Assembly: GCF_032163395.1 (NCBI RefSeq)
Contig: NZ_CP119968.1
Span: 4,490,001 to 4,554,000, forward strand
From: Gloeocapsopsis dulcis
GTDB taxonomy: Bacteria; Cyanobacteriota; Cyanobacteriia; Cyanobacteriales; Chroococcidiopsidaceae
DNA length: 64,000 bases
Direction of reading: 5' to 3'
Each line of letters opens with the position of its first letter. Positions within the stretch are counted from its first letter, which is position 1. Both the position numbers and the translations under genes were made by a program. The notes below the pieces were generated by a model. It searched no databases and was not told the DNA's origin. It saw nothing but the letters and a program-made list of their open reading frames with translations. Shown piece by piece: positions 1 through 64,000 of this stretch.

Positions 1-1
1 A

Positions 2-1132
2 ATGGCACGCCTACCACAATTGGTTGAATATGCCAAGCGTCACGATCTAAAAATTATTAGTATTGCGGATCTCATTAGTTACCGCCTGAAGCACGATCGC
101 CTGATTCATCGCGAAACAGTGACTCAGTTACCTACGCAGTTTGGACACTTTCAAATTTACGGCTATCGCCACACACTCGATAATTCTGAACACGTTGCAA
201 TTGTCAAAGGCGATCCCGCGACTTTTGAAAATCAGCCTGTGATGGTGCGAATGCACTCTGAATGCTTAACGGGTGATGCTTTAGGTTCGTTGCGCTGCGA
301 CTGTCGAATGCAATTGCAAGCCGCGTTGAAAATGATTGAAAATGCGGGGAGTGGTGTTGTCGTTTACCTCCGGCAAGAAGGACGGGGAATTGGACTGATT
401 AATAAGTTAAAAGCTTACTCGTTGCAAGATATGGGTTTAGATACCGTCGAAGCAAACGAACGCTTAGGATTTCCTGCTGACTTGCGCAACTACGGTATGG
501 GGGCGCAAATGTTGATGGACTTGGGCATACATCAAATTCGCCTAATTACTAACAATCCACGTAAGATCGCTGGTTTGAAGGGATATGGCTTGGAAATCGC
601 CGATCGCGTACCGTTGCTCATTGAAGCGACAGACTACAACTCAAATTACCTAGCAACCAAAGCCCAAAAACTAGGTCATATGCTGTTACAGACTTATCTT
701 GTCACAGTTGCAATTCACTGGCGCGATGAACCAAACTCTGTAACTGAACGTTATGAACGATTAGAGAAAGTCCGCCATATTGTTAAAACGCACAATCTAT
801 TACTTCAAGAAGAAGCACGACCAGTGGCGATCGCTCTTTTTGGTAAACCTTCGCTGACCGTTCATTTAGGATTAGATCAACCGCAGCTTGCTGCACCCGA
901 TTGGTATCATAATGAGAGTCACCCTTATGTCGAAGCGATCGCGCATACTTTAGATGATTTAGTGACTCTGCCCCACATTCGCCAACTAGAGTTTTTAGTC
1001 GCTTCCGGTAGCGATCCTTTGGCTAACTTACAAGTACAGTTAGATCGGCAAAAGCTAGATGTCAATCAATCACCTTCGATTGTTTGCAGTCAGCTGGCAA
1101 CACAAAAAATCTATAGTTTTGGAGAACTGTAA
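2..1132 (+). CDS. ribBA: RibBA, GTP cyclohydrolase II part (5' end outside window)
   Basis: Partial gene for the bifunctional riboflavin enzyme RibBA. The visible first residues ([16 protein letters not shown]...) are the tail of the 3,4-dihydroxy-2-butanone-4-phosphate synthase domain, so the true start lies left of base 1 and the ATG at 2 is internal. The GTP cyclohydrolase II domain follows from about residue 45. The zinc ligands are visible as [17 protein letters not shown], followed by the RQEGRGIGL loop. This half opens GTP to release formate, the first step of riboflavin synthesis. After the usual domain end there is an extension of about 150 residues, which I believe is common in cyanobacterial RibBA. 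The gene converges on the aldo/keto reductase. Confidence 0.93.
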
Positions 1133-1135
1133 ACT

Positions 1136-1159
1136 GGGAAAAGGGAATTCCCCCTTTCC
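1136..1159. terminator. Imperfect hairpin between convergent ribBA and aldo/keto reductase
   Basis: A G-rich arm (GGGAAAAGGG) and a complementary arm (CCCCCTTTCC) flank AATT a few bases after the ribBA stop and just before the stop of the opposing gene. Pairing is imperfect and there is no clean T-run, so a bidirectional terminator role is only suggested by position. Confidence 0.35.
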
Positions 1160-1167
1160 ATATCTGA

Positions 1168-2037
1168 TTAAGCCGAAGCTTGGTTTACTTGCTGGATTTC
1201 AGTTTCTGATAGGGTGACATCAAGCGACGCAGTTGAATCTTCAATACTCGAAACCCTGCTAGCACCAGGAATTGGGACAATACACGGCGACTTAGCACGT
1301 AACCACGCCAGCACAATCGCGTAGACTGATACACCTTTTTGTTTAGCAAGATTTGCGATCACCGGAATATCTTCTAAACGACTGACGCGACGACTTCCAC
1401 CGAGGGGACTCCATGGTAAAAACGTCAAACCTTTCTTCTCGCAGTATTCCAATACTCCATCAAATTCCGGCTGACGCTGCCAAGGATTGTACTGATTTTG
1501 TACTGAGACAATCTCGACAACATCCTGTGCTTGCTTGATTTGTTCTACCGAAAAGTTAGAAACACCAACAAAGCGAATTAAACCTGCTTCCACAGCTTCT
1601 TTAGCAGGTGTTAGTGCTTCTGCGATCGTGTAGTCAGGATCAGGCGAGTGGTATTGCCAAACATCGATTGGTTTATTTCCACCCAAAGCCTCAAAGCTAA
1701 CTCGAATCGTTTCGCGTAAGTGTTTTGGATTGCCATTGCGCGTCCAAGCACCATTGGGGCGCATCAAGCCACCTTTGGTCGCAACTGTTACCTGACTTGG
1801 ATCACCTTCATACTGCTGTAAAGCTTTAGCAATCAATCGCTCATTATGGTGCTTATCTGTCTCATCCTGACAATAAGAATCTGCCGTATCAATCAACGTG
1901 ACACCCAAATCCAAAGCACGATGAATCACCTTAATAGCTTGCGATTCTGGAGGTCTACTACTCAAAGACATCGGCATTGCCCCCAAAGCGATCGCACTGA
2001 TCGTCACATCAGTGTTGCCGAGTTGTGTTGTTTGCAT
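1168..2037 (-). CDS. Aldo/keto reductase
   Basis: NAD(P)H-dependent oxidoreductase of the aldo/keto reductase superfamily, 289 residues with a TIM-barrel length typical of the family. The catalytic tetrad can be placed as Asp50 and Tyr55 (LIDTADSY), Lys88 (VATKGG) and His130 (VWQYHSPD). The C-terminal cofactor region reads PIPGASRVSS. The substrate cannot be told from sequence; members act on small aldehydes and ketones. The ATG is preceded by GGAG at a suitable distance. The gene reads leftward, downstream of the GNAT gene but separated from it by a hairpin repeat. Confidence 0.9.
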   Translation of the reverse strand: MQTTQLGNTDVTISAIALGAMPMSLSSRPPESQAIKVIHRALDLGVTLIDTADSYCQDETDKHHNERLIAKALQQYEGDPSQVTVATKGGLMRPNGAWTRNGNPKHLRETIRVSFEALGGNKPIDVWQYHSPDPDYTIAEALTPAKEAVEAGLIRFVGVSNFSVEQIKQAQDVVEIVSVQNQYNPWQRQPEFDGVLEYCEKKGLTFLPWSPLGGSRRVSRLEDIPVIANLAKQKGVSVYAIVLAWLRAKSPCIVPIPGASRVSSIEDSTASLDVTLSETEIQQVNQASA

Positions 2038-2144
2038 CGGTAATTTTCTCCTATTTGGATGGGCGATGATATTTCCCTTCTATTAGTTTCAAAATCCCAA
2101 CCTGAATACCTCTGTCTCGCGGTAAATTCTAAATACACCACGTA

Positions 2145-2165
2145 GGGTTTGGCATTGCCAAACCC
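2145..2165. repeat. Perfect 9-bp stem hairpin repeat
   Basis: GGGTTTGGC, a 3-base ATT loop, then GCCAAACCC, directly abutting the stop of the GNAT gene. It lacks a T-run. I recall similar GGGTTTGGCATTGCCAAACCC units as dispersed cyanobacterial repeats. It may stop or protect the leftward transcript. Confidence 0.6.
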
Positions 2166-2642
2166 CTAGGTCAACTCGATCAACATCTCCACAGTACTAA
2201 CCCGAAAACCACATGCGCTAAATAACCGCCGCCCCGCTTCGTTCGCTGCAGCAGTATCCAACCGAATTTGCTGAACTCCCAATCGTTGAAAATGCTCAAT
2301 CGCTAACATCACCATTTGCTTACCAACTCCAGCATGGCGATAGTGCAGTTCTACCCATAAATCGTGAATAAAGCCAAACTCGCGCAGCCGATAAATCGGT
2401 ATTTCTCGCTCCACAGTACCTATTAAAAACGCTCCTAATTCCCCTGTTTGCTCATCCTCAGCCACCAAAAACACACTTTTGTCACTTTTAGCTTGCGCGA
2501 TTAACCATTGCTCATAGCGTTGTTGCGGGTTGGGTAAGAAGCCATATTTAGCACTATCCCAAGTTTCGTGCAAAGCGCAGATAGAGGCAACCATTGGTAA
2601 GACTGCGGGAACATCAGCAGGTGTAGCAGGACGAATCTGCAT
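2166..2642 (-). CDS. GNAT family N-acetyltransferase
   Basis: About 158 residues, single GNAT domain. The acetyl-CoA pyrophosphate loop is visible as RHAGVGKQM, followed by a helix and the end strand LDTAAANEAGRRLFSACGF, which is the usual motif B. It should transfer an acetyl group from acetyl-CoA to an amine; the substrate is unknown. I prefer the ATG at 2642 (MQIRPATPADV, a standard GNAT beginning); a GTG three codons upstream (2651) is also possible and would leave only two bases to the upstream permease gene, so the two may be cotranscribed. Confidence 0.85.
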   Translation of the reverse strand: MQIRPATPADVPAVLPMVASICALHETWDSAKYGFLPNPQQRYEQWLIAQAKSDKSVFLVAEDEQTGELGAFLIGTVEREIPIYRLREFGFIHDLWVELHYRHAGVGKQMVMLAIEHFQRLGVQQIRLDTAAANEAGRRLFSACGFRVSTVEMLIELT

Positions 2643-2653
2643 ATCGTTCACAT

Positions 2654-3439
2654 TCAGCTAGAAGCACTCGTGTAAAAACGCAGTGCAAAATTCCAGAAAA
2701 TTCTAGCAATATATAACAATGCTAATGCTAGTACACCCGCACCGATGACCCAGCCTAACTCAACGCGCCCTAACATTGCTTCTGCGGGAACTGTTGTTAA
2801 AAACGTTACTGGAACGACAAAAGTGAAGAAAAAGCGGTAAGCAACAGGATAAGCTACTATCGGGAACCTTCCAGCTTCTAGCAAGCCTCTGAGAACTTCT
2901 GTAACGTTGTAGATTTTGACAAACCAAATACTCGTAGCGCCCAGCATAAACCATAGGCTGTAGAGGCTAGCAAGTCCAAATAACAAGGGAATTGCACTTA
3001 GTAAGTAGTCTTGTAGGGCTAAGCCTAATCTGCCACCAGCGTAACCGATGAGAATGCCACCAAAGATAATATCTGGTAATCCCCAAGGTGAAAGTGTATG
3101 GCTAGAAAGCCAAAACTGACTGCTGATTGGCTTGAGTAAGATAAAGTCTAATGTACCTTGTTGAACGTGTTTAACAATACTGTTGAGGTTAGGAGCTAAG
3201 AAGGTACTGGAAAAACCCTGCAACATGGTAAAGATGGCAAGTACAATCAGTGCTTCATCCCACGTCCATCCTTGGAATGTGTAACCTGTACGGTAGAAAA
3301 GGAATAGACTAAATAAACTGCCAGCAAGATTACCAAGGCTCGTTAGTGTAGCCAAGACGAAGTTAACGCGGTACTCCAATTCAGCGGCAATCGCAGCACC
3401 CCACAATAGCTGTAATACATCAAAATAGCGTTTCAACAC
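2654..3439 (-). CDS. ABC-2 family (DUF990-type) transporter permease
   Basis: Integral membrane permease of 261 residues with about six hydrophobic segments. The stretch around HVQQGTLDFILLKPIS is characteristic of the ABC-2/DUF990 permease family, which normally works with a second similar permease and an ATPase to export a substrate. Neither partner is in this window, so it is an orphan here and must pair with subunits encoded elsewhere. The start is a GTG (GTGTTGAAACGC). The downstream GNAT gene is nearly contiguous, which suggests cotranscription rather than shared function. Confidence 0.83.
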   Translation of the reverse strand: MLKRYFDVLQLLWGAAIAAELEYRVNFVLATLTSLGNLAGSLFSLFLFYRTGYTFQGWTWDEALIVLAIFTMLQGFSSTFLAPNLNSIVKHVQQGTLDFILLKPISSQFWLSSHTLSPWGLPDIIFGGILIGYAGGRLGLALQDYLLSAIPLLFGLASLYSLWFMLGATSIWFVKIYNVTEVLRGLLEAGRFPIVAYPVAYRFFFTFVVPVTFLTTVPAEAMLGRVELGWVIGAGVLALALLYIARIFWNFALRFYTSASS

Positions 3440-3531
3440 AGACCGAGCTTTTTTTGCATTGCCCTAATTCTAAGCAACATAGAAGAAATCCATCGCAGTC
3501 GTTTTAAGAGAGGCGATCGCACCAGTGTCCA

Positions 3532-3681
3532 TCAAGCTACCGCATAACCCGTGTGCTTTTGTACCTCTGGCGGACGAAACCCCAACACAATATGTTTTTT
3601 CGGGATTCCCGCCTCTTCTAAATCAGCCGCAATTCCTGCCTCAATTCCATCGCGTTGAATCCAGATTTTGCCGTCACTATT
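3532..3681 (-). pseudogene. Relic of an XisI-like (fdxN element excision controlling factor) gene
   Basis: Reading leftward, the frame ending at 3532-3534 gives SDGKIWIQRDGIE, then about 15 residues, then KKHIVLGFRPPEVQKHTGYA and a stop. This is the conserved C-terminus of XisI-family proteins as I know them. Upstream there is an in-frame TAA within a few codons and no start, so only about 50 of the usual ~110 residues remain. XisH/XisI pairs are common in cyanobacteria; no xisH is seen here. It is a decayed remnant, not an expressed gene. Confidence 0.75.
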
Positions 3682-3725
3682 TTATTTAACTTTATGCTTG
3701 TACGGCGAACCACTCTTCACACGCG

Positions 3726-5519
3726 CTAAGATTGAACGCGATCAAACCACTCGGTAATACCTTGGGCGATCGCCTCTGCTAATCTTTGTTGTGCTTGTGG
3801 ATCGACAATCCATTCAAACTCTGTAGGATTGATCATAAATCCTAATTCGAGTAACACTGAAGGTGCTGATGCGGGGCGAGTGAGTGCTAAGTTATTCCAG
3901 TACACTCCGTAAGACGGGCGCTTAAGTTTGTTGACAACGTAATTGTGTAAAAATACAGCGAGGTTGTGGGCTTGGGGATGATACCAAAACGCTCCAAATC
4001 CTTGAGTATTCATGGCATCACCACTATCAGGTAAGGCGTTGTAATGTAGTGAAAGTGCGATCGCTGGTTCTAATTTATCAATCATTGCCACGCGATCGCC
4101 TAACGACAATTCAGTATCTTCCTCGCGTGTCATATACACTGTCGCACCTCGTGCTACCAGTTGGTCACGCACCAATTTTGATATCACTAAATTGGCAGTT
4201 TTTTCAGGATATCCATTTGGTCCTTTTGCGCCCAATTCTGCCCCACCGTGTCCAGGATCGAGAAGAATCTTAATTCCCGCTAACGGTAAAGTATTCTGCT
4301 TACTCTGAGTGCTTACTGGTGCATGACGTAAAGCTAATACCAAGCTCGTACCGTCGTACCTCAGCTTATAACCCCACTGTTGGGCAGATTTGAGGTTAAA
4401 GGTGTATTGTAATTGTTCTGGTGCGATCTGTTGCCAATCTAGACGCGAAATTAATGGGTTATCATCCAAACGAATGACGTCAGTTTGTGCGGTGGTATTG
4501 TGGAGAGTCAAAGTTAATGTGCGATCGCCTTGCTGTACGCTCACTGGTACAGGTACTTGCAAAGGAAACACAATTTCAGTGGCATCAGCAACTTGGCGGG
4601 CGCTGACACTACGAATAAGCGATCGGGGTGGAACTGCACCAGCAACAATCCTAGTTTCTTTACCGTTAATCCAACCGCCGTAATCAAGACGTAACCATTC
4701 ACCTTCTTTTGCGGTAATGCTAGCGCGGGTTCCTAAAGGAAGTGGTGTCAGGCGAGAATAATCGGTACTAGGCCCTGTACGCGCAACACCAGCATCAGCA
4801 GTGACTTCAGCAACTTCTAACTGGGCGGGAGACAGAATTGAGACTTTACCTGGACTCGGTTGTGTTGTCGTTTTACCATGAACAGTTAGCTGAAATTGGG
4901 GCTGAATTGAGTTAGAGCCAGTCACCATACCAGAATTAACGTTATTGCCGTTTGGTAATGTGGTACAGCCTTGATAGTGTCCAGTAACAGCTTGAGTAGT
5001 AGGCTGATTTTGTTGAGTTAATGCGGCGGAGTTCGGCGGTAGCTGGATATTCTGAGTTTGTGGTAGTAAGGGAACTGTTTGATTCGCAAGCTGGACTGCT
5101 ACAGTGGCATTGGGAGGAGCAATCGCACTAAAACAAACTAATTCTCCTGGCAATCGCGCTACATCTACTGCTGGAGTCAAAGAATCTTTAGCAAACGCTA
5201 ATCCTACGGAAAGTTCCGGCGTTGTGGAGAGCCGTGTTACTTTAACTTGTAGTTGTTGATTCTGGTAGCGTAGCGTAAAAATATTATCACCGAGTTGCAA
5301 AGGAAAACTAGGAGCAAAATGCCCTGCCCTACTGCGAGCAATCGCCTTACCATTTATTAATACTTCTCCATCGGATGGTGCTGTCCCAATCAAAAAAATC
5401 CGTTCTGATGTGGTTTGATGCTCGTTAGGCGGATAAACAACAGTCATCGGCTGATTTGCCCAGACTGGCGCAGACGCCATTACAAAACCTAATAACGCTA
5501 ATCCTAAAATGTGTCTCAC
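3726..5519 (-). CDS. N-acetylmuramoyl-L-alanine amidase (Amidase_3) with SH3-like domain
   Basis: Exported cell-wall hydrolase of 597 residues that cleaves the bond between MurNAc and the stem peptide. A signal peptide (MRHILGLALLGFVMASAPVWA) precedes a beta-rich N-terminal region and a bacterial SH3-like segment at about residues 238-295 (ARTGPSTDYSRL... GGWINGKE). The Amidase_3 domain fills roughly residues 415-595. Its zinc and catalytic residues are all present: DPGHGG, GYPEK, SLHYNA and LLELGF. It is probably an AmiC-type daughter-cell separation or septal peptidoglycan enzyme. The start codon is GTG. It diverges from pyrG across a 132-bp spacer. Confidence 0.92.
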   Translation of the reverse strand: MRHILGLALLGFVMASAPVWANQPMTVVYPPNEHQTTSERIFLIGTAPSDGEVLINGKAIARSRAGHFAPSFPLQLGDNIFTLRYQNQQLQVKVTRLSTTPELSVGLAFAKDSLTPAVDVARLPGELVCFSAIAPPNATVAVQLANQTVPLLPQTQNIQLPPNSAALTQQNQPTTQAVTGHYQGCTTLPNGNNVNSGMVTGSNSIQPQFQLTVHGKTTTQPSPGKVSILSPAQLEVAEVTADAGVARTGPSTDYSRLTPLPLGTRASITAKEGEWLRLDYGGWINGKETRIVAGAVPPRSLIRSVSARQVADATEIVFPLQVPVPVSVQQGDRTLTLTLHNTTAQTDVIRLDDNPLISRLDWQQIAPEQLQYTFNLKSAQQWGYKLRYDGTSLVLALRHAPVSTQSKQNTLPLAGIKILLDPGHGGAELGAKGPNGYPEKTANLVISKLVRDQLVARGATVYMTREEDTELSLGDRVAMIDKLEPAIALSLHYNALPDSGDAMNTQGFGAFWYHPQAHNLAVFLHNYVVNKLKRPSYGVYWNNLALTRPASAPSVLLELGFMINPTEFEWIVDPQAQQRLAEAIAQGITEWFDRVQS

Positions 5520-5645
5520 GTTAAAATATCAGTAAGTTAGGACAAAAAATAATAATCATCTTCCCTCGCCCCTCACTCCTCACCCCTAACCCCTTCATAA
5601 CTGTGGCACAATTGACGGGGTATAACTGCACAAGTTCCTCATTGA

Positions 5646-7289
<1,644 letters not shown>

Positions 7290-7300
7290 GGAGGAAGGAG

Positions 7301-7385
7301 GGGTGAGTGATTAGTTTTGAGTTTTGAGTTTTGAATTAAAAGAATTTTCTTAACTCAACACTCAACATTCATCACTCATAACTCT
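7301..7385. repeat. Dispersed GAGTTTTGA / ACTCATCACTCATAACTC repeat, copy 1
   Basis: Runs of TTTTGAGTTTTGAGTTTTGAATT followed by AAAAGAATTTTCTTAACTCA and then CACTCAACATTCATCACTCA. The two halves are roughly inverted, so the RNA could fold. Related tracts lie at 13816-13945, 25768-25920 and 51731-51838. It sits between the convergent pyrG and ROK kinase genes. Confidence 0.7.
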
Positions 7386-7408
7386 TCTGCACAAGAAGCT
7401 TCCTCTGC

Positions 7409-8320
7409 TTAGTCTCGTTCTAGCTTGTTCCAAGCAAGCCGAGCGGCTCCTACTATTCCGGCTTGATTACCTAATTCAGCAGTGAGGATTTTTAAGCCAG
7501 TGCGGGAACTGGGTAGTACCCGACATTCAATTTCAGTGTGAATATTAGGCAAGAAAAACTCTGCACTAGCACTTACACCACCACCAATAATAATTGCTTC
7601 GGGAGTTAAAACATAAATCAAGCTGGCTAAGCCTGCACCTAATTCCTTACCATACTGCTGCCAAAAAGTCAAGGCTTTCAAGTCTCCTGCTTTGGCAAGT
7701 GCGCCGAGTTGTGCAGGTTCGAGTCCAGTGCGACGACGAATTGCTTGGACTGACACATACTGCTCTAACGAACCATAGTTACCACTATTACATGGCGGAC
7801 CATCCAGGTTTAGGGTAATTAAGCCCAGTTCCGCAGCAGTTCCCTGATGTCCAACAAACAGATTGCCATCGAGGATAACTGCGCCACCAACACCAGTTCC
7901 CAGGGTTAACAGAATTAAGTTACGAAAGTGTCGTCCTGCTCCTAACCAAGCTTCTCCTAGTCCCGCACAGTTAGCATCATTCGCAAGAATAGCGGGACGA
8001 TCTGTTTTAGTTTCTAACCAATCGGCTAAGGGAACATCACGCCAGTTGTGCAGATTAATTGCCACTCTAGCAATTCGCCCCGACACATCAACAGGACCTG
8101 GAGTACCAACACCGATCGCCTGACATTGCTGATCGGGATCGATTTGAGCGATCGCTTCCACGATAGTACCTACAACAGCGTGTGGTGTTGCAGGTTGAGG
8201 AGTAGCTACACTCAAAGATGCTAGACAAGTACCATCCTGAGCAAATTTCCCGAATTTGATTGCGGTTCCACCCAAGTCAATTCCGATTACCTGGGGTAAA
8301 GGTAAATTTGCTGCGCTCAT
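7409..8320 (-). CDS. ROK family sugar kinase (glucokinase-like)
   Basis: ATP-dependent hexose kinase of the ROK family, 303 residues from the ATG at 8320 (a TTG 12 bases upstream is less likely). The phosphate loop GIDLGGTAIKFG, the catalytic-base region ILANDANCAGLGE and the sugar loop TLGTGVGGAVILDG are intact. The zinc motif normally C-x-C-G-x-x-G-C-x-E reads CNSGNYGSLE, so two of its three cysteines are serine and zinc binding is probably lost. Glucose is the likeliest substrate but this is inference. Last gene of a possible leftward operon with the secreted protein and the ribulose kinase (gaps under 80 bp). Confidence 0.87.
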   Translation of the reverse strand: MSAANLPLPQVIGIDLGGTAIKFGKFAQDGTCLASLSVATPQPATPHAVVGTIVEAIAQIDPDQQCQAIGVGTPGPVDVSGRIARVAINLHNWRDVPLADWLETKTDRPAILANDANCAGLGEAWLGAGRHFRNLILLTLGTGVGGAVILDGNLFVGHQGTAAELGLITLNLDGPPCNSGNYGSLEQYVSVQAIRRRTGLEPAQLGALAKAGDLKALTFWQQYGKELGAGLASLIYVLTPEAIIIGGGVSASAEFFLPNIHTEIECRVLPSSRTGLKILTAELGNQAGIVGAARLAWNKLERD

Positions 8321-8398
8321 CCTGTGATTCAACTATGGTTATTTGGACTACTTGCATTTGAATTGCAAGAGTTCTCTTATTTGACCACAAGATAGGAA

Positions 8399-8905
8399 TT
8401 AATTGAATACATTCATCACTGGAACTTGCTGTAGCACTACCTCAATCACAATTGCAGGTAAATTGGACGTATTTTGACGCTCTTCACGGCGCACAACTCT
8501 TCCTAGTGAGTCAGTACGATAAACCCAAGTCGAACGCCCGTCAGATACTCTCACGCGCCAACCTTCTACTAAGGCTTGAGTACAAAATTCATCAGGTTGC
8601 GCTAATCCAAGACAACCATCTGACCAAGTTTCTTGACTTAATGCCGTGACTTGCAGTTTACTAACAGGAATATTCTCGCGTTGAGATACATCTTGCCTTA
8701 CTGCATCTGCTACTGAACGCGGCAGTTGAGCCGCACAATTGCTTTGTCTTTGATTTGTGAGTTTATACTTTTGCTCAGATAAATTGCTGGGTGCTGAATC
8801 CGCTACAGCGACCGCTGTAGCAACACTCGATAAAATACCGCTCAACAATACGACTGAAGCAATTTGCCGTAAGTTAACAAACTTATACTTCATCAGAAAT
8901 TTCAT
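8399..8905 (-). CDS. Small secreted protein of unknown function
   Basis: About 168 residues. An N-terminal signal peptide (hydrophobic core ASVVLLSGILSSVATAVAVA) is followed by a mature domain with WSDGCLGLAQPDEFCTQALV and GWRVRVSDGRSTWVYRTD. I recognise this as a recurrent cyanobacterial exported domain without an assigned function; the two cysteines could form a disulfide. I chose the ATG at 8905; a TTG at 8917 and an ATG at 8893 are alternatives. It lies between two sugar kinase genes on the same strand. Confidence 0.72.
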   Translation of the reverse strand: MKFLMKYKFVNLRQIASVVLLSGILSSVATAVAVADSAPSNLSEQKYKLTNQRQSNCAAQLPRSVADAVRQDVSQRENIPVSKLQVTALSQETWSDGCLGLAQPDEFCTQALVEGWRVRVSDGRSTWVYRTDSLGRVVRREERQNTSNLPAIVIEVVLQQVPVMNVFN

Positions 8906-8959
8906 ATTGAATATCAATTCTGCTTCCCTAATATAGGAAAGACGGTGACTAAATACCTG

Positions 8960-10240
8960 TTAGTTCCTGTTACTATTGATACTGCGCATTGCTAGTAATG
9001 CAGATCCATAAGCCGCTTCAGTATCTTTGGATGCTACTATGGGCAAATCAAAGTAACGCTGACGAATGGCAGTCCAGCTAGTATTTACTGCACCACCACC
9101 TGCAGTATAAATATGTATGAGAGACGTTGCACCGAGTTGTTGTAAAAGTTGATAACCTTGGCATTCAATACGGGCAATACTTTCTAGTATTCCATGCAGA
9201 AACTCTACTGAATTATCCGGTCGTGGTTCGAGTCGAGGTAGTAGGTGAGGATCATTTACAGGAAAGCGATCGCCTGGTTGTAATAACGGATAGTAATCAA
9301 AGGGGCTGACTTGCTGGGGATCAATCTGAAGACTCAATTGTTGTAACTCAGCATTGGAGAAAAACTGCTGTAGTACTGCCCCTCCAGTATTAGAAGCACC
9401 TCCAGTCAGCCATAAATCGCCTAAGCGATGGCTATAAATACCATACTGGCTATTCTCCACGCGAGTGTGACTTAATAGCTTGAGAACCATAGTAGAACCA
9501 AGGGAGGTAACTGCTTCTCCAGGAGACGTCGCACCACTTGCCAAAAAAGCAGCAATACTATCTGTTGTTCCCGCACACACATAGCAATCGCGGCGTAAGT
9601 TAAAGCGTGTCGCCACTTCTGGCGTAACTTCTGCAACAGGAGTGCCAGGTGCTAAAATTTGAGGTAATAAAGGCGCAATCGCAAGTTTTGTTAACCATGC
9701 AGGATAGCAGAAATGCTCAACGTCATAGCCTAGCTTTAAAGCATTATGATAGTCACTGATGCCGAGTTTGCCGTGAAGCAGAAATGCTAACCAATCTGCT
9801 TGGTGAAGGAAATATTTAGCATCAGCAAATGTCGGTTGCTGCGACAGCCACAATAGCTTTGCCAAACTTGATGTTGCACTTAATACGGTGTGATTTGGCG
9901 GGGCGATCGCTTTTAATTGTTCTAGCACTGTAACTCCTCGCGCATCGTTGTACATCAGTGGTGGTGCAACCGGAGTACCTGTAGCGTTGCACAATAGTAC
10001 CGTTGAAGAAGTTCCATCAATGGCGATCGCATCGATCTGTTGCCGTAATCTTGGCGGAATCTGTTCAATCAAGTTAAATAAAGTATTTTCCCAAGTAATT
10101 ACCTGAGTGAATGCATCATCTGTAACCGCATACTTTGCCTCAGCTTGGGTTACTCCTGTACAATCGATAACTACTGCTCTTGCACCAGAAGTCCCAAAAT
10201 CTATCCCTAGCGTGTAATGATGATTTGCAATGTACAGCAT
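8960..10240 (-). CDS. FGGY-family kinase, D-ribulose kinase type (SePSK/AtXK-1-like)
   Basis: 426 residues, an FGGY carbohydrate kinase of the short form found in cyanobacteria and plants. The sequence closely follows what I know of the Synechococcus enzyme SePSK and Arabidopsis XK-1, which were shown to phosphorylate D-ribulose: GIDFGTSGARA with Asp14, IDGTSSTVLLC, SDYHNALKLGY, CAGTTDSIAAFLASGA with Asp227, GEAVTSLGST, WLTGGASNTGG and YTAGGGAVN. Both conserved aspartates are present. The product, D-ribulose 5-phosphate, would enter the Calvin/pentose phosphate pool. First gene of the possible operon ending with the ROK kinase. Confidence 0.88.
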   Translation of the reverse strand: MLYIANHHYTLGIDFGTSGARAVVIDCTGVTQAEAKYAVTDDAFTQVITWENTLFNLIEQIPPRLRQQIDAIAIDGTSSTVLLCNATGTPVAPPLMYNDARGVTVLEQLKAIAPPNHTVLSATSSLAKLLWLSQQPTFADAKYFLHQADWLAFLLHGKLGISDYHNALKLGYDVEHFCYPAWLTKLAIAPLLPQILAPGTPVAEVTPEVATRFNLRRDCYVCAGTTDSIAAFLASGATSPGEAVTSLGSTMVLKLLSHTRVENSQYGIYSHRLGDLWLTGGASNTGGAVLQQFFSNAELQQLSLQIDPQQVSPFDYYPLLQPGDRFPVNDPHLLPRLEPRPDNSVEFLHGILESIARIECQGYQLLQQLGATSLIHIYTAGGGAVNTSWTAIRQRYFDLPIVASKDTEAAYGSALLAMRSINSNRN

Positions 10241-10498
10241 TTTGCAAGAGGTCAGAGGTCAAAGGTCGGGGATCAGGGCTTATGGATAGAACCTGAAGCT
10301 ATTACTGGTTTTAATCATGGGAGAGAAAAAAGATTAATGTCGAGATAGCGTGTGATAAAATACAAGGCTCCTTTCTTTATCCCCTACTTTTGAGCAGAGA
10401 TTCCTGAACTCCGATCCCGACCTCCGATCCCTCTTAATTTGTTTCATATTGTAAAAACTTATTCCATCAGTTGAACAATTTAGTCAAAAGTAGTGATT
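10241..10498. other. Spacer upstream of psaM
   Basis: No gene seen. It contains short purine/pyrimidine-rich tracts (GAGGTCAGAGGTC near the kinase start and GATCCCGACCTCCGATCCC near 10420) of the kind that recur in this genome's spacers. The psaM promoter probably lies in its last 100 bases. Confidence 0.5.
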
Positions 10499-10516
10499 GT
10501 TAGATACATTTACATT
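10499..10516 (+). promoter_or_regulatory. HLR1-like RpaB site upstream of psaM
   Basis: GTTAGATACATTTACATT fits the HLR1 pattern (two TTACA-type repeats separated to make an 18-base motif) with one mismatch: the first repeat reads TTAGA and the second TTACA. HLR1 is bound by the response regulator RpaB and is known at photosystem I genes. The site is only 23 bases before the ATG, so where it sits relative to the transcription start is unknown. Confidence 0.55.
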
Positions 10517-10523
10517 TTGCCTC

Positions 10524-10530
10524 AAGGAGG
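10524..10530 (+). promoter_or_regulatory. Strong Shine-Dalgarno of psaM
   Basis: AAGGAGG, nine bases before the ATG. It is one of the strongest ribosome binding sites in the window and fixes the start of this very short gene. Confidence 0.85.
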
Positions 10531-10539
10531 TTTCTTATC

Positions 10540-10635
10540 ATGTCTATATCGGATACACAAGTTTTTGTAGCACTTGTAGTAGCACTGATTCCTGGTTTGC
10601 TTGCTGTCCGCTTAGCAACAGAGCTTTACAAGTAA
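10540..10635 (+). CDS. psaM: Photosystem I reaction centre subunit XII
   Basis: A 31-residue protein, a single transmembrane helix: [20 protein letters not shown] then [11 protein letters not shown]. It matches PsaM as known from other cyanobacteria (conserved SDTQ start and RL(S/A)TELYK end). PsaM sits at the interface of the photosystem I trimer in the thylakoid membrane. It stands alone, with its own strong ribosome binding site, an HLR1-like box upstream and a structured 3' region, so it is probably a monocistronic, light-regulated transcript. Confidence 0.95.
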
Positions 10636-10658
10636 CACCATCTACAACATAAACAGAT

Positions 10659-10742
10659 AAAGGACGAAGGTTTTGCTACTAAGGGAAGTTGCAGAAAATT
10701 AGACTAACTTCCCACTCTTTGCGGCATTATTCTTCGTCCTTT
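10659..10742 (+). other. Nested inverted repeats in the psaM 3' region
   Basis: Outer perfect 11-base arms AAAGGACGAAG (10659-10669) and CTTCGTCCTTT (10732-10742) enclose perfect 8-base arms GGGAAGTT (10683-10690) and AACTTCCC (10706-10713). The RNA could form one long two-tier hairpin 24 bases after the psaM stop. No U-run follows, so it may be a stability element or unusual terminator, or a small RNA, rather than a textbook terminator. Confidence 0.6.
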
Positions 10743-11067
10743 CGATTGTCATACTTAAAGTTTGAAGCTTAATTAACAACATACAGCTCAGTAAAGTTCA
10801 TAATTGTTCAGTAAATTTACTATTGACTATTAAGCTAGCTAGCGATAACTTGCTTGTGAAGCAATGCAGATTAAGTGACATTACGGGGTAATTTATCAGG
10901 CTGCAATTTTTCTACCGCCCTTGTAAATCTTGCTGTTTTTAACAAAACAGCGTCAATCAGGAAAAACTTATTTTTAAAAACTTACGGATTGACAGAGATT
11001 GTCTAAAATCGGCACATTGCCTTGCCATTATCCAACCAGCTTTCTCTAGTGCAGCTTTTGAGCAGTT
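10743..11067. other. Spacer between psaM and the next gene, with a small perfect hairpin
   Basis: No gene seen. It contains a perfect hairpin at 10932-10951 (GCTGTTTT, loop TAAC, AAAACAGC) without a following T-run, and a TTGACA at 10989-10994 that has no convincing -10 partner at 17 bases. Confidence 0.45.
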
Positions 11068-11430
11068 ATGAACGCTATTCATTCCATACCTCCACTCAAA
11101 CCTGAAGAACCAAGTCGGATTGCTCGCAAGAGAAAAAACCGTCGTCATCCTTATCGGACTACGGCAATTCAAACGACAGCAAAAATAGCTGTTAATCTAG
11201 TGCTGTTAGCGGCAACGGGATCTGCAATAATTAAACTCGTTCCTTATTACTTGTCACAGCAACATCAGTTAAAAGAGATTAAATCTGAGGTTCAGTTAGC
11301 TGAAGGACGTGTGGAGCGACTCCGTACAGACTTTAATCGCTACTTTGATCCCCAGCAAGCTAAATCTGTTATGCAGGAGCAAAGTAATCGATTTGAGCCA
11401 GGACAACGCCCACTCATTTTAGTGAAGTAA
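11068..11430 (+). CDS. Small single-pass membrane protein with coiled coil, unknown function
   Basis: 120 residues. A basic N-terminus (SRIARKRKNRRHPYRT) is followed by one transmembrane helix at about residues 41-61 and a predicted short coiled coil (LKEIKSEVQLAEGRVERLRT), then a conserved-looking NRYFDPQQAKSVMQEQSNRF tail. I recognise it as a conserved cyanobacterial protein of unknown role. The topology (basic cytoplasmic tail, one helix, short outside coil) resembles small divisome proteins such as FtsL or FtsB, but no sequence similarity was established, so this is only a structural analogy. Confidence 0.75.
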   Translation: MNAIHSIPPLKPEEPSRIARKRKNRRHPYRTTAIQTTAKIAVNLVLLAATGSAIIKLVPYYLSQQHQLKEIKSEVQLAEGRVERLRTDFNRYFDPQQAKSVMQEQSNRFEPGQRPLILVK

Positions 11431-11469
11431 GTTGGATCGTGTCCGGTTGAACGACCAAATTAGCGCCCT

Positions 11470-11498
11470 TTAGGTAAGAGATAATATCTTTTGCCTAA
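11470..11498. terminator. Hairpin between convergent genes
   Basis: TTAGGTAAGAGATAAT pairs imperfectly with ATCTTTTGCCTAA between the 11430 stop and the ArsR gene reading the other way. It could act in both directions; no strong T-run. Confidence 0.42.
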
Positions 11499-11640
11499 TT
11501 ACTCCACATTACGGGTAATTAACCGGATTTGGGCTAATTTTGAGCACATTAGGCTGGGTATCAAACTTAAAAAATCTTGTTTTCTCGTGTTCTCTGAAAG
11601 ATGGGGAAGCAGCCTCATCTGCATCACAATAAATAAAAAC

Positions 11641-12000
11641 TTAATAATTACTTGAACTTGCTTGGTCAAGCATTTTGAGGGTTTCGAGTTGATTTGCTTG
11701 AGCCAACAGGCGATTTGAAATGCGATCGCAAACAACCTCACACAGATTAAAAATTGCAGGATCAGAAACCTCATAAAAGACACTAACTCCTTGAGGATGA
11801 CGGGACACCATTCCTGAGTTCATCAGCATTTTGAGATGTTTGGAAACGTTGGCTTGACCTAACCCAGTTGCTTCTACAATTTCCATAACATTTTTTGGTC
11901 CTGACCGCAGACAGCTTAATACTTGAAGTCGGCTCACTTCTGATAAAACTTTAAAGTATTCTGCCACCTGAGCTAAAGCCATAGGAGAATTATCTCGCAT
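11641..12000 (-). CDS. ArsR/SmtB family transcriptional regulator
   Basis: Winged-helix repressor, 119 residues from the ATG at 12000 (MRDNSPMALAQ); an upstream extension to 12114 has no family match. The DNA-reading segment is VMEIVEATGLGQANVSKHLK and the wing GMVSRHPQGVSVFYEVSD. The classical SmtB metal box (ELCVCD) is absent. Instead there are cysteines in the second helix (VLSCLRSG) and a pair in the C-terminal helix (FNLCEVVCDR), which could sense thiols, sulfide or metals. No target operon is adjacent: the flanking genes are a membrane protein and a long AT-rich spacer, so it may act in trans or on itself. Confidence 0.85.
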   Translation of the reverse strand: MRDNSPMALAQVAEYFKVLSEVSRLQVLSCLRSGPKNVMEIVEATGLGQANVSKHLKMLMNSGMVSRHPQGVSVFYEVSDPAIFNLCEVVCDRISNRLLAQANQLETLKMLDQASSSNY

Positions 12001-12651
12001 ATATCTCGTTTCAGCATGAGGAATGCATATTTTTTTTACTCTACTACAATTTATTAATTTTTGATATACCTGAGTTATATTTACTAAGAAATGAACATTT
12101 AGACCTGCTAGCAAAGTAGCATAAATATCTTAAATAGTGTTTTATTAAGTTTCTCTGACAAAGACCTAAAAACTTAAGCGTTGAAATAACAATTAACTAG
12201 CAAACTTAAGCCGGAAAACAAAATATTTTATCAATGTAAAAAAATCGTACTTCTCCAATCTCTTTTCTCTTTAGCCTCCCAGTCCGATATTTAGCAACTA
12301 TCAGGCAAAACAGTATCACGCTCTAGATAAGTAAGTTATGAAGCAGAATCTTATTTTTCATCAACTAACTACCTACTAGCACATAGAAACCCCGATAATA
12401 GTTGAAAAGTAAACTTTAAAATTTCAGTTTTGATATTGATTTATTATTTTAGTAATACGTTCATGAAGTATAGAGGCAAAGTTATTGTTACCATAGAAAA
12501 TATTAATGAAAGCATTAAGAACCTAGCGAACAATGCTGTCACTGAAGTAGAGCTATTAGTTGTTTGTACTTTTTAATTGTTTTCGTAAATTTTGTTAGTA
12601 TAGGCTCAACCGCACTTGCATCTTTGTGCGTTGAAATAACTTTAATTTGGA
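12001..12651. other. 650-bp AT-rich spacer with a 13-bp direct repeat
   Basis: No convincing gene. GCGTTGAAATAAC occurs at 12178-12190 and again at 12628-12640, flanking about 440 bases of AT-rich DNA. A 37-codon frame at 12463-12576 (MKYRGKVIVTIENINESIKN...) lies inside but has no visible ribosome binding site and no family I know. Confidence 0.5.
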
Positions 12652-13752
12652 TTAGCGATGATTAAACCCTTGACCGCGAAGCGATCGCGTCCAAATGCGC
12701 AATTCACCATCTTTCCCGCCAGCAGCAAGTTGCTGACCTTGGGGATGCCAAGCAAGACAGGAAAAGCCTTGTGGTGCGCCTTCTAAAATTTGAACGATAC
12801 GTTTAGCTTTATGCCACAAACAAACTAAACCATCTTCGGCAGCAGAGGCTAAGAGTAAGCTTTGGGGTTGGAATGCGATCGCCTGTATGACTCCGACATG
12901 ATGCTGTAGCACTTGGCTTTCCCAACCGACAAGATCGTCAGGATGCTTAGACCACACCACGACACCTTCAACGCTAGCTGCTGCAAACAAAGGAGTATTT
13001 TGCTGGCTGGTCGCGGTTGACCACGTAATTTGGCGAATTTTCCCAGGAAAACCTCGCATTACCCAAGGGTTAGGATTATTCCATTCAAAAACGGCGATCG
13101 TGCGATCCATATTGCCCAGCGCAAAGTATTTACCGTTGCTAGACCACGCCACAGCAAGGCTAGCTGTGGGAAGATCGAAAATATATGGATCTTCGTTCCA
13201 ATCGCGACTTTCCCAAATTTTGACACCTTGATACCCTGCGATCGCTAGGTACTGACCATCAGGACTCCAATCTAATCCTAGTACTGAAGAAGCATCAAAA
13301 TTGAGTGTGGCAGTTGCTTCTGGCGTTGTTGCATCCCACACTAGAACATTACGCCCTAAACTTAAAGCAAGTTGATTACACACAGGATTCCAAGCGAGTC
13401 GATCAACCCAAGTTGGTGGATGCGATACATTGAGGAGTTGCCACTGATCGACCTCAGCATCTTGATGCAGTTGCCAAACTCTAATTCCTGCTTGACCACC
13501 CGCTGCAAGAAAGTGACCATCACTAGAAAAAGCAAGACAGTCTACTGATTGACTATGACTTGTTTGTAGTGGTAGTCGTTGCCATTCTTCTTGATTATCG
13601 GGTGTATGCTGCCACAGAATGACTTCTCCAGATGCAGAAGATCCTGCCAAAATGTTACCTTGAGGCGACCACGCGATCGCTGTTACGTAATCCTCAAGCA
13701 TTTCAGAAAAATACAAATCGAACTGCTGAGGATTGACTGTTTGAGATTTCAT
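12652..13752 (-). CDS. WD40 repeat protein
   Basis: 366 residues made almost wholly of WD40 repeats, enough for one seven-bladed propeller. The strand-end signatures recur: GEVILWQH, GIRVWQL, NVLVWDA, GVKIWES, TIAVFEW, GVVVWSK, GLVCLWHK and GELRIWTR. No signal peptide, kinase or other fused domain is present, so it is probably a cytosolic protein-interaction scaffold. It lies downstream of the COG0523 GTPase on the same strand, 195 bases away across a repeat-rich spacer, so zinc-responsive cotranscription is possible but not shown. Confidence 0.88.
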   Translation of the reverse strand: MKSQTVNPQQFDLYFSEMLEDYVTAIAWSPQGNILAGSSASGEVILWQHTPDNQEEWQRLPLQTSHSQSVDCLAFSSDGHFLAAGGQAGIRVWQLHQDAEVDQWQLLNVSHPPTWVDRLAWNPVCNQLALSLGRNVLVWDATTPEATATLNFDASSVLGLDWSPDGQYLAIAGYQGVKIWESRDWNEDPYIFDLPTASLAVAWSSNGKYFALGNMDRTIAVFEWNNPNPWVMRGFPGKIRQITWSTATSQQNTPLFAAASVEGVVVWSKHPDDLVGWESQVLQHHVGVIQAIAFQPQSLLLASAAEDGLVCLWHKAKRIVQILEGAPQGFSCLAWHPQGQQLAAGGKDGELRIWTRSLRGQGFNHR

Positions 13753-13815
13753 AATTTCAACTTAGAAAAACATAGAGCTTAAGCGTTGCAGTAGTCGATA
13801 CTTCAGCTAGTAGAA

Positions 13816-13945
13816 GAGGGGTGAGGAGTGTTAGCGTTCGCGTTCGCGTTCGCGTGCCGTAGGCATTAGCGTGCCAGATGGCACTATTTTGAATTAAATT
13901 TTCTTAAACTCAACACTCCCCTAACCTCTAATCCCTGACCCCTCG
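13816..13945. repeat. Composite spacer repeat (CGTTCG tandem plus ACTCAACACTC type), copy 2
   Basis: Three exact CGTTCG units (13835-13852) run into CGTGCCGTAGGCATTAGCGTGCC, followed by TTGAATTAAATTTTCTTAAACTCAACACTC, related to the repeat after pyrG. The GCGTGCC...AGGCA part recurs at about 25835-25857. Confidence 0.65.
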
Positions 13946-13947
13946 AT

Positions 13948-14919
13948 TTACGCTATACACGCTAAGAAATTTTCGCGTAACTCAGCTTCATCAAGATTGC
14001 GACCGATAAACACGAGTTCATTTTTACGGGTTTCATTGGGTTTCCAACGGCGATCGCGTTTACCTTCAAAAAGCATATGTACGCCTTGAAAAACAAAGCG
14101 ATGATCATCCCCAGCAATGTTGAGAATTCCCTTCATGCGGAAGATATCAGGTCCGCGAGTTTGTAACAAGTAGCTCATCCATTCATTCAACCTCTCCATA
14201 TTTAAAGCACCACTTGCTACCAAAGCAATCGAATTGACAGTTTCATCATGCTCGTGGGCGTCTTCTTTCAAAAAATTTGGGTCAATTTCCAATGCACGAC
14301 TCAAGTCAAACGCGTTAACACCTAGTAGCGTGTCCATTTCCAACTCAGCATTGCGAGTCCGGTAGATTTTGGCGATCGCATTCATGCTACGAATTCGCCG
14401 TTCTAACTCCTCCAACACATCTTCTGTAACTAAATCTACTTTATTGAGCAAAATGACATCAGCAAACGCAATTTGCTCTTGAGCCTCATCTGCTTCCCAA
14501 TGCTGCCAAATATGCTTAGCATCTACCACAGTCACAACTGCATCTAAACTCAACTGAGTTTGCATATCTTCATCAACGAAGAACGTTTGTATGACTGGTG
14601 CAGGATCAGCTAGCCCTGTTGTTTCAATCACTAAATGATCGAACTTATCGCGCCGCCGCATCAAATTCCCAATAATCCGAATCAGATCGCCACGGACAGT
14701 ACAACAGATACAACCATTGTTCATTTCAAAGATTTCTTCATCTGTGTCAATAACCAATTGGTTGTCGATACCAACTTCTCCAAACTCGTTCACAATCACA
14801 GCGACTTTTTTTCCGTGTTCGTGCGTGAGAATGCGATTGAGTAGCGTTGTTTTACCAGCTCCTAGGTAGCCTGTGAGAACTGTAACAGGTACAATGTCAC
14901 TAGTCATTGCTGATACCAT
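13948..14919 (-). CDS. COG0523 (CobW family) GTPase, probable zinc chaperone
   Basis: 323-residue G3E GTPase. Walker A is [11 protein letters not shown] (residues 18-27), the metal-binding CXCC motif is C70-I-C72-C73, the base-recognition motif is NKVD (159-162), and a CobW C-terminal domain follows ([20 protein letters not shown]). There is a short His/Asp stretch (EDAHEHDE). Members deliver metal to target proteins. The Zur box 24 bases upstream argues that this one handles zinc under starvation rather than cobalamin synthesis. An ATG four codons in (14907) is an alternative start. Confidence 0.9.
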
Positions 14920-14942
14920 GTTTTATCTTCCTAAACCTGTAA

Positions 14943-14957
14943 TGATAACCATTATCA
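14943..14957 (-). promoter_or_regulatory. Zur box upstream of the COG0523 GTPase
   Basis: TGATAACCATTATCA is a 7-1-7 palindrome with one mismatched pair and differs by one base from the cyanobacterial Zur consensus as I know it (TGATAATNATTATCA). It lies 24 bases before the start codon, where bound Zur would block the promoter when zinc is plentiful. Confidence 0.75.
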
Positions 14958-15149
14958 AATATAAAGCAGCATAATTTCAATCTTAAATTTTTATAAGTCA
15001 TAGCAGGCAAAATTCTCACCCACGTTATTTAACATAAAACCTTATATTTTGAAGGACAACTGTGTAGCTGCCCCTGAAGTTTTATTTAAAAATGTAGTAG
15101 CTCTACTTGAAACTGATTTGGAAACAGTTAAAAATTTAATTGCTCCGAA

Positions 15150-15602
15150 TCATCTAGTACAGCATCTTCGAGAAGTACTCTCCTGCTGCTTTTTAAGCAG
15201 CTTTCTAACGTGTGCCCCTGTAAGTTGAATACCTGTAGATTGTGCGAGATAGTTTGCTAATCGTTCTCCACTCCAAGCATCAAAATTTAATCCAAGCTCA
15301 CTAGGTTTTCTTCGTACGATTTCCATCAATAATTCAATATATTCTGTTGTTGCTTTGCGATAATTCCCATTTTGCCGCTGGTCTTTCATACTATCTAAGT
15401 TGTCTGGTTCGCCATGCGTGCACCAGTAAGCTACAGTACGATACGAGCAACCAATAAAACCAGCAATTTCTTGGTAAGTTTTACCATCATTCATGAGGAG
15501 TAACATTAGTACCCTTTCCCTAAAATATGGGCATTGGCTTTCGCGCAGCGCTTGCTGCAGTTGTTCTTTTTGGTAAGGTTTGAGGAAATTCGTGACTGGC
15601 AT
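15150..15602 (-). CDS. IS630-type transposase N-terminal (helix-turn-helix) protein, orphan
   Basis: 150 residues from the ATG at 15602; a longer frame reaches 15671. The helix-turn-helix reads KTYQEIAGFIGCSYRTVAYW and is followed by a second winged region (AWSGERLANYLAQSTGIQLTGAHVRKLLKK). This is the DNA-binding half of IS630/Tc1-type transposases. The DDE catalytic half is missing: the frame ends with a non-conserved tail (ESTSRRCCTR) and nothing matching follows. It is either an insertion-sequence fragment or one of the domesticated stand-alone HTH proteins common in cyanobacteria. Confidence 0.7.
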   Translation of the reverse strand: MPVTNFLKPYQKEQLQQALRESQCPYFRERVLMLLLMNDGKTYQEIAGFIGCSYRTVAYWCTHGEPDNLDSMKDQRQNGNYRKATTEYIELLMEIVRRKPSELGLNFDAWSGERLANYLAQSTGIQLTGAHVRKLLKKQQESTSRRCCTR

Positions 15603-15839
15603 GGCTATAAAACTTGCTGATTGTTGCGTTTGTGCAAGTTGGCTGCACGAGCAGCTAAAGCATAAGTTCATATTGCAACAACTGAGACTATGAACCTATA
15701 TAAATTTGTCAGTATTTCAGCCTAGAATTACGCCAGTTCAAATCAAACTTTACAGAAACTTTACTTTTATTGGTATTTTATAGCAGAGATCAGAGATCGG
15801 AATTGAAATGTGCCAAAGCAATTAGCTAAGTGCTAACAG

Positions 15840-18299
15840 CTAATCGCTACGTGTGAAGATAACCGGCTGAAAGTTAGTTAGTACGCCATAAATTGCCCAA
15901 ATTGCCATTGGACGGAGGTAGTGACACGCGCGAAATGTTCCTTGAGCGGTAATAGCTTCTGGAGTGCGGAACTGTAATCCATTGTTGTAAACTTGCTGTA
16001 CGACAGCTTGTGTCATGCGCCAGGCTTCAGATTCCATGCCTATTTGCATCAGAAACGCTGCAAGTCCAAAGTTAATTCCTGTCCAAACTTCGAGTGGATG
16101 CGTTGCATTTGGGTTTTCTGGCGAACCATCAGGCTTGAGACCGTTAGCAGCCCCAAATTGACCATTATGAAATTTCACAAAGCAAGCATCATAGACCGTG
16201 TTTAGGGCTTGAGCAGTGCATTCGGGTGGCACAATGTCAGGTAATCCGAGTAGCCGTACGTAAAATTGTCCGCACAGTTGATCTGCCATGACGACATCCG
16301 AACCGCTATTGCTATCTAGGCGATAGTATTGACCGTTCCAAAGTTTTTCCTGATAAATCGGACGCGATCGCGCTAACCAAGATTGGAATATATGCAGCGT
16401 TTCGGGAATCGATGGGTAATCAAGCCCAGAAGCTAGAATATTACTCACAGGATGATCTGCTGGATAACTCAGTAAAGTTTTACCAATTGCGATCGCAGCT
16501 TCTAGTGCAGCTAACCACAATCCCCCACAATAAGCACTCACACCTTGTAATCGCCAGTCATCAAATGTTTGATCCGGTGCGCCTGAATTTTCTGGAATAC
16601 CGTCTTGATCTAAGTCAAACGTTTTTAAATAAGTCAGTGTTTGCACAACTGCTGACCAACAATCCCACAATAACTCCCAGTCTGTTGCACCAGTCAGCAC
16701 AAAATCGCGGTAAACCTGTAAGACAAAATCACATGATAAATCTTTCCACAAGTTGCAATCTTGATAACTTGTATAGTTAGTAGCCTCCCAAGGATGCTCA
16801 TTCGGTGCACCTAAGTCGTGGGGTGTCGCACCAGCAACTTTGCGTAAAGCCGTAGGACTTTCTAGCCCTTGCGTGTAATAGTAACCAATCACACGAGTTC
16901 TATCATCGCGTTGCGGAATTGCTCTAGCAAAGGCGCGAATTACTGATTTTTCGAGTTCAGACCATAGCATGAGTAAGGCAAAAGAACCATACAGCCGGAC
17001 GTCTAAACTTTCATACCAACGGTAATCAAAGCATTCTAAAACCGCAAATTGACCAACAGGATCGCGTTCATCCGCTGCACTCCACAATGTACCACCACTC
17101 GTCAGGTCGTACAGTTCGTTAAACAGTGCCATTTTAAAATTGCTGGGGAGATCTTCGCGATCTAAAATTGGTTGCTGCCAAGCCTGAATTTGCTGTTGCC
17201 AAGCTTGATAGTTTTGCAGTGCGGCTTGAGCGATCGCCACTGCATTATTACCACCTCGTCCAAAAAAATCGGTATAGCGGCGAAAATATTTCACTCCTGG
17301 TGTAAATTCAGTGACAGGAAAATCCCAAGCGATCGCAAAAGGAATTTCGCGGGTTTCCCCTGGTTGCAGTGTAAACCGGAGGGCAATCGCCGCCGCGACT
17401 TGTTCTTTGTTGGTTGCAGGAGTCGTATTTTCAATATTAGGTAAAGAGCCATCATGCGTGAAACTGTGCCAGATTTCTGCACCATTACCGATAGGATTCC
17501 AGCGCGTGTGGTAGAAAACTTCTACATTGGGTTGTTGCGTAGTTGCGATCGCCCACTGTCCGATGCCATCTTGCAAATCACTAGCAACACGTTCTAACAC
17601 GCAAGCACAAAGATTATCCTCAGCAACCAAGCGATTAAAGTTACCAACACTATCTAAGCAAGGTTCGTACTCATAAACCGGACTACCATCATCGCGCATT
17701 CGGATTTCAGGATTTTTGATGGCATTTTGAAACCAGCCTACTGTATTTTGCCAAGTGAGCATGATACTCAGCGTCAGTGGCTGATTCGTAGGATTATGCG
17801 CTGTCCAGACAAAAACTGCAACAGGGTAGCTCGTTTCTTGATAATTCCCTGCCAAAATTGGTGAAAACTGCTCGCAACTTAGCTGTGCTTGAAAAACATT
17901 TTCATAAACAAACCAACTCCGAGGATACCGCGCGTGATAAACACCATTTCCACGCCCTGGATACCACTGCCAAGCTGCTAAAGTATTATCTGTTGGAGGT
18001 TCTGTACATAAAGCAAAAGCTTGTGGTGTTGACTTCGCTTGCTGCTCAAACACACTAAATTGACACGCAGGAATACTTTTAAAAGTATGCTCGCCACCAT
18101 CAATGTGCCATAAATTGAAATCGCCACGCGAATCCCGACCTATGCAACCTGCACCGAAGCCTCCTAATGGCATTCCATGCCAAGGACCATCATCCAAGTT
18201 ACTAGCCATACGGACAGTGTAGGGATTGTCCCACCCAAGACCGATGGGACGATTCCAAGTATGAGGAGGGATTGGGAATTGGTGTTGCTGATTTTCCAT
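15840..18299 (-). CDS. GH116 family glycoside hydrolase (beta-glucosidase / GBA2-like)
   Basis: 819 residues. The N-terminal beta domain carries HGMPLGGFGAGCIGRDSRGD, and the C-terminal catalytic (alpha/alpha)6 domain has FNELYDLTSGGTLW with Glu395 as the probable nucleophile and DQTFDDW with Asp580 as the probable acid/base, by analogy with the characterised bacterial GH116 beta-glucosidase. The family hydrolyses beta-glucosides, including glucosylceramide in animals. No signal peptide is seen, so the substrate is probably intracellular. The start is adjacent to the left end of a TnpB element. Confidence 0.88.
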   Translation of the reverse strand: MENQQHQFPIPPHTWNRPIGLGWDNPYTVRMASNLDDGPWHGMPLGGFGAGCIGRDSRGDFNLWHIDGGEHTFKSIPACQFSVFEQQAKSTPQAFALCTEPPTDNTLAAWQWYPGRGNGVYHARYPRSWFVYENVFQAQLSCEQFSPILAGNYQETSYPVAVFVWTAHNPTNQPLTLSIMLTWQNTVGWFQNAIKNPEIRMRDDGSPVYEYEPCLDSVGNFNRLVAEDNLCACVLERVASDLQDGIGQWAIATTQQPNVEVFYHTRWNPIGNGAEIWHSFTHDGSLPNIENTTPATNKEQVAAAIALRFTLQPGETREIPFAIAWDFPVTEFTPGVKYFRRYTDFFGRGGNNAVAIAQAALQNYQAWQQQIQAWQQPILDREDLPSNFKMALFNELYDLTSGGTLWSAADERDPVGQFAVLECFDYRWYESLDVRLYGSFALLMLWSELEKSVIRAFARAIPQRDDRTRVIGYYYTQGLESPTALRKVAGATPHDLGAPNEHPWEATNYTSYQDCNLWKDLSCDFVLQVYRDFVLTGATDWELLWDCWSAVVQTLTYLKTFDLDQDGIPENSGAPDQTFDDWRLQGVSAYCGGLWLAALEAAIAIGKTLLSYPADHPVSNILASGLDYPSIPETLHIFQSWLARSRPIYQEKLWNGQYYRLDSNSGSDVVMADQLCGQFYVRLLGLPDIVPPECTAQALNTVYDACFVKFHNGQFGAANGLKPDGSPENPNATHPLEVWTGINFGLAAFLMQIGMESEAWRMTQAVVQQVYNNGLQFRTPEAITAQGTFRACHYLRPMAIWAIYGVLTNFQPVIFTRSD

Positions 18300-18439
18300 T
18301 CCCTGATTTTACAGAAAAGTAGGCTGAAAGCCCACCACTTTTAAGGGTGGGATGAAAGCCACACGGCAGGATAAATCCTGCCAGTCTTGACTATATCTTA
18401 ATATTTAAACTTGCCGCATTGTTGTATATTAATAAACTC

Positions 18440-19747
18440 ATGGAAGTGATGCAATTGTACGGTTGTCAGCAGGTTTTATTAGACCCAGATAACGCGTTAG
18501 AAGCGACTCTTGAGTTCATCTGCAAAACTGCAAATTCCTTGATTAATTGTGGCATATATTATGCCCGACAAATGTATTTTAAAGCCAAAACTATAATTGG
18601 TAAATACGACTTGGAGGTAGAATACAAAACTAACAAGCACTTTAAAGCACTGCACTCACAAGCTTCCCAACAAGTGTTACGTTCTGTGTCTGAATCATTC
18701 GAGTCCTTCAAAAAGTTGAAGCAGGCTTTCAACCAAGAGAAAATAACTGATAAGCCTAAACCACCTAAGTATCGTAAATCGGGAGGTTTGGCACTCGTTT
18801 CTTATCCCAAGCAAGCTTTAAAGTTGGTAGATAATCAAATCAGAATTCCGCTTGGAAAACAAGTCAAGTGCTGGCTTGGATTGGATTGCTTTTTTGTACC
18901 GATGCCATCTAATCTAAAGTTTGCAGATATAAAGGAACTGCGGATACTGCCAAGGAATCGCTGTTTTTATGTCGAATTTGTCTACAAAACTGATGTTATC
19001 AAAGTGGATGTAGACCCAAATAACGCACTTGGAATTGACCCAGGACTTAGTAATTGGCTAACTTGCGTTTCTAACGCTGGTACTAGCTTTATTGTTGATG
19101 GCAGACACGTCAAATCACTCAATCGTTGGTACAACAAACAAATTTCAACAATCAAAGAAAACAAGTCTCAAGGTTTTTGGTCTAATCGGTTAGCTGCTAT
19201 TACTGAAAAGCGCAACTGACAAATGCGAGACGCGATAAGTAAAGCGGCAAGGTTGGTTATTAACCACTGTATTGAACATCGTATCGGTACAGTAGTTATG
19301 GGGTGGAATCAAGGGCAAAGACAACAGATAAAGTTGGGTAAAAACAATCAATCTTTTGTACAGATTCCGACAGCTCGGCTTAAAGAAAGAATCAACCAAC
19401 TATGTCAGCAGTACGGCATTGGGTTTGTTGAAACAGAAGAAGCCAATACTTCTGCTGCTTCGTTTTTAGATGGCGATACTCTCCCGAAACATGGTGAAAA
19501 ACCCAATGATTGGAAGTCCTCAGGGAAGCGAGTTAAGCGCGGACTATATCGTACAGCGTTGAACTGGTACGTCAATTGCGACGCACAAGCGGCTGCAAAT
19601 ATTATTCGCAAAGTAAGCGCGACACTGGGTTTAGACCTTAGTGGAGTGTCTAGGGCGTTATTGACTGCGCCCCAGAGAATTAAACTCTGGTCAGCTAAAA
19701 TGAAGCGAAGTGACGCGGTTTTAACCCGTCACGTAGCAACCTTTTAG
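18440..19747 (+). pseudogene. tnpB: TnpB RNA-guided nuclease gene with an in-frame TGA
   Basis: One reading frame from 18440 (alternatives TTG 18419, ATG 18449) to 19747 is broken only by TGA at 19217-19219 (AAGCGCAACTGACAAATGCGA), so a single nonsense change splits it. The N-terminal part has the first RuvC aspartate (ALGIDPGLSNWLTC) and the C-terminal part the third (NCDAQAAANIIRK). The second RuvC glutamate is not in its usual place (VVMGWNQGQ); a glutamate in VETEEANTSAASFLDGD may substitute, as in the rearranged TnpB subtype. There is no CxxC zinc finger, also typical of that subtype. Without readthrough it is inactive. Confidence 0.8.
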
Positions 19748-19780
19748 AATTCCCCGATTTAAATCGGGGGAGAAGTCAAA
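19700..19780 (+). ncRNA. Probable omega RNA 3' end at the TnpB right end
   Basis: In this superfamily the guide RNA is made from the end of tnpB through the right end. Here the CCCCGATTTAAATCGGGG palindrome lies just after the stop. The 5' limit of the RNA cannot be fixed by eye. Confidence 0.4.
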
Positions 19781-19781
19781 G

Positions 19782-20147
19782 CTACACTGCTGCCATTGAC
19801 ATTTCTCGACAAGTTTCTGCACAACGACGACAGGTATCGGCACAATCTTGCATTTGAGCATCGTTAGCAAATCGCTGACAATCCATCGCACACATATTGC
19901 ACACTTCGGCACAAACCCCGCAGGTTCGCATATGCAAAGCAGAGCTTCGGAGCATGAAGTTGGCGCTCGTCTGACAGATCTCAGCGCAATCCAGCATCAA
20001 GGCAATGTGTTTAGCATCGGCATGGTCTTTACCTTGTTGAAGGCAGTAGGTCACTGTGTTGAGACAGACACTATGGCAATCCAGGCAATTTTGGATACAT
20101 TGCTGCATATCTTGGTTAACCTGGTGTAACTGCATCGAATGAGTCAT
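19782..20147 (-). CDS. Four-helix bundle copper-storage-type protein (Csp family)
   Basis: 121 residues with 16 cysteines, mostly spaced CxxxC or CxxC along helices (QQCIQNCLDCHSVC, TCGVCAEVCNMCAMDC, DCADTCRRCAETC). This is the pattern of the Csp copper-storage proteins, in which cysteines line the core of a four-helix bundle and bind many Cu(I) ions. No signal peptide is seen, so it would be the cytosolic (Csp3) type. The ATG at 20147 (MTHSMQLHQ) is the likely start. It begins immediately next to the right end of the TnpB element. The metallo-hydrolase upstream on the same strand may be cotranscribed. Confidence 0.87.
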   Translation of the reverse strand: MTHSMQLHQVNQDMQQCIQNCLDCHSVCLNTVTYCLQQGKDHADAKHIALMLDCAEICQTSANFMLRSSALHMRTCGVCAEVCNMCAMDCQRFANDAQMQDCADTCRRCAETCREMSMAAV

Positions 20148-20230
20148 GGGTTTTAAGCCTTTCTCGCCTCGCAACATCATCACGCTAGAGCGATCGCGGC
20201 TGTTGCGCCTCCCTCCAACGAGAGGTTCAG

Positions 20231-21058
20231 TTAGTCACGATAGTTGGCAAACGTTTTAAATTCGACGGCATCGTGACTACAAAAAAGGCGAACATCGCGG
20301 TGATTGATCGATAGCGTATGTAACCGCGCTTGATTGTGGAGCCGCGCTTTGCGATCTACCTCCATCATCCACTGATAAGCTCGTAACCCTGGCGTGCAAT
20401 GTCGATTTGAGGCATCCATCTCGTGTCGGTAGAAGTAGGCATCGCCTGCATGTAAAAGCCAACCGTCCGGTGTTTGAATGGCAATGCCAGCATGGCCCCG
20501 CGTGTGACCCGTCAACGGAATCAGCAGAATCTCCGGTGGCAATCCAGCGAGGTCGCGGACTGCCTCAAAGCCATACCAGGGTTCGCCCCCTGCCGCATAG
20601 TATTTCCAGCGTTTGACCTCATCCCACTGCTCTGATCGATAACGCCGACTTGCGATGAAACCATGCCGATCTTGGGCTGCCTCAATCTCAGCTTGCATAA
20701 CATGCACCGTTGCTTCTGGGAAATCTTCCAGACCGCCAGCATGGTCAAAATCGAGGTGGGTTAGCACAATGTGACGCACATCACTGGCAGAAAATCCCAG
20801 ATGCTTAATCTGTTCGATCGCCGTATATTTGCGCTCAAATTGGATATTATTAAACTGGACAAAAAACGGACTGAGTCGCGAGTAAGGCGATTGGACATCA
20901 CGCAATCCAAAGCCAGTATCAACCAGAACAAGTCCCTGATTCGTCTCAATCAGCAGACAGTGGCAGACGAGATGAGAAAATAAGCTGCGACTGAAGCCAT
21001 CAAAAAGTGCTCCACCGATTGGGCACATACAGCCGCAGTTAAGATGATGAATATGCAT
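20231..21058 (-). CDS. MBL-fold metallo-hydrolase (lactonase-like)
   Basis: 275 residues. The metal motif reads HLDFDHAGG, so the second histidine of the usual HxHxDH is aspartate, a variant I have seen in lactonase-like members. Further ligands are probably the histidine in GHTRGHAG, the aspartate in LLHAGDAY and the terminal histidine in LFCSHD. The N-terminus (VDTGFGLRDV) is typical of the AHL-lactonase-like branch, but no substrate can be assigned. It lies 83 bases upstream of the copper-protein gene on the same strand. Confidence 0.85.
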   Translation of the reverse strand: MHIHHLNCGCMCPIGGALFDGFSRSLFSHLVCHCLLIETNQGLVLVDTGFGLRDVQSPYSRLSPFFVQFNNIQFERKYTAIEQIKHLGFSASDVRHIVLTHLDFDHAGGLEDFPEATVHVMQAEIEAAQDRHGFIASRRYRSEQWDEVKRWKYYAAGGEPWYGFEAVRDLAGLPPEILLIPLTGHTRGHAGIAIQTPDGWLLHAGDAYFYRHEMDASNRHCTPGLRAYQWMMEVDRKARLHNQARLHTLSINHRDVRLFCSHDAVEFKTFANYRD

Positions 21059-21220
21059 AACTTCTTGTGTCAGTTATTTGAACAAAATATGATTTCATCG
21101 CAGGTCTTTTCCCTTATAAAGTTAGGATGGCAGATAGGTGATTGCGTCTTTCTCAGGATTGATTGCTGTGGTACTTTTCAAAGTAAGTTTCTATACTTTT
21201 AGCCTTTCCCATCCTATCTA

Positions 21221-21925
21221 TCAAAGTCCTGCGTACCACTCGTAACCTTGATCTTCCCAATACCCCTTAGAACGGCGCAGCTGATTAACTAACGTAATCC
21301 GCGTTACCCACTTACTTTGCTTGTAACCTAGTTTGATTGGTGAAGCTAGACGTAAAGGCGCGCCATTTTCAATCGGCAAAGGTTGTCCATTTTTTTGATC
21401 GGCAAGTAGTGTTTGGGGATGAACCGCAGAAGCTAAATCCCAACTTTCGTAATAGCCATCCGCAGATTCAAAGTAAACAAAGCGCACATCTGATTTTGGA
21501 TGTGCTAGCGCCACTAGATCGCAAAGACGGACACCACCCCATTGGACAATTGCTGCCCACCCCTCAACGCAAACGTGACGAATTGTCATAGTCTGATGTG
21601 GTAGCTGCTGAATTTCTGCAATACTCAGACTCAAGGGGTTATTTACCTCACCATCAACAACTAATCGAAACGTCAATGGATCGATGATGGGAGTAAATTT
21701 ATAGGTATTAATGATAAATGCGTTTGGCTCAATATCGCTTTCAGGAAACTCCGGTATCAGCTTTTGGGGATTAAATAGTAGAGACTCGACGTTTTGATTA
21801 AGTGGTTCAAACGTTTTACCTACCACACCTTCAACTAAACTCAGCGCACACCCACCGAGCAGTAAACTCATACTAGAAAGCCCAGACAATTCTAAAAAAC
21901 GGCGACGCGATGAAAATTGATGCAT
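21221..21925 (-). CDS. Molybdopterin-dependent oxidoreductase, sulfite-oxidase fold, exported
   Basis: 234 residues. The N-terminus has a Tat-like motif (SSRRRFLELSG) and a lipobox-like LLLGGC at Cys26, so it is probably an exported, membrane-anchored protein. The molybdopterin domain has the conserved cysteine ligand at 119 (RHVCVEGWAAIVQWGG) and the cofactor-pocket sequence ENGAPLRLASPIKLGYKQSKW. It is shorter than the E. coli MsrP but of the same fold. The cytochrome b gene six bases upstream is the obvious electron donor, giving a two-gene MsrPQ-like or sulfite/thio-compound redox unit. The substrate is unknown. Confidence 0.88.
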   Translation of the reverse strand: MHQFSSRRRFLELSGLSSMSLLLGGCALSLVEGVVGKTFEPLNQNVESLLFNPQKLIPEFPESDIEPNAFIINTYKFTPIIDPLTFRLVVDGEVNNPLSLSIAEIQQLPHQTMTIRHVCVEGWAAIVQWGGVRLCDLVALAHPKSDVRFVYFESADGYYESWDLASAVHPQTLLADQKNGQPLPIENGAPLRLASPIKLGYKQSKWVTRITLVNQLRRSKGYWEDQGYEWYAGL

Positions 21926-21931
21926 ATTTTT

Positions 21932-22534
21932 TTACCAAAACATCGATTCAACTAAACGCGAACCACCAACTTTAAGACTTAACCAAGAGTGAATTACTGC
22001 ATAAATAACTACTAATGGCACTGTCGCAAAGTGAACGATTCTCAGTGCTTGCCAACTGCCAAAACAATCGACAATCCAGTGAAATTGAGCAGGTTTATAC
22101 ATCCCTAAGCCTGTAAATATCGCTAGCAGCAATATCGGAATAATTGCCGTATAAGCAAGGCGATGCCAAGCATAGTTGCGTCGCTTTTGGTTTTGAGTGC
22201 GCTGAAGTGCTTTGACATCCTTACCACTGATAAACCGATGTCGCCAACGGCGCGTCATGAGAATGTATACACCGTACCATAGTAGATTTAGTGCAAATAG
22301 CCACATTGCGGCAAAATGCCAGTGTCTCCCACCAGCTAGCCAACCTCCTAGCAAAAATATCGGTGGGAAGGGGATACCGTTACGTCCGCCAAAGACGGGG
22401 TTTGCATTATATATTTGCAATCCACTCGTCATCATTAATAACAAGCTAATAATATTGACCCAATGAAAAATTTTGGCGGGTTTCCTTTGTCGCGGGATGG
22501 GATGCGATCGCCCTTGTACAGAATCAGCAGTCAT
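21932..22534 (-). CDS. Cytochrome b/b6-type membrane subunit
   Basis: 200 residues, about four transmembrane helices with histidines suited to bind b-type haem (FHWVNIISLLLMM, WHRLAYTAIIPILL, IVHFATVPLVVIYAVIH). It resembles thiosulfate reductase/Ni-hydrogenase cytochrome b subunits. It lies six bases upstream of the molybdopterin oxidoreductase on the same strand, so it most likely feeds quinol electrons to that enzyme. First gene of the two-gene operon. Confidence 0.87.
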   Translation of the reverse strand: MTADSVQGRSHPIPRQRKPAKIFHWVNIISLLLMMTSGLQIYNANPVFGGRNGIPFPPIFLLGGWLAGGRHWHFAAMWLFALNLLWYGVYILMTRRWRHRFISGKDVKALQRTQNQKRRNYAWHRLAYTAIIPILLLAIFTGLGMYKPAQFHWIVDCFGSWQALRIVHFATVPLVVIYAVIHSWLSLKVGGSRLVESMFW

Positions 22535-22838
22535 AACTTGAGCGTCCTACTCACTAGCGTACTCCTTATGTATTCTCAGGGTTTACTCTAACGTATGGGC
22601 TAAATTGGGTAAAACAGAGCAGCTAACTTAAAGATAGAACTTGAGCGATGGGCACAACCTATGACTAACCGGCTGTTAGCAACAAAATTTTATACTCCGA
22701 GGGAACACTCATCCCTATTAAGTGATTCCGCTGATTAAAGCAGGTCTGTTGAAATGAGCTAAGTTTTCTCAACTGCTTCCAACAAAAATCTATAATTAGA
22801 ATTTGGATGCTGTCTTCTATTTTCACCTGTAGATCGCA
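22535..22838. other. Divergent spacer between the cytochrome b gene and miaB
   Basis: About 300 bases that must hold both promoters. I see no gene, no clear repeat and no motif that I can name. Confidence 0.4.
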
Positions 22839-24200
22839 ATGACCACTTTTAACCGCCGCTACCACATCACCACTTTTGGTTGCCAGATGAACAAAGCCGA
22901 CTCAGAACGGATGGCTGGCATCTTAGAAGACATGGGCTTTCAGTGGTCAGAAGACCCAAATCAAGCAGACTTGCTGCTTTACAATACTTGTACCATTCGG
23001 GACAATGCTGAGCAGAAGGTTTATTCTTATCTTGGTAGACAAGCAAAGCGCAAACATGAACAACCCGAATTAACTTTAGTCGTTGCTGGATGCGTTGCGC
23101 AACAAGAAGGTGAGTCGCTACTAAGAAGAGTACCAGAACTCGATCTAGTAATGGGACCGCAACACGCTAATCGCTTACAAGACTTACTAGAACAAGTTTT
23201 CGCAGGAAATCAGATAGTCGCCACCGAACCAATTCACATTGTTGAAGACATTACTAAGCCCCGCCGTGATAGTACTGTAACGGCTTGGGTCAATGTAATT
23301 TATGGTTGCAATGAACGGTGTACCTACTGTGTAGTTCCTAACGTACGAGGTGTTGAACAATCGCGAACACCTGAAGCAATTCGAGTGGAGATGACAGAAC
23401 TAGGTAGGCAAGGTTTCAAAGAAGTAACTTTGCTTGGGCAAAACATTGATGCCTACGGACGCGATTTACCAGGTACGACCCTAGAAGGACGACACTTGCA
23501 CACACTGACTGACTTGTTGTATTACGTGCATGACGTACCAGGAATTGAACGCCTGCGGTTTGCGACGAGTCATCCGCGTTATTTTACCGAACGCTTGATT
23601 CGTGCTTGTGCGGAATTGCCTAAAGTGTGCGGACACTTCCATATTCCTTTTCAATCAGGTGATAACGAAGTCTTGAAACAAATGTCGCGGGGTTACACGC
23701 AGGAAAAATATCGACGGATCGTGGATACAATTCGGCGGTATATGCCCGATGCCTCAATTAGTGCGGATGCCATTGTCGGTTTCCCTGGAGAAACGGAAGC
23801 ACAGTTTGAAAATACACTCAAGCTTGTGTCTGATATTGGTTTTGATCACTTGAATACTGCCGCGTATTCTCCGCGTCCAGGTACGCCAGCAGCTTTGTGG
23901 GATAATCAACTCAGTGAAGAAGTTAAAAGCGATCGCCTCCAACGACTCAATCACCTTGTTGCGATTAAAGCATCTGAACGATCCGAACGTTATTTGGGTC
24001 GTATTGAAGAAGTACTAGTCGAAGACCAAAATCCCAAAGATCCCTCGCAAGTCATGGGACGCACTCGCGGCAATCGTTTAACTTTCTTTCCAGGTAATAT
24101 TGCTGAACTTAAAGGTATGCTAGTACAGGTAAAAATTACCGAAATCCGTGCCTTTAGCTTAACGGGTGAAGTAGTGGTGCGACAACCAGTCACAATTTGA
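22839..24200 (+). CDS. miaB: tRNA-2-methylthio-N6-dimethylallyladenosine synthase
   Basis: 453-residue radical-SAM methylthiotransferase that adds the methylthio group to i6A37 of tRNAs. The N-terminal cluster cysteines are in [29 protein letters not shown] and [11 protein letters not shown]. The radical-SAM motif is [13 protein letters not shown] domain closes the protein ([19 protein letters not shown]... NRLTFF). The paralogue RimO is encoded at 56567, and the two are told apart by the DNAEQKVY sequence here versus AAREESV there. Confidence 0.96.
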
Positions 24201-24274
24201 CTAATTACTAGTTACCAATTAGCCACTTTGAAGCGATCGCGCGTGATATTAAACAAGTTGCAGGGTATTGCAGT

Positions 24275-24571
24275 ATGAAAATTCGTTTTCATCAAGAACC
24301 TACACGAGGACGGCAAAATAAATGCTTGGTTTGTGGCTGCCTTTACAATCTCAAAACAGCAAGGGCATCGGTATATAGTAACCAAGGTATTGAATATGGT
24401 GATATCTGCCCAGATTGTTTAGCATTAGGCGCACAAGGAATTAAGTCACGGCTACAAGCAAATATTCAACGGTTACGAGAATTCGCTGATGAATTAGACT
24501 CTCTCGCTGGTGAACCAGTACAATTACCTGCATTAGAGGCTGAGTTTAGTGTCTATCGCAATCGCATTTGA
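24275..24571 (+). CDS. Small zinc-ribbon protein, unknown function
   Basis: 98 residues. Two CxxC pairs (KCLVCGC and DICPDC) should hold one zinc ion; a helical C-terminus ([21 protein letters not shown]) follows. I know no function. It lies between miaB and ddl on the same strand, 74 bases after miaB, and could be read from the same transcript. Confidence 0.72.
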
Positions 24572-24656
24572 GCCTCTTAATTCCCTACTCTCTCGCTCCT
24601 CACCCCTTGCCTGTGATACGCTATTGCCCAATGAGGAGTGCCTGGAGGTGCAGCGG

Positions 24657-25769
24657 ATGAATAAATTGCGGGTAGGATTGTTATTTGGCGGTCGTTCTGG
24701 CGAACATGAAGTTTCTATTAGTTCAGCACGGGCGATCGCTCAAGCGATTTCATCAGATCAAAACGCCCAGAAATACGAACTACTGCCGTTTTATATTCAA
24801 AAAGATGGGTATTGGCTTGCTGGAGAAATCGCACAGCAAGTTCTCACATCCGGAACTCCTCTACAACTCAATGGATCGAATATCCAACTTCCAAACCCCA
24901 GCCAAACATCGCTACCAATTCCGACATCTCCTTATTTACCTGTTTCCTCTTCTTCATCGTCGGCGCAAGTAGCAGATGTAGACGTCTGGTTTCCTATTAT
25001 TCATGGTCCTAACGGCGAAGATGGTACAGTACAAGGATTGTTGCAATTAATGCAAATTCCCTACGTGGGATCTGGGGTACTAGGGTCTGCGATGGGCATG
25101 GATAAAATTGCTATGAAAATGGCATTTGCCCAAGCTGGATTACCACAAGTTAAGTACATGACAATTAACCGCGCTCAAGTGTGGTCAAATCCTTGTGTAT
25201 TTCCCAAATTGTGCGACCAAATCGAAGCAACACTAGGTTATCCCTGTTTTGTGAAACCAGCAAATTTAGGTTCTTCAGTAGGTATTGCTAAAGTGCGATC
25301 GCGTAGTGAATTGGAAACTGCCCTAGATAATGCAGCTAGCTACGATCGACGGTTAATTATCGAAGCAGGAGTTGTTGCTCGCGAACTTGAATGCGCAGTT
25401 TTGGGAAACGATAACCCTAAAGCTTCAGTTGTAGGAGAAATTACTTTTGAAAGTGATTTTTACGACTACGAGACAAAATATACTGCAGGAAAAGCAGGCT
25501 TCCTAATTCCTGCCCCTGTACCTGAATCTGTTTCTTCTGCAATTCAAGAAATGTCACTCCAAGCTTTTGCATCTGTCGATGCGGCGGGTTTAGCACGAGT
25601 TGATTTCTTCTACGTTGAAGCTACTGGAGAAGTTTTGATTAACGAAATTAATACATTACCTGGCTTTACTGCAACAAGTATGTATCCTCAAATGTGGGAA
25701 AAAAGTGGTGTTCCCTTCACAGAATTGGTGGATCAACTGATTCAATTGGCGTTAGAACGACATAGTTAG
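24657..25769 (+). CDS. ddl: D-alanine--D-alanine ligase
   Basis: ATP-grasp ligase making the D-Ala-D-Ala dipeptide for peptidoglycan, 370 residues. The frame is open upstream to 24549, but the ATG at 24657 is preceded by GGAGGTG and starts with the family's [20 protein letters not shown]. Other signatures: [31 protein letters not shown] and [21 protein letters not shown]. An insertion of low complexity ([20 protein letters not shown], then a serine run) lies at about residues 78-105. Confidence 0.95.
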
Positions 25770-25920
25770 TGATTAGTTTTGAGTTTTGAATTTTGAGTTT
25801 TGAATTCTAAAGAGTTTTGAATTTTGAGTTTTGTTCGCGTAAGCGTGCCGGAGGCAATCATTAAAAGAATTTTCTTAACTCATAACTCAACACTCATCAC
25901 TCATAACTCTCTTAAGCTCT
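25768..25920. repeat. Dispersed spacer repeat, copy 3
   Basis: TTTTGAGTTTTGAATTTTGAG units, then GTTCGCGTAAGCGTGCCGGAGGCA, then AAAAGAATTTTCTTAACTCA and CACTCATCACTCATAACTC. The 20-base AAAAGAATTTTCTTAACTCA is identical to the copy after pyrG. The first bases follow directly on the ddl stop. Confidence 0.7.
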
Positions 25921-26028
25921 CCGTCTGCCTCCTAACTCCCGATCTCTAAATCCCAATTTCTGATCGCTGACCTCCAGATCTATTAGATAATTAAAAACAA
26001 AACAGGGTGTACGCCTCTGCAATTAGCT

Positions 26029-26784
26029 ATGGACGACGACAATCAGAGTACACAGCAGTCCTCACAACAACGTAGTGATTTACAGCTTGCTCGCGCGAGA
26101 CGCCGAGGATCGGCAAAATCAACAGCTTTGAATTCACTATTTGCTCTGTTGCTTTCGCCTTGGCTACTTTGGCCTTTGCTATGGTTAATCTTACTTCTAG
26201 CAACTACTCTGTCAATTTTCAGTTTAACCTTTACTGGTTTTGTTGATCGCGTAGAAACCCCAGTACCGCTAGTCGTTCAAACACCTGATACAGCAACCTC
26301 TGGTAGCAATCGCATTGCTATATGGGTAGTTGGTGCTATTGTTGTTTGTGCTGTTGGATATGGGATCGTCTTCCGACAATTACAAGGTTCTTCGCAACCA
26401 AAACGTCAACGCCGTCAACGAACGCGGAAGAGACTACCACGAAAAGTCCGTCCTCGTGTAAAATCCACCGGAGTTGAACCAACTATCTCCGTACCCACTC
26501 CTGAACCACCCGTCAAAGTTACAGAATCAGTTGAACCTCCTATTGCAAAGATTAGGGAACCACAAATCCCTGAACCTCCTATTACAGACGTTAAAGAAAC
26601 TATCCCAGTATCAGATGGCAATGGTAGTGGTGAAGATCCAAAAGTGACTATCTTGCCACCAGAAGAGATTCAATCTGTAAATGTCACAAGAGTATTGTTA
26701 GCAGAAATGATGGATATTCGTAAGCACCGTTCCTTGTCTTCGATTTTGGGTAAAACTTATGATGATGAGGTGCCCTCCGACTGA
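26029..26784 (+). CDS. Two-helix membrane protein with basic and Pro/Glu-rich linker, unknown
   Basis: 251 residues. Two transmembrane segments (about 42-68 and 96-112) are followed by a very basic stretch (QPKRQRRQRTRKRLPRKVRP, about 125-146), a Pro/Glu/Val-rich linker and a short C-terminal segment with VTRVLLAEMMDIRKHRSLSS. The basic stretch could bind nucleic acid or acidic lipids; that is inference. I do not recognise the family. The last three codons and stop (PSD-stop) lie inside a dispersed hairpin repeat, so the present C-terminus may not be ancestral. Confidence 0.65.
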   Translation: MDDDNQSTQQSSQQRSDLQLARARRRGSAKSTALNSLFALLLSPWLLWPLLWLILLLATTLSIFSLTFTGFVDRVETPVPLVVQTPDTATSGSNRIAIWVVGAIVVCAVGYGIVFRQLQGSSQPKRQRRQRTRKRLPRKVRPRVKSTGVEPTISVPTPEPPVKVTESVEPPIAKIREPQIPEPPITDVKETIPVSDGNGSGEDPKVTILPPEEIQSVNVTRVLLAEMMDIRKHRSLSSILGKTYDDEVPSD

Positions 26785-26892
26785 AGTCGGGGCTACTGAA
26801 ACAAAGTGTGCCTCCGCACACTAAGATAAAACTTTTATCAATAAGTCCACGCACCATCTGGACTTCGTTTGTTTAGCTGCGAATAAATTCGC
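26769..26892. repeat. Structured repeat with four hairpins, copy A
   Basis: In order: CCGACTGAAGTCGG (26777-26790), GTGTGC/GCACAC (26806-26821), GATAAAA/TTTTATC (26825-26839) and GCGAATAAATTCGC (26879-26892), with ACTTCGTTTGTTTAGC before the last. Related pieces lie at 38602-38697, 40473-40545, 51668-51700 and 51845-51872. It may be a non-autonomous IS200/IS605-like derivative. Confidence 0.6.
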
Positions 26893-26901
26893 ACTCGCTT
26901 T

Positions 26902-28401
26902 CTACTGATCTTTAATTAGAAGTAGCGATCGCCAGTCTGCAACTGCTTTTTGATGCCATAGCCAATTGCGATTGAGCTGCTGTGGTTGAAAATTTGCTGG
27001 CTGTTCTGCTAAGACTTTTTTACGGAGTTTAACAGCTTCATTTACTAATTTTGCTTGTTTATTCAACGGTTGATTCTGCGCTGACTGATTTAATACTAAG
27101 GCAAGACCAGCATACGTCGTGAGGAGTTCGTTATTGTCACTGTGGCTATAATTGACACTGGTTACTGGTTTTACTGGCGATTCATTAGCTAAGTACAATG
27201 CTTGAAACCAAGCATCATTAGCCTGGTTTAAGTTGTCTTGTGCATAGTAGGCAAAGCCTAACGCGTTATGATATTTCGCTGAATCAGGCTTTTGCTTGAC
27301 GGCATCTTCCCAGTAATGACGCGCTTGTTCCACCTGGGAAGATTGCCATGCTAAACGCCCTCGGAGATACAAGATTGTATCAGTCTTAGCATCGGGAATT
27401 GCATCAAGTGCTGCCTTGGCATTGTGTAACTCGTTACGATTTAGGAGTTCTTCTACCAAATTCTGTGCAGTGCTGAAATCTCCTTGGTGAAACCTGGCAA
27501 TTGCGATCGCAGTAAGTTCTTGTGTACTAACAGCTTGCCAATTGCGGTGATTTAACCGACTTAATCCTAATGGGGTGAAAGATACGGCAATTTGTCTTGG
27601 TTGTTGATGTCCCCACAGCAGAGTTGCGATCGCAACAATTGCCATCATCAAAGGTCCAACTACCAAGGCGACAAAAACGCTGCTTTCTAAGATTTTTTGA
27701 GGCGGCTCAACTTGTTGCTGCGTCGTCATTTGAGTCTTGTGTGCAGACAATGTTGAAACTTCCTTTTCTGGAGTAGAAGCTGGTGATGCGGCTAGCTGAC
27801 TAAAAATATCTGCAACGACGGCTGAATCTTCTGCATAAGCAGGATCGCTGTCATCATCTATAAATGTTTCTTCCCACTCTTGGTCAGCAGATTCTATCTC
27901 CAACATACTCTCATCTTCTGATTGAATTTTATGGATGAGTGAATCCCAATTCATTTGTGCTAAACCATTGCTAGATGGTGTTTGTACGCGGTTAATCCTC
28001 AGCGCAATTTGAGGATCGCTAACCAAAAAACAATCTTTTGTATAAAGGAGTTCCCAAGGTATACTTACTAAATTGGCAGTAGCAATTTCTAATGATAGTA
28101 GTAATGCTACGTTTTCTTGCTGGGCGATGTGTTGTGCTGTGTTCCAGCTATCTTTGATTTTCCCTGTAAATAATGCAGCATAAAGCTGCTTACCTAACGC
28201 AATCGAGTTTGCATATAAGTCGTAGCGATCGCGCAGTGTTGCAACATTTGTGATAATCTGTTCTACATGAATTAACCAATCCTCTACATCCCACTCTACA
28301 ACTTCTTCAACAAGTAACATTTTGTCCGATACTTGTCCTGTCTGTATTTGGTAAGTATTATGTCCAATACAAGTTACGCAGAGGTGAAATTCTTGCGTCA
28401 C
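26902..28401 (-). CDS. CHAT-N-like / transmembrane / TPR protein
   Basis: 499 residues from the GTG at 28401, chosen because AGGAG lies six bases upstream and the protein then starts TQEFHLCVT; a longer frame to 28482 lacks support. The N-terminal ~140 residues resemble the domain that precedes CHAT protease domains in many cyanobacterial proteins (SIPWELLYTKDCFLVSDPQI). The His/Cys protease part is absent. An acidic linker, one transmembrane helix (VFVALVVGPLMMAIVAIATL) and TPR-like helices (SAKYHNALGFAYYAQDNLNQ) follow. It is probably a membrane-tethered adaptor with cytosolic and opposite-side domains. It lies downstream of the signalling operon. Confidence 0.72.
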   Translation of the reverse strand: MTQEFHLCVTCIGHNTYQIQTGQVSDKMLLVEEVVEWDVEDWLIHVEQIITNVATLRDRYDLYANSIALGKQLYAALFTGKIKDSWNTAQHIAQQENVALLLSLEIATANLVSIPWELLYTKDCFLVSDPQIALRINRVQTPSSNGLAQMNWDSLIHKIQSEDESMLEIESADQEWEETFIDDDSDPAYAEDSAVVADIFSQLAASPASTPEKEVSTLSAHKTQMTTQQQVEPPQKILESSVFVALVVGPLMMAIVAIATLLWGHQQPRQIAVSFTPLGLSRLNHRNWQAVSTQELTAIAIARFHQGDFSTAQNLVEELLNRNELHNAKAALDAIPDAKTDTILYLRGRLAWQSSQVEQARHYWEDAVKQKPDSAKYHNALGFAYYAQDNLNQANDAWFQALYLANESPVKPVTSVNYSHSDNNELLTTYAGLALVLNQSAQNQPLNKQAKLVNEAVKLRKKVLAEQPANFQPQQLNRNWLWHQKAVADWRSLLLIKDQ

Positions 28402-28663
28402 AGTTGCTCCTACTGTTGTATGAAAAAGGGGAAAAGGCTCAAAAATAGAGGCTCTGTTCGCAATTTTGAATAGGAACCTCACTATGTGATGCTTGAGCGT
28501 CTGCTATTTATAGCCGCGTTTGTAGCAACATTCAGACACTTGCTGCTATTTCCCTTGATTTTTGTTGCCTATTTTGTAGTGTTACTCCTTGAGCGCAACG
28601 ATCAATACCTTTATCTTGACTAGTTACTTAGATGTTTTTTTGGCAAATAAGGTTTCTTGATTT

Positions 28664-30250
28664 TTAAGATTTACAGTGCATTGTTTGCTGTTCGCTACTT
28701 AAAGTGACAGTAAATGTTGTCCACCCTTGATTACTAGTCACATGAATTGTTCCTTGCAGATGTTCGACAAGCTTTTGAACTAAAGCAAGTCCTAAACCTG
28801 TACCACCTTGTTGCCAGCGATCGCTTTGAGGAACGCGATAAAATTTCTCAAAAATTCGTGGTAACTGCTCTACAGCTATTTCTGCTTGATTTCTAATCCT
28901 AAAAATTGTTTTTATTACCGGTGATACTTCTATATTTGTAGCGTCTATAGAACTTGTCGTATTTTCTGGCAATTGACTACATTGCTCAACACTTAACACA
29001 ATTTTGCCATTAGCTGAGGTATATTTACAGGCATTATTAAGCAGCTCAGCTATAACCCTCTCTAAGCTAGCACGGTCAGAAAGCAACGGCAATAAATTAG
29101 GGCGTATATCAATTTGTAAGATTTGTTGACGTTGTTCGCTGCGGTTACAAAACGGCTCTATAACTTTTGGCAACCAATCATTTAAATGAATTGCTTCTGT
29201 TAGTATGATGGGAAAAGATGCTATTTCTAGCCTTTGTAAGTCAAGCAAGTCATTAATGAGTTCTGTTTCTCTCGTGCATTCTGCTTGTAAAATCTCTAAA
29301 TATCGCCGACTACGCTCTGTATTTTGGGAAACAGACAGCATTTGAATTGCCATTTTCATATTAGCGATTGGGGTACGCAATTCATGAGAAACTGTACTCA
29401 AAAAATCATCTTTGAGTTGATTAAGTTTTTCTAACTGAGTAACAAGTCTTTCTTGCTCAATTTGCTTTTGACGAGCTTCTTTTGCTTGCTTACGTTCAGT
29501 AATATCACGAAAGACTAATACTACTCCAGTAATATTTCCTTTATCATCTCGTATAGGTGCCGCACTATCATCAATTGGAATCTCAGTACCATTTTTAGTA
29601 ATAAGAAGTGTTTCTTCACTAATATCAACTGTTGTTCCTTTTTGCAAAACTTGTACAACAGGGCTATCTATTTTTTGACGAGTTACTTCATGAGTAATGT
29701 TAAATATTTCTGTTGCATCTCTACCGTAGGCTTCCTCATATTTCCAACCTGTGAGAGATTCTGCTACAGGATTTATAAAAGTGACAACACCAAAAGCATC
29801 GCTAGTAATAACAGCATCTCCAATACTTTTGAGTACCGTGGCTAACCACTGTTCGCTTTGTTTGAGCCTTTTTTCAAGTTGATGCTTTGTTAGGGTAATT
29901 TCAATAGTTGTTTTTAATTCTTTCTCTTTAAAAGGTTTTAAAATATAGCCGAAAGGTTCGGTTTTCTTAGCTCGTTCTAATGTACTGTCATCAGCATTAG
30001 CTGTTAAATAGATGACAGGAATATTTAAACTATCATAAATTCGATGTGCGGCTTCAATCCCGTCAATTTTTCCTTTAAGGCGAATATCCATCAGAACCAC
30101 ATCAGGATGTTTTTCTGTTGCCTGCTGAATTGCTTCGCTTCCAGATGAGGCACTAGCAACAACAGTGTATCCAAATTTAGTTAGCCGATTTTGTATATCC
30201 TTGGCAACGAGAAGCTCGTCTTCTACAATTAGGATATTTGCCTTACTCAT
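28664..30250 (-). CDS. Response regulator-PAS-histidine kinase hybrid
   Basis: 528 residues, cytosolic. Receiver domain at about 1-125 (ILIVEDELLVAKDI, phosphoacceptor in VLMDIRLKG, conserved ILKPFKEKEL), then a PAS domain (SIGDAVITSDAFGVVTFINP ... VFRDITERKQA), a HisKA domain with the phosphorylated histidine in LSTVSHELRTPIANM, and a HATPase with FEKFYRVPQ and GTGLGLALV. A kinase fused behind a receiver suggests its activity is set by phosphotransfer from another kinase, most simply the one encoded 28 bases upstream. Confidence 0.92.
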   Translation of the reverse strand: MSKANILIVEDELLVAKDIQNRLTKFGYTVVASASSGSEAIQQATEKHPDVVLMDIRLKGKIDGIEAAHRIYDSLNIPVIYLTANADDSTLERAKKTEPFGYILKPFKEKELKTTIEITLTKHQLEKRLKQSEQWLATVLKSIGDAVITSDAFGVVTFINPVAESLTGWKYEEAYGRDATEIFNITHEVTRQKIDSPVVQVLQKGTTVDISEETLLITKNGTEIPIDDSAAPIRDDKGNITGVVLVFRDITERKQAKEARQKQIEQERLVTQLEKLNQLKDDFLSTVSHELRTPIANMKMAIQMLSVSQNTERSRRYLEILQAECTRETELINDLLDLQRLEIASFPIILTEAIHLNDWLPKVIEPFCNRSEQRQQILQIDIRPNLLPLLSDRASLERVIAELLNNACKYTSANGKIVLSVEQCSQLPENTTSSIDATNIEVSPVIKTIFRIRNQAEIAVEQLPRIFEKFYRVPQSDRWQQGGTGLGLALVQKLVEHLQGTIHVTSNQGWTTFTVTLSSEQQTMHCKS

Positions 30251-30278
30251 TGTGGCTACTTATCAATTTTGATAATTG

Positions 30279-32828
30279 TTAACATTGAAACTCAATCTGA
30301 AATTCTGTGCCATTATTACTAGTAATTTCTAAACTACCTTCTAATTGTTGAGTTAAAGCAGCTACAATTTGTAGCCCTAAAGAATCAGTATTGTTTGGGT
30401 CAAGAGTCTTTGGCAATCCTACACCATCATCTTTAATAATCAGGTGATATCGTTCATCGGTTGCATATAGCTCAATATAAATATTACCTTGTTTATTATT
30501 TGGAAAAGCATGTTTTAAGGAATTAGAGATCAACTCATTGATAATTAAACCACAGGGAATAGCAATATCTAAACCCAGAAAGATATTTTCAATGTTGAGA
30601 TGTAAGTTAATTTGTTCGGAGTTAACGTCATAACAACTAAATAAATTTGCTGCTAAATTTTGGATATATTCTACAAGATCAATTTTGGCTAAATTTTTTG
30701 ATTGGTATAGTTGTTCGTGAATCAAAGCCATTGAAGCTATACGACTCTCGCCTGCTTTTAAGGTTTCAAGTGTTTGTTGATCTTCAATGTATCCTGACTG
30801 TAAGCTCAAAAGACTAGAAATAATTTGTAAATTGTTTTTGACACGGTGATGAATTTCTTTGAGTAAAACTTCTTTCTCTGCAAGCGAAGCCTGAATTTGA
30901 TCGGCAATTTGCTTTTGCTCAGTAATATCTCGTAAAACGCCGCTCATCCGGATCGCTTTACCCGCAACGTCATAACTGACTCTTCCTTTATTAGCCATCC
31001 AACGGATTAAACCATCAGAACGAACCATCCGAAATTCTGCACTGTAAAGATTGCCATTCGACAACGCTTGCTGTAGTCCTTGTAGTACGCGATCGCGATC
31101 TTCGGGATAGAGCAAATTGCAAAATTCGGTTGCAGTTTTTAGTTTCGTCTTGGGTGGCAGCCCAATCACGCAATCTGCATTATCTGAGTGACTGATTTCA
31201 TCGGTTAGAGTATTCCAATCCCACGCCAGCATATCAGCAGCACTCAGCGCAAAACGCAATCGCTCTTCACTTTGCCGTAGTGATTCCTCGACTCGCCTGC
31301 GTTCGTAGATTTCGATTTTCAACTCTTCATTGGCTTTTGCCAGTGCCGTAGTTCGATTTTCGACTCTTAGTTCTAATTCATCATGAGCTTGTTGTAAAGC
31401 GAGTTCTGCGCGATCGCGTTCTTGTTGCGCATCAGCATTTTTAATAATGATTGAAAGGTATTGAGCAATCACAATTAATGTACCAATTTCATGATTACTC
31501 CACTGTCTTGGCTGCGGTGAGTTAAAGCACAACAAACCCATCAAGTGTTCTGAATGTTGTAATGGCACGTCAACAAAAGCGTAAGTACCATAAGCACAAA
31601 ATAAAGCACGTTCTTGGGCGGAAAAGCGGAAGTCTTGCGTAATATCTTCTACTACAATTGGTCCGTTCATCTGGATTGCTTGAAGATATTCTGGAATCGT
31701 ATTCAAATCAAAAGTTAGTCCTTGGAGTGAGGGGGTTTCTTCGGGTTCTAGGGAATGAATTACAGTTAAAGCGCCATTTTTATCGATCGTTGAGTAAGCA
31801 ACTCGTAGAGCAGGGAAACATTCACTAATTTGTTTGATGGTGCGTTTAATGATTTGCTCCACCGATATACCCAACATCATTGCAGTCGAAATACTGTTAA
31901 TCAGTTGCAGTCGAGTTTGAGTATCTAATAAAGCTTCTTCAATCTGCTGACGTTCGATAATTTCGTTGTACAACTGCTCGTTTGCATTTCGTAGTTCAGA
32001 GGTGCGGTTTTGTACTCTCAGTTCTAATTCTTCGTTAGCTCTTTGCAGTACAACTTCCACCCGACGATGCTCTGTAAAGTCGTGGATGACTTTGGCAAAA
32101 CCACGCAAACAACCGTTTTCGTCACGTAATGCTGTCATGACGCAATTTGCCCAAAAAGACGTACCGTTACTGCGAATGTGCCAGAATTGTGTTTCAGTAT
32201 TTCCTTGCGCGATCGCTTGGTTGATCTCTTGTTGTGGTTTTCCACTCTTAATTTCTTCGAGGGTAAACAGGGAAGAAAAATGTTTTCCTAGAATTTCTGT
32301 CTCTTGATACCCAAATAAGTTTTCTGCTCCCACATTCCAACTGACAATGTTGCCATTGAGATCGAGCATAAAGATCGCATAATCTCCCACGCTTTCCACA
32401 AATAAGCGAAAACGCTCTTCACTTTCTGCTAAAGTTTCTTGATAGCTTAAAGCTTCTAGCTTACTCATCTCGGCTTGTTTTTTAGCAGCGTTTAATTCTG
32501 CAACTACATGAGTAATCGCGGTTCCCTCCAAGAGAAACAAGCCTAGACGAAAACCAAAACTCACAGTACCAATGCCGAAAGAATGAAACGGTGGGAGAAA
32601 AAAATAACTAGCACTTAAAGCTGCTAAGCCTACTGCTAGTAGTCCTATTTGCTTGCCACCATACCAAGTACTGACAGCAATTGCAAAGAGAAATAACAGG
32701 AACGGACTTTCATTATTAACTATTGGTGCAAGCAGCAGCTTAATAATAAGAGTTATTGCTACAGCACTGAATGCTACACCGTATTGCTCCCAGTGCAGAT
32801 GATTTCTTCTCCAACTATTGACATTCAT
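30279..32828 (-). CDS. Membrane sensor histidine kinase (DUF4118-PAS-GAF-PAS-HisKA_2)
   Basis: 849 residues from the ATG at 32828; a TTG ten codons upstream is possible. A KdpD-like four-helix DUF4118 membrane region at about 15-110 is followed by PAS (ESVGDYAIFMLDLNGNIVSW), coiled coil, GAF, a second coiled coil, a PAS_3-type domain (AADMLAWDWNTLTDEI) and a HisKA_2 kinase core with the histidine in EIHHRVKNNLQIISSLLSLQ. The HATPase has ELISNSLKHAF and DDGVGLP. First gene of a two-gene operon with the hybrid regulator. The signal is unknown. Confidence 0.92.
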   Translation of the reverse strand: MNVNSWRRNHLHWEQYGVAFSAVAITLIIKLLLAPIVNNESPFLLFLFAIAVSTWYGGKQIGLLAVGLAALSASYFFLPPFHSFGIGTVSFGFRLGLFLLEGTAITHVVAELNAAKKQAEMSKLEALSYQETLAESEERFRLFVESVGDYAIFMLDLNGNIVSWNVGAENLFGYQETEILGKHFSSLFTLEEIKSGKPQQEINQAIAQGNTETQFWHIRSNGTSFWANCVMTALRDENGCLRGFAKVIHDFTEHRRVEVVLQRANEELELRVQNRTSELRNANEQLYNEIIERQQIEEALLDTQTRLQLINSISTAMMLGISVEQIIKRTIKQISECFPALRVAYSTIDKNGALTVIHSLEPEETPSLQGLTFDLNTIPEYLQAIQMNGPIVVEDITQDFRFSAQERALFCAYGTYAFVDVPLQHSEHLMGLLCFNSPQPRQWSNHEIGTLIVIAQYLSIIIKNADAQQERDRAELALQQAHDELELRVENRTTALAKANEELKIEIYERRRVEESLRQSEERLRFALSAADMLAWDWNTLTDEISHSDNADCVIGLPPKTKLKTATEFCNLLYPEDRDRVLQGLQQALSNGNLYSAEFRMVRSDGLIRWMANKGRVSYDVAGKAIRMSGVLRDITEQKQIADQIQASLAEKEVLLKEIHHRVKNNLQIISSLLSLQSGYIEDQQTLETLKAGESRIASMALIHEQLYQSKNLAKIDLVEYIQNLAANLFSCYDVNSEQINLHLNIENIFLGLDIAIPCGLIINELISNSLKHAFPNNKQGNIYIELYATDERYHLIIKDDGVGLPKTLDPNNTDSLGLQIVAALTQQLEGSLEITSNNGTEFQIEFQC

Positions 32829-33458
32829 ATAGCTAACCCTAGGTAGCACGACTAACAAATTGTGTTAGAAGCACCCGTCTGCAGATTTGAATATACGGTA
32901 AGTTTCAATGAGTCTTTTGAGGCTTTCAGAATACTAATTTCCTAAATTTGAATACCAAGCACAAAAATAATAGGTTAATAATAATTTTTCTCCTAATAAT
33001 TATTCCATTTTGTTTCCCTAAGCATATCTAGATAGCTGAATTATTTTGAGCGTAAATCCTCTGAAGTGAATTCGTTAAATGCAGTAACTTTATTTTATTT
33101 ATCAGTGATTTTCCACTTGTCAAAAACATTTTTTTGTGTTAAACGCTTAGAAGAATATTTATCTTGAGATTTATGACTGCTATCGTTTTACGGCAAAGCC
33201 TATCAAGCATTTATAAAGTAAGCGATCGCTTCCCTGGTTTTACAGAGAATGCTTTATAGTCTACTAATTTGAGTAGTGAAATACAAAGCAAAACATCAAG
33301 ATTGATATAAAATTTCAGTATGTAAGTTAAATGCATCAGCTTATTGCGGAGCATGAAAAACTACCTCCGCTAAAATCCTGATGCATCTACGTGTAGCAAT
33401 CAATCCAATAGGTGAGAGGATGCGTTTGCTGAGTTTTATAGCAGTACCCAGGATTTTT
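32829..33458. other. 630-bp AT-rich spacer
   Basis: No gene, repeat family or clear regulatory motif recognised. It contains one HIP1 octamer (about 33222-33229). It should hold the promoter of the kinase operon. Confidence 0.45.
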
Positions 33459-34118
33459 TTACTTTTTACTTAAAAGTGACTCATCATAGTGCGCCAGCAA
33501 GTCAGCAGGATCGTCATAAATTTCTAGAACTCCTTCAAGTTGTGCATCTTCAAACCCACCACAACGCACTGCAATCATTCCAATACCAGCAGCACTCGCT
33601 GCTTGAACATCGTAAGGTGTGTCTCCCAGCATGACAACCTCGTTAGGCTGAACTTCTAATTTACTTAATGCAGCTTCAACAATGTCTGGTTCAGGTTTGG
33701 AAGCTTCAGCATCGCTTGAGGTTGTTGCTTCATCGAGTAAGTCATCTACTTTTGCTACTTTAAGTAAAATTTCCAGTTCTTGACTTGTTGCAGAACTAGC
33801 AATAACTAACTTCAACCCTTGCTGCTTCATGCGCTGTATCAATTGCCGCGCCCCAGGAGTAGCTTGTAGCTTAGGTCCATACTTCTGTATTATTAGTTCT
33901 TTACGCCGTTCGGAAACCTTTTTACCATCGCCCTCTTCTTTATTCAACCCTGGAACCATTCGTGGTATTACTTGATCGCCACCCATACCAATTAATGGTC
34001 GGACTTTTTCAAATGCTATGTGGTAGCCAAAGTCTTCAAATGCATCAACCCAAGATTGTGCATGGGCATCATTACTCAATACTAGTGTTCCATCAACATC
34101 TAAAATTACTGCTTGCAC
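33459..34118 (-). CDS. HAD-superfamily phosphatase (phosphoglycolate phosphatase-like)
   Basis: 219 residues, HAD subfamily IA. Motif I is ILDVDGTLVLSND (nucleophile Asp7, acid/base Asp9), motif II is VIASSAT, motif III lysine is in EASKPEPDIVEA, and motif IV is VMLGDTPYDVQAA. A helical cap lies between motifs I and II. The likely substrates are small sugar phosphates or 2-phosphoglycolate, but the family is too broad for a firm call. It is a single gene, followed by the second TnpB element. Confidence 0.86.
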   Translation of the reverse strand: MQAVILDVDGTLVLSNDAHAQSWVDAFEDFGYHIAFEKVRPLIGMGGDQVIPRMVPGLNKEEGDGKKVSERRKELIIQKYGPKLQATPGARQLIQRMKQQGLKLVIASSATSQELEILLKVAKVDDLLDEATTSSDAEASKPEPDIVEAALSKLEVQPNEVVMLGDTPYDVQAASAAGIGMIAVRCGGFEDAQLEGVLEIYDDPADLLAHYDESLLSKK

Positions 34119-34239
34119 TACGTAAAATTTCCTGTTAACGCTATGTAAACTTTTGATATTTCAAGTTACCTATTTTGCGAACTAAGTTGCATACCCTAAT
34201 GTGCAGAATTAAAAAGTGCTAAATCTGCTACCTCAGATG

Positions 34240-35590
34240 TATACAATAAATAACCTAGTGAAGTACCACAAGTTCCGCGCTTGCTTCACTGGTGGCTTCC
34301 TGCCCTGAACCAGTATTCCGGTTCATCCCTAGTCTTACAACTAGCTGGTCAGGCGTAGATTTCCCTTCTTCCAAGGGTATTTTTGATTCACAGAACAGCA
34401 TGAGGTTGAGTGCAGCATTGATATCTCTGTCCCAAAGATGCTGGCATTCAGGACACTCCCATTCCCGAGTAGCAAATGTTAAATCTTCTTTGATGTAGCC
34501 ACAATTAGAACATCTCTTTGAACTGGGGAAAAATCTATCTACATAGTGCATTTCACATCCGTAGATATCTCCTTTGTACTCCAACATGGTCAGGAAGTTT
34601 CCCCACGATACATCACTAATTTGTTTAGCTAACTTCCGGTTTTTTACCATTCCCTTGATATTTAGGCTTTCTGCTGATATTTTTTGGTTTTCAGAAGTCA
34701 GCTTCAGACTGATTTTGTGTTGATAATCTTGCCGTTGGTTAGCAACTTTTTCGTGAATATTGGCTACTCTTAATCTTGACTTATTCCTATTACTTGAACC
34801 TTTTTGTTTCCTGCTTAACCTCCTTTGTCTGATCTGAAGTCTGCGTAAAGACTTCTGAAAATATCTAGGGTTCTCAAATTTCTCCCCTTTCGATGTGATC
34901 GCAAATTCCTTTAATCCCAAATCTAAACCAACCTTGTCACCGTTTAAAGGTGCATGGGGTATGTCTTGCTCGGTAACAATTGCAGCGTAATATTTCCCAG
35001 ATGGAGTTTTAGATATGCTGACATTTTTTGGCGTTCCCAGTACTTCTCGATGAATCATCATTTTGATAGGTGTCATTTTCGGCAATCTGAGAAACCCCTG
35101 CTCATCTATTGAGAAATGCTGTGGCACTCTAAATGATTGCCGATTACTTTTCTTTTTGAAGTTTGGAAATCCGCCTAACTTCTTGAAAAATCTGGTAAAC
35201 GCCGACTCTAGCTCTTTCAGTGTTTGTTGTAATGCTTGGGAATTAACTTCTTTTAGCCATTCAAATTCTGACTTTAACTCAATTAATAGTTTTGCCCATT
35301 CTTTGTAACGCAGAGATTTTTTAGACTTGGCGTAGACATCTGTTGTCAGTCTTAAAAAATGGTTATACACAAATCTGGAACAACCAAAACATTTTGCCAA
35401 AAATACTGATTGCTCTTTGTTGGGATAGAGTCGGAATTTGTAAGCTTTGTTTCCCATAGTGCTTACTATACAATACTTATCCAATTCAAGCGAATTAGTT
35501 AAAATCCTATGTCCTGCCCTGGCTTTCATCCCCAGGTTCTGCTTAATGCTCCATCTGGGGTCTTCCCGCCAGGATGATAAACTCTGTGTT
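34240..35590 (-). mobile_element. IS200/IS605-superfamily TnpB element, apparently intact
   Basis: Contains one full tnpB reading leftward and no tnpA. The 3' end carries a stem AGTGAAG/CTTCACT (34257-34290) overlapping the stop codon, and a second small stem GAACC/GGTTC (34307-34324), which could be part of the guide RNA. The 5' end carries CCCCAG/CTGGGG (35530-35560) and the motif shared with the first element (35520-35532, reverse strand). The boundaries are estimates, since these elements lack terminal inverted repeats. Confidence 0.65.
34255..35457 (-). CDS. tnpB: TnpB RNA-guided endonuclease (canonical, with zinc ribbon)
   Basis: 400 residues from the ATG at 35457, which begins with the family's MGNKAYKFRLYPNKEQ; the open frame extends to 35607 without similarity. 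All three RuvC acidic residues are present: Asp in VGLDLGLKEFAI, Glu in ISAESLNIKGM and Asp in WDRDINAALNL. The four-cysteine zinc ribbon is CSNCGY ... CPECQH. TnpB uses a guide RNA from its own right end to cut DNA and keep its element in the genome. Without tnpA nearby, movement would depend on a transposase supplied elsewhere. Confidence 0.93.
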   Translation of the reverse strand: MGNKAYKFRLYPNKEQSVFLAKCFGCSRFVYNHFLRLTTDVYAKSKKSLRYKEWAKLLIELKSEFEWLKEVNSQALQQTLKELESAFTRFFKKLGGFPNFKKKSNRQSFRVPQHFSIDEQGFLRLPKMTPIKMMIHREVLGTPKNVSISKTPSGKYYAAIVTEQDIPHAPLNGDKVGLDLGLKEFAITSKGEKFENPRYFQKSLRRLQIRQRRLSRKQKGSSNRNKSRLRVANIHEKVANQRQDYQHKISLKLTSENQKISAESLNIKGMVKNRKLAKQISDVSWGNFLTMLEYKGDIYGCEMHYVDRFFPSSKRCSNCGYIKEDLTFATREWECPECQHLWDRDINAALNLMLFCESKIPLEEGKSTPDQLVVRLGMNRNTGSGQEATSEASAELVVLH

Positions 35591-35634
35591 ATGTCTTTAA
35601 TCAACACTTTCTAACCTGAGAGAGGATACAAGTA

Positions 35635-35949
35635 ATGGAGCGAGCTGTTATTAAGTTTTCATCAGAGGATTGTGGAATTTGCCATAAAATGTCGTTTTAT
35701 GACCAAAAGGTGAGTGAGGAGCTAGGATTACAGTTTATCGATGTCAAAATGCAAGATACGGCGACTTATCGTAAATATCGTAAGATTCTTTTATCTCAGT
35801 ATCCTGATAAAGCAGAAATGGGATGGCCTACCTATCTTATCTGTGATTCTCCTGAAGGCGAATTCAAGATTTTAGGCGAAGTGAAAGGCGGTCATCCCAA
35901 GGGAGAATTTAGAAATAAGCTGCAAGCAGTGTTGGATGCAAGTAATTAG
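35635..35949 (+). CDS. Thioredoxin-like protein
   Basis: 104 residues with a thioredoxin fold. The redox motif is Cys13-Gly-Ile-Cys16 (SSEDCGICHKM), unlike the classical CGPC, and the cis-proline region reads GWPTYLICD. It has no signal peptide, so it should act in the cytosol as a thiol-disulfide exchanger; partners are unknown. A good ribosome binding site (AGAGAGGA) precedes the ATG. It diverges from the TnpB element. Confidence 0.83.
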   Translation: MERAVIKFSSEDCGICHKMSFYDQKVSEELGLQFIDVKMQDTATYRKYRKILLSQYPDKAEMGWPTYLICDSPEGEFKILGEVKGGHPKGEFRNKLQAVLDASN

Positions 35950-36010
35950 TGACTAGAAGATCAACAAATAGCACTAACAACTTATTCAACCAGAAAGCAT
36001 TTCTGTATCA

Positions 36011-36238
36011 TTATTCACTCATCATTTCAAACGATCGCACTTCGAGAACAGGTCCTATCATGGCAACTGTCATGACATCTTCACGGATCTGTCCTGTGAC
36101 TTTGACTTTTTTTCCCTGTTGCAGTAAGTCCTGAGGAGCATTATGAACTTCGTAGGTTGTGCCGTCGTCTGTTGATAGCGCCCAGGCTCCAGCACCCATG
36201 TCACTGCGTTGTATTGTACCTGTAACAGTAATACTCAT
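36011..36238 (-). CDS. Small OB-fold-like protein coupled to the S8 protease
   Basis: 75 residues from the ATG at 36238 (MSITVTGTIQRSDMGAGAWA). The pattern GTIQRSDMGAGAWAL ... YEVHNAPQDLL ... KKVKVTGQIREDVMT resembles a single OB-fold barrel of the kind that binds nucleic acid or small ligands; the fold assignment is mine by pattern. Its start overlaps the stop of the S8 protease gene as ATGA, so it is probably made by translational coupling. No signal peptide. Confidence 0.65.
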   Translation of the reverse strand: MSITVTGTIQRSDMGAGAWALSTDDGTTYEVHNAPQDLLQQGKKVKVTGQIREDVMTVAMIGPVLEVRSFEMMSE

Positions 36239-38004
36239 GTTGATTGCTCCTCTTTGACAGCTAACAGGGCGAGGCTGTAACACATTAAACCATTGATTAA
36301 CAGAAATATGCGGGCGATCGCACCGCTACCAAATCCCCAAACTGCAGGTGAGACGACAGCGTTTACACCCAAACACGCTGCAACCCCCAAAGCCGTACCA
36401 ACTGCAAACCACTTCCAAGTGGGTTTGTTTAAGAGGAAGGCAACTAGGAGAAAGGGAATGAGGACGCTAGCAAAGAGCGGATTTAAGATACTGTTACCGG
36501 CGATCGCATTACCCATTTCCGGAATTGAACTGCCCATTACACGGAAGGGAACTTGCGGCAAATCAAAAATGTAAAATCCACGCAAAAAGAATAACCCTGA
36601 ACTACCTGCAACTAACCCACTCAATAATGACCAACTCCAAGTAAACGGGAAGTAAACGCGTAAAAACCATGCGAGGAGATAAGAACCCAAAACCATCGCG
36701 AGTTTGGGCAGTAACGCCACCGCACCGCCATCAATCCAAAATCGCGGATTGAGATAGCCATTATCACGCAACCATCGGAAGAAATCTTGGAAGCTGATTT
36801 GTCCGCGTACCGCAAGTTTAACTGCAGCGGCAGCATCAAGTTGTCCTGCGCCGTAGTGATTTAGAGTATCATTTTTGACGCGCATCGCGGATTTTTTCAA
36901 GACGTTGAGGACTTGATTGGGTTCTTTGACACCTGTCGCTTTTACCAAAGCCGCAACACCAGCAACGTGAGGGGCTGCCATACTTGTTCCTTGAAAAGAA
37001 ACAAACATTGCTTGTCCATCAGAATTAATTGTTTCTTGCAGAATTCCACCAGCACCCGTACCCACACCACCAGGCGCAGAAATATCAACGCCAGCACCAA
37101 AGTTAGAATAAGGTGCTTTTTCCCCTGCAGGATCGAGGGCGGCAACCCCAATAACATGAGGATATCGTGCCGGATATGAAGCGGCATTTTTGTTTGCGTT
37201 ACCTGCAGCTGCAACAATGACGACGCCTTTACGATGTGCATAGGCGATCGCATCTTTGAGTAAGTGGCTATCACCACCACCACCCAAACTCATATTAATC
37301 ACATCGGCGTTGCGGTCAGCCGCAAATTTAATCGCTTCAGCAATATCAGCAACTGTTCCACCACCAAAGGCACTTAACACTTTTAAGGGCATGATATTTG
37401 CTTCATAGGCAATACCCGCAACACCATAATTGTTGTTCGTTGATTGGGCAATTGTCCCCGCAACATGCGTTCCGTGTCCGCTGTCATCTGTAACCGTTTC
37501 GCGGTTGTTGACAAAGTCGTAGCCACGCACAAATTTAGTTTGCTTTAAGTCAGGAACTGGAGAAACACCAGTATCAATTACTGCAACAGTAACACCACTA
37601 CCTTTAGTTTCATCCCATGCTGACTCAACTTTGATACTACGTAAATTCCACTGTTTGTTATAGTCGGGATCGTTGGGAACTTCTAAAGCCTTGTAAATGT
37701 AGTTCGGTTCAATATATTCAGTAGACTTGGCAACAGGAGACTTCCGGAGTGCTTTGAGTGTAGCTCGATCTCCCTTGACAACATACACATTATCTGGTTT
37801 AGAAAAGATACTATTTAATTGGGGGGCGAGGTTAAATTGTTGGGCGATCGCACTGAGTTGATTGTCAATTTGGGATAGAGGAATATCTTCCCGAAAGTCC
37901 AGCACAATTTCCTCAAATTCACCCTGACTTGCTAAGCCCTTAAAGTTGAACAAGCCAAAACATAGTCCAATTAAAACCAAGCCTACTAGCAAAAGTTTTT
38001 TCAT
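36235..38004 (-). CDS. S8 family serine protease (subtilase), membrane anchored
   Basis: 589 residues from the ATG at 38004, preceded by GGAAG; the open frame to 38073 adds nothing conserved. A signal peptide or anchor (MKKLLLVGLVLIGLCFGLFN) and an I9-like propeptide (VYVVKGDRATLKALRK) precede the subtilisin domain with its full triad: Asp in VAVIDTGV, His in GHGTHVAGT and Ser in QGTSMAAPHVAG. The last ~160 residues hold about four to five transmembrane helices, so the protease should be tethered with its catalytic domain outside the cytosol. The OB-like gene overlaps its stop. Confidence 0.92.
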   Translation of the reverse strand: MKKLLLVGLVLIGLCFGLFNFKGLASQGEFEEIVLDFREDIPLSQIDNQLSAIAQQFNLAPQLNSIFSKPDNVYVVKGDRATLKALRKSPVAKSTEYIEPNYIYKALEVPNDPDYNKQWNLRSIKVESAWDETKGSGVTVAVIDTGVSPVPDLKQTKFVRGYDFVNNRETVTDDSGHGTHVAGTIAQSTNNNYGVAGIAYEANIMPLKVLSAFGGGTVADIAEAIKFAADRNADVINMSLGGGGDSHLLKDAIAYAHRKGVVIVAAAGNANKNAASYPARYPHVIGVAALDPAGEKAPYSNFGAGVDISAPGGVGTGAGGILQETINSDGQAMFVSFQGTSMAAPHVAGVAALVKATGVKEPNQVLNVLKKSAMRVKNDTLNHYGAGQLDAAAAVKLAVRGQISFQDFFRWLRDNGYLNPRFWIDGGAVALLPKLAMVLGSYLLAWFLRVYFPFTWSWSLLSGLVAGSSGLFFLRGFYIFDLPQVPFRVMGSSIPEMGNAIAGNSILNPLFASVLIPFLLVAFLLNKPTWKWFAVGTALGVAACLGVNAVVSPAVWGFGSGAIARIFLLINGLMCYSLALLAVKEEQST

Positions 38005-38134
38005 ATCTTCCTTCGGCACTAGTTTAATAATCAACATAACGTATGTGTCGCCTCTATTGCCTTGGTGTTGCAAGATAGTTACAGTGGGAGAGCTAAAAAA
38101 TGTTCATTGAGTATAAATACGGAACGCTTGAATT

Positions 38135-38563
38135 ATGGAACGGGGAATTTTGTGGTTAGCACTGCTAGCTGTCTTTATTTGGTTAGCGTGGCAAGGTAAA
38201 AACGAGTATCAAAAAGTAGAAAACTATCGAGTTTGGGCTGAACAATTTGAGCGAGCTAAATACGATATTTATGCAGTTTTGGGTCAAAAAGAAAGTAACT
38301 TAACCTGGGGGAAACCAACTCAAAAAGGGCTTATTGAACTACAAACTTTTTCCTTAAAAGACGTTCAATCAATTCAACTGTTAATCGACAACCACCCCAT
38401 CGATATAGATGATTTACCCCATAAAGGTCGCGAGGTTGTCTTAGAATTTTTGCTACCATCAACAACAATACATATTCCATTTACAGAAATTCCGCTAGCC
38501 GCAGAGTGGGGCAAGTTTTTACAACAGGAATTACAACGTTTGCAATTGGAACCAAGTGAATAA
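38135..38563 (+). CDS. Small membrane-anchored protein, unknown function
   Basis: 142 residues with one N-terminal helix (ILWLALLAVFIWLAWQGKNE) and a soluble rest without recognised domain; DVQSIQLLIDNHPIDIDDLP is the most distinctive part. It diverges from the S8 protease gene across 130 bases and is followed by a structured repeat. No function can be given. Confidence 0.7.
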   Translation: MERGILWLALLAVFIWLAWQGKNEYQKVENYRVWAEQFERAKYDIYAVLGQKESNLTWGKPTQKGLIELQTFSLKDVQSIQLLIDNHPIDIDDLPHKGREVVLEFLLPSTTIHIPFTEIPLAAEWGKFLQQELQRLQLEPSE

Positions 38564-38601
38564 AAAACTTGTTGATATACTTTAGAAAAAGAGCTATATA
38601 G

Positions 38602-38697
38602 ATAAAACCTGTGAAGACAGGTTTCTAACACCTTTATTTTCATGTTAGTCCATGAAGGTGAACTTCGTTTGTCTAGCCGCAACTTTAGTCGTTAGAT
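38602..38697. repeat. Structured hairpin repeat, copy B
   Basis: GATAAAACCTGT begins a perfect stem (AAACCTGT, loop GAAG, ACAGGTTT at 38605-38624). It is followed by AGTCCATGAAGG and then ACTTCGTTTGTCTAGCCGC with an imperfect terminal stem. The order and the GATAAAAC, AGTCCA and ACTTCGTTTGT blocks match copy A at 26825-26892, while the stems differ in sequence. Confidence 0.6.
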
Positions 38698-38735
38698 ATC
38701 TAACGATTTAATTCAAATTACTATACATATTCATT

Positions 38736-40403
38736 ATGAAGAAAATCGTTACATTGTTGAGTGTTGTATGGCTGTTGAATGCTTGTAACTTCAATACATC
38801 CTCACAAACAACCAACAATACTAACTCATGTCCACAACCTACAAAAGTCACGTTAATACAACAAAATCCTGAAACAGGTTATTTTGATTATTCTGATTAT
38901 CAGATCCGTAATATTGTTACTGATACTAATACAATAAAGTTTCAATCAGTAAAACATGACTTTATATTGTGTCGTGCTAATAACAATTGGAGTGTTCAAT
39001 CAGGAACATTACCCAACAACTTACAACCTCCTCAAAACTACTCGGAAGCAGTAAAAGAAATAGTTAACCCATCATTCAAATCTATTAATTTTGATGGAAA
39101 AACATATCAATATCGCGTACTGCTAGAACCAAATTATACTCTTAGTGAAGGCGATTTATTATCTCGGTCAGAGGTATCACCAGAAAACGACAAAGTTGTA
39201 TTTGAATTAATGACTCCTGACAAGCAGCCGCAACAAAAAACACTATATACACTCAAAGATTTGCAAGCTGCTGCTATTCGGAATGGATATTCAAGCGCTG
39301 GTACACAATTAGGAATTCCACAAATAACAGCTGCGGTGACTCATGGACAGCGCATTTGGTGGTCGATCGCGTTTGAGCAAGGCGAAGGTAATAATGGGAT
39401 CGCCACAATCGTTAGCTATGAACCGCAAACAGATCAATTTACGTTATTTCAACCCCAAGAAATTGCTTCACAACAAATTACAGATTTAGTCGTGACTGGA
39501 GATGAAAATGCTCCTACATTATGGTTGGGAACAAAGATTAGTGGAGAAGGTAATCCTCATATTCCGGCGCATGGGCTAGTTGCTTACCGCCCGAATTTAG
39601 CAAATCCTCATTCTGGGAGTCTTACTGCCTATACTGTCCACAGTAGCCCGCTTGTCGGGGCAATTCCCACTCAACTTGAAATAGAAGGTGATACCCTGTG
39701 GGTAGGAACAGGGAATGGTGTTTGTCAGCTACAGTGGCAAGCTGCTGAGAATCCCAATCGCTGGTTGTGTTGGCGATTTGCCTTGATGGCTAAACTTCCT
39801 GCAGATGTACCAATTTATCGTGGATTGCTAGAGAAAACTCCGGCAGCGACATTATCTGCTAGTCAGAATCAAGAAGTCGAAGTCTTGTGGTCGCACCCCT
39901 TCGATTATCAAACACGTCAAAGTCGCTATGAAGTTCGCTATGAACCAGGTTTTACTGTCACTCTCAATGAAGGTGCTAGAACTGAGCAATTTCCTCAGTT
40001 GATTCCACCAGGAAAACCTGCAATTGATTGGGCTGGTTCAGAATGGCATTGGCATGGCGAGTACTTTGTGCGCAGCTGGGATGAAGTTGCGCAGAATGAA
40101 TTTGGTGGTGGTCCTCGCGGCATCGCGGTGAGTATGAATGTAGAACCTGATCGCCCCAGTAATTTCAACGCCATGCGTGGTGATTTAGAACTACTGGAGA
40201 TTTCTGCAAACGCTACGACGTTAAAGCATTACTCCGGTTGGGTAGAGGGAACTTTGCTTAGTCCTTATTTAACAGTGGTGCCGCAAACAAGAGTGCAAAT
40301 GCAACCGAATCCTTTAAAGACAGGACTTACGCAAAATTATGAAAAAACGAACCACAAAGACACATTCCCCGTAGGGGTTGCCGTTAGCGAAGCGAAGCCG
40401 TAG
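38736..40403 (+). CDS. Large lipoprotein of unknown function
   Basis: 555 residues. A lipoprotein signal (MKKIVTLLSVVWLLNAC) sets the acylated cysteine at 17. The body is beta-rich with repeated segments such as GQRIWWSIAFEQGEGNNGIA, ENAPTLWLGTKISGEGNP and EGDTLWVGTGNGVCQLQW, which suggest a propeller-like fold similar to two-component-regulator-type propellers. I know no function. From about residue 529 the protein is encoded by a MITE (40322-40467): the residues TFPVGVAVSEAKP and the stop come from the repeat. The native C-terminus was therefore probably different. Confidence 0.72.
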   Translation: MKKIVTLLSVVWLLNACNFNTSSQTTNNTNSCPQPTKVTLIQQNPETGYFDYSDYQIRNIVTDTNTIKFQSVKHDFILCRANNNWSVQSGTLPNNLQPPQNYSEAVKEIVNPSFKSINFDGKTYQYRVLLEPNYTLSEGDLLSRSEVSPENDKVVFELMTPDKQPQQKTLYTLKDLQAAAIRNGYSSAGTQLGIPQITAAVTHGQRIWWSIAFEQGEGNNGIATIVSYEPQTDQFTLFQPQEIASQQITDLVVTGDENAPTLWLGTKISGEGNPHIPAHGLVAYRPNLANPHSGSLTAYTVHSSPLVGAIPTQLEIEGDTLWVGTGNGVCQLQWQAAENPNRWLCWRFALMAKLPADVPIYRGLLEKTPAATLSASQNQEVEVLWSHPFDYQTRQSRYEVRYEPGFTVTLNEGARTEQFPQLIPPGKPAIDWAGSEWHWHGEYFVRSWDEVAQNEFGGGPRGIAVSMNVEPDRPSNFNAMRGDLELLEISANATTLKHYSGWVEGTLLSPYLTVVPQTRVQMQPNPLKTGLTQNYEKTNHKDTFPVGVAVSEAKP

Positions 40404-40467
40404 GCGCTAGGCTAGGACACAAAGGAATAAAGGAATAAGAGTTTCAGAGAGTCCTTGCGTAAGTTCT
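40322..40467. mobile_element. MITE-like element with GGACTTACGCAA terminal inverted repeats
   Basis: Left end AGGACTTACGCAA (40322-40334), right end TTGCGTAAGTTCT (40455-40467), 12 of 13 bases complementary. The interior has ACGAACCACAAAGACACA and GGACACAAAGGAATAAAGG, which I recall from common cyanobacterial MITEs. A second repeat (CCCCGTAGGGG, GCCGTTAGCGAAGCGAAGCC) sits inside. There is no coding capacity for a transposase. Confidence 0.75.
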
Positions 40468-40472
40468 AACTG

Positions 40473-40545
40473 ATGCTTGAGTGTGCGTTCGTCACACTTC
40501 GTTTAGGTAGCCCGACTTCAATCAAAGAGCATCTACTCATGCAAA
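40473..40545. repeat. Hairpin repeat fragment
   Basis: GAGTGTGCGTTCGTCACACTTCG contains a short stem (GTGTG/CACAC), and AGCCCGACTTCAATCAAAGAGCATC is a degenerate relative of the GTAGCCCCGACTTCAGTCG unit at 51845 and, inverted, at 26769. Confidence 0.5.
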
Positions 40546-40558
40546 TGCCTACTGAGGT

Positions 40559-42925
40559 TTATAAATTAAAAACTAACTGCCGTGCTGTACCATTATCATT
40601 TAACCGCTGTTCGCCAACTCCGACAAGTTCAACAATCACTTCACGCGAGGGTAACAACCAACTTCCTTCACGCTGATTAATTTCAAAAGTTGCTTGATTT
40701 TCTTCAGTATTTATCCTGAATTTTGTTGTTGTGTAAGCATTATCTTTATAGGCAAAAGTGTGTCCATCGTCTTCGTAGAGCGTAAATTCACCGTCACCTT
40801 GCCAAACACGTAGCGTTAATGGATCGAGCGATCGCTCATCAACATATTGCATCACAGGCTGCATGGGAATAATTGCTCCTGCTTTAACATAAAGTGGCAT
40901 TTTTTCGAGTGGGGCATGTGCCAAGATATGTGTCGGTCCGGTATAAGACTCACCACTCCACCAGTCGTACCAAGTTCCTTCGGGTAAGTAAACTGCCCGA
41001 TGCTCAACTCCAGGGCGATAAATTGGTGCAGCCATGAGTGAGGAACCGAGTAATACTTGGTCATGCAGCGTGTAAGTCAGCGGATCGTTGGGGAAATCAT
41101 ATAGTAAGGGACGTAAAATCGGTGCGCCTGTGGTTGCAGCTTCCCAAAACAACGTGTAAATATACGGCAATAACTGATAGCGTAAATTAATGTATTCGCG
41201 GCAAATCTTTTCAGTGCGATCGCCAAATGACCACGGTTCGTGTTGTGCGGTTGTTAGTGCTGAGTGAGCGCGCATTAAGGGATACAACATTCCTACTTGC
41301 ATCCAACGTGCAAATAATTCTGCCGTAGCATTACTGGCAAACCCACCGACATCACACCCCACAAACGCAACCCCTGATAACCCCATATTGCAAAGCATCG
41401 GGAGCGACATTTCTAGATGATCCCATAATGAATGGTTATCACCCATCCACACCGATGACCAACGCTGAATTCCTGCGTACCCCGATCGCGTCAACACAAA
41501 TGATCGCTCATTCGGTCGCAGTTTTTCTAAACCTTCAGCACACGATCTCGCCATCATAGACCCATACAAGTTATGCGCCTCTGCATGAGTCACTCGCTCA
41601 TCAAGCGCTACATCCTCCGTTTCTTCTCTCGCCCCTCCTTGCGGTGCATCTAAGGGAAACCAAATCTTATCACCTTCATCTCCAAAGGGGCGATCGTTAA
41701 TTGCGGGTTCATTCATATCATTCCAAATTCCCGCAATGCCAATATCTGTTAGACTTTTGTGTAATTCTCCCCACCACTGACGCACATCAGCACGCATAAA
41801 ATCAGGAAATACCGCTTTATCAGGCCATACATAGCCGTGAAATAGTTGCCCCTGGGCTTTGCGGATAAAATAATCGTGGGCGATTCCTTGATCGAAAACT
41901 GAGTAATCTGCCTCTGGTTCGTATTTAACACCAGGATCAATGATCGTGACTGTTTTGAAGCCATCTTCTGCGAGTTGTTGGATTAACTTCCCTGGATGTG
42001 GAAAACGCTGCGGACTCCATGTAAACACTCGATATCCACGCATATAATCGATATCAAGATGAATGACATCACAAGGAATACGGCGATCGCGGAATTCTTT
42101 GGCAAGTTCTCGGACAACAGTTTCCGATTCGTAACTCCAGCGACATTGATGATAACCTAACGCCCATTTGGGTGGTAGGGGCATTCTTCCCGTTAGCTGA
42201 GTGTAGGTAGCGAGAATCTCTGCTGGTGTTGGACCATAAATAATGTAGTAGTCTAACTCACCCGTGTGCGTTTCCATTTGCCAGATGCCTGGCTGTGTGA
42301 CACCAATATCGAAGCGACTCCAAAACGTGGTGTTAAAAAAGATGCCATAGCCTACTTCAGGACGCAAAGCAATAAAAAAGGGAATTGCTTGATACATTTC
42401 GTCAGTCAGCGAACCGTAATCTAATGCATCCGTTGTCCAATTTGTTTTAACTTCACTACGTTTATCTAACAAGCCTGTACGTTCGCCGAATCCATAAAAA
42501 TGCTCATCAGCCGCAATTTTCTTCCAAGCTGCTGTTGTTCCTAAGCGCCAGCCCATTCCTGGATCAGCATCGATTGCAAAAGGACGATTAGCCGAATCAT
42601 AGCAAGCTATTTGACCGTTTTTTCGTTGCACAACTACGCGCAATTGTTCAGTTTGTATTTCTACGGTAGTCTCTGTTTCTTTAACCTCAAATGACGGAAT
42701 TTGCCATGCCGCATCATTTGTAACTGCCCACGATCGCCTTGGGGTAAACTCCCCTGTAGGTGCTAATCGTACGCGAATCAAGTTAGATGCAAGGACATTA
42801 ATCTGCAAACATGACTTGCCACAGTCAAAGCGGACACTATGCTCCTGTTGAGAAATGCCTTGGATTGCACTCAGTGTTTGCCAAGGCTGTTCGTTGATCG
42901 GTAATTGTCCAAAATATTGCGGCAT
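40559..42925 (-). CDS. GH31 family alpha-glucosidase
   Basis: 788 residues. The catalytic nucleophile is the aspartate in GIWNDMNEPA near residue 400, and the acid/base lies in SVWMGDNHSLWDHL. The N-terminal galactose-mutarotase-like domain and the C-terminal domains (GAIIPMQPVMQY, TLYEDDGHTFAY) are in the usual order. The enzyme should release glucose from the non-reducing ends of alpha-glucans or related sugars. No signal peptide, so it is probably cytosolic, acting on glycogen-derived or imported oligosaccharides. Single gene. Confidence 0.93.
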   Translation of the reverse strand: MPQYFGQLPINEQPWQTLSAIQGISQQEHSVRFDCGKSCLQINVLASNLIRVRLAPTGEFTPRRSWAVTNDAAWQIPSFEVKETETTVEIQTEQLRVVVQRKNGQIACYDSANRPFAIDADPGMGWRLGTTAAWKKIAADEHFYGFGERTGLLDKRSEVKTNWTTDALDYGSLTDEMYQAIPFFIALRPEVGYGIFFNTTFWSRFDIGVTQPGIWQMETHTGELDYYIIYGPTPAEILATYTQLTGRMPLPPKWALGYHQCRWSYESETVVRELAKEFRDRRIPCDVIHLDIDYMRGYRVFTWSPQRFPHPGKLIQQLAEDGFKTVTIIDPGVKYEPEADYSVFDQGIAHDYFIRKAQGQLFHGYVWPDKAVFPDFMRADVRQWWGELHKSLTDIGIAGIWNDMNEPAINDRPFGDEGDKIWFPLDAPQGGAREETEDVALDERVTHAEAHNLYGSMMARSCAEGLEKLRPNERSFVLTRSGYAGIQRWSSVWMGDNHSLWDHLEMSLPMLCNMGLSGVAFVGCDVGGFASNATAELFARWMQVGMLYPLMRAHSALTTAQHEPWSFGDRTEKICREYINLRYQLLPYIYTLFWEAATTGAPILRPLLYDFPNDPLTYTLHDQVLLGSSLMAAPIYRPGVEHRAVYLPEGTWYDWWSGESYTGPTHILAHAPLEKMPLYVKAGAIIPMQPVMQYVDERSLDPLTLRVWQGDGEFTLYEDDGHTFAYKDNAYTTTKFRINTEENQATFEINQREGSWLLPSREVIVELVGVGEQRLNDNGTARQLVFNL

Positions 42926-43031
42926 AAAGCATTAGCAGTCTTTCCATCGGCAGTCAGTGTAAGATAGGGAGAACCAGAAAGACAAGCGTAATTAGTTAGA
43001 TTATTCTGTTAAATTTCTGCGCTATGACCAT

Positions 43032-45671
43032 TTACTCGCGATGAGCAACTGGTGCTACTTCACGTTTAAGGACAACTGTTTCACCATAGTTGAGGAGTCT
43101 TTCGATTGTTGCCAGACGATTTTCCCAAACTTTAGCTTGATAAGGATTTTCCAGGGCGTAGGGACGTATCCAACTTCTGAATTGTAACTGGAAGTTTGTT
43201 AACGCGGCTCTAGCGACTGTTAAGCGATTCAATGAAGGTTCTGCAGCAAGTTGCTTCAAAGCATTTTCTACATCTGCAACTTGGACATTAAATAACGAAA
43301 GCGATCGCCCCTGTAGTCGCAATTGATTATTTGCAGCAAGAAAGTTCCATTCTTGCTGCAAGCTATTGTAACGGGCTGTGGCAGTTTGAAAGGGCTGGCG
43401 ATAGGGAACTGGGGCTTGGATGTTACCTTGAGTCTGTTGAAACAGTCTTTGTAACTCGTCACTCAAATTTTCTACAGCAAATAGCGAATATCCACTTACG
43501 GGCAGATCTCTTGCTAATTGAATTTGATCGACGGCAGTTGATACAGGTAAGTCAAGTAGGCGAATTCCTGGTAGGAGTAACGTTGAACCTAACTTATTTG
43601 AAGTAATCCAAGGTTGGGCGAGACGCTGGAAGCGATATGTATCTAACGCATAAGTCATCGGGACAATCATATCAACATCACCACGACTTGCCCACACTTC
43701 CCAGTGTTGTTGCAATTTTTGAATTCGTTCGTGTTCGGCAAGTGGAAAGACTGCTGCCGACAAAATAAGCTGAGGATGTTTGCGCCGCAAGTGCTGAGAA
43801 ACTTCAGTCACAAAACTATCAACTTGCTGGGTACGAAATTGCGTCCACTTTTGCCACAAATCCGGTTGACGTGGTGAAATTTGAACTGGATCAACTCCGG
43901 TCAATTGCTGAAATTTTTGCCGTGCTGCTTTACCATAGCCATAGGTGCGCTCTGCTCCAGGGTCTTGGAAAGGATAGCGAATGTAATCTAGTTGTAAGCC
44001 ATCAACTTGATAGCGGCTGACAATTTCTTCAAAAAGTCGGAGTAAATAGCTGCGTACTTCAGGATTTGCCGGATCTAAAAAAGGTTTTCCTTGCCCAGGA
44101 GGAAACATACTTCCTTGGTTGTCGTAACTTGCCCAATCAGGGTTAGCCGCAATTAGTGGTCCTGGATAATTGACGGATAAATTAACGATGGTATTATGAC
44201 GTTGGTTTCCTGCGGCAAATACCCACACCCAAGCATGTAACTCCATGTCGCGCGCTTTGGCCAGCTTCACCGCACTGGCTAAAGGGTCCCATCCTCGAAT
44301 CAACGGATTTTGTTGGGGCGCAACTGCACTTTGGTAAATCGGATAGCCCGCATTTACAGTTTCAAAAAAGACTGTATTAATTCCGGCGGCGGCGAGTTGG
44401 TCAAAAATCTTGGCTAGTCCTTGTTCAGAACCCGCACGCACAATGCTGCCTCTGTCTAACCACATGGCGCGAATTTCTGGTTGGGCAAGGGGGCGGCTCG
44501 GATAATTTTGCCACAAAATTTGCTGTGCTTTGAGCCATTGGTTACGCGCAGCAATATAGTTGCCTTGTTGTACAAGTTGTGGTATTATTTTGGCGATTGC
44601 TTTTGCTTCTATTAGTGCTTGAGCTACAGCGGTAGACTCGACAGTAGAATTAGCTTTAATACCATTTTGAGCATTGGCAGCTAACTGGGCACTCTCAAAC
44701 CGACCAATTAGATTTTGCAGTTCTTGTTGCAGGGCGATCGCCTCTACATTGGTCATCCGATTATTGCTATCGGGTGCTAGCAACCCTCTGGGAGCAATTC
44801 GTTCGATTGGTTCAGCTTGGCGAGTAACTGTCGCTTGTGGTGGCGGGGCGATCGCAGTGGGTGTTGGTGGAGATATGGCAACTGCGCTACCGTTACAGTT
44901 TTTTGGTGTTGGCGTTGGCGCATTTGATAAAGGAACATAACGACTTACTGCTGCGCGTAACCAAGCACTATCCATTGCTACTGGTGCGGCGGTATCGGTT
45001 CCCCATTGCCAGCCTAACACTGTAGAGCGTTCTGTTGTCACAACTGCTGAGGGAGTATCTTTAGATTGCCAAATTGCCGCAGGTTTACTTGTCAAACTTG
45101 CCGGAATGACAACTCCACCATGGATCGTACCGGCAAGTCCTGGCTGGCGTACCCAGTTTTGCGTATTGATTCTTAATGGTTGCACTTGCGAAGGCTGATT
45201 CATCTCAAAACCCCAATAAGCGCCCAGTAGCGATCGCAATAGTTGACGTACTCCTGGTTGACTCATATTTCCTACAGGACCACTCGCAATAACTTTTCCG
45301 CCTTGACTGATCCATTCTTCTAAGGCAATTGCTTGCGTTGGTGATATAGTGGCGATATTAGGTAAAAATACCACAGGAAGAGCGCTTAAATCTGTTACGT
45401 TTCTCACATTTTCGAGATCAATCACACAATAAGCGACTTTCGCTGCTTGCAAGCGCTCAGTTATCCCCTGCCACTGTGCTGTATTCTCCTGGCTTTTCAC
45501 AACTCCTAAAACACTTGGTTCTGCTGCTATTGCAGGTTGCACTCTCACCAAGGGCATCCCAACTGATAGGAAGTAGGACAAAGGTAACAAGCAGAATTTT
45601 ATTTTTATTTTCAAATTATATTTAGCCTGCTGCGGAGTGGACTCCAGGGCTACTAACCTTAATATAGACAT
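43032..45671 (-). CDS. GHL10-family (glycosyl hydrolase-like 10) exported protein
   Basis: 879 residues from the ATG at 45671, which overlaps the preceding stop as TAATG. A signal segment (FCLLPLSYFLSVGMPLVRVQPAIA) and a non-catalytic N-terminal part (a ThuA/BPL-like fold is suggested by IASGPVGNMSQPGVRQLL) precede the GHL10 domain from about residue 400: IRAMWLDRGSIVRAGSEQ, INTVFFETVNAGYPIYQS, LHAWVWVFAAGNQRHN and DGLQLDYIRYPFQDPG. It probably acts on glycans outside the cytoplasmic membrane; the substrate is unknown. Translational coupling with the radical-SAM-like gene is notable. Confidence 0.87.
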   Translation of the reverse strand: MSILRLVALESTPQQAKYNLKIKIKFCLLPLSYFLSVGMPLVRVQPAIAAEPSVLGVVKSQENTAQWQGITERLQAAKVAYCVIDLENVRNVTDLSALPVVFLPNIATISPTQAIALEEWISQGGKVIASGPVGNMSQPGVRQLLRSLLGAYWGFEMNQPSQVQPLRINTQNWVRQPGLAGTIHGGVVIPASLTSKPAAIWQSKDTPSAVVTTERSTVLGWQWGTDTAAPVAMDSAWLRAAVSRYVPLSNAPTPTPKNCNGSAVAISPPTPTAIAPPPQATVTRQAEPIERIAPRGLLAPDSNNRMTNVEAIALQQELQNLIGRFESAQLAANAQNGIKANSTVESTAVAQALIEAKAIAKIIPQLVQQGNYIAARNQWLKAQQILWQNYPSRPLAQPEIRAMWLDRGSIVRAGSEQGLAKIFDQLAAAGINTVFFETVNAGYPIYQSAVAPQQNPLIRGWDPLASAVKLAKARDMELHAWVWVFAAGNQRHNTIVNLSVNYPGPLIAANPDWASYDNQGSMFPPGQGKPFLDPANPEVRSYLLRLFEEIVSRYQVDGLQLDYIRYPFQDPGAERTYGYGKAARQKFQQLTGVDPVQISPRQPDLWQKWTQFRTQQVDSFVTEVSQHLRRKHPQLILSAAVFPLAEHERIQKLQQHWEVWASRGDVDMIVPMTYALDTYRFQRLAQPWITSNKLGSTLLLPGIRLLDLPVSTAVDQIQLARDLPVSGYSLFAVENLSDELQRLFQQTQGNIQAPVPYRQPFQTATARYNSLQQEWNFLAANNQLRLQGRSLSLFNVQVADVENALKQLAAEPSLNRLTVARAALTNFQLQFRSWIRPYALENPYQAKVWENRLATIERLLNYGETVVLKREVAPVAHRE

Positions 45672-46996
45672 TACTGAGTACAAATCTCGATTAGTTCTTC
45701 TACTCCCCGGATTGGTACTACCGGTGTTTCCAGTTTACTAGCTAATTCTGCAATCGTCATGTCATCTAAAAAACACGTATCCCCCTGTTTCAACATCATC
45801 GATGGCAGTAAGATTTTTTCGCCTAAATCTTTATGCTGCAAACCTTGTAATAAATCTTGACCTGTAAGCAATCCAGTTACAGTGATACTTTGCCCCCAAT
45901 AATTGCTACATAAAGCAACCATATTTACCCGTAAACCTATCACTCGATTAAGTCGCTGTAAAATTGGTTGAAAAGCATGTTCTACTGCATTACCAACAAC
46001 CCAAGTAACGCTGCGTGGAGAAGAAATGCTTGCAGGAAGATTTTGGGAAGCGATCGCAAATTCTTTCAAGAAAGCCCGAATCGAACCGACACCATTGTCA
46101 ATTTGGGGATAGTCTTCGTAGTGCGACTCAGGCGGAAGATCTGCTTGGGCAATTAAAAACCACTCATCAGCTAACCAAGCAAAGGTAGAACCAAATGTGG
46201 CGCGAAACTTGTCTTGAAGCGATCGCACTTGGGCAATGACTTCTTGTGCCTTAGCTTGAGTCACTGGAATGAGTTCATCTTCTGAGGGGCGAAATCGTGT
46301 TAACCCGACAGGAACAACCGCAACAGAAGCAACGGCGGGTGTTTCTCCTTGATGAAACTTGGCGAGATCGAGTAGCGTTCTTTCGAGGTGAACGCCATCA
46401 TTAATTCCTGGACACACGACAACTTGGGCGTGAATTTGTAGCCGTCGTTGTTGAAACCACTCAATGTGTTGTAAGATTTGTCCGGCACGCGGATTTTTTA
46501 ACAGCCGAACTCTAATTTCAGGTTCAGTTGCGTGAACGGAAACGTATAATGGCGATAATCTTAACTGTTCAATGCGTTCCCATTCTTTTGGTGGCAAATT
46601 AGTTAAAGTTAAATACGAGCCGTATAAAAAGCTCAGACGGTAGTCGTCGTCTTTAAGATACAAACTTTGCCTTTTACCAGGTGGCTGCTGATCGATAAAG
46701 CAAAATGGACAGCGGTTATTGCACTGAATCAAATTATCGAATAAGGCGGTTTCAAACTCTAACCCCAGGTCATCATCGTAATCTTTTTCGATTTCAATTT
46801 GATGATTTCTGCCAGCAGCATCGAGAACTTCGAGTTCCAGTACTTCATCTGCACACAAAAATTGATAGTCGATTAGATCGCGGGGACAACTACCATTGAT
46901 CGTCACAATTGCATCGCCAGGTTCAAATCCAATTTCTGCGGCGATCGATTCAGGAAGAACTTTAGTAATTTTAGCAGGGCGGATAGCGTGACTCAT
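45671..46996 (-). CDS. PDZ/radical-SAM-type cyanobacterial protein (TIGR03279, DUF512)
   Basis: 441 residues. An N-terminal PDZ-like domain (PAKITKVLPESIAAEIGFEP) precedes a cysteine motif CNNRCPFCFIDQQPPGKR of radical-SAM type and a C-terminal DUF512 domain (GLTRFRPSEDELIPVTQ). I recognise it as the family annotated as a putative FeS-containing cyanobacterial oxidoreductase (TIGR03279). The reaction is unknown. It is the first gene of a pair: its TAA stop shares a base with the ATG of the GHL10 gene. Confidence 0.88.
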   Translation of the reverse strand: MSHAIRPAKITKVLPESIAAEIGFEPGDAIVTINGSCPRDLIDYQFLCADEVLELEVLDAAGRNHQIEIEKDYDDDLGLEFETALFDNLIQCNNRCPFCFIDQQPPGKRQSLYLKDDDYRLSFLYGSYLTLTNLPPKEWERIEQLRLSPLYVSVHATEPEIRVRLLKNPRAGQILQHIEWFQQRRLQIHAQVVVCPGINDGVHLERTLLDLAKFHQGETPAVASVAVVPVGLTRFRPSEDELIPVTQAKAQEVIAQVRSLQDKFRATFGSTFAWLADEWFLIAQADLPPESHYEDYPQIDNGVGSIRAFLKEFAIASQNLPASISSPRSVTWVVGNAVEHAFQPILQRLNRVIGLRVNMVALCSNYWGQSITVTGLLTGQDLLQGLQHKDLGEKILLPSMMLKQGDTCFLDDMTIAELASKLETPVVPIRGVEELIEICTQ

Positions 46997-47015
46997 AGAC
47001 TAGAAATGCAGGCTA

Positions 47016-47987
47016 CTAGGTATTTTGTAGTAGTCCCGTGCTAAGGGCAGCGAGAATTGCTATTCCAAATGCTAACCTATACACGACAAAGACCCAGGTG
47101 TTATGAGTTTGCAGAAACCGTAACAACCAGGCGATCGCTGCATAAGAAAACACTGCAGCAGAAATAGTACCAACAATCAAAGGCGTGACGCCAGTGTTTC
47201 CTAATCCTATCTCAATTGCACCTTTCAGTTCTACTAAGCCTGCTAGGGTAATTGCGGGAATACCCAATAAAAAAGAAAATCGGGCAGCCGGTGCGCGATC
47301 TAATCCTGTAAACATTGCTGCTGTAAGTGTAGAACCCGAACGAGAAACTCCAGGAATTAATGCTAAAGCTTGGGCTAATCCTACCCAAATACTATCTTGA
47401 AGTTTTAAGCTATCTAAATCGCGCTTGCGTCTTCCTACTTGCTCAGCAAGTCCCAATAACAAGGATAATCCAATTGAAGTAAAAGCAATGACTTGCAAAC
47501 TCCGCATCGGTGAGTTATCAAAATCCGGTATGAAAAATTTGATCAGTAATCCAAAAAAAACAATGGGAATCGTACCTAAGACAATTCCCAACCCTAGACG
47601 AAAGTCATAGGAACTATAGTTTTTAGTCGCGATCGCTTTCAATATTCCTGCGGTAATTTGCTTTAAATCGCTCCAAAAATACCACAACACTGCCCCAATA
47701 CTACCCAACTGAATGATTGCTGCATAAGCTACACCTGGATCGCCCCATCCTAAAACCACTGGTACTACTTTAAGATGTGCTGTGCTACTGATCGGCAAGA
47801 ACTCGGTTATCCCTTGTACCATACCGAGAAAAATGCTTTGAAACACATCTATGTGTTGAATTTGTTGAGTGCTTGCAACTATCTCTGAAGTCGGTTGGCT
47901 GAACACTTTGCTTGGTATGGTAACAACCGCAAATGCAGCTATACCTGTGCTTGTGCGTTTAAACCAGCGAGGTAGGGATAATGCCAT
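47016..47987 (-). CDS. uppP: Undecaprenyl-diphosphatase
   Basis: 323 residues from the ATG at 47987; an open extension to 48029 is not conserved. UppP (BacA) recycles the undecaprenyl pyrophosphate carrier used in cell-wall synthesis. The active-site segments are QGITEFLPISSTAHLKV and IPGVSRSGSTL, within about eight membrane helices. An N-terminal extension with its own hydrophobic stretch (TGIAAFAVVTIPSKVFSQ) precedes the family core and looks like a signal peptide or an extra helix. It lies 19 bases upstream of the TIGR03279 gene on the same strand. Confidence 0.93.
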   Translation of the reverse strand: MALSLPRWFKRTSTGIAAFAVVTIPSKVFSQPTSEIVASTQQIQHIDVFQSIFLGMVQGITEFLPISSTAHLKVVPVVLGWGDPGVAYAAIIQLGSIGAVLWYFWSDLKQITAGILKAIATKNYSSYDFRLGLGIVLGTIPIVFFGLLIKFFIPDFDNSPMRSLQVIAFTSIGLSLLLGLAEQVGRRKRDLDSLKLQDSIWVGLAQALALIPGVSRSGSTLTAAMFTGLDRAPAARFSFLLGIPAITLAGLVELKGAIEIGLGNTGVTPLIVGTISAAVFSYAAIAWLLRFLQTHNTWVFVVYRLAFGIAILAALSTGLLQNT

Positions 47988-48061
47988 GTTTCTGTTTCTA
48001 TACCAATGTCTTGTACAGCATAGCGGCAAATACCTATCTGAGCTAGATCTACTGGTTGTCT

Positions 48062-48090
48062 TTAAGAAATTCTTACTTTTAGATTATAAT
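48062..48090 (+). promoter_or_regulatory. Possible sigma-70-type promoter upstream of the DUF3120 gene
   Basis: TTAAGA (48062-48067), 17 bases, then a perfect TATAAT (48085-48090). The -35 matches at four of six positions. A CCCCCTGGGGGG tract follows at 48098-48109 in otherwise AT-rich DNA. Confidence 0.4.
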
Positions 48091-48167
48091 AAATATGCCC
48101 CCTGGGGGGATCAATGTTAGAATAAACTTTAATAAGATTAAGTTAAGTAAAGAATCATAACAAATCA

Positions 48168-48857
48168 TTGGTTAATCATACATCGTCCTCATACTCAGCT
48201 TCAGTTCCCACAGAAATTGGTTCGCGCCAAGCATGGTTAGTCTTTGCGGCTGCTGTGTTTCTAGTATCCGTACCAGTATTTATTGAAGCACCCCTTGTGC
48301 GATCGCTACCGAGTTTAAGTCTAGCTCTCACAGGTGGATGGATTGCCCTAAGCTTATTTTTGATGTCACGTCCAACAACTCATTTCTGGGGCGATCTTTT
48401 ATTCGGATTTAGCTGGAGTTGGCTAGCAGGTTCGTTGTACTGGGGCTGGCTGCGTTGGGAGCCTTTGTTGCATTTACCCGTCGAAGCGATCGCATTGCCA
48501 TTTGCCATTCTTTGTATCCGACGCAACTGGGGGCTAGTAGGTAGCTTTTTCTACCTTGGCTCTTTATTTGGCACTGTAGTGACAGATATCTACTTTTACT
48601 TAGTTGATTTAATTCCTTATTGGCGACAGTTAATGCAGATAGAACCAGTACTAGCTGCACCGATCTTACAAAGTGCTTTAGCGCAAGTTTATACCCCTTG
48701 GGGGCAGTTGTGGGCATTTATCTTAGCAAGTGTTCTCCTAACAGTTGGTATCTTGCCATTAATTAAGAAAGAACTGCATTTTTGGGCATTTAGCGGTGCT
48801 GTTTTAAGTACGATTTTGGTAGATATTCTCTTTTGGTTGGCTGCACTTGCGGCTTAA
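48168..48857 (+). CDS. DUF3120 membrane protein
   Basis: 229 residues with about six transmembrane helices (e.g. AWLVFAAAVFLVSVPVFIEA, GQLWAFILASVLLTVGILPL). I recognise the family as DUF3120, known from cyanobacteria and without function. No ATG is available near the N-terminus, and the TTG at 48168 is the likely start. It lies 158 bases upstream of psbU on the same strand, so a thylakoid or photosynthesis-related role is plausible but only by context. Confidence 0.82.
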   Translation: MVNHTSSSYSASVPTEIGSRQAWLVFAAAVFLVSVPVFIEAPLVRSLPSLSLALTGGWIALSLFLMSRPTTHFWGDLLFGFSWSWLAGSLYWGWLRWEPLLHLPVEAIALPFAILCIRRNWGLVGSFFYLGSLFGTVVTDIYFYLVDLIPYWRQLMQIEPVLAAPILQSALAQVYTPWGQLWAFILASVLLTVGILPLIKKELHFWAFSGAVLSTILVDILFWLAALAA

Positions 48858-49015
48858 CCCATTGATGGAATAATTTTGGAAAAGCTGTGTAAAAAGTTAA
48901 ACTCTAACCTCTCAAGTTATCAAGATCTCCTTAATCCATGCAACAAGTGATAGCTTCGGGATCAATAAAGCTATATATTAGTTTCTAAAGCCTGCTGTGT
49001 GTTGATTTCAGATTG

Positions 49016-49471
49016 ATGGAAAGAGGTAGAAAAATCGTGAAACGATTAATACGTGTATTGACAATTTTGTTTTTAATAGTAGGATGCATGGGATGGTTTG
49101 GTGTACCTCAACAAGCTATTGCTGCTGATTTAAGTGGTGTTACCCTACGCCCAGTAACAGTTGTGGGAGTTGAAGGAGTACGCAGAAACCGAGCAGATGA
49201 TAAGCTAGCGACAGAATTTGGTAAAAAAATTGATTTAAACAATACCAATGTCCGAGCATTTCAACGGTATCCAGGAATGTATCCCAACCTAGCCAAGCAA
49301 ATTATCAAGCATGCTCCTTATGAAAATGTTGAGGATGTCTTGGATATTGAGGGATTGAGCGATCGCCAAAAAGAACTCTTGCAAGCGAATCTGGAAAAAT
49401 TTACAGTAACAGAACCAGAAGCAGCTTTTGTAGAGGGCGACGATCGTGTCAACAATGGCATCTACCGCTAA
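49016..49471 (+). CDS. psbU: Photosystem II 12 kDa extrinsic protein
   Basis: 151 residues including a lumen-targeting signal peptide ([20 protein letters not shown] ... QAIAA). The mature protein has the PsbU helix-hairpin-helix core ([20 protein letters not shown] and [20 protein letters not shown]). PsbU stabilises the oxygen-evolving cluster on the lumenal face of photosystem II. The ATG at 49016 has no clear ribosome binding site; a GTG at 49037 (VKRLIRVLT) follows AGAGGT and may be the real start. Confidence 0.95.
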
Positions 49472-49496
49472 CCTCTAAAATACGTTCTGCGAACAA

Positions 49497-49526
49497 CCCA
49501 CTCCACTAGGAGTGGGCTATTTTTAT
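49497..49526 (+). terminator. Rho-independent terminator of psbU
   Basis: Perfect 8-base stem CCCACTCC, loop ACTA, GGAGTGGG, followed by CTATTTTTAT, 25 bases after the psbU stop. This is the clearest terminator in the window and separates psbU from nadB. Confidence 0.85.
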
Positions 49527-49572
49527 AAAAAATGACGTTTGTTGTCATCCACTCAGCTAAAATTTTATTGCC

Positions 49573-51237
49573 TTGTCTCAAATCAATTTTCCAACTCAAT
49601 TTGATGTCATAGTTGTAGGTGCTGGTGCTGCAGGACTTTACACAACACTGTGTTTGCCAGAAAATCTTCAAGTTGGCTTGATTACTAAGGATACTGTATC
49701 TCTTTCTGCTAGTGATTGGGCACAAGGCGGAATTGCAGCGGCGATCGCGCCGGATGATTCTCCGTTACTGCATATTGAAGACACTTTACAAGCAGGTGCA
49801 GGATTATGCGATCGCTCCTCGGTAGAATTTATGGCAAAGATGGCACCGAGTTGCATCCAATCTTTAGTCAAACTGGGAGTTGCATTTGATCGCCGCGATC
49901 GCGACTTAGCTTTAACTTTAGAAGCTGCGCATTCTCGACGTCGCGTACTTCATGCTGCTGATACAACAGGTAGAGAGGTGACAACAACACTCACAGCGCA
50001 AGTGTTGCAGCGCCAAAATATTCAAGTGATCCAGCAAGCATATGCTTTGAATTTGTGGCTATCTCAGGAACATTGTCAAGGAATTTGTTTACTTTATCAA
50101 GGTCGTATTAGCTGGGTAAAAGCAAAAGCTGTGGTTCTGGCAACCGGAGGTGGTGGACAAGTTTTTGCCCAAACAACGAACCCCGCAATTAGTACTGGAG
50201 ATGGAGTAGCGATCGCTTGGCGGGCTGGCGCTTTACTACGAGATTTGGAATTTGTGCAATTTCATCCTACCGCTTTGACAAAAGCTGGTGCACCCCGCTT
50301 TTTGATTAGTGAAGCAGTACGCGGAGAAGGTGCGCACCTAATTGATGTACAAGGATATCGCTTTGCCTTTGATTACCATCCTGCCGGAGAATTAGCACCT
50401 AGGGATGTTGTCAGTCGTGCAATTTTTAATCACTTACAGCGTACTGCTGCCGATCCAGCAACTGCTCATGTCTGGTTAGATTTACGTCCGATACCAAAAG
50501 AGACAATTTTGCATCGTTTCCCGAATATTATTCAAGTATGTCAGCAGTGGGGAATTGATGTGTTTTCTGAACCCATTCCTGTGGCACCTGCAGCGCATTA
50601 TTGGATGGGTGGAATTGTGACAGATTTGCACAACCAAACTTCAATTCCCAGATTGTATGCTGTAGGTGAAACTGCAAGTACAGGAGTGCATGGCGCTAAT
50701 CGTTTAGCCAGTAATTCACTGCTCGAATGTATTGTCTTTGGCGCTCAGATGGCGTATTTGAATGATAAATTAGTCACTTCGATTGAGGACGATCGCTCTG
50801 CTCAGTCGAACATTGATATTCCATTATCTGAAAATGACTGGTTCCTTCAGCAACAACAATTAACAATGTGGCGTCAGGAATTACCGCGTCTAGTTTGGCA
50901 AAGTGCGGGAATTTGTCGTGAAGCAACTAGATTAGAAGATGCGATCGCTCAGATTGAAGCTTGGCAGAACAAATTTGCTACTTTACCTTTAAGTCTGTTT
51001 ATAAATCGTTTATCTGCAACACAGACAGCAATTGTTAATTCATCTAACGCTGAGCAGCAGTTGCGTTTGTGGGGGGAAACTCGTAACTTACTTGATGTTG
51101 CTTATCTTATTCTCAAAAGTGCGTCTTTTCGTACTGAAAGCCGTGGTGGGCATTATCGCCTCGATTACCCTCAAACCGATCCCGACTGGCAATTTCACAC
51201 CTTAATTAAACGAGATAAATGGTACAAAAGCGATTAG
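49573..51237 (+). CDS. nadB: L-aspartate oxidase
   Basis: 554-residue flavoprotein that oxidises L-aspartate to iminoaspartate, the first step of de novo NAD synthesis. FAD-binding motif VVGAGAAGLYTT; substrate-loop motifs QFHPTAL, RFLISEAVRGEGAHLID and the conserved GGIVTDLHNQTSIPRLYAVG and GANRLASNSLLE. The helical C-terminal domain is complete. The start is TTG at 49573 (MSQINFPTQFDVIVVG), the only codon in place; no good ribosome binding site is seen. It follows the psbU terminator, so it has its own promoter. Confidence 0.95.
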   Translation: MSQINFPTQFDVIVVGAGAAGLYTTLCLPENLQVGLITKDTVSLSASDWAQGGIAAAIAPDDSPLLHIEDTLQAGAGLCDRSSVEFMAKMAPSCIQSLVKLGVAFDRRDRDLALTLEAAHSRRRVLHAADTTGREVTTTLTAQVLQRQNIQVIQQAYALNLWLSQEHCQGICLLYQGRISWVKAKAVVLATGGGGQVFAQTTNPAISTGDGVAIAWRAGALLRDLEFVQFHPTALTKAGAPRFLISEAVRGEGAHLIDVQGYRFAFDYHPAGELAPRDVVSRAIFNHLQRTAADPATAHVWLDLRPIPKETILHRFPNIIQVCQQWGIDVFSEPIPVAPAAHYWMGGIVTDLHNQTSIPRLYAVGETASTGVHGANRLASNSLLECIVFGAQMAYLNDKLVTSIEDDRSAQSNIDIPLSENDWFLQQQQLTMWRQELPRLVWQSAGICREATRLEDAIAQIEAWQNKFATLPLSLFINRLSATQTAIVNSSNAEQQLRLWGETRNLLDVAYLILKSASFRTESRGGHYRLDYPQTDPDWQFHTLIKRDKWYKSD

Positions 51238-51283
51238 CTTGAGAAAAAGCTGAGAACTACAGTATTGTCCCCACCAGTCTATG

Positions 51284-51538
51284 CTACCTGGCTCCAGAAC
51301 CTTGAGTCCTAATAGGTGCACCTTTTGGAGGTGGAACAAAATTAAAATTTATTAGTGGGTTAGGATTAACAGTCGGTAATTTTAGCTCAGCAGCCAAAAC
51401 AACTGTCACTGATGGTACATACTTGAGCAATTTTGTGTTAAAAATAATACTTATGAAGTCATTTGCACTCATCATGTCAAATAACTGTAATCCGACAACA
51501 AGTGTGGCAATAGTTTTAATTTTGAGATGAGTCGCCAT
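51284..51538 (-). CDS. Hypothetical small protein with one hydrophobic helix
   Basis: 84 residues. An N-terminal hydrophobic segment (IATLVVGLQLFDMMSANDF) could be a signal or membrane anchor; the rest ends in PPPKGAPIRTQGSGAR. No ribosome binding site and no known family. The terminal QGSGAR resembles the repeat-derived tail of BtpA in this window (DQGSGIRS), so the 3' end may come from a dispersed repeat. Confidence 0.4.
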   Translation of the reverse strand: MATHLKIKTIATLVVGLQLFDMMSANDFISIIFNTKLLKYVPSVTVVLAAELKLPTVNPNPLINFNFVPPPKGAPIRTQGSGAR

Positions 51539-51927
51539 ACGTGCTACTGGATTGCTACCTAATTTAGTATTTCATACCTCTCCTAAAACTTCCGTACATT
51601 TACGTATTCGTCATAGTGAATTTACACAAGCTTAGAAAATCTTCAGTAAATCTACTAAACGAGCTTGGCGAATTTATTCGCAGCTAAGCACACTAAGTCC
51701 ACCAATTTAGAGTGGTGAAGTGTTGAGCTGAAGAGAGTGATGAGTGTTGAGTTATGTTCTTCAATTCAAAACTCAAAACTCAAAATTCATAACTCTTTAG
51801 GACTCAAAACTCAAAACTCTTTAGGACTCAAAACTTGGTTTGGGTAGCCCCGACTTCAGTCGCAGGGCATCTGTGATTCATGCAAGAAATCTACTGTGCG
51901 CACACATCTTGATCGAAAAAACTGAAT
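51539..51927. repeat. 390-bp repeat-filled spacer
   Basis: Contains the palindrome GCGAATTTATTCGC (51668-51681), identical in reverse to that at 26879. A GAGTGATGAGTGTTGAG/ACTCAAAACTC block spans about 51731-51838 (copy 4 of the family after pyrG). Two exact 20-base repeats AACTCTTTAGGACTCAAAAC lie at 51791-51810 and 51815-51834. A GTAGCCCCGACTTCAGTCGC unit begins at 51845. No gene seen. Confidence 0.7.
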
Positions 51928-54102
51928 CTAAGCAAATTTGTAGCAATTTTTACCCATCTGCTTTGCCTGATACATTGCTAGATCAGCTTGTTTCACTAAG
52001 GTTTCTTGGGTATTGCCATTGTAGGGATAAATGCTAATACCAATACTGGCAGTAACCGCGATTATCTGCCCATTCAGATCGAATTCCTGAGAGAGAGTCG
52101 TCAAGATTTTTTCAGCAACAGCAGCAGCATCATGTGCCTTAGCAATCCCAGGCAGAATGACAGTAAATTCGTCGCCACCGAGTCGAGAAACAATGTCGCT
52201 ACCACGCAGAGATAAAGTTAATCGTTGTGCTACTGTAACAAGTAAGAAATCGCCGCTGTCGTGTCCGAAAGTATCGTTGACTTGCTTGAACCCATCTAAG
52301 TCAATAAATAGCAAAGCTAACGATAAATTATTACTTTTTGCCCATGCTAAAGACTGATTGAGGTGGTCGTAAAATAGCTTACGATTAGGTAAACTTGTGA
52401 GTGAGTCGTGATAGGCAAGATAACGCAAACGGTCTTGCGAATGTTGTAATTCAGTGTTTGAGCGCAGAAGTTCCGCAGCAGTGCGCTTGAGTTCTTCTTC
52501 AATGCGCTTACGTTCTGTGATGTCGCGCATCACCCCAACTAAAAATAAATTTCCAGCCGCGTCTTTGTGCAGTGATTTTTTCGTAGCAACAAGATGAGTG
52601 ATGCCTCTAGAATCAGTGAGTTCTTCTTCGTTTTCTATGGCACTGCCACTAGCGAAAACAATCTTATCATTTTGCCAAGAAACATCGGCTTCATTTTGAG
52701 CAAGAAATTCATAGTCTGACTTTTCCAGCAATTCCTCAAGTGGATAACCAATAAATTGACAAAATGCATCGTTTAACACGATCCACTGATGTTGTTGATT
52801 TTTAACAAAAACAGGATCGGGAATTGTATTAATGACTTCTTGCAAAAATTCTTTAGAACGCTGTAACCCTTCTTGCTGATAGGCAATATAACTTGCGATC
52901 GCTACTGCACAACCATAAATACCCAGTAGTGGCGGAACGACAGGTATCCACCAACCATCAAGAAAAGCGACGTATGTAATACCAACAAGCAACACGCTTG
53001 TAATTGTAACACTCAAGATAAATTTAGCTGGTTTGCGCAAGCGCCAACTGAGCGATGCGCCAAGTAAAGTCCAAGCAAAAATCCATAAGCTTTCTGTTAC
53101 CTTTGACCAAACTTGGATGACTGGACGTCCCACGAGTGCCGCATCAAGAATTTGACTCACGACATTAGCTTGTAACTCTACACCAGCAATTGGTTGCGCT
53201 ACTGTTGTTAATAAACCACTACTGTAAGGAACGAAAAAAAAGTCTTTCAGACTAGGCGCTGTAGAACCAATCAAGACAATGCGATCGCGAAACACCTCAG
53301 CTGGTACTTTGTTCGTCAATACTTCAGTTAGCGATACTGTGCGAAAGCTGTTTTGGATATGGCGAAAATTGGAGATGATTTGATAGCCACCAGCGTCAGC
53401 TTGTGCGTAACCACCATCGTTGCGCTGAAAGCAGGGAAACACACTTTGACCAAGTTGCAAATAATTGGGATTTTGTGCTGGTTGGGGCGAAATTCCCTCA
53501 GATGCTAAGTAACCCAAAGCAAGCTTGAGAGCAAAACTTTCATGAGTTTTATTCTGTGTTGTCCAATAAAGTAAACTACGGCGCACTTTTCCATCAGCAT
53601 CAAGAATAACGTTATTAAAACCTACACGTTGCTGACTCAGAATCGGTGGAGGTAGCACTGCGGCGCTGTACTGATCTGCTAGTTTTTCAATACCAATCAG
53701 ATTGGGAATTGATCGGTATGTTTGCTGCAGGTGTTCGTGTCCAGGTTCTACTCGTAAATCTCGGTACAGATCTAAACCAATAATGCGGGGTTGGTGACGG
53801 TGCAATTGCTGTAATAGCTGGGCGATCGCTGTGTCTGGTAGCGGCCACTGCCCAATAAACTGAAGATCTGCTTCTTCAATAGCGACGATCGTAATTCGTT
53901 CGTCTACAGGTTCTGGTGGGCGGAGACGAAAAAATTGATCGAAAGCCGCCCACTCTAAAGATTGGATGACCCCAAAGTAACGTAATAACAGAAGACAACT
54001 AGCAATACTGAATGCTGTCAGCCACACCCGCCGACTATTGTGTGTGCGTTGTCTAAACAGCCTTTTTCTCAGCCCCTTGCTGTCATCTCCAGTTATGCCC
54101 AT
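51928..54102 (-). CDS. CHASE2-PAS-GGDEF diguanylate cyclase
   Basis: 724 residues. An N-terminal helix anchors a large extracytoplasmic CHASE2 domain (AAFDQFFRLRPPEPVDERIT ... RDRIVLIGSTAPSLKDFF), followed by three closely spaced membrane helices at about 330-395, a PAS domain (INTIPDPVFVKNQQHQWIVL) and a GGDEF domain from about residue 555. The active site is intact (SRLGGDEFTVILPG) and the product-inhibition I-site RGSD lies five residues upstream. It should make cyclic di-GMP in response to an outside signal. No EAL domain is fused. Single gene. Confidence 0.93.
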   Translation of the reverse strand: MGITGDDSKGLRKRLFRQRTHNSRRVWLTAFSIASCLLLLRYFGVIQSLEWAAFDQFFRLRPPEPVDERITIVAIEEADLQFIGQWPLPDTAIAQLLQQLHRHQPRIIGLDLYRDLRVEPGHEHLQQTYRSIPNLIGIEKLADQYSAAVLPPPILSQQRVGFNNVILDADGKVRRSLLYWTTQNKTHESFALKLALGYLASEGISPQPAQNPNYLQLGQSVFPCFQRNDGGYAQADAGGYQIISNFRHIQNSFRTVSLTEVLTNKVPAEVFRDRIVLIGSTAPSLKDFFFVPYSSGLLTTVAQPIAGVELQANVVSQILDAALVGRPVIQVWSKVTESLWIFAWTLLGASLSWRLRKPAKFILSVTITSVLLVGITYVAFLDGWWIPVVPPLLGIYGCAVAIASYIAYQQEGLQRSKEFLQEVINTIPDPVFVKNQQHQWIVLNDAFCQFIGYPLEELLEKSDYEFLAQNEADVSWQNDKIVFASGSAIENEEELTDSRGITHLVATKKSLHKDAAGNLFLVGVMRDITERKRIEEELKRTAAELLRSNTELQHSQDRLRYLAYHDSLTSLPNRKLFYDHLNQSLAWAKSNNLSLALLFIDLDGFKQVNDTFGHDSGDFLLVTVAQRLTLSLRGSDIVSRLGGDEFTVILPGIAKAHDAAAVAEKILTTLSQEFDLNGQIIAVTASIGISIYPYNGNTQETLVKQADLAMYQAKQMGKNCYKFA

Positions 54103-54224
54103 GCTTCAAAATGCCCAAGCTTCCCTATTGCTAGATTTCCCCATGAAGGCGAGGAATCAATACAAAGGCAAAAAGATTTTGCATAGATTAGGTTGAGAGA
54201 TCAGAAGCTAGATAAAGAGTAGTT

Positions 54225-55181
54225 TTAAGAGGGAGAGTATTGAAAATTCTGTGGACCTGTGTAATCAGAAAGTTCTGCTAACTCTTGTAAAGATCTTAAA
54301 CCTGGATACAACTGACCGTTAATTTCCCAGGTTGGGAAGCTTTGAATACCCGCAGCTTGACAAAGATCGGGACGTGCGTTTTGACCATCTGCAGCACACT
54401 CAATATGATTGATTTCGGCGTAGGCTTGTTGTCCAAAAAGCTGCTTTTGTTCGTGACAATGCGGACACCACCAAGCGACAAATTCTCTAGCACCAATTTG
54501 AGTTAAGTGACGCGCTAAAGCAATTTCGGCTTCTCCAGAGGTCGTAGTAATTTGCCAACCAACGCCTGGTGTCGGTGCTGTCGTTGGACTTAAACTCGCG
54601 CTTGATTGTCCTGGAGTTGTTGCTGTTGGCTGGTTGATTCCTGCGTAGATACCGAGAGTACCAATCAGGGTAATCATGCCAACAACAATCGCCGTAAAGA
54701 AAATTTGTCCAATGTCTTCCCACGCACGACCAACAATAGTAAGAACCAAAAGGCTAACTGAGAAGATTGCTGAGGCAATACAGTAAAGACAAGTTGCTTG
54801 AATTTGTGAAAAAAGCAGATACATTAAGTAGCCACTAAAGACCGTCATTGCGATCGCACCAGCCAATAGGAGCAACCAAGTCCAATTTTCTACCTGGGAA
54901 CGCAGTTCTTTCTTTCGTCCTGGACTGATACTCAAAGGTGCCAAAGCAAAGGCTGCCATACTGGCATAAGCCAAAAAGCCAAACAAGGCTAGTGGTAATC
55001 CAAAAACTGTCGCATAAGGGCTAGAAAGGACAAGATCGCAGTTACCCGCAGGGCAGGCAGTGGAACTTTGGGTAAATCTGACTATGGTCAAATACGCGGT
55101 AGTTAGTGCGCCTAACAGCGCGATCGCTGCAATTAGCGGACGGGACCATCGATGAATCCAGGGAATACGTCGGCGACTCAT
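54225..55181 (-). CDS. VKOR-thioredoxin fusion (disulfide-bond forming)
   Basis: 318 residues. The N-terminal vitamin K epoxide reductase domain has about five membrane helices, the loop cysteines in STACPAGNCDLVLSSPYATV and the quinone-site pair CLYC. A linker of Thr/Ser/Pro leads to a thioredoxin-like domain with WWCPHCHEQ and a second pair of cysteines (ECAADGQNARPDLCQA). Such fusions oxidise proteins in the periplasm or thylakoid lumen, doing the work of DsbA plus DsbB, and support photosystem II assembly in cyanobacteria. It lies 95 bases downstream of btpA on the same strand. Confidence 0.93.
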   Translation of the reverse strand: MSRRRIPWIHRWSRPLIAAIALLGALTTAYLTIVRFTQSSTACPAGNCDLVLSSPYATVFGLPLALFGFLAYASMAAFALAPLSISPGRKKELRSQVENWTWLLLLAGAIAMTVFSGYLMYLLFSQIQATCLYCIASAIFSVSLLVLTIVGRAWEDIGQIFFTAIVVGMITLIGTLGIYAGINQPTATTPGQSSASLSPTTAPTPGVGWQITTTSGEAEIALARHLTQIGAREFVAWWCPHCHEQKQLFGQQAYAEINHIECAADGQNARPDLCQAAGIQSFPTWEINGQLYPGLRSLQELAELSDYTGPQNFQYSPS

Positions 55182-55276
55182 GGCTAGTGGCTAGGGGTGA
55201 TATGTTTTCATCCTAAAACTGTTTTATTGCCTCAGTTTTATTTTGACAAGTTTAAATTAGTATTGTGTCACACTAT

Positions 55277-56134
55277 CTAACTTCTAATTCCTGAACCTTG
55301 ATCTTTGATTTCTATCTGGTCTTCAACTAACTTTTGCTTACTACTCCTTGCTGCCTCTACAAATTGGTTAACACGAATCGGATCAATTGTTTGCTCGCGA
55401 CGACCGTGACGTTTTAGTGATGAGGAAACAATAACGCCATCTGCAGCTTGCATTAATGTGGAAATATTTTCCCAGCTAGCACCACTACCTATCAAAACTG
55501 GTGTGTTATGGGCGGCAGCTTTGGCGAGTTCTAAATCTTGTAAATCTGGTGGGCTACCTGTTGCCCAACCTGACAAAATAACAGCGTCAGCTAAACCGCG
55601 CTCAATGGTGTCTTGTACCGCAATCGTTAGATTGGGAGAACTTAATGGTCGTGCGTGTTTAACGAGAACATCCGCAAAAATTTTGACGTCGCTGCCAATT
55701 TCGCGACGATAACGTAATAATTGGTGTGCTTGCCCCTCGATTAATCCTTGATCAGTTGCCATAACGCCAGTCAACACATTGACACGAATGAATTGTGCCT
55801 TGACGACTGTGGCGATCGCTAAAGCACTGTGAGCATCATTACGTAGGACATTCACCCCGATGGGGACAGTCACCAGCTGCATCAATCGTTGAATCACCAC
55901 TGTCATCGCACTGACAACTGCCGGATCTACTTGATTTTTCGTAAACGGTGCGTCGAAGAAGTTTTCGATGATAATGCCATCAACACCACCACTCGCAAGC
56001 GCTGTTGCCTCTTGTTCGGCACGGTCAATCACTGCTTTGAGGTTTCCGCCCCAACCAGGTGCAGTGGGTAACGGCAGTAAATGAACTACGCCTATGATTG
56101 GGTTGGGAGTTTTAAATAGCTGCTTTAAGTCCAC
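55277..56134 (-). CDS. btpA: BtpA family photosystem I biogenesis protein
   Basis: 285 residues. The start is GTG at 56134 with GGAG six bases upstream. Signatures of the BtpA/SgcQ family: PIIGVVHLLPLPTAPGWGG, ASGGVDGIIIENFFDAPF, PIGVNVLRNDA and VLIGSGASWENI. In Synechocystis BtpA is a thylakoid-peripheral protein needed to accumulate photosystem I reaction-centre proteins. The last ~15 residues (VEDQIEIKDQGSGIRS) look repeat-derived. The downstream VKOR-thioredoxin gene may be cotranscribed, which would pair two photosystem assembly factors. Confidence 0.92.
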   Translation of the reverse strand: MDLKQLFKTPNPIIGVVHLLPLPTAPGWGGNLKAVIDRAEQEATALASGGVDGIIIENFFDAPFTKNQVDPAVVSAMTVVIQRLMQLVTVPIGVNVLRNDAHSALAIATVVKAQFIRVNVLTGVMATDQGLIEGQAHQLLRYRREIGSDVKIFADVLVKHARPLSSPNLTIAVQDTIERGLADAVILSGWATGSPPDLQDLELAKAAAHNTPVLIGSGASWENISTLMQAADGVIVSSSLKRHGRREQTIDPIRVNQFVEAARSSKQKLVEDQIEIKDQGSGIRS

Positions 56135-56566
56135 TTTTTCTCCACTACAGACGCTTCAGCTTGAGCGCAGTTAAACAAAGCAACTTAAATAGTACACGCA
56201 GCGATGACATAATTTATCCTTTGTTAGAGTTAGCAACACAGTATTCATAAGATATGTTAAGATATAATTTAGATGAACAGGAGCTTGCCACTCCAACATC
56301 AAGATAGGTAACAATTATTGTTCCTACGACAAAAACAATGCACAGGGCAAAGTAGGGTAGCTTAATACCAGTTTAACAATTGGTATTTCTTTAAGTTTAA
56401 AATTAAGAAATTTAAACGTAATTCGGTTTTATCCTCTAAGCCCAGCAGACAAACGGCATCACAATCCATTGTTAGCGCTGGTGGAGTAAGCTGACGACTC
56501 TGTGTTTCTAAAGCAGTACAATCCGCTAGCGATATTTTAGACTGCAAAACACAAGCGACTTACTGT
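56135..56566. other. 430-bp divergent spacer between btpA and rimO
   Basis: No gene recognised. TATAAT occurs near 56260 without a clear -35 partner. AACAATTATTGTT (about 56310-56322) and TACCAGTTTAACAATTGGTA (about 56367-56386) are small inverted repeats that might be operators. Confidence 0.4.
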
Positions 56567-57889
56567 ATGGGTGATAAGCCAACAATTGCGATTTCTCATT
56601 TGGGCTGCGAGAAAAACCGAATCGATACGGAACACATGCTAGGGCTTCTAGTTGAAGCTGGCTATGGTGTAGATACAAATGAAGAACTAGCAGATTATGT
56701 CATAGTGAATACCTGCAGCTTTATTCAAGCCGCGCGGGAAGAATCTGTACGAACTTTGGTAGAACTAGCAGACGCTGGAAAAAAAATTGTAATTGCGGGC
56801 TGTATGGCGCAACACTTTAAGCACGAGCTAATGGAAGAGTTGCCTGAAGCAGTAGCAGTGGTGGGAACGGGTGACTATCACAAAATAGTCAATGTGATTC
56901 ATCGAGTAGCAGAAGGAGAACGAGTTCAAGAAGTTACTTCAGAACCGACTTATATTGCTGACGAGACAACACCACGTTATCGAACAACAACTGAAGGTGT
57001 AGCTTACCTACGTGTTGCTGAGGGATGTGATTACCGCTGTGCGTTTTGCATTATTCCACATTTGCGAGGAAATCAGCGATCGCGCTCGATTGAATCAATC
57101 GTGGCAGAAGCAGAACAATTAGCAGCGCAAGGTGTCCAGGAAATTATCTTAATTTCGCAGATTACAACAAATTACGGTGTCGATATTTATGGAGAACCGC
57201 GATTAGCAGAACTGTTGCAAGCACTAGGTAAAGTTAATATTCCTTGGGTACGGATGCACTACGCCTATCCTACAGGACTGACGCCAAAAGTCATTGAAGC
57301 GATTCAAGCAACACCTAATGTTTTACCCTATTTAGATTTGCCGTTACAGCACTCACATCCAGAAACCTTGCGTGCTATGAATCGTCCTTGGCAAGGGCGA
57401 GTTAACGATGGAATTATCGAACGCATCAAGCAAGCAATTCCGCAGGCGGTGCTACGAACAACATTTATCGTTGGATTTCCTGGAGAGACTGAAGAACATT
57501 TTGAGCATCTACTACAGTTTGTCCAGCGTCATGAATTCGATCACGTAGGAGTCTTTACGTTCTCTCCAGAAGAAGGAACTCCGGCGTATAGTTTGCCAAA
57601 TCAGTTACCACAAGAAGTTATGGAAGCACGACGAGATGCGGTAATGGAAATTCAGCAACCGATTTCGTGGCGTAAAAATCAACAGGAAGTCGGCAAAGTG
57701 ATAGATGTGCTGATCGAGCAAGAAAATCCAGAAACGGGAGATTTGGTAGGACGTTCTGCCCGATTCTCTCCAGAAGTCGATGGTTTAGTTTACGTTCAGG
57801 GTGCAGCCAGGCTAGGTTCTCTGGTACCAGTCAAGATTACCGATGCCGATATTTACGACCTCTATGGTCAGATTGCCATTAATAACTAG
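56567..57889 (+). CDS. rimO: Ribosomal protein S12 methylthiotransferase
   Basis: 440 residues, radical-SAM methylthiotransferase that modifies the conserved aspartate of ribosomal protein S12. N-terminal cluster cysteines: [31 protein letters not shown] and IAGCMAQHF. The radical-SAM motif is CDYRCAFC followed by [13 protein letters not shown], and a C-terminal TRAM domain ([20 protein letters not shown]) follows. It is the paralogue of MiaB at 22839. The DEAD-box gene begins 51 bases downstream and may be cotranscribed. Confidence 0.96.
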
Positions 57890-57940
57890 ATTAATGGCTT
57901 GTTTATCAAAAGTGAAACATCATACATATTAGGAGACTAG

Positions 57941-59335
57941 ATGAATTTTTCCTTTGAAAGCTTGGGTCTTTCAGAAGCACGTATTAGACATTTAGAAAAA
58001 ATTGGATTTACAACAGCGACAAATATTCAAGCGCAAGCGATTCCCCACTTACTAGCAGGGCGCGATGTTGTGGGACAATCTCAAACTGGTACCGGAAAAA
58101 CAGCCGCATTTTCTTTGCCAATTCTAGAGCGCATCGATCCCAACCAAAGATCAGTGCAGGCTTTGATCCTGACACCAACACGAGAGTTAGCGGTGCAGGT
58201 AAGAGAAGCGATTTCAAGCTTTGTTGGCGATCAAAACGTCCGTGTAGCAGCAATTTATGGTGGTCAATCAATTGACCGACAAATGTTGCAATTAAAGCGT
58301 GGCGTCCAAATTGTTGTCGGTACACCTGGACGAGTCATTGATCTCATCAACCGAGGTAGCTTACAGCTTAATCAAATCAATTGGATGGTATTAGATGAAG
58401 CCGATGAAATGCTGAGCATGGGCTTTATTGACGACGTTGAAAGGATTTTACAAACTGCACCGACGGAACGGCAAACAGCGTTGTTCTCCGCAACGATGCC
58501 ATCAACAATTCGGCAATTAGTAACGAAGTTTTTGCGATCGCCTGTAACAGTAACAGTCGAACAACCAAAAGCTGCACCAACACGAATTAATCAAGTCGCT
58601 TACTTAGTTCCGCGCCATTGGAGTAAAGCACGGGCGTTGCAACCTATTTTGGCGCTTGAAGATCCGGAATCAGCTTTAATCTTTGTGCGCACCAGAAAGA
58701 CAGCTGCTGAACTAACGAATCAATTACAAGCAGCCGGTTACAGTGCAGATGAGTACCACGGCGATCTCACTCAGCAAGCGCGAGAAAGACTGTTAATGCG
58801 CTTCCGTAATAAGCAAGTGCGCTGGGTAATTGCCACTGATATTGCGGCGCGTGGTTTGGATGTAGAAGATTTGACGCACGTCATCAACTACGACTTACCC
58901 GATAGTGTCGAAACGTATGTGCACCGCATTGGACGTACTGGACGTGCAGGTAAAGAAGGAACTGCGATTTCGTTGGTACAACCATTTGAACGACGCAAGC
59001 AGCAACTAATCGAACGTCACGTTCGCCAGAGTTGGAAGGTGCTTTCGATTCCTACAAGAGCACAAATTGAAGCACGTCATCTCGAAAAACTGCAACGTCA
59101 AGTGCAAGAGGTACTTTCTGGAGAACGTTTAGCTTCGTTCTTACCAATTGTGCGCGATTTAAGTAATGAATACGACGTACACGCGATCGCTGCAGCAGCA
59201 CTACAGATGGCGTACGATTCGAGTCGTCCCGCTTGGATGCAGTCAGAAGCCGCAACAATGGAACCTGAAAAATCATCGGCACCCAAACCAGTTTTGCGTT
59301 CACCGCGATCGCAATCAGTATCGAAAAACAGCTAA
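57941..59335 (+). CDS. DEAD-box RNA helicase
   Basis: 464 residues with all core motifs: Q motif (GFTTATNIQAQAIP), SQTGTGKTAAF (I), PTRELAVQV (Ia), TPGRVIDL (Ib), VLDEADEML (II), FSATMP (III), ATDIAARGLDVEDLTHVINY (V) and HRIGRTGRAG (VI). The C-terminal ~120 residues form an extension ending in a basic, Ser/Pro-rich tail. It is of the DeaD/CshA/CrhR type that unwinds RNA duplexes, often in cold or redox stress. I do not assign crhR because the N-terminus differs from what I know of that protein. AGGAG precedes the ATG. Confidence 0.94.
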   Translation: MNFSFESLGLSEARIRHLEKIGFTTATNIQAQAIPHLLAGRDVVGQSQTGTGKTAAFSLPILERIDPNQRSVQALILTPTRELAVQVREAISSFVGDQNVRVAAIYGGQSIDRQMLQLKRGVQIVVGTPGRVIDLINRGSLQLNQINWMVLDEADEMLSMGFIDDVERILQTAPTERQTALFSATMPSTIRQLVTKFLRSPVTVTVEQPKAAPTRINQVAYLVPRHWSKARALQPILALEDPESALIFVRTRKTAAELTNQLQAAGYSADEYHGDLTQQARERLLMRFRNKQVRWVIATDIAARGLDVEDLTHVINYDLPDSVETYVHRIGRTGRAGKEGTAISLVQPFERRKQQLIERHVRQSWKVLSIPTRAQIEARHLEKLQRQVQEVLSGERLASFLPIVRDLSNEYDVHAIAAAALQMAYDSSRPAWMQSEAATMEPEKSSAPKPVLRSPRSQSVSKNS

Positions 59336-59388
59336 ATTCTAGTAAATCTGAGGAATTAGCTTTTTGACTTGTTTACTATAGTCTGGGT

Positions 59389-59421
59389 AATCTGGATACT
59401 TCTGGGTTAGCCAGATTTTTT
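59389..59421 (+). terminator. Terminator of the DEAD-box helicase gene
   Basis: AATCTGG, a 15-base loop, CCAGATT and then TTTTTC, beginning 54 bases after the stop codon. The stem is modest but the T-run is good. Confidence 0.65.
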
Positions 59422-59449
59422 CTTTGTTGAAGAGGCTGTCTGGAGATTG

Positions 59450-59974
59450 TTAAATTCCCACAGTTTTGACATAAGTTATAGCTAGCGGGGTTAACCGTTG
59501 TTCTAATTCTGTCACGATCGCGCGATCGCTTTCACTCCAAACTCTGGGTTTGCCAAAAATACACGGCTGTAAAATTCCCCACAATAGGTTATCTTGACAC
59601 AGATGCGCGTGAATTAAGGCGCGATGACCAAAATGTTTGCGTTCAAATCCTAAATTAACAACTTCAGGATTTGCAGTTTCGACATCTTCTACATAAACTG
59701 AAGGTTTAGCTTGTAATGCTGCTGAAAATAAAGGATCTTCTGCGGCTAATGATTTCGGTTCTTCACTCCACTCTGAATCTGTAACAGCAGGTATTTCTGC
59801 ACTTCGTTGCCAACAGTATGCTACTTTCCCATTTTTATTATAGGGATTACGCAGATACAGAAAGCACCGATCCGTTTGTAGCACGTTACATAACGCGGGT
59901 AACAAGGCATGAAAAATTGCATCAGGTTCGCTATGAGAAGCAAAAACATTTTCTAAAGCTTCAGGTAATTGCAT
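59450..59974 (-). CDS. GAF domain protein
   Basis: 174 residues forming one GAF domain (LCNVLQTDRCFLYLRNP ... RALIHAHLCQDNLLWGILQP). There is no output domain, and the usual chromophore cysteine of phytochrome-type GAFs is not in its expected place, although AHLCQDNLLWG contains a cysteine. It may be a stand-alone small-molecule or protein-interaction sensor. It reads leftward, converging on the helicase gene. Confidence 0.83.
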   Translation of the reverse strand: MQLPEALENVFASHSEPDAIFHALLPALCNVLQTDRCFLYLRNPYNKNGKVAYCWQRSAEIPAVTDSEWSEEPKSLAAEDPLFSAALQAKPSVYVEDVETANPEVVNLGFERKHFGHRALIHAHLCQDNLLWGILQPCIFGKPRVWSESDRAIVTELEQRLTPLAITYVKTVGI

Positions 59975-60186
59975 TGAAATTAAAACTTCACTAAGAACGT
60001 CACACCAATTGCATCATAAAAGGTATTTAAATCTTTAAATCGAGCGTAGCAACCACTGTTTAGCCATAGTATGACATTACCACCTACGGCATTTCACTTT
60101 TTCTCAGTAAAAACTGTACCTTCCGCCTAAATCATTACTCTTTCAGCATCACCCTTAATTGTGCCTGTCGCAAGTAACGGTTGCGT

Positions 60187-60999
60187 TCAGTGGCTGCCAG
60201 TTCTTCTCGATGTACCAAGGGTTTCACTCAATCCGCTGCAACACAGATGTTCAACGGCGTATGGTTGCGACAGGGAAGGTCTCTCAGTTTGCATGATCAC
60301 TTGTTCAATTGCCTGACGATATTGAGTGTCTGACCTAAAAGCAAATGTAATCGTTGGATCTAGAAATGGCGGGTTTGCCATCTCTACGCGCACATTTGGA
60401 GTAATACCAGCACCGAGGATTTCATGACCACTTGATGTATTTGCTCGTCCAATTGTCACAGCAACCACTGCACCATCTGTAAGGGGCAAAAAGTTATGAA
60501 TTAATCCTTTGCCAAACGTTGGCATCCCTACGACTACAGCCCGTTCAGAATCTTTCAGGGTTCCAGCAAGCCACTCTGCTGTGCTGGCTGTTCCTTGATT
60601 CACAAGTACTACGAACGGTTTGTTCGTAATTTGAGCCTCAGTAGAGCGGAGTTCAGTTGTGCCCGTTCGCTCTACTGATGTACCGATTAGCGCTTCTCCC
60701 AAGAAGAATCCCGCAAGTTCCTGAAGCGCAGCAACAGATCTGCCTGGATTGTTGCGTAAGTCTAACACAAAGCCATCAGCACCTTGAAACCGCTCAAGCG
60801 CCTCTTTCACCTGCTGAGGGGATGATAATGTGAACTGATGCAGAATGATATATCCAATTTGCCGTCCTTCCCAGGTTGTTTCTAACCTTGCCTGAACTGC
60901 TGGGACAGGTCTAATTTTCCTACGAGTCAGCACTACACGAAACGTTGAATTATAACTTGCACTCACGGAGCGTAGCAGATTATAGAGGTACAAAAACAA
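60187..60999 (-). pseudogene. N-terminally truncated S41 (CtpA-like) protease
   Basis: The open frame starts at a TTG with no real start. It opens in the end of a PDZ domain (FRVVLTRRKIRPVPAVQARL), then gives the S41 catalytic domain: IGYIILHQF, GFVLDLRNNPG, nucleophile Ser in NQGTASTAEWLAG and catalytic Lys in PTFGKGLIHNF. The signal peptide, N-terminal domain and most of the PDZ (about 170 residues of a typical 420) are missing, and I find none of them in the 125 bases upstream. The catalytic dyad is intact. It is most likely a broken remnant of a carboxyl-terminal processing protease. Confidence 0.75.
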
Positions 61000-61125
61000 C
61001 TTAGCGCCTCAATGCCAATTAAAGTATTGATAATCAGTGACTCATTACAACGTTCCTGTTGAGCGGCTACCATTAACCTTTTCAACACAACTAGCATCTC
61101 TTAGCAATCCGCTCCAACAAGGTCA

Positions 61126-62124
61126 TTATGGGGCGCTACTGCAATGCACTTTTTCAACAACTTGACGAATTGCATCAATGACTAATTCTGGTTTATCGAG
61201 TTGGATGGCATGTCCACTGTCATGAGCAATAATGTAAATACCTTGAGATGACTGATTCGCTAGATCCGCATGTAACTTTTGTAGTTTCTCAAGCACCTCT
61301 TGTGTTATGTCAAAGTCTGGCTTTCCAGCCGATAAGACAATGAGAGGAATCTCAGGAAATGGTTTTATCTGGCGTATCTGTTCAACCTGGTTCATGCTGA
61401 GTGATACCGCAGCCGATTCTTGAGCAAAGGTTTGCCCAAACTGAGTTTGAGAATACAGTGCTTTTGCAAGCGATCGCATTGAAGGTGGAAATTTTTGAAA
61501 TAAACCAGCCGCCATCGGCAAAGAATCTAGAGTGACGAGTAATCGAAGCAGACCGATACGCCCTATGATGGGCACCACCTGAGTTAACAGTCCTTCAAGC
61601 CGTTTGTTCAATTCAACCCATTCAGTGGGTGTCTCCTCGTACATTCTCTCATGAGCGATATCTACTAACACCATTCCAACCACTTCTTCTGGATAGTGAT
61701 AGGCAAATAAACGGGTAGATAAGCCACTTGAAGACATCCCTACTAACACATAGGGCGGCTCAATTTCAGTTGCTTTCAAAAGTTGCCGTAGCTCATTTAC
61801 GGCTTGCTCAGCGGTGCGTGGTGCTGAACTTGCATCACTCCAGCCATAGCCTGCTCGATCGTAGGTCAAGATGCTTGTAAACTTAGCGACTTCAGGCTGC
61901 ACTAGTTGCCAATCTAGGTGGGTGCCTCCGGTGCCACTATCGACAATGACTGTTGGGTGTCCTTTACCCATCATGTGATAGTGCCAATTTTTACCGTTGA
62001 TTTCAATTAATTTTCCAGTTGGCAGAAACCTGCGGCGATCGCGGCTTGTGGCAAGTGCTTGATAAATTGCTCCAAACCCGACTACTCCCATCAATACCCC
62101 AAGGGGTGCAACGAGCCATAGCAT
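61126..62124 (-). CDS. Alpha/beta hydrolase
   Basis: 332 residues. A hydrophobic N-terminal helix (LWLVAPLGVLMGVVGFGAIY) suggests membrane anchoring. The alpha/beta-hydrolase core has TVIVDSGTGGTHLDW (oxyanion region), the nucleophile elbow LVGMSSSGLSTRLFAYHYPE, an acid region near VLSAGKPDFD and the histidine in HDSGHAIQLDKPELV. The elbow reads G-M-S-S-S instead of G-x-S-x-G, with the serine in place. The ATG is preceded by AGGA and lies 18 bases downstream of the S41 lipoprotein gene's stop, so the two are probably one transcript. The substrate is unknown. Confidence 0.83.
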   Translation of the reverse strand: MLWLVAPLGVLMGVVGFGAIYQALATSRDRRRFLPTGKLIEINGKNWHYHMMGKGHPTVIVDSGTGGTHLDWQLVQPEVAKFTSILTYDRAGYGWSDASSAPRTAEQAVNELRQLLKATEIEPPYVLVGMSSSGLSTRLFAYHYPEEVVGMVLVDIAHERMYEETPTEWVELNKRLEGLLTQVVPIIGRIGLLRLLVTLDSLPMAAGLFQKFPPSMRSLAKALYSQTQFGQTFAQESAAVSLSMNQVEQIRQIKPFPEIPLIVLSAGKPDFDITQEVLEKLQKLHADLANQSSQGIYIIAHDSGHAIQLDKPELVIDAIRQVVEKVHCSSAP

Positions 62125-62142
62125 TCGGTTGAGTCCTCAAAT

Positions 62143-63315
62143 TTACATATAGTTGTGAACGATTTCCACTGCTTGTTCAAAACAGCGATCGCCACTATTG
62201 TCACATGTAGCAATTTCAATATCTGGCTGCACCCCCTTGCCTTCGATCGCATTGTCCTCAGGTGAAACGGTGTAAGCGATCGGAGCAAGAATGATAAATC
62301 CTTGCCATCTCAGCTTAAAAACCCCTCCCCCTAATACTGAACCACTGGTGCGAACCCCCAAGATTTGAGCAGATCCATGATCTTGTACCGCTGCTGCAAA
62401 GACTTCGCAGGCAGATCCACATTGGTGATCAACCAGCACAAAGTGGGGTCTTGGATCAGTCCTGGCTTCAAATCGCGTTCGATATTCAATGAAGTTCTTC
62501 TCCTGAGTTAACTTGATTTCAGCAAGACCAATATTTTTCACAGAATCATCAAAATACCCCCGAAAAATATAGGGTTCCTGCATGCCAATTCCATCTCGAG
62601 TTCGTTCTATTGCAAACACTTTATCAGGACCAATGATGTCTTCAATCAAATAACTAATGGCAGATTGAACACCGCCACCATTCCCACGTAGATCGATAAG
62701 AATTGCTTTCGCTTGGGAAAGTTCAGCTTTCGCTTGCTCAACTGCATGTCTGGTAATTTGAGGCGTAACAAAACTTTTGACCCGCAAAATTCCAACTTGA
62801 TTGCTTACCTGTGCTGAAACGATATTCGTTTCAATTGTTGATGGAGATTCCTGAGTAAATAGACGAAACAGTTGTTCGCCCTCCACCGGATCGAATACTC
62901 TCACATGAGAGATAGCAAGCTTCTCTAAATATTGGTTTGTGAGTTGTGTTAACTCTGCTCTTGACCAGCTTGATTTCGTATCAACTTCAGCAATTAATTC
63001 CTTCAGGTTTTGTTCTCGAAGTTCCTTCTTAAAGGTCGGATTAAAAATATTGGCATCCAGTTTTTGATAAACATCATTGACAAACACTTTGGCTTCTGCG
63101 GAAGAAACAGGATCTGTACCGCTTAGCGTTGATGAGGTAAACCAGTCTAATGAAAGGTCTTCCTCTGTTTCCTGAGAAATGGGAGATTGAAATGAAGGAT
63201 CTGATGACTGCCAAGGGGTAAATCTACTACCCGTGCAGCTTACTAGGTAGAGCAGTATTGCTGTCGCTACAGCAAAAAATACCATCCTTATCCATTTAAC
63301 TCGCCTTGATTGCAT
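62143..63315 (-). CDS. S41-family protein, lipoprotein, without the usual catalytic lysine
   Basis: 390 residues from the ATG at 63315; an open frame continues to 63423 but the signal peptide starts here. A lipobox (LYLVSCTGS) follows a basic, hydrophobic leader. The C-terminal S41 domain has ILIDLRGNGGGVQSAISYL, VDHQCGSACEVFAAAV (nucleophile serine) and RTSGSVLGGG, where the lysine of the Ser-Lys dyad (usually FGKG) is serine. A histidine in LAISHVRVFDPVE could instead form a Ser-His site as in nisin-resistance-type S41 proteins. It is closely related to the gene that follows it to the right (63347-64000). Confidence 0.83.
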   Translation of the reverse strand: MQSRRVKWIRMVFFAVATAILLYLVSCTGSRFTPWQSSDPSFQSPISQETEEDLSLDWFTSSTLSGTDPVSSAEAKVFVNDVYQKLDANIFNPTFKKELREQNLKELIAEVDTKSSWSRAELTQLTNQYLEKLAISHVRVFDPVEGEQLFRLFTQESPSTIETNIVSAQVSNQVGILRVKSFVTPQITRHAVEQAKAELSQAKAILIDLRGNGGGVQSAISYLIEDIIGPDKVFAIERTRDGIGMQEPYIFRGYFDDSVKNIGLAEIKLTQEKNFIEYRTRFEARTDPRPHFVLVDHQCGSACEVFAAAVQDHGSAQILGVRTSGSVLGGGVFKLRWQGFIILAPIAYTVSPEDNAIEGKGVQPDIEIATCDNSGDRCFEQAVEIVHNYM

Positions 63316-63346
63316 CTTCAAGTATTCCTTGATCGGAGGGTGGTTG

Positions 63347-64000
63347 TCATATTGCCGCATCTGCAATTGCGATCGCCTTTTCCAGACATTGGTTCCCACC
63401 GTTTGCACATTCAGGAATTTCAATATCGGGTTGAACTCCTACTCCCTCAATCATGTGTCCTTTGGGTAAGATAACCTGAACTGTTGGGGCAATTAGGGCA
63501 AAGCCTTGCCATCTTAATCTGAATGCATCGCCTCCCAAAAGGGCACCCATTGTCCGGACTCCCAAAATTTTGGCAGAGCCATAGTCTTTGATAATTCCTG
63601 CAAACAAATCGCACGCTGATCCGCACTGCTCATCAACCAGAATAAAGTGAGGTCTTGGATCGACCTGGGCTTCCAACCGTGTCCGCCACTCGATGTAGGA
63701 ATAGGTTTGTGAAAGCTCAATTTCTGCCTTGGCTTCTGCGTTGATAGCATCATCAAAATACCCTCGAAAAACATAGGGTTCTCGCGCCTGTAGACCCTCG
63801 CGAGTTCTATCTCTCGACAGTACTTTGTCAGGTCCAATGATATCCTCAACCAGATAACTAATGCTTGACCCAAAACCTCCCCCATTCCCGCGAACATCAA
63901 TGAGAATGACTTGGGCTTGAGCCAGTTGAGCCTTGGCTCGATCAAGTTCTGCCTTGGTAATGAGAGGAACAATGAAGCTTTCGACTCGGAGAATTCCGAC
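63347..64000 (-). CDS. Second S41-family paralogue (5' end beyond the window)
   Basis: The frame is open from its stop at 63347 to the window edge, 217 codons, with the N-terminus missing. It parallels the neighbouring S41 gene: VGILRVESFIVPLITKAELD, VILIDVRGNGGGFGSSISYL, REPYVFRGYFDDAIN, VDEQCGSACDLFAGII and RTMGALLGGDAFRL. The catalytic lysine position (FGKG in CtpA) is alanine here, so like its neighbour it lacks a Ser-Lys dyad. The two genes lie 31 bases apart in the same orientation, a tandem duplication. Confidence 0.85.
   Translation of the reverse strand, partial: VGILRVESFIVPLITKAELDRAKAQLAQAQVILIDVRGNGGGFGSSISYLVEDIIGPDKVLSRDRTREGLQAREPYVFRGYFDDAINAEAKAEIELSQTYSYIEWRTRLEAQVDPRPHFILVDEQCGSACDLFAGIIKDYGSAKILGVRTMGALLGGDAFRLRWQGFALIAPTVQVILPKGHMIEGVGVQPDIEIPECANGGNQCLEKAIAIADAAI

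Follow-up and report, generated by a model that had tools for sequence, protein, structure and literature searches.

The locus analyzed here raises the question of whether two adjacent S41 proteins without the catalytic lysine of CtpA/Prc proteins are decayed peptidases or belong to another kind of S41, and which neighboring genes go with them. The two genes, here called A and B, lie at the end of the window, by which we mean the whole stretch of 64,000 nucleotides that was analyzed (bases 4490001-4554000 of contig 1 in a 5.6-Mb genome). The contig continues past the window and was read on as L007; gene A runs off the window, and the region of its catalytic His and the divergent AraC-type gene lie beyond position 64000. 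Feature coordinates are collected in Table 1.

Genes A and B encode S41 proteins without the CtpA lysine

Gene B starts 31 bases downstream of the gene A stop codon, and the encoded proteins are 53% identical. The longest mechanical ORF of gene B (62143-63423) opens with a TTG inside gene A; this start was rejected, and the ATG at the 63315 end gives a lipoprotein signal. Two minus-strand ORFs of 152 and 161 amino acids ending at 63514 were also rejected, as they are gene A in another frame. In a Pfam scan, PF03572 was the sole domain above cut-off in both proteins (76.3 bits for A and 89.3 bits for B, with a curated cut-off of 24), which assigns them to peptidase family S41. Each carries a lipobox as judged by eye, the Cys column of which is invariant in 12/12 aligned family members, and A and B appear to be S41-fold lipoproteins of the cell envelope. 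Purifying selection acts on each of the two genes, with dN/dS values of 0.23 (A) and 0.30 (B) when the own genome is compared with G099, a genome from a different family.

Table 1. Positions of the genes, codons, and intergenic region discussed in the text (window numbering; window-equivalent numbers continue the count along L007)
Feature	Position	Strand	Remarks
Truncated CtpA-type S41 relic	60187..60999	-	TFGKG lysine present
Alpha/beta hydrolase gene	61126..62124	-	PF12697, E 3.9e-11; downstream of gene B, not a conserved partner
S41 gene B, from likely ATG	62143..63315	-	390 aa; lipobox LVSC; PF03572, E 2.7e-25
Conserved Glu codon E358, gene B	62242..62244	-	Codon read and alignment
Ser codon at CtpA-lysine position (326), gene B	62338..62340	-	Codon read and column counts
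Nucleophile Ser codon S301, gene B (CGSAC)	62413..62415	-	Codon read and alignment
Ser-His codons S136-H137, gene B	62905..62910	-	Proposed general base and its neighbor; aligned with SH of tricorn homologues
S41 gene A, C-terminal part in window	63347..64000	-	PF03572, E 2.6e-21
S41 gene A, whole	window-equivalent 63347-64504 = L007:7347-8504		385 aa; lipobox LTSC
Conserved Glu codon, gene A (MIEGVG)	63446..63448	-	Codon read and column counts
Ala codon at CtpA-lysine position, gene A	63542..63544	-	Codon read and column counts
Nucleophile Ser codon, gene A (CGSAC)	63617..63619	-	Codon read and alignment
AraC/S41 intergenic region, own locus	window-equivalent 64505-64654 = L007:8505-8654		Conserved block common to ten loci
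AraC-type gene, partner of S41-A	window-equivalent 64655-65530 = L007:8655-9530	divergent from A	Beyond the window

The preliminary description of this DNA had stated that both proteins keep the nucleophile Ser (CGSACE and CGSACD) and that Ser or Ala occupies the catalytic-lysine position (GVRTSGSV and GVRTMGAL). Reading the codons confirmed this. A sequencing error at these codons, raised there as an objection, can be set aside: since the lysine column holds Ser in 2 and Ala in 10 of the 12 family members, the missing lysine is not a local artifact. The truncated S41 relic at 60187, which had been cited for internal comparison, indeed keeps the lysine. The relic resembles a CtpA-type protein over the C-terminal half alone (71% identity to residues 222-444 of the L079 frame, which has 463 residues). 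The closest of six proteins compared with the relic (71%) is encoded by a full-length gene in G020, approximately 24 kb from the S41-A gene of that genome.

Active-site columns resemble those of tricorn-type S41 proteins

The family alignment comprised 12 proteins, ten A-type and two B-type, from ten loci, and residues are numbered according to gene B (window:62143-63315:-). S136, H137, S301, and E358 are invariant in 12/12 proteins, and the nucleophile is embedded in CGS[AS]C[DE] in each of them. Lysine is invariant at just four positions (K76, K96, K196, and K232), none of which is near position 326 in the sequence.

These columns were compared with four sets of proteins from cyanobacterial genomes: 26 CtpA-type proteins, 4 tricorn homologues, 8 short tricorn-core-like proteins, and 12 IRBP-like proteins. 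The CtpA-type set consisted of L001-L003 and L057-L079, with omission of the lower-scoring L080-L082 and of L004-L006 (the relic and the pair); the counts for the other sets took in all 24 loci collected for them. In the CtpA-type set, the Ser-His columns hold Pro (25 of 26) and Tyr or Phe (24), the nucleophile column holds Ser (26), the lysine column, about 25 residues after the Ser, holds Lys (25), and the Glu column holds Asn or Ser (25); one row has odd letters at three columns, maybe from a wrongly picked frame. The tricorn homologues have Ser (3 of 4) and His (4) in the Ser-His columns, the nucleophile Ser (4), Gly at the lysine column (4), and Glu (4). In the tricorn-core-like proteins, Ser, His, the nucleophile Ser, Ala at the lysine column, and Glu are each found in 8/8. 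The IRBP-like proteins (n = 12) have Asp at the Ser column (12), His (7), the nucleophile Ser (11), Gly at the lysine column (10), and Glu (8).

In the profile alignments, which are thin (Neff about 1.8 to 2.8), all four Ser-His, Ser, and Glu positions of the tricorn type are present in 12/12 family members, and both groups have a small residue at the lysine position, Gly or Ala in the tricorn type. The family of the pair thus appears to sit with the tricorn type, and its catalytic lysine does not look lost; it would be absent because the family is of the Ser-His-Glu kind of S41. Decay of a lysine site was rejected on the grounds that Ser-His and Glu are invariant and fall in the His and Glu columns of tricorn-type S41. 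In line with this, the proposal in the preliminary description that the pair could use a Ser-His site stands as far as H137 is concerned, which aligns with the tricorn-type His, and since E358 aligns with the tricorn-type Glu, the nearest mechanism would be that of tricorn and CPAF (Ser-His-Glu) rather than the dyad of NSR-type proteins.

Furthermore, C299, C303, C371, and C378 are invariant in the family alignment (n = 12), as is the lipobox Cys, and C299 and C303 flank the nucleophile (CGSxC). Among the 50 relatives compared, Cys was found at columns 299, 303, and 378 in none and at column 371 in one.

Comparison with known S41 systems

Tricorn has an active-site tetrad of Ser-His, Ser, and Glu, and tricorn and tricorn-core-like S41 proteins belong to MEROPS S41B. 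They are like the pair in the Ser-His, nucleophile Ser, and Glu columns and in having no catalytic lysine. The pair differs from tricorn in having no PDZ segment, in its lipobox, in the CGSxC motif with two further Cys residues, in its AraC neighbor, and in size, with about 363 residues after the lipobox Cys versus >1000 residues in full tricorn homologues. The further tricorn domains (propellers, Tricorn_C1, and PDZ) were not found above cut-off in A or B in the Pfam scan. Full-size tricorn homologues (>1000 residues) are present in cyanobacteria (L033-L036).

The CPAF protein of Chlamydia (3dor) has the Ser-His-Glu triad that is proposed for the pair, given as His105-Ser499-Glu558 in PMC8787135, where the Ser-to-Glu spacing corresponds to 59 residues compared with 57 in the pair. 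In both CPAF and the pair, RTxGA replaces TFGKG. The sequence match between them is local only, and with the NCBIfam model of CPAF, NF033424, A and B scored 31.5 and 45.2 bits, below the cut-off of 250. NSR is likewise an S41 protein with an active-site Ser and His, and the PDB title of SaNSR (4y68) calls it a lipoprotein. In PMC4698656, which gives 4y68 as the SaNSR deposition, the active site (Ser236-His98) is presented as a dyad without a neighboring Lys or Asp, whereas the family of the pair has an invariant Glu. The NSR motif TASSAEM is absent from all 12 family proteins, which have CGS[AS]C[DE] instead.

The C-terminal S41 core is common to the pair and CtpA/Prc proteins (S41A), which differ from each other in the lysine, the PDZ domain, and the residue types at the His and Glu columns. 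The Pfam scan detected no PDZ domain in A or B at E 0.1; about 38 residues lie between His137 and the first core strand, and a long gap was opened there against L001. With TIGR00225 (CtpA/Prc), A and B reached 49.3 and 68.1 bits, below the cut-off of 218.6.

Two structure predictions, based on eight sequences each, gave weak models with a mean pLDDT of 56.6 (gene B) and 48.8, and the better one (gene B) was used for fold identity only, not for distances. In a Foldseek search with this model, 4y68 had the highest TM score among the 50 rows listed (0.50 by query, 0.61 by target), and an IRBP entry was first by E-value among the rows listed. With VIA-align, the first 43 of the best 50 rows were of S41 type (Z 15.3 to 9.4) and comprised CtpA, CtpB, Prc, IRBP, CPAF, tricorn, NSR, and other S41 entries, including two with no more specific title than "putative protease" or "putative peptidase." Tricorn (1k32) was found with Z 11.8 and an rmsd of 5.0 over 226 aligned residues, and CPAF (3dor) with Z 11.8 and an rmsd of 6.3 over 258. 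Since the models are weak, the proposed Ser-His-Glu geometry rests on the alignment, in which the His, Ser, and Glu columns match the tricorn type; the gene B model is too weak for measuring a CPAF-like triad.

Are A and B binding proteins?

Vertebrate IRBP is a retinoid carrier, and its modules are PDZ-less, as are A and B. Together with the partial retention of His (7/12) and Glu (8/12) in the IRBP-like set, this indicates that loss of catalysis does occur in the S41 fold. A and B could then be catalytically dead ligand binders that serve as surface binding proteins or as co-sensors of the AraC regulator, a reading with which the missing lysine agrees, and an IRBP chain ranked first by E-value whenever the PDB was searched by sequence. 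The IRBP-like set also scored best of the four sets in the profile comparison, and the IRBP N-terminal domain PF11918 gave no match in A or B at E 0.1. A domain used for binding only, however, would not need all of the Ser-His-Glu site residues, which the pair's family keeps without exception, and purifying selection acts on both genes. We consider this alternative unlikely, and the non-proteolytic binding domain suggested in the preliminary description is not favored.

An AraC-type gene adjoins gene A in all ten loci

An AraC-type gene of one family, identified by blastp to the own gene, divergently adjoins gene A in 10/10 distinct loci: the own locus, G099 (= L016), G020, G121, G189, G066 (= L019), Westiellopsis (L017), Fischerella (L018), Tolypothrix (L020), and Scytonema (L021). 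Gene B follows gene A in the own genome and G099 only (2/10 loci), and the other neighbors listed differ between loci, except in the closely related pair of Westiellopsis and Fischerella. HTH_18 is present in both AraC proteins scanned (n = 2; E 5e-24 and 6.9e-23), while in the effector half no Pfam domain was above cut-off, with Cupin_6 below it. The pairing of AraC with S41 was absent from the literature matches listed, as judged by title and start of the abstract.

The AraC-S41 intergenic region is 128 to 405 bases long across the loci and contains a block of roughly ATCAAAnGATTTTGATAAATTTCA-n-AAGAATCTGAAAGACA...TATCGATAATAGA. In this block, 36 of 75 columns are conserved in at least 9 of the 10 sequences versus at most 6 in 20 shuffles, a control that ignores relatedness. 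By eye, a -10-like GATAAT closes the block on the gene A side. We suggest that it is a putative binding site of an AraC activator.

The own AraC-type gene is interrupted in frame by a TAG at codon 207, and HTH_18 would start four codons further on (residue 211, taken from the G099 orthologue). Its homologues at the other nine loci are open over their full length. Because the TAG precedes the DNA-binding domain, the control of A and B is probably altered in the own genome; the TAG may also be a sequencing error.

The alpha/beta hydrolase gene is not a conserved neighbor

The preliminary description had proposed that the pair and the alpha/beta hydrolase encoded downstream may form one exported enzyme cluster, considered here as a degradation cluster. 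The 18-base spacing on which it relied is exact (62125-62142, same strand). Moreover, G099 has, after gene B (L024:6026-6127), a degenerate 33-codon frame that matches the start of the hydrolase with an alignment score of 28, versus at most 14 in 500 shuffles, and given this remnant the neighborhood may be older than the transfer between the own genome and G099 described below. Against such a cluster, no intact hydrolase ORF was found in the flanks read of the nine other S41 loci. Orthologues with 75 to 83% identity are present in G037, G020, and G121; in G020 and G121 the contigs that carry them are not those of S41-A, a gene that G037 lacks. The G037 hydrolase gene is flanked by other genes, and its DNA similarity to the own sequence ends at 62137, six bases from the gene B stop codon. 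A shared gene order in other cyanobacteria was found for the AraC-type gene and, in the flanks read, not for an intact hydrolase gene, and we regard the cluster as slightly less probable still than a binding function.

Most of the hydrolase gene (window 61049-61917) has a 97.7% identical copy of 869 bases at G000:C1:2613360-2614228, which is a recent duplication within the own genome. By eye, this copy adjoins transposase-like and LysR-like ORFs.

Distribution and transfer of the AraC-A-B block

The unit is rare, being found by protein searches in 6/194 and 6/388 genomes of the class (overlapping draws, the own genome included). These rarity figures rest on the protein searches and not on a profile search of the phylum, which returned 1/386 genomes (the own genome only) with at most five candidates scored per genome; with all candidates scored, the same profile recovered 5/5 known carriers. 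Of eight loci confirmed by tblastn, L022 and L023 were dropped, since they encode lysine-bearing CtpA-like proteins (SFGKG) that were caught via a shared short peptide. No family member was found in the plasmid collection, in the viral contigs, in G037 (sister species of the same genus), or in G440 (same family).

Despite their different families, the own genome and G099 share 90.4% DNA identity over 3568 bases (window-equivalent 62069-65636). The proportion of synonymous differences (pS) is 0.186 for A, 0.173 for B, and 0.268 for the AraC-type gene, compared with 0.808 for homoserine dehydrogenase and 0.794 for a putative petH (434 amino acids), two housekeeping genes named by eye. This DNA identity, and pS values of a fraction of the housekeeping level, indicate by sequence comparison that the AraC-A-B block was recently transferred between families.

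Colinearity of G037 with the own genome extends from 72000 to 66047 and breaks off at the latter position, and the helicase gene, the GAF-like gene, and the alpha/beta hydrolase gene sit on three other G037 contigs. The region is thus rearranged, and the draft G037 assembly cannot show one clean empty site. Consecutive genes of window 57941-62124 map to G037 contigs C28, C85, and C43; a fourth contig, C107, matches the far side of the block. A search for insertion-end repeats yielded short or gene-internal matches only.

In a tree rooted on distant long-branch outgroups, B falls outside all A proteins, with support of 96/99 for the A clade and 88/92 for the whole family. From this topology, A and B probably diverged before A spread among the genomes sampled.

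Proposed function and implications

We propose, with a probability of roughly two in three, that A and B are tricorn/CPAF-type Ser-His-Glu lipoproteins and that A is the core of a mobile AraC-regulated unit. The sequences give good support to a membrane-anchored, PDZ-less hydrolase of this type, and the constant gene order and the intergenic block speak for the link to the regulator. The Ser-His-Glu active site itself is already known from tricorn and CPAF; the pair is a variant without PDZ and with a lipobox. As inferred from conserved residues, the Ser of CGSxC would be the nucleophile in both proteins, the His of the N-terminal Ser-His pair would serve as the base, and the Glu of IEGxGV would orient this His. 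Since A and B have no PDZ domain, they would act on a short or unfolded substrate that enters the active-site cleft, rather than on the tagged C-termini of proteins, the targets of CtpA. Gene A would form a mobile two-gene unit with the divergent AraC-type regulator, which would recognize the conserved block between the two genes and most likely switch on gene A in response to a chemical cue. Gene B would be an older paralogue, with a position that would let it be transcribed in tandem with A.

That A and B are instead enzymes of the CtpA type, with a lysine from elsewhere in the protein at the active site, is highly improbable: the fold common to CtpA/CtpB and the pair would allow it, but the PDZ segment and the lysine column are absent, the His and Glu columns follow tricorn and not CtpA, and all four invariant lysines are distant from position 326 in the sequence.

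For the Ser-His-Glu lipoproteins proposed here, the degradation of an external peptide or a similar compound is a conceivable role, which we put forward tentatively. More speculative, and rather doubtful, is a redox-gated S41 hydrolase, in which the Cys residues of CGSxC and the C-terminal Cys pair would switch the site on or off via periplasmic disulfides, the whole being a mobile cassette for detoxification or peptide scavenging that includes its own AraC sensor-activator.

In summary, the absence of the lysine from an S41 protein can be the sign of a sub-type and not of decay, and the two can be distinguished by a simple rule based on Ser-His, Ser, and Glu. The analysis also defines a small, rare, and mobile cyanobacterial unit of an AraC regulator and a predicted PDZ-less lipoprotein hydrolase, the inducer and the substrate of which can be sought together. 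Finally, the CGSxC signature leads to a testable hypothesis of disulfide control.
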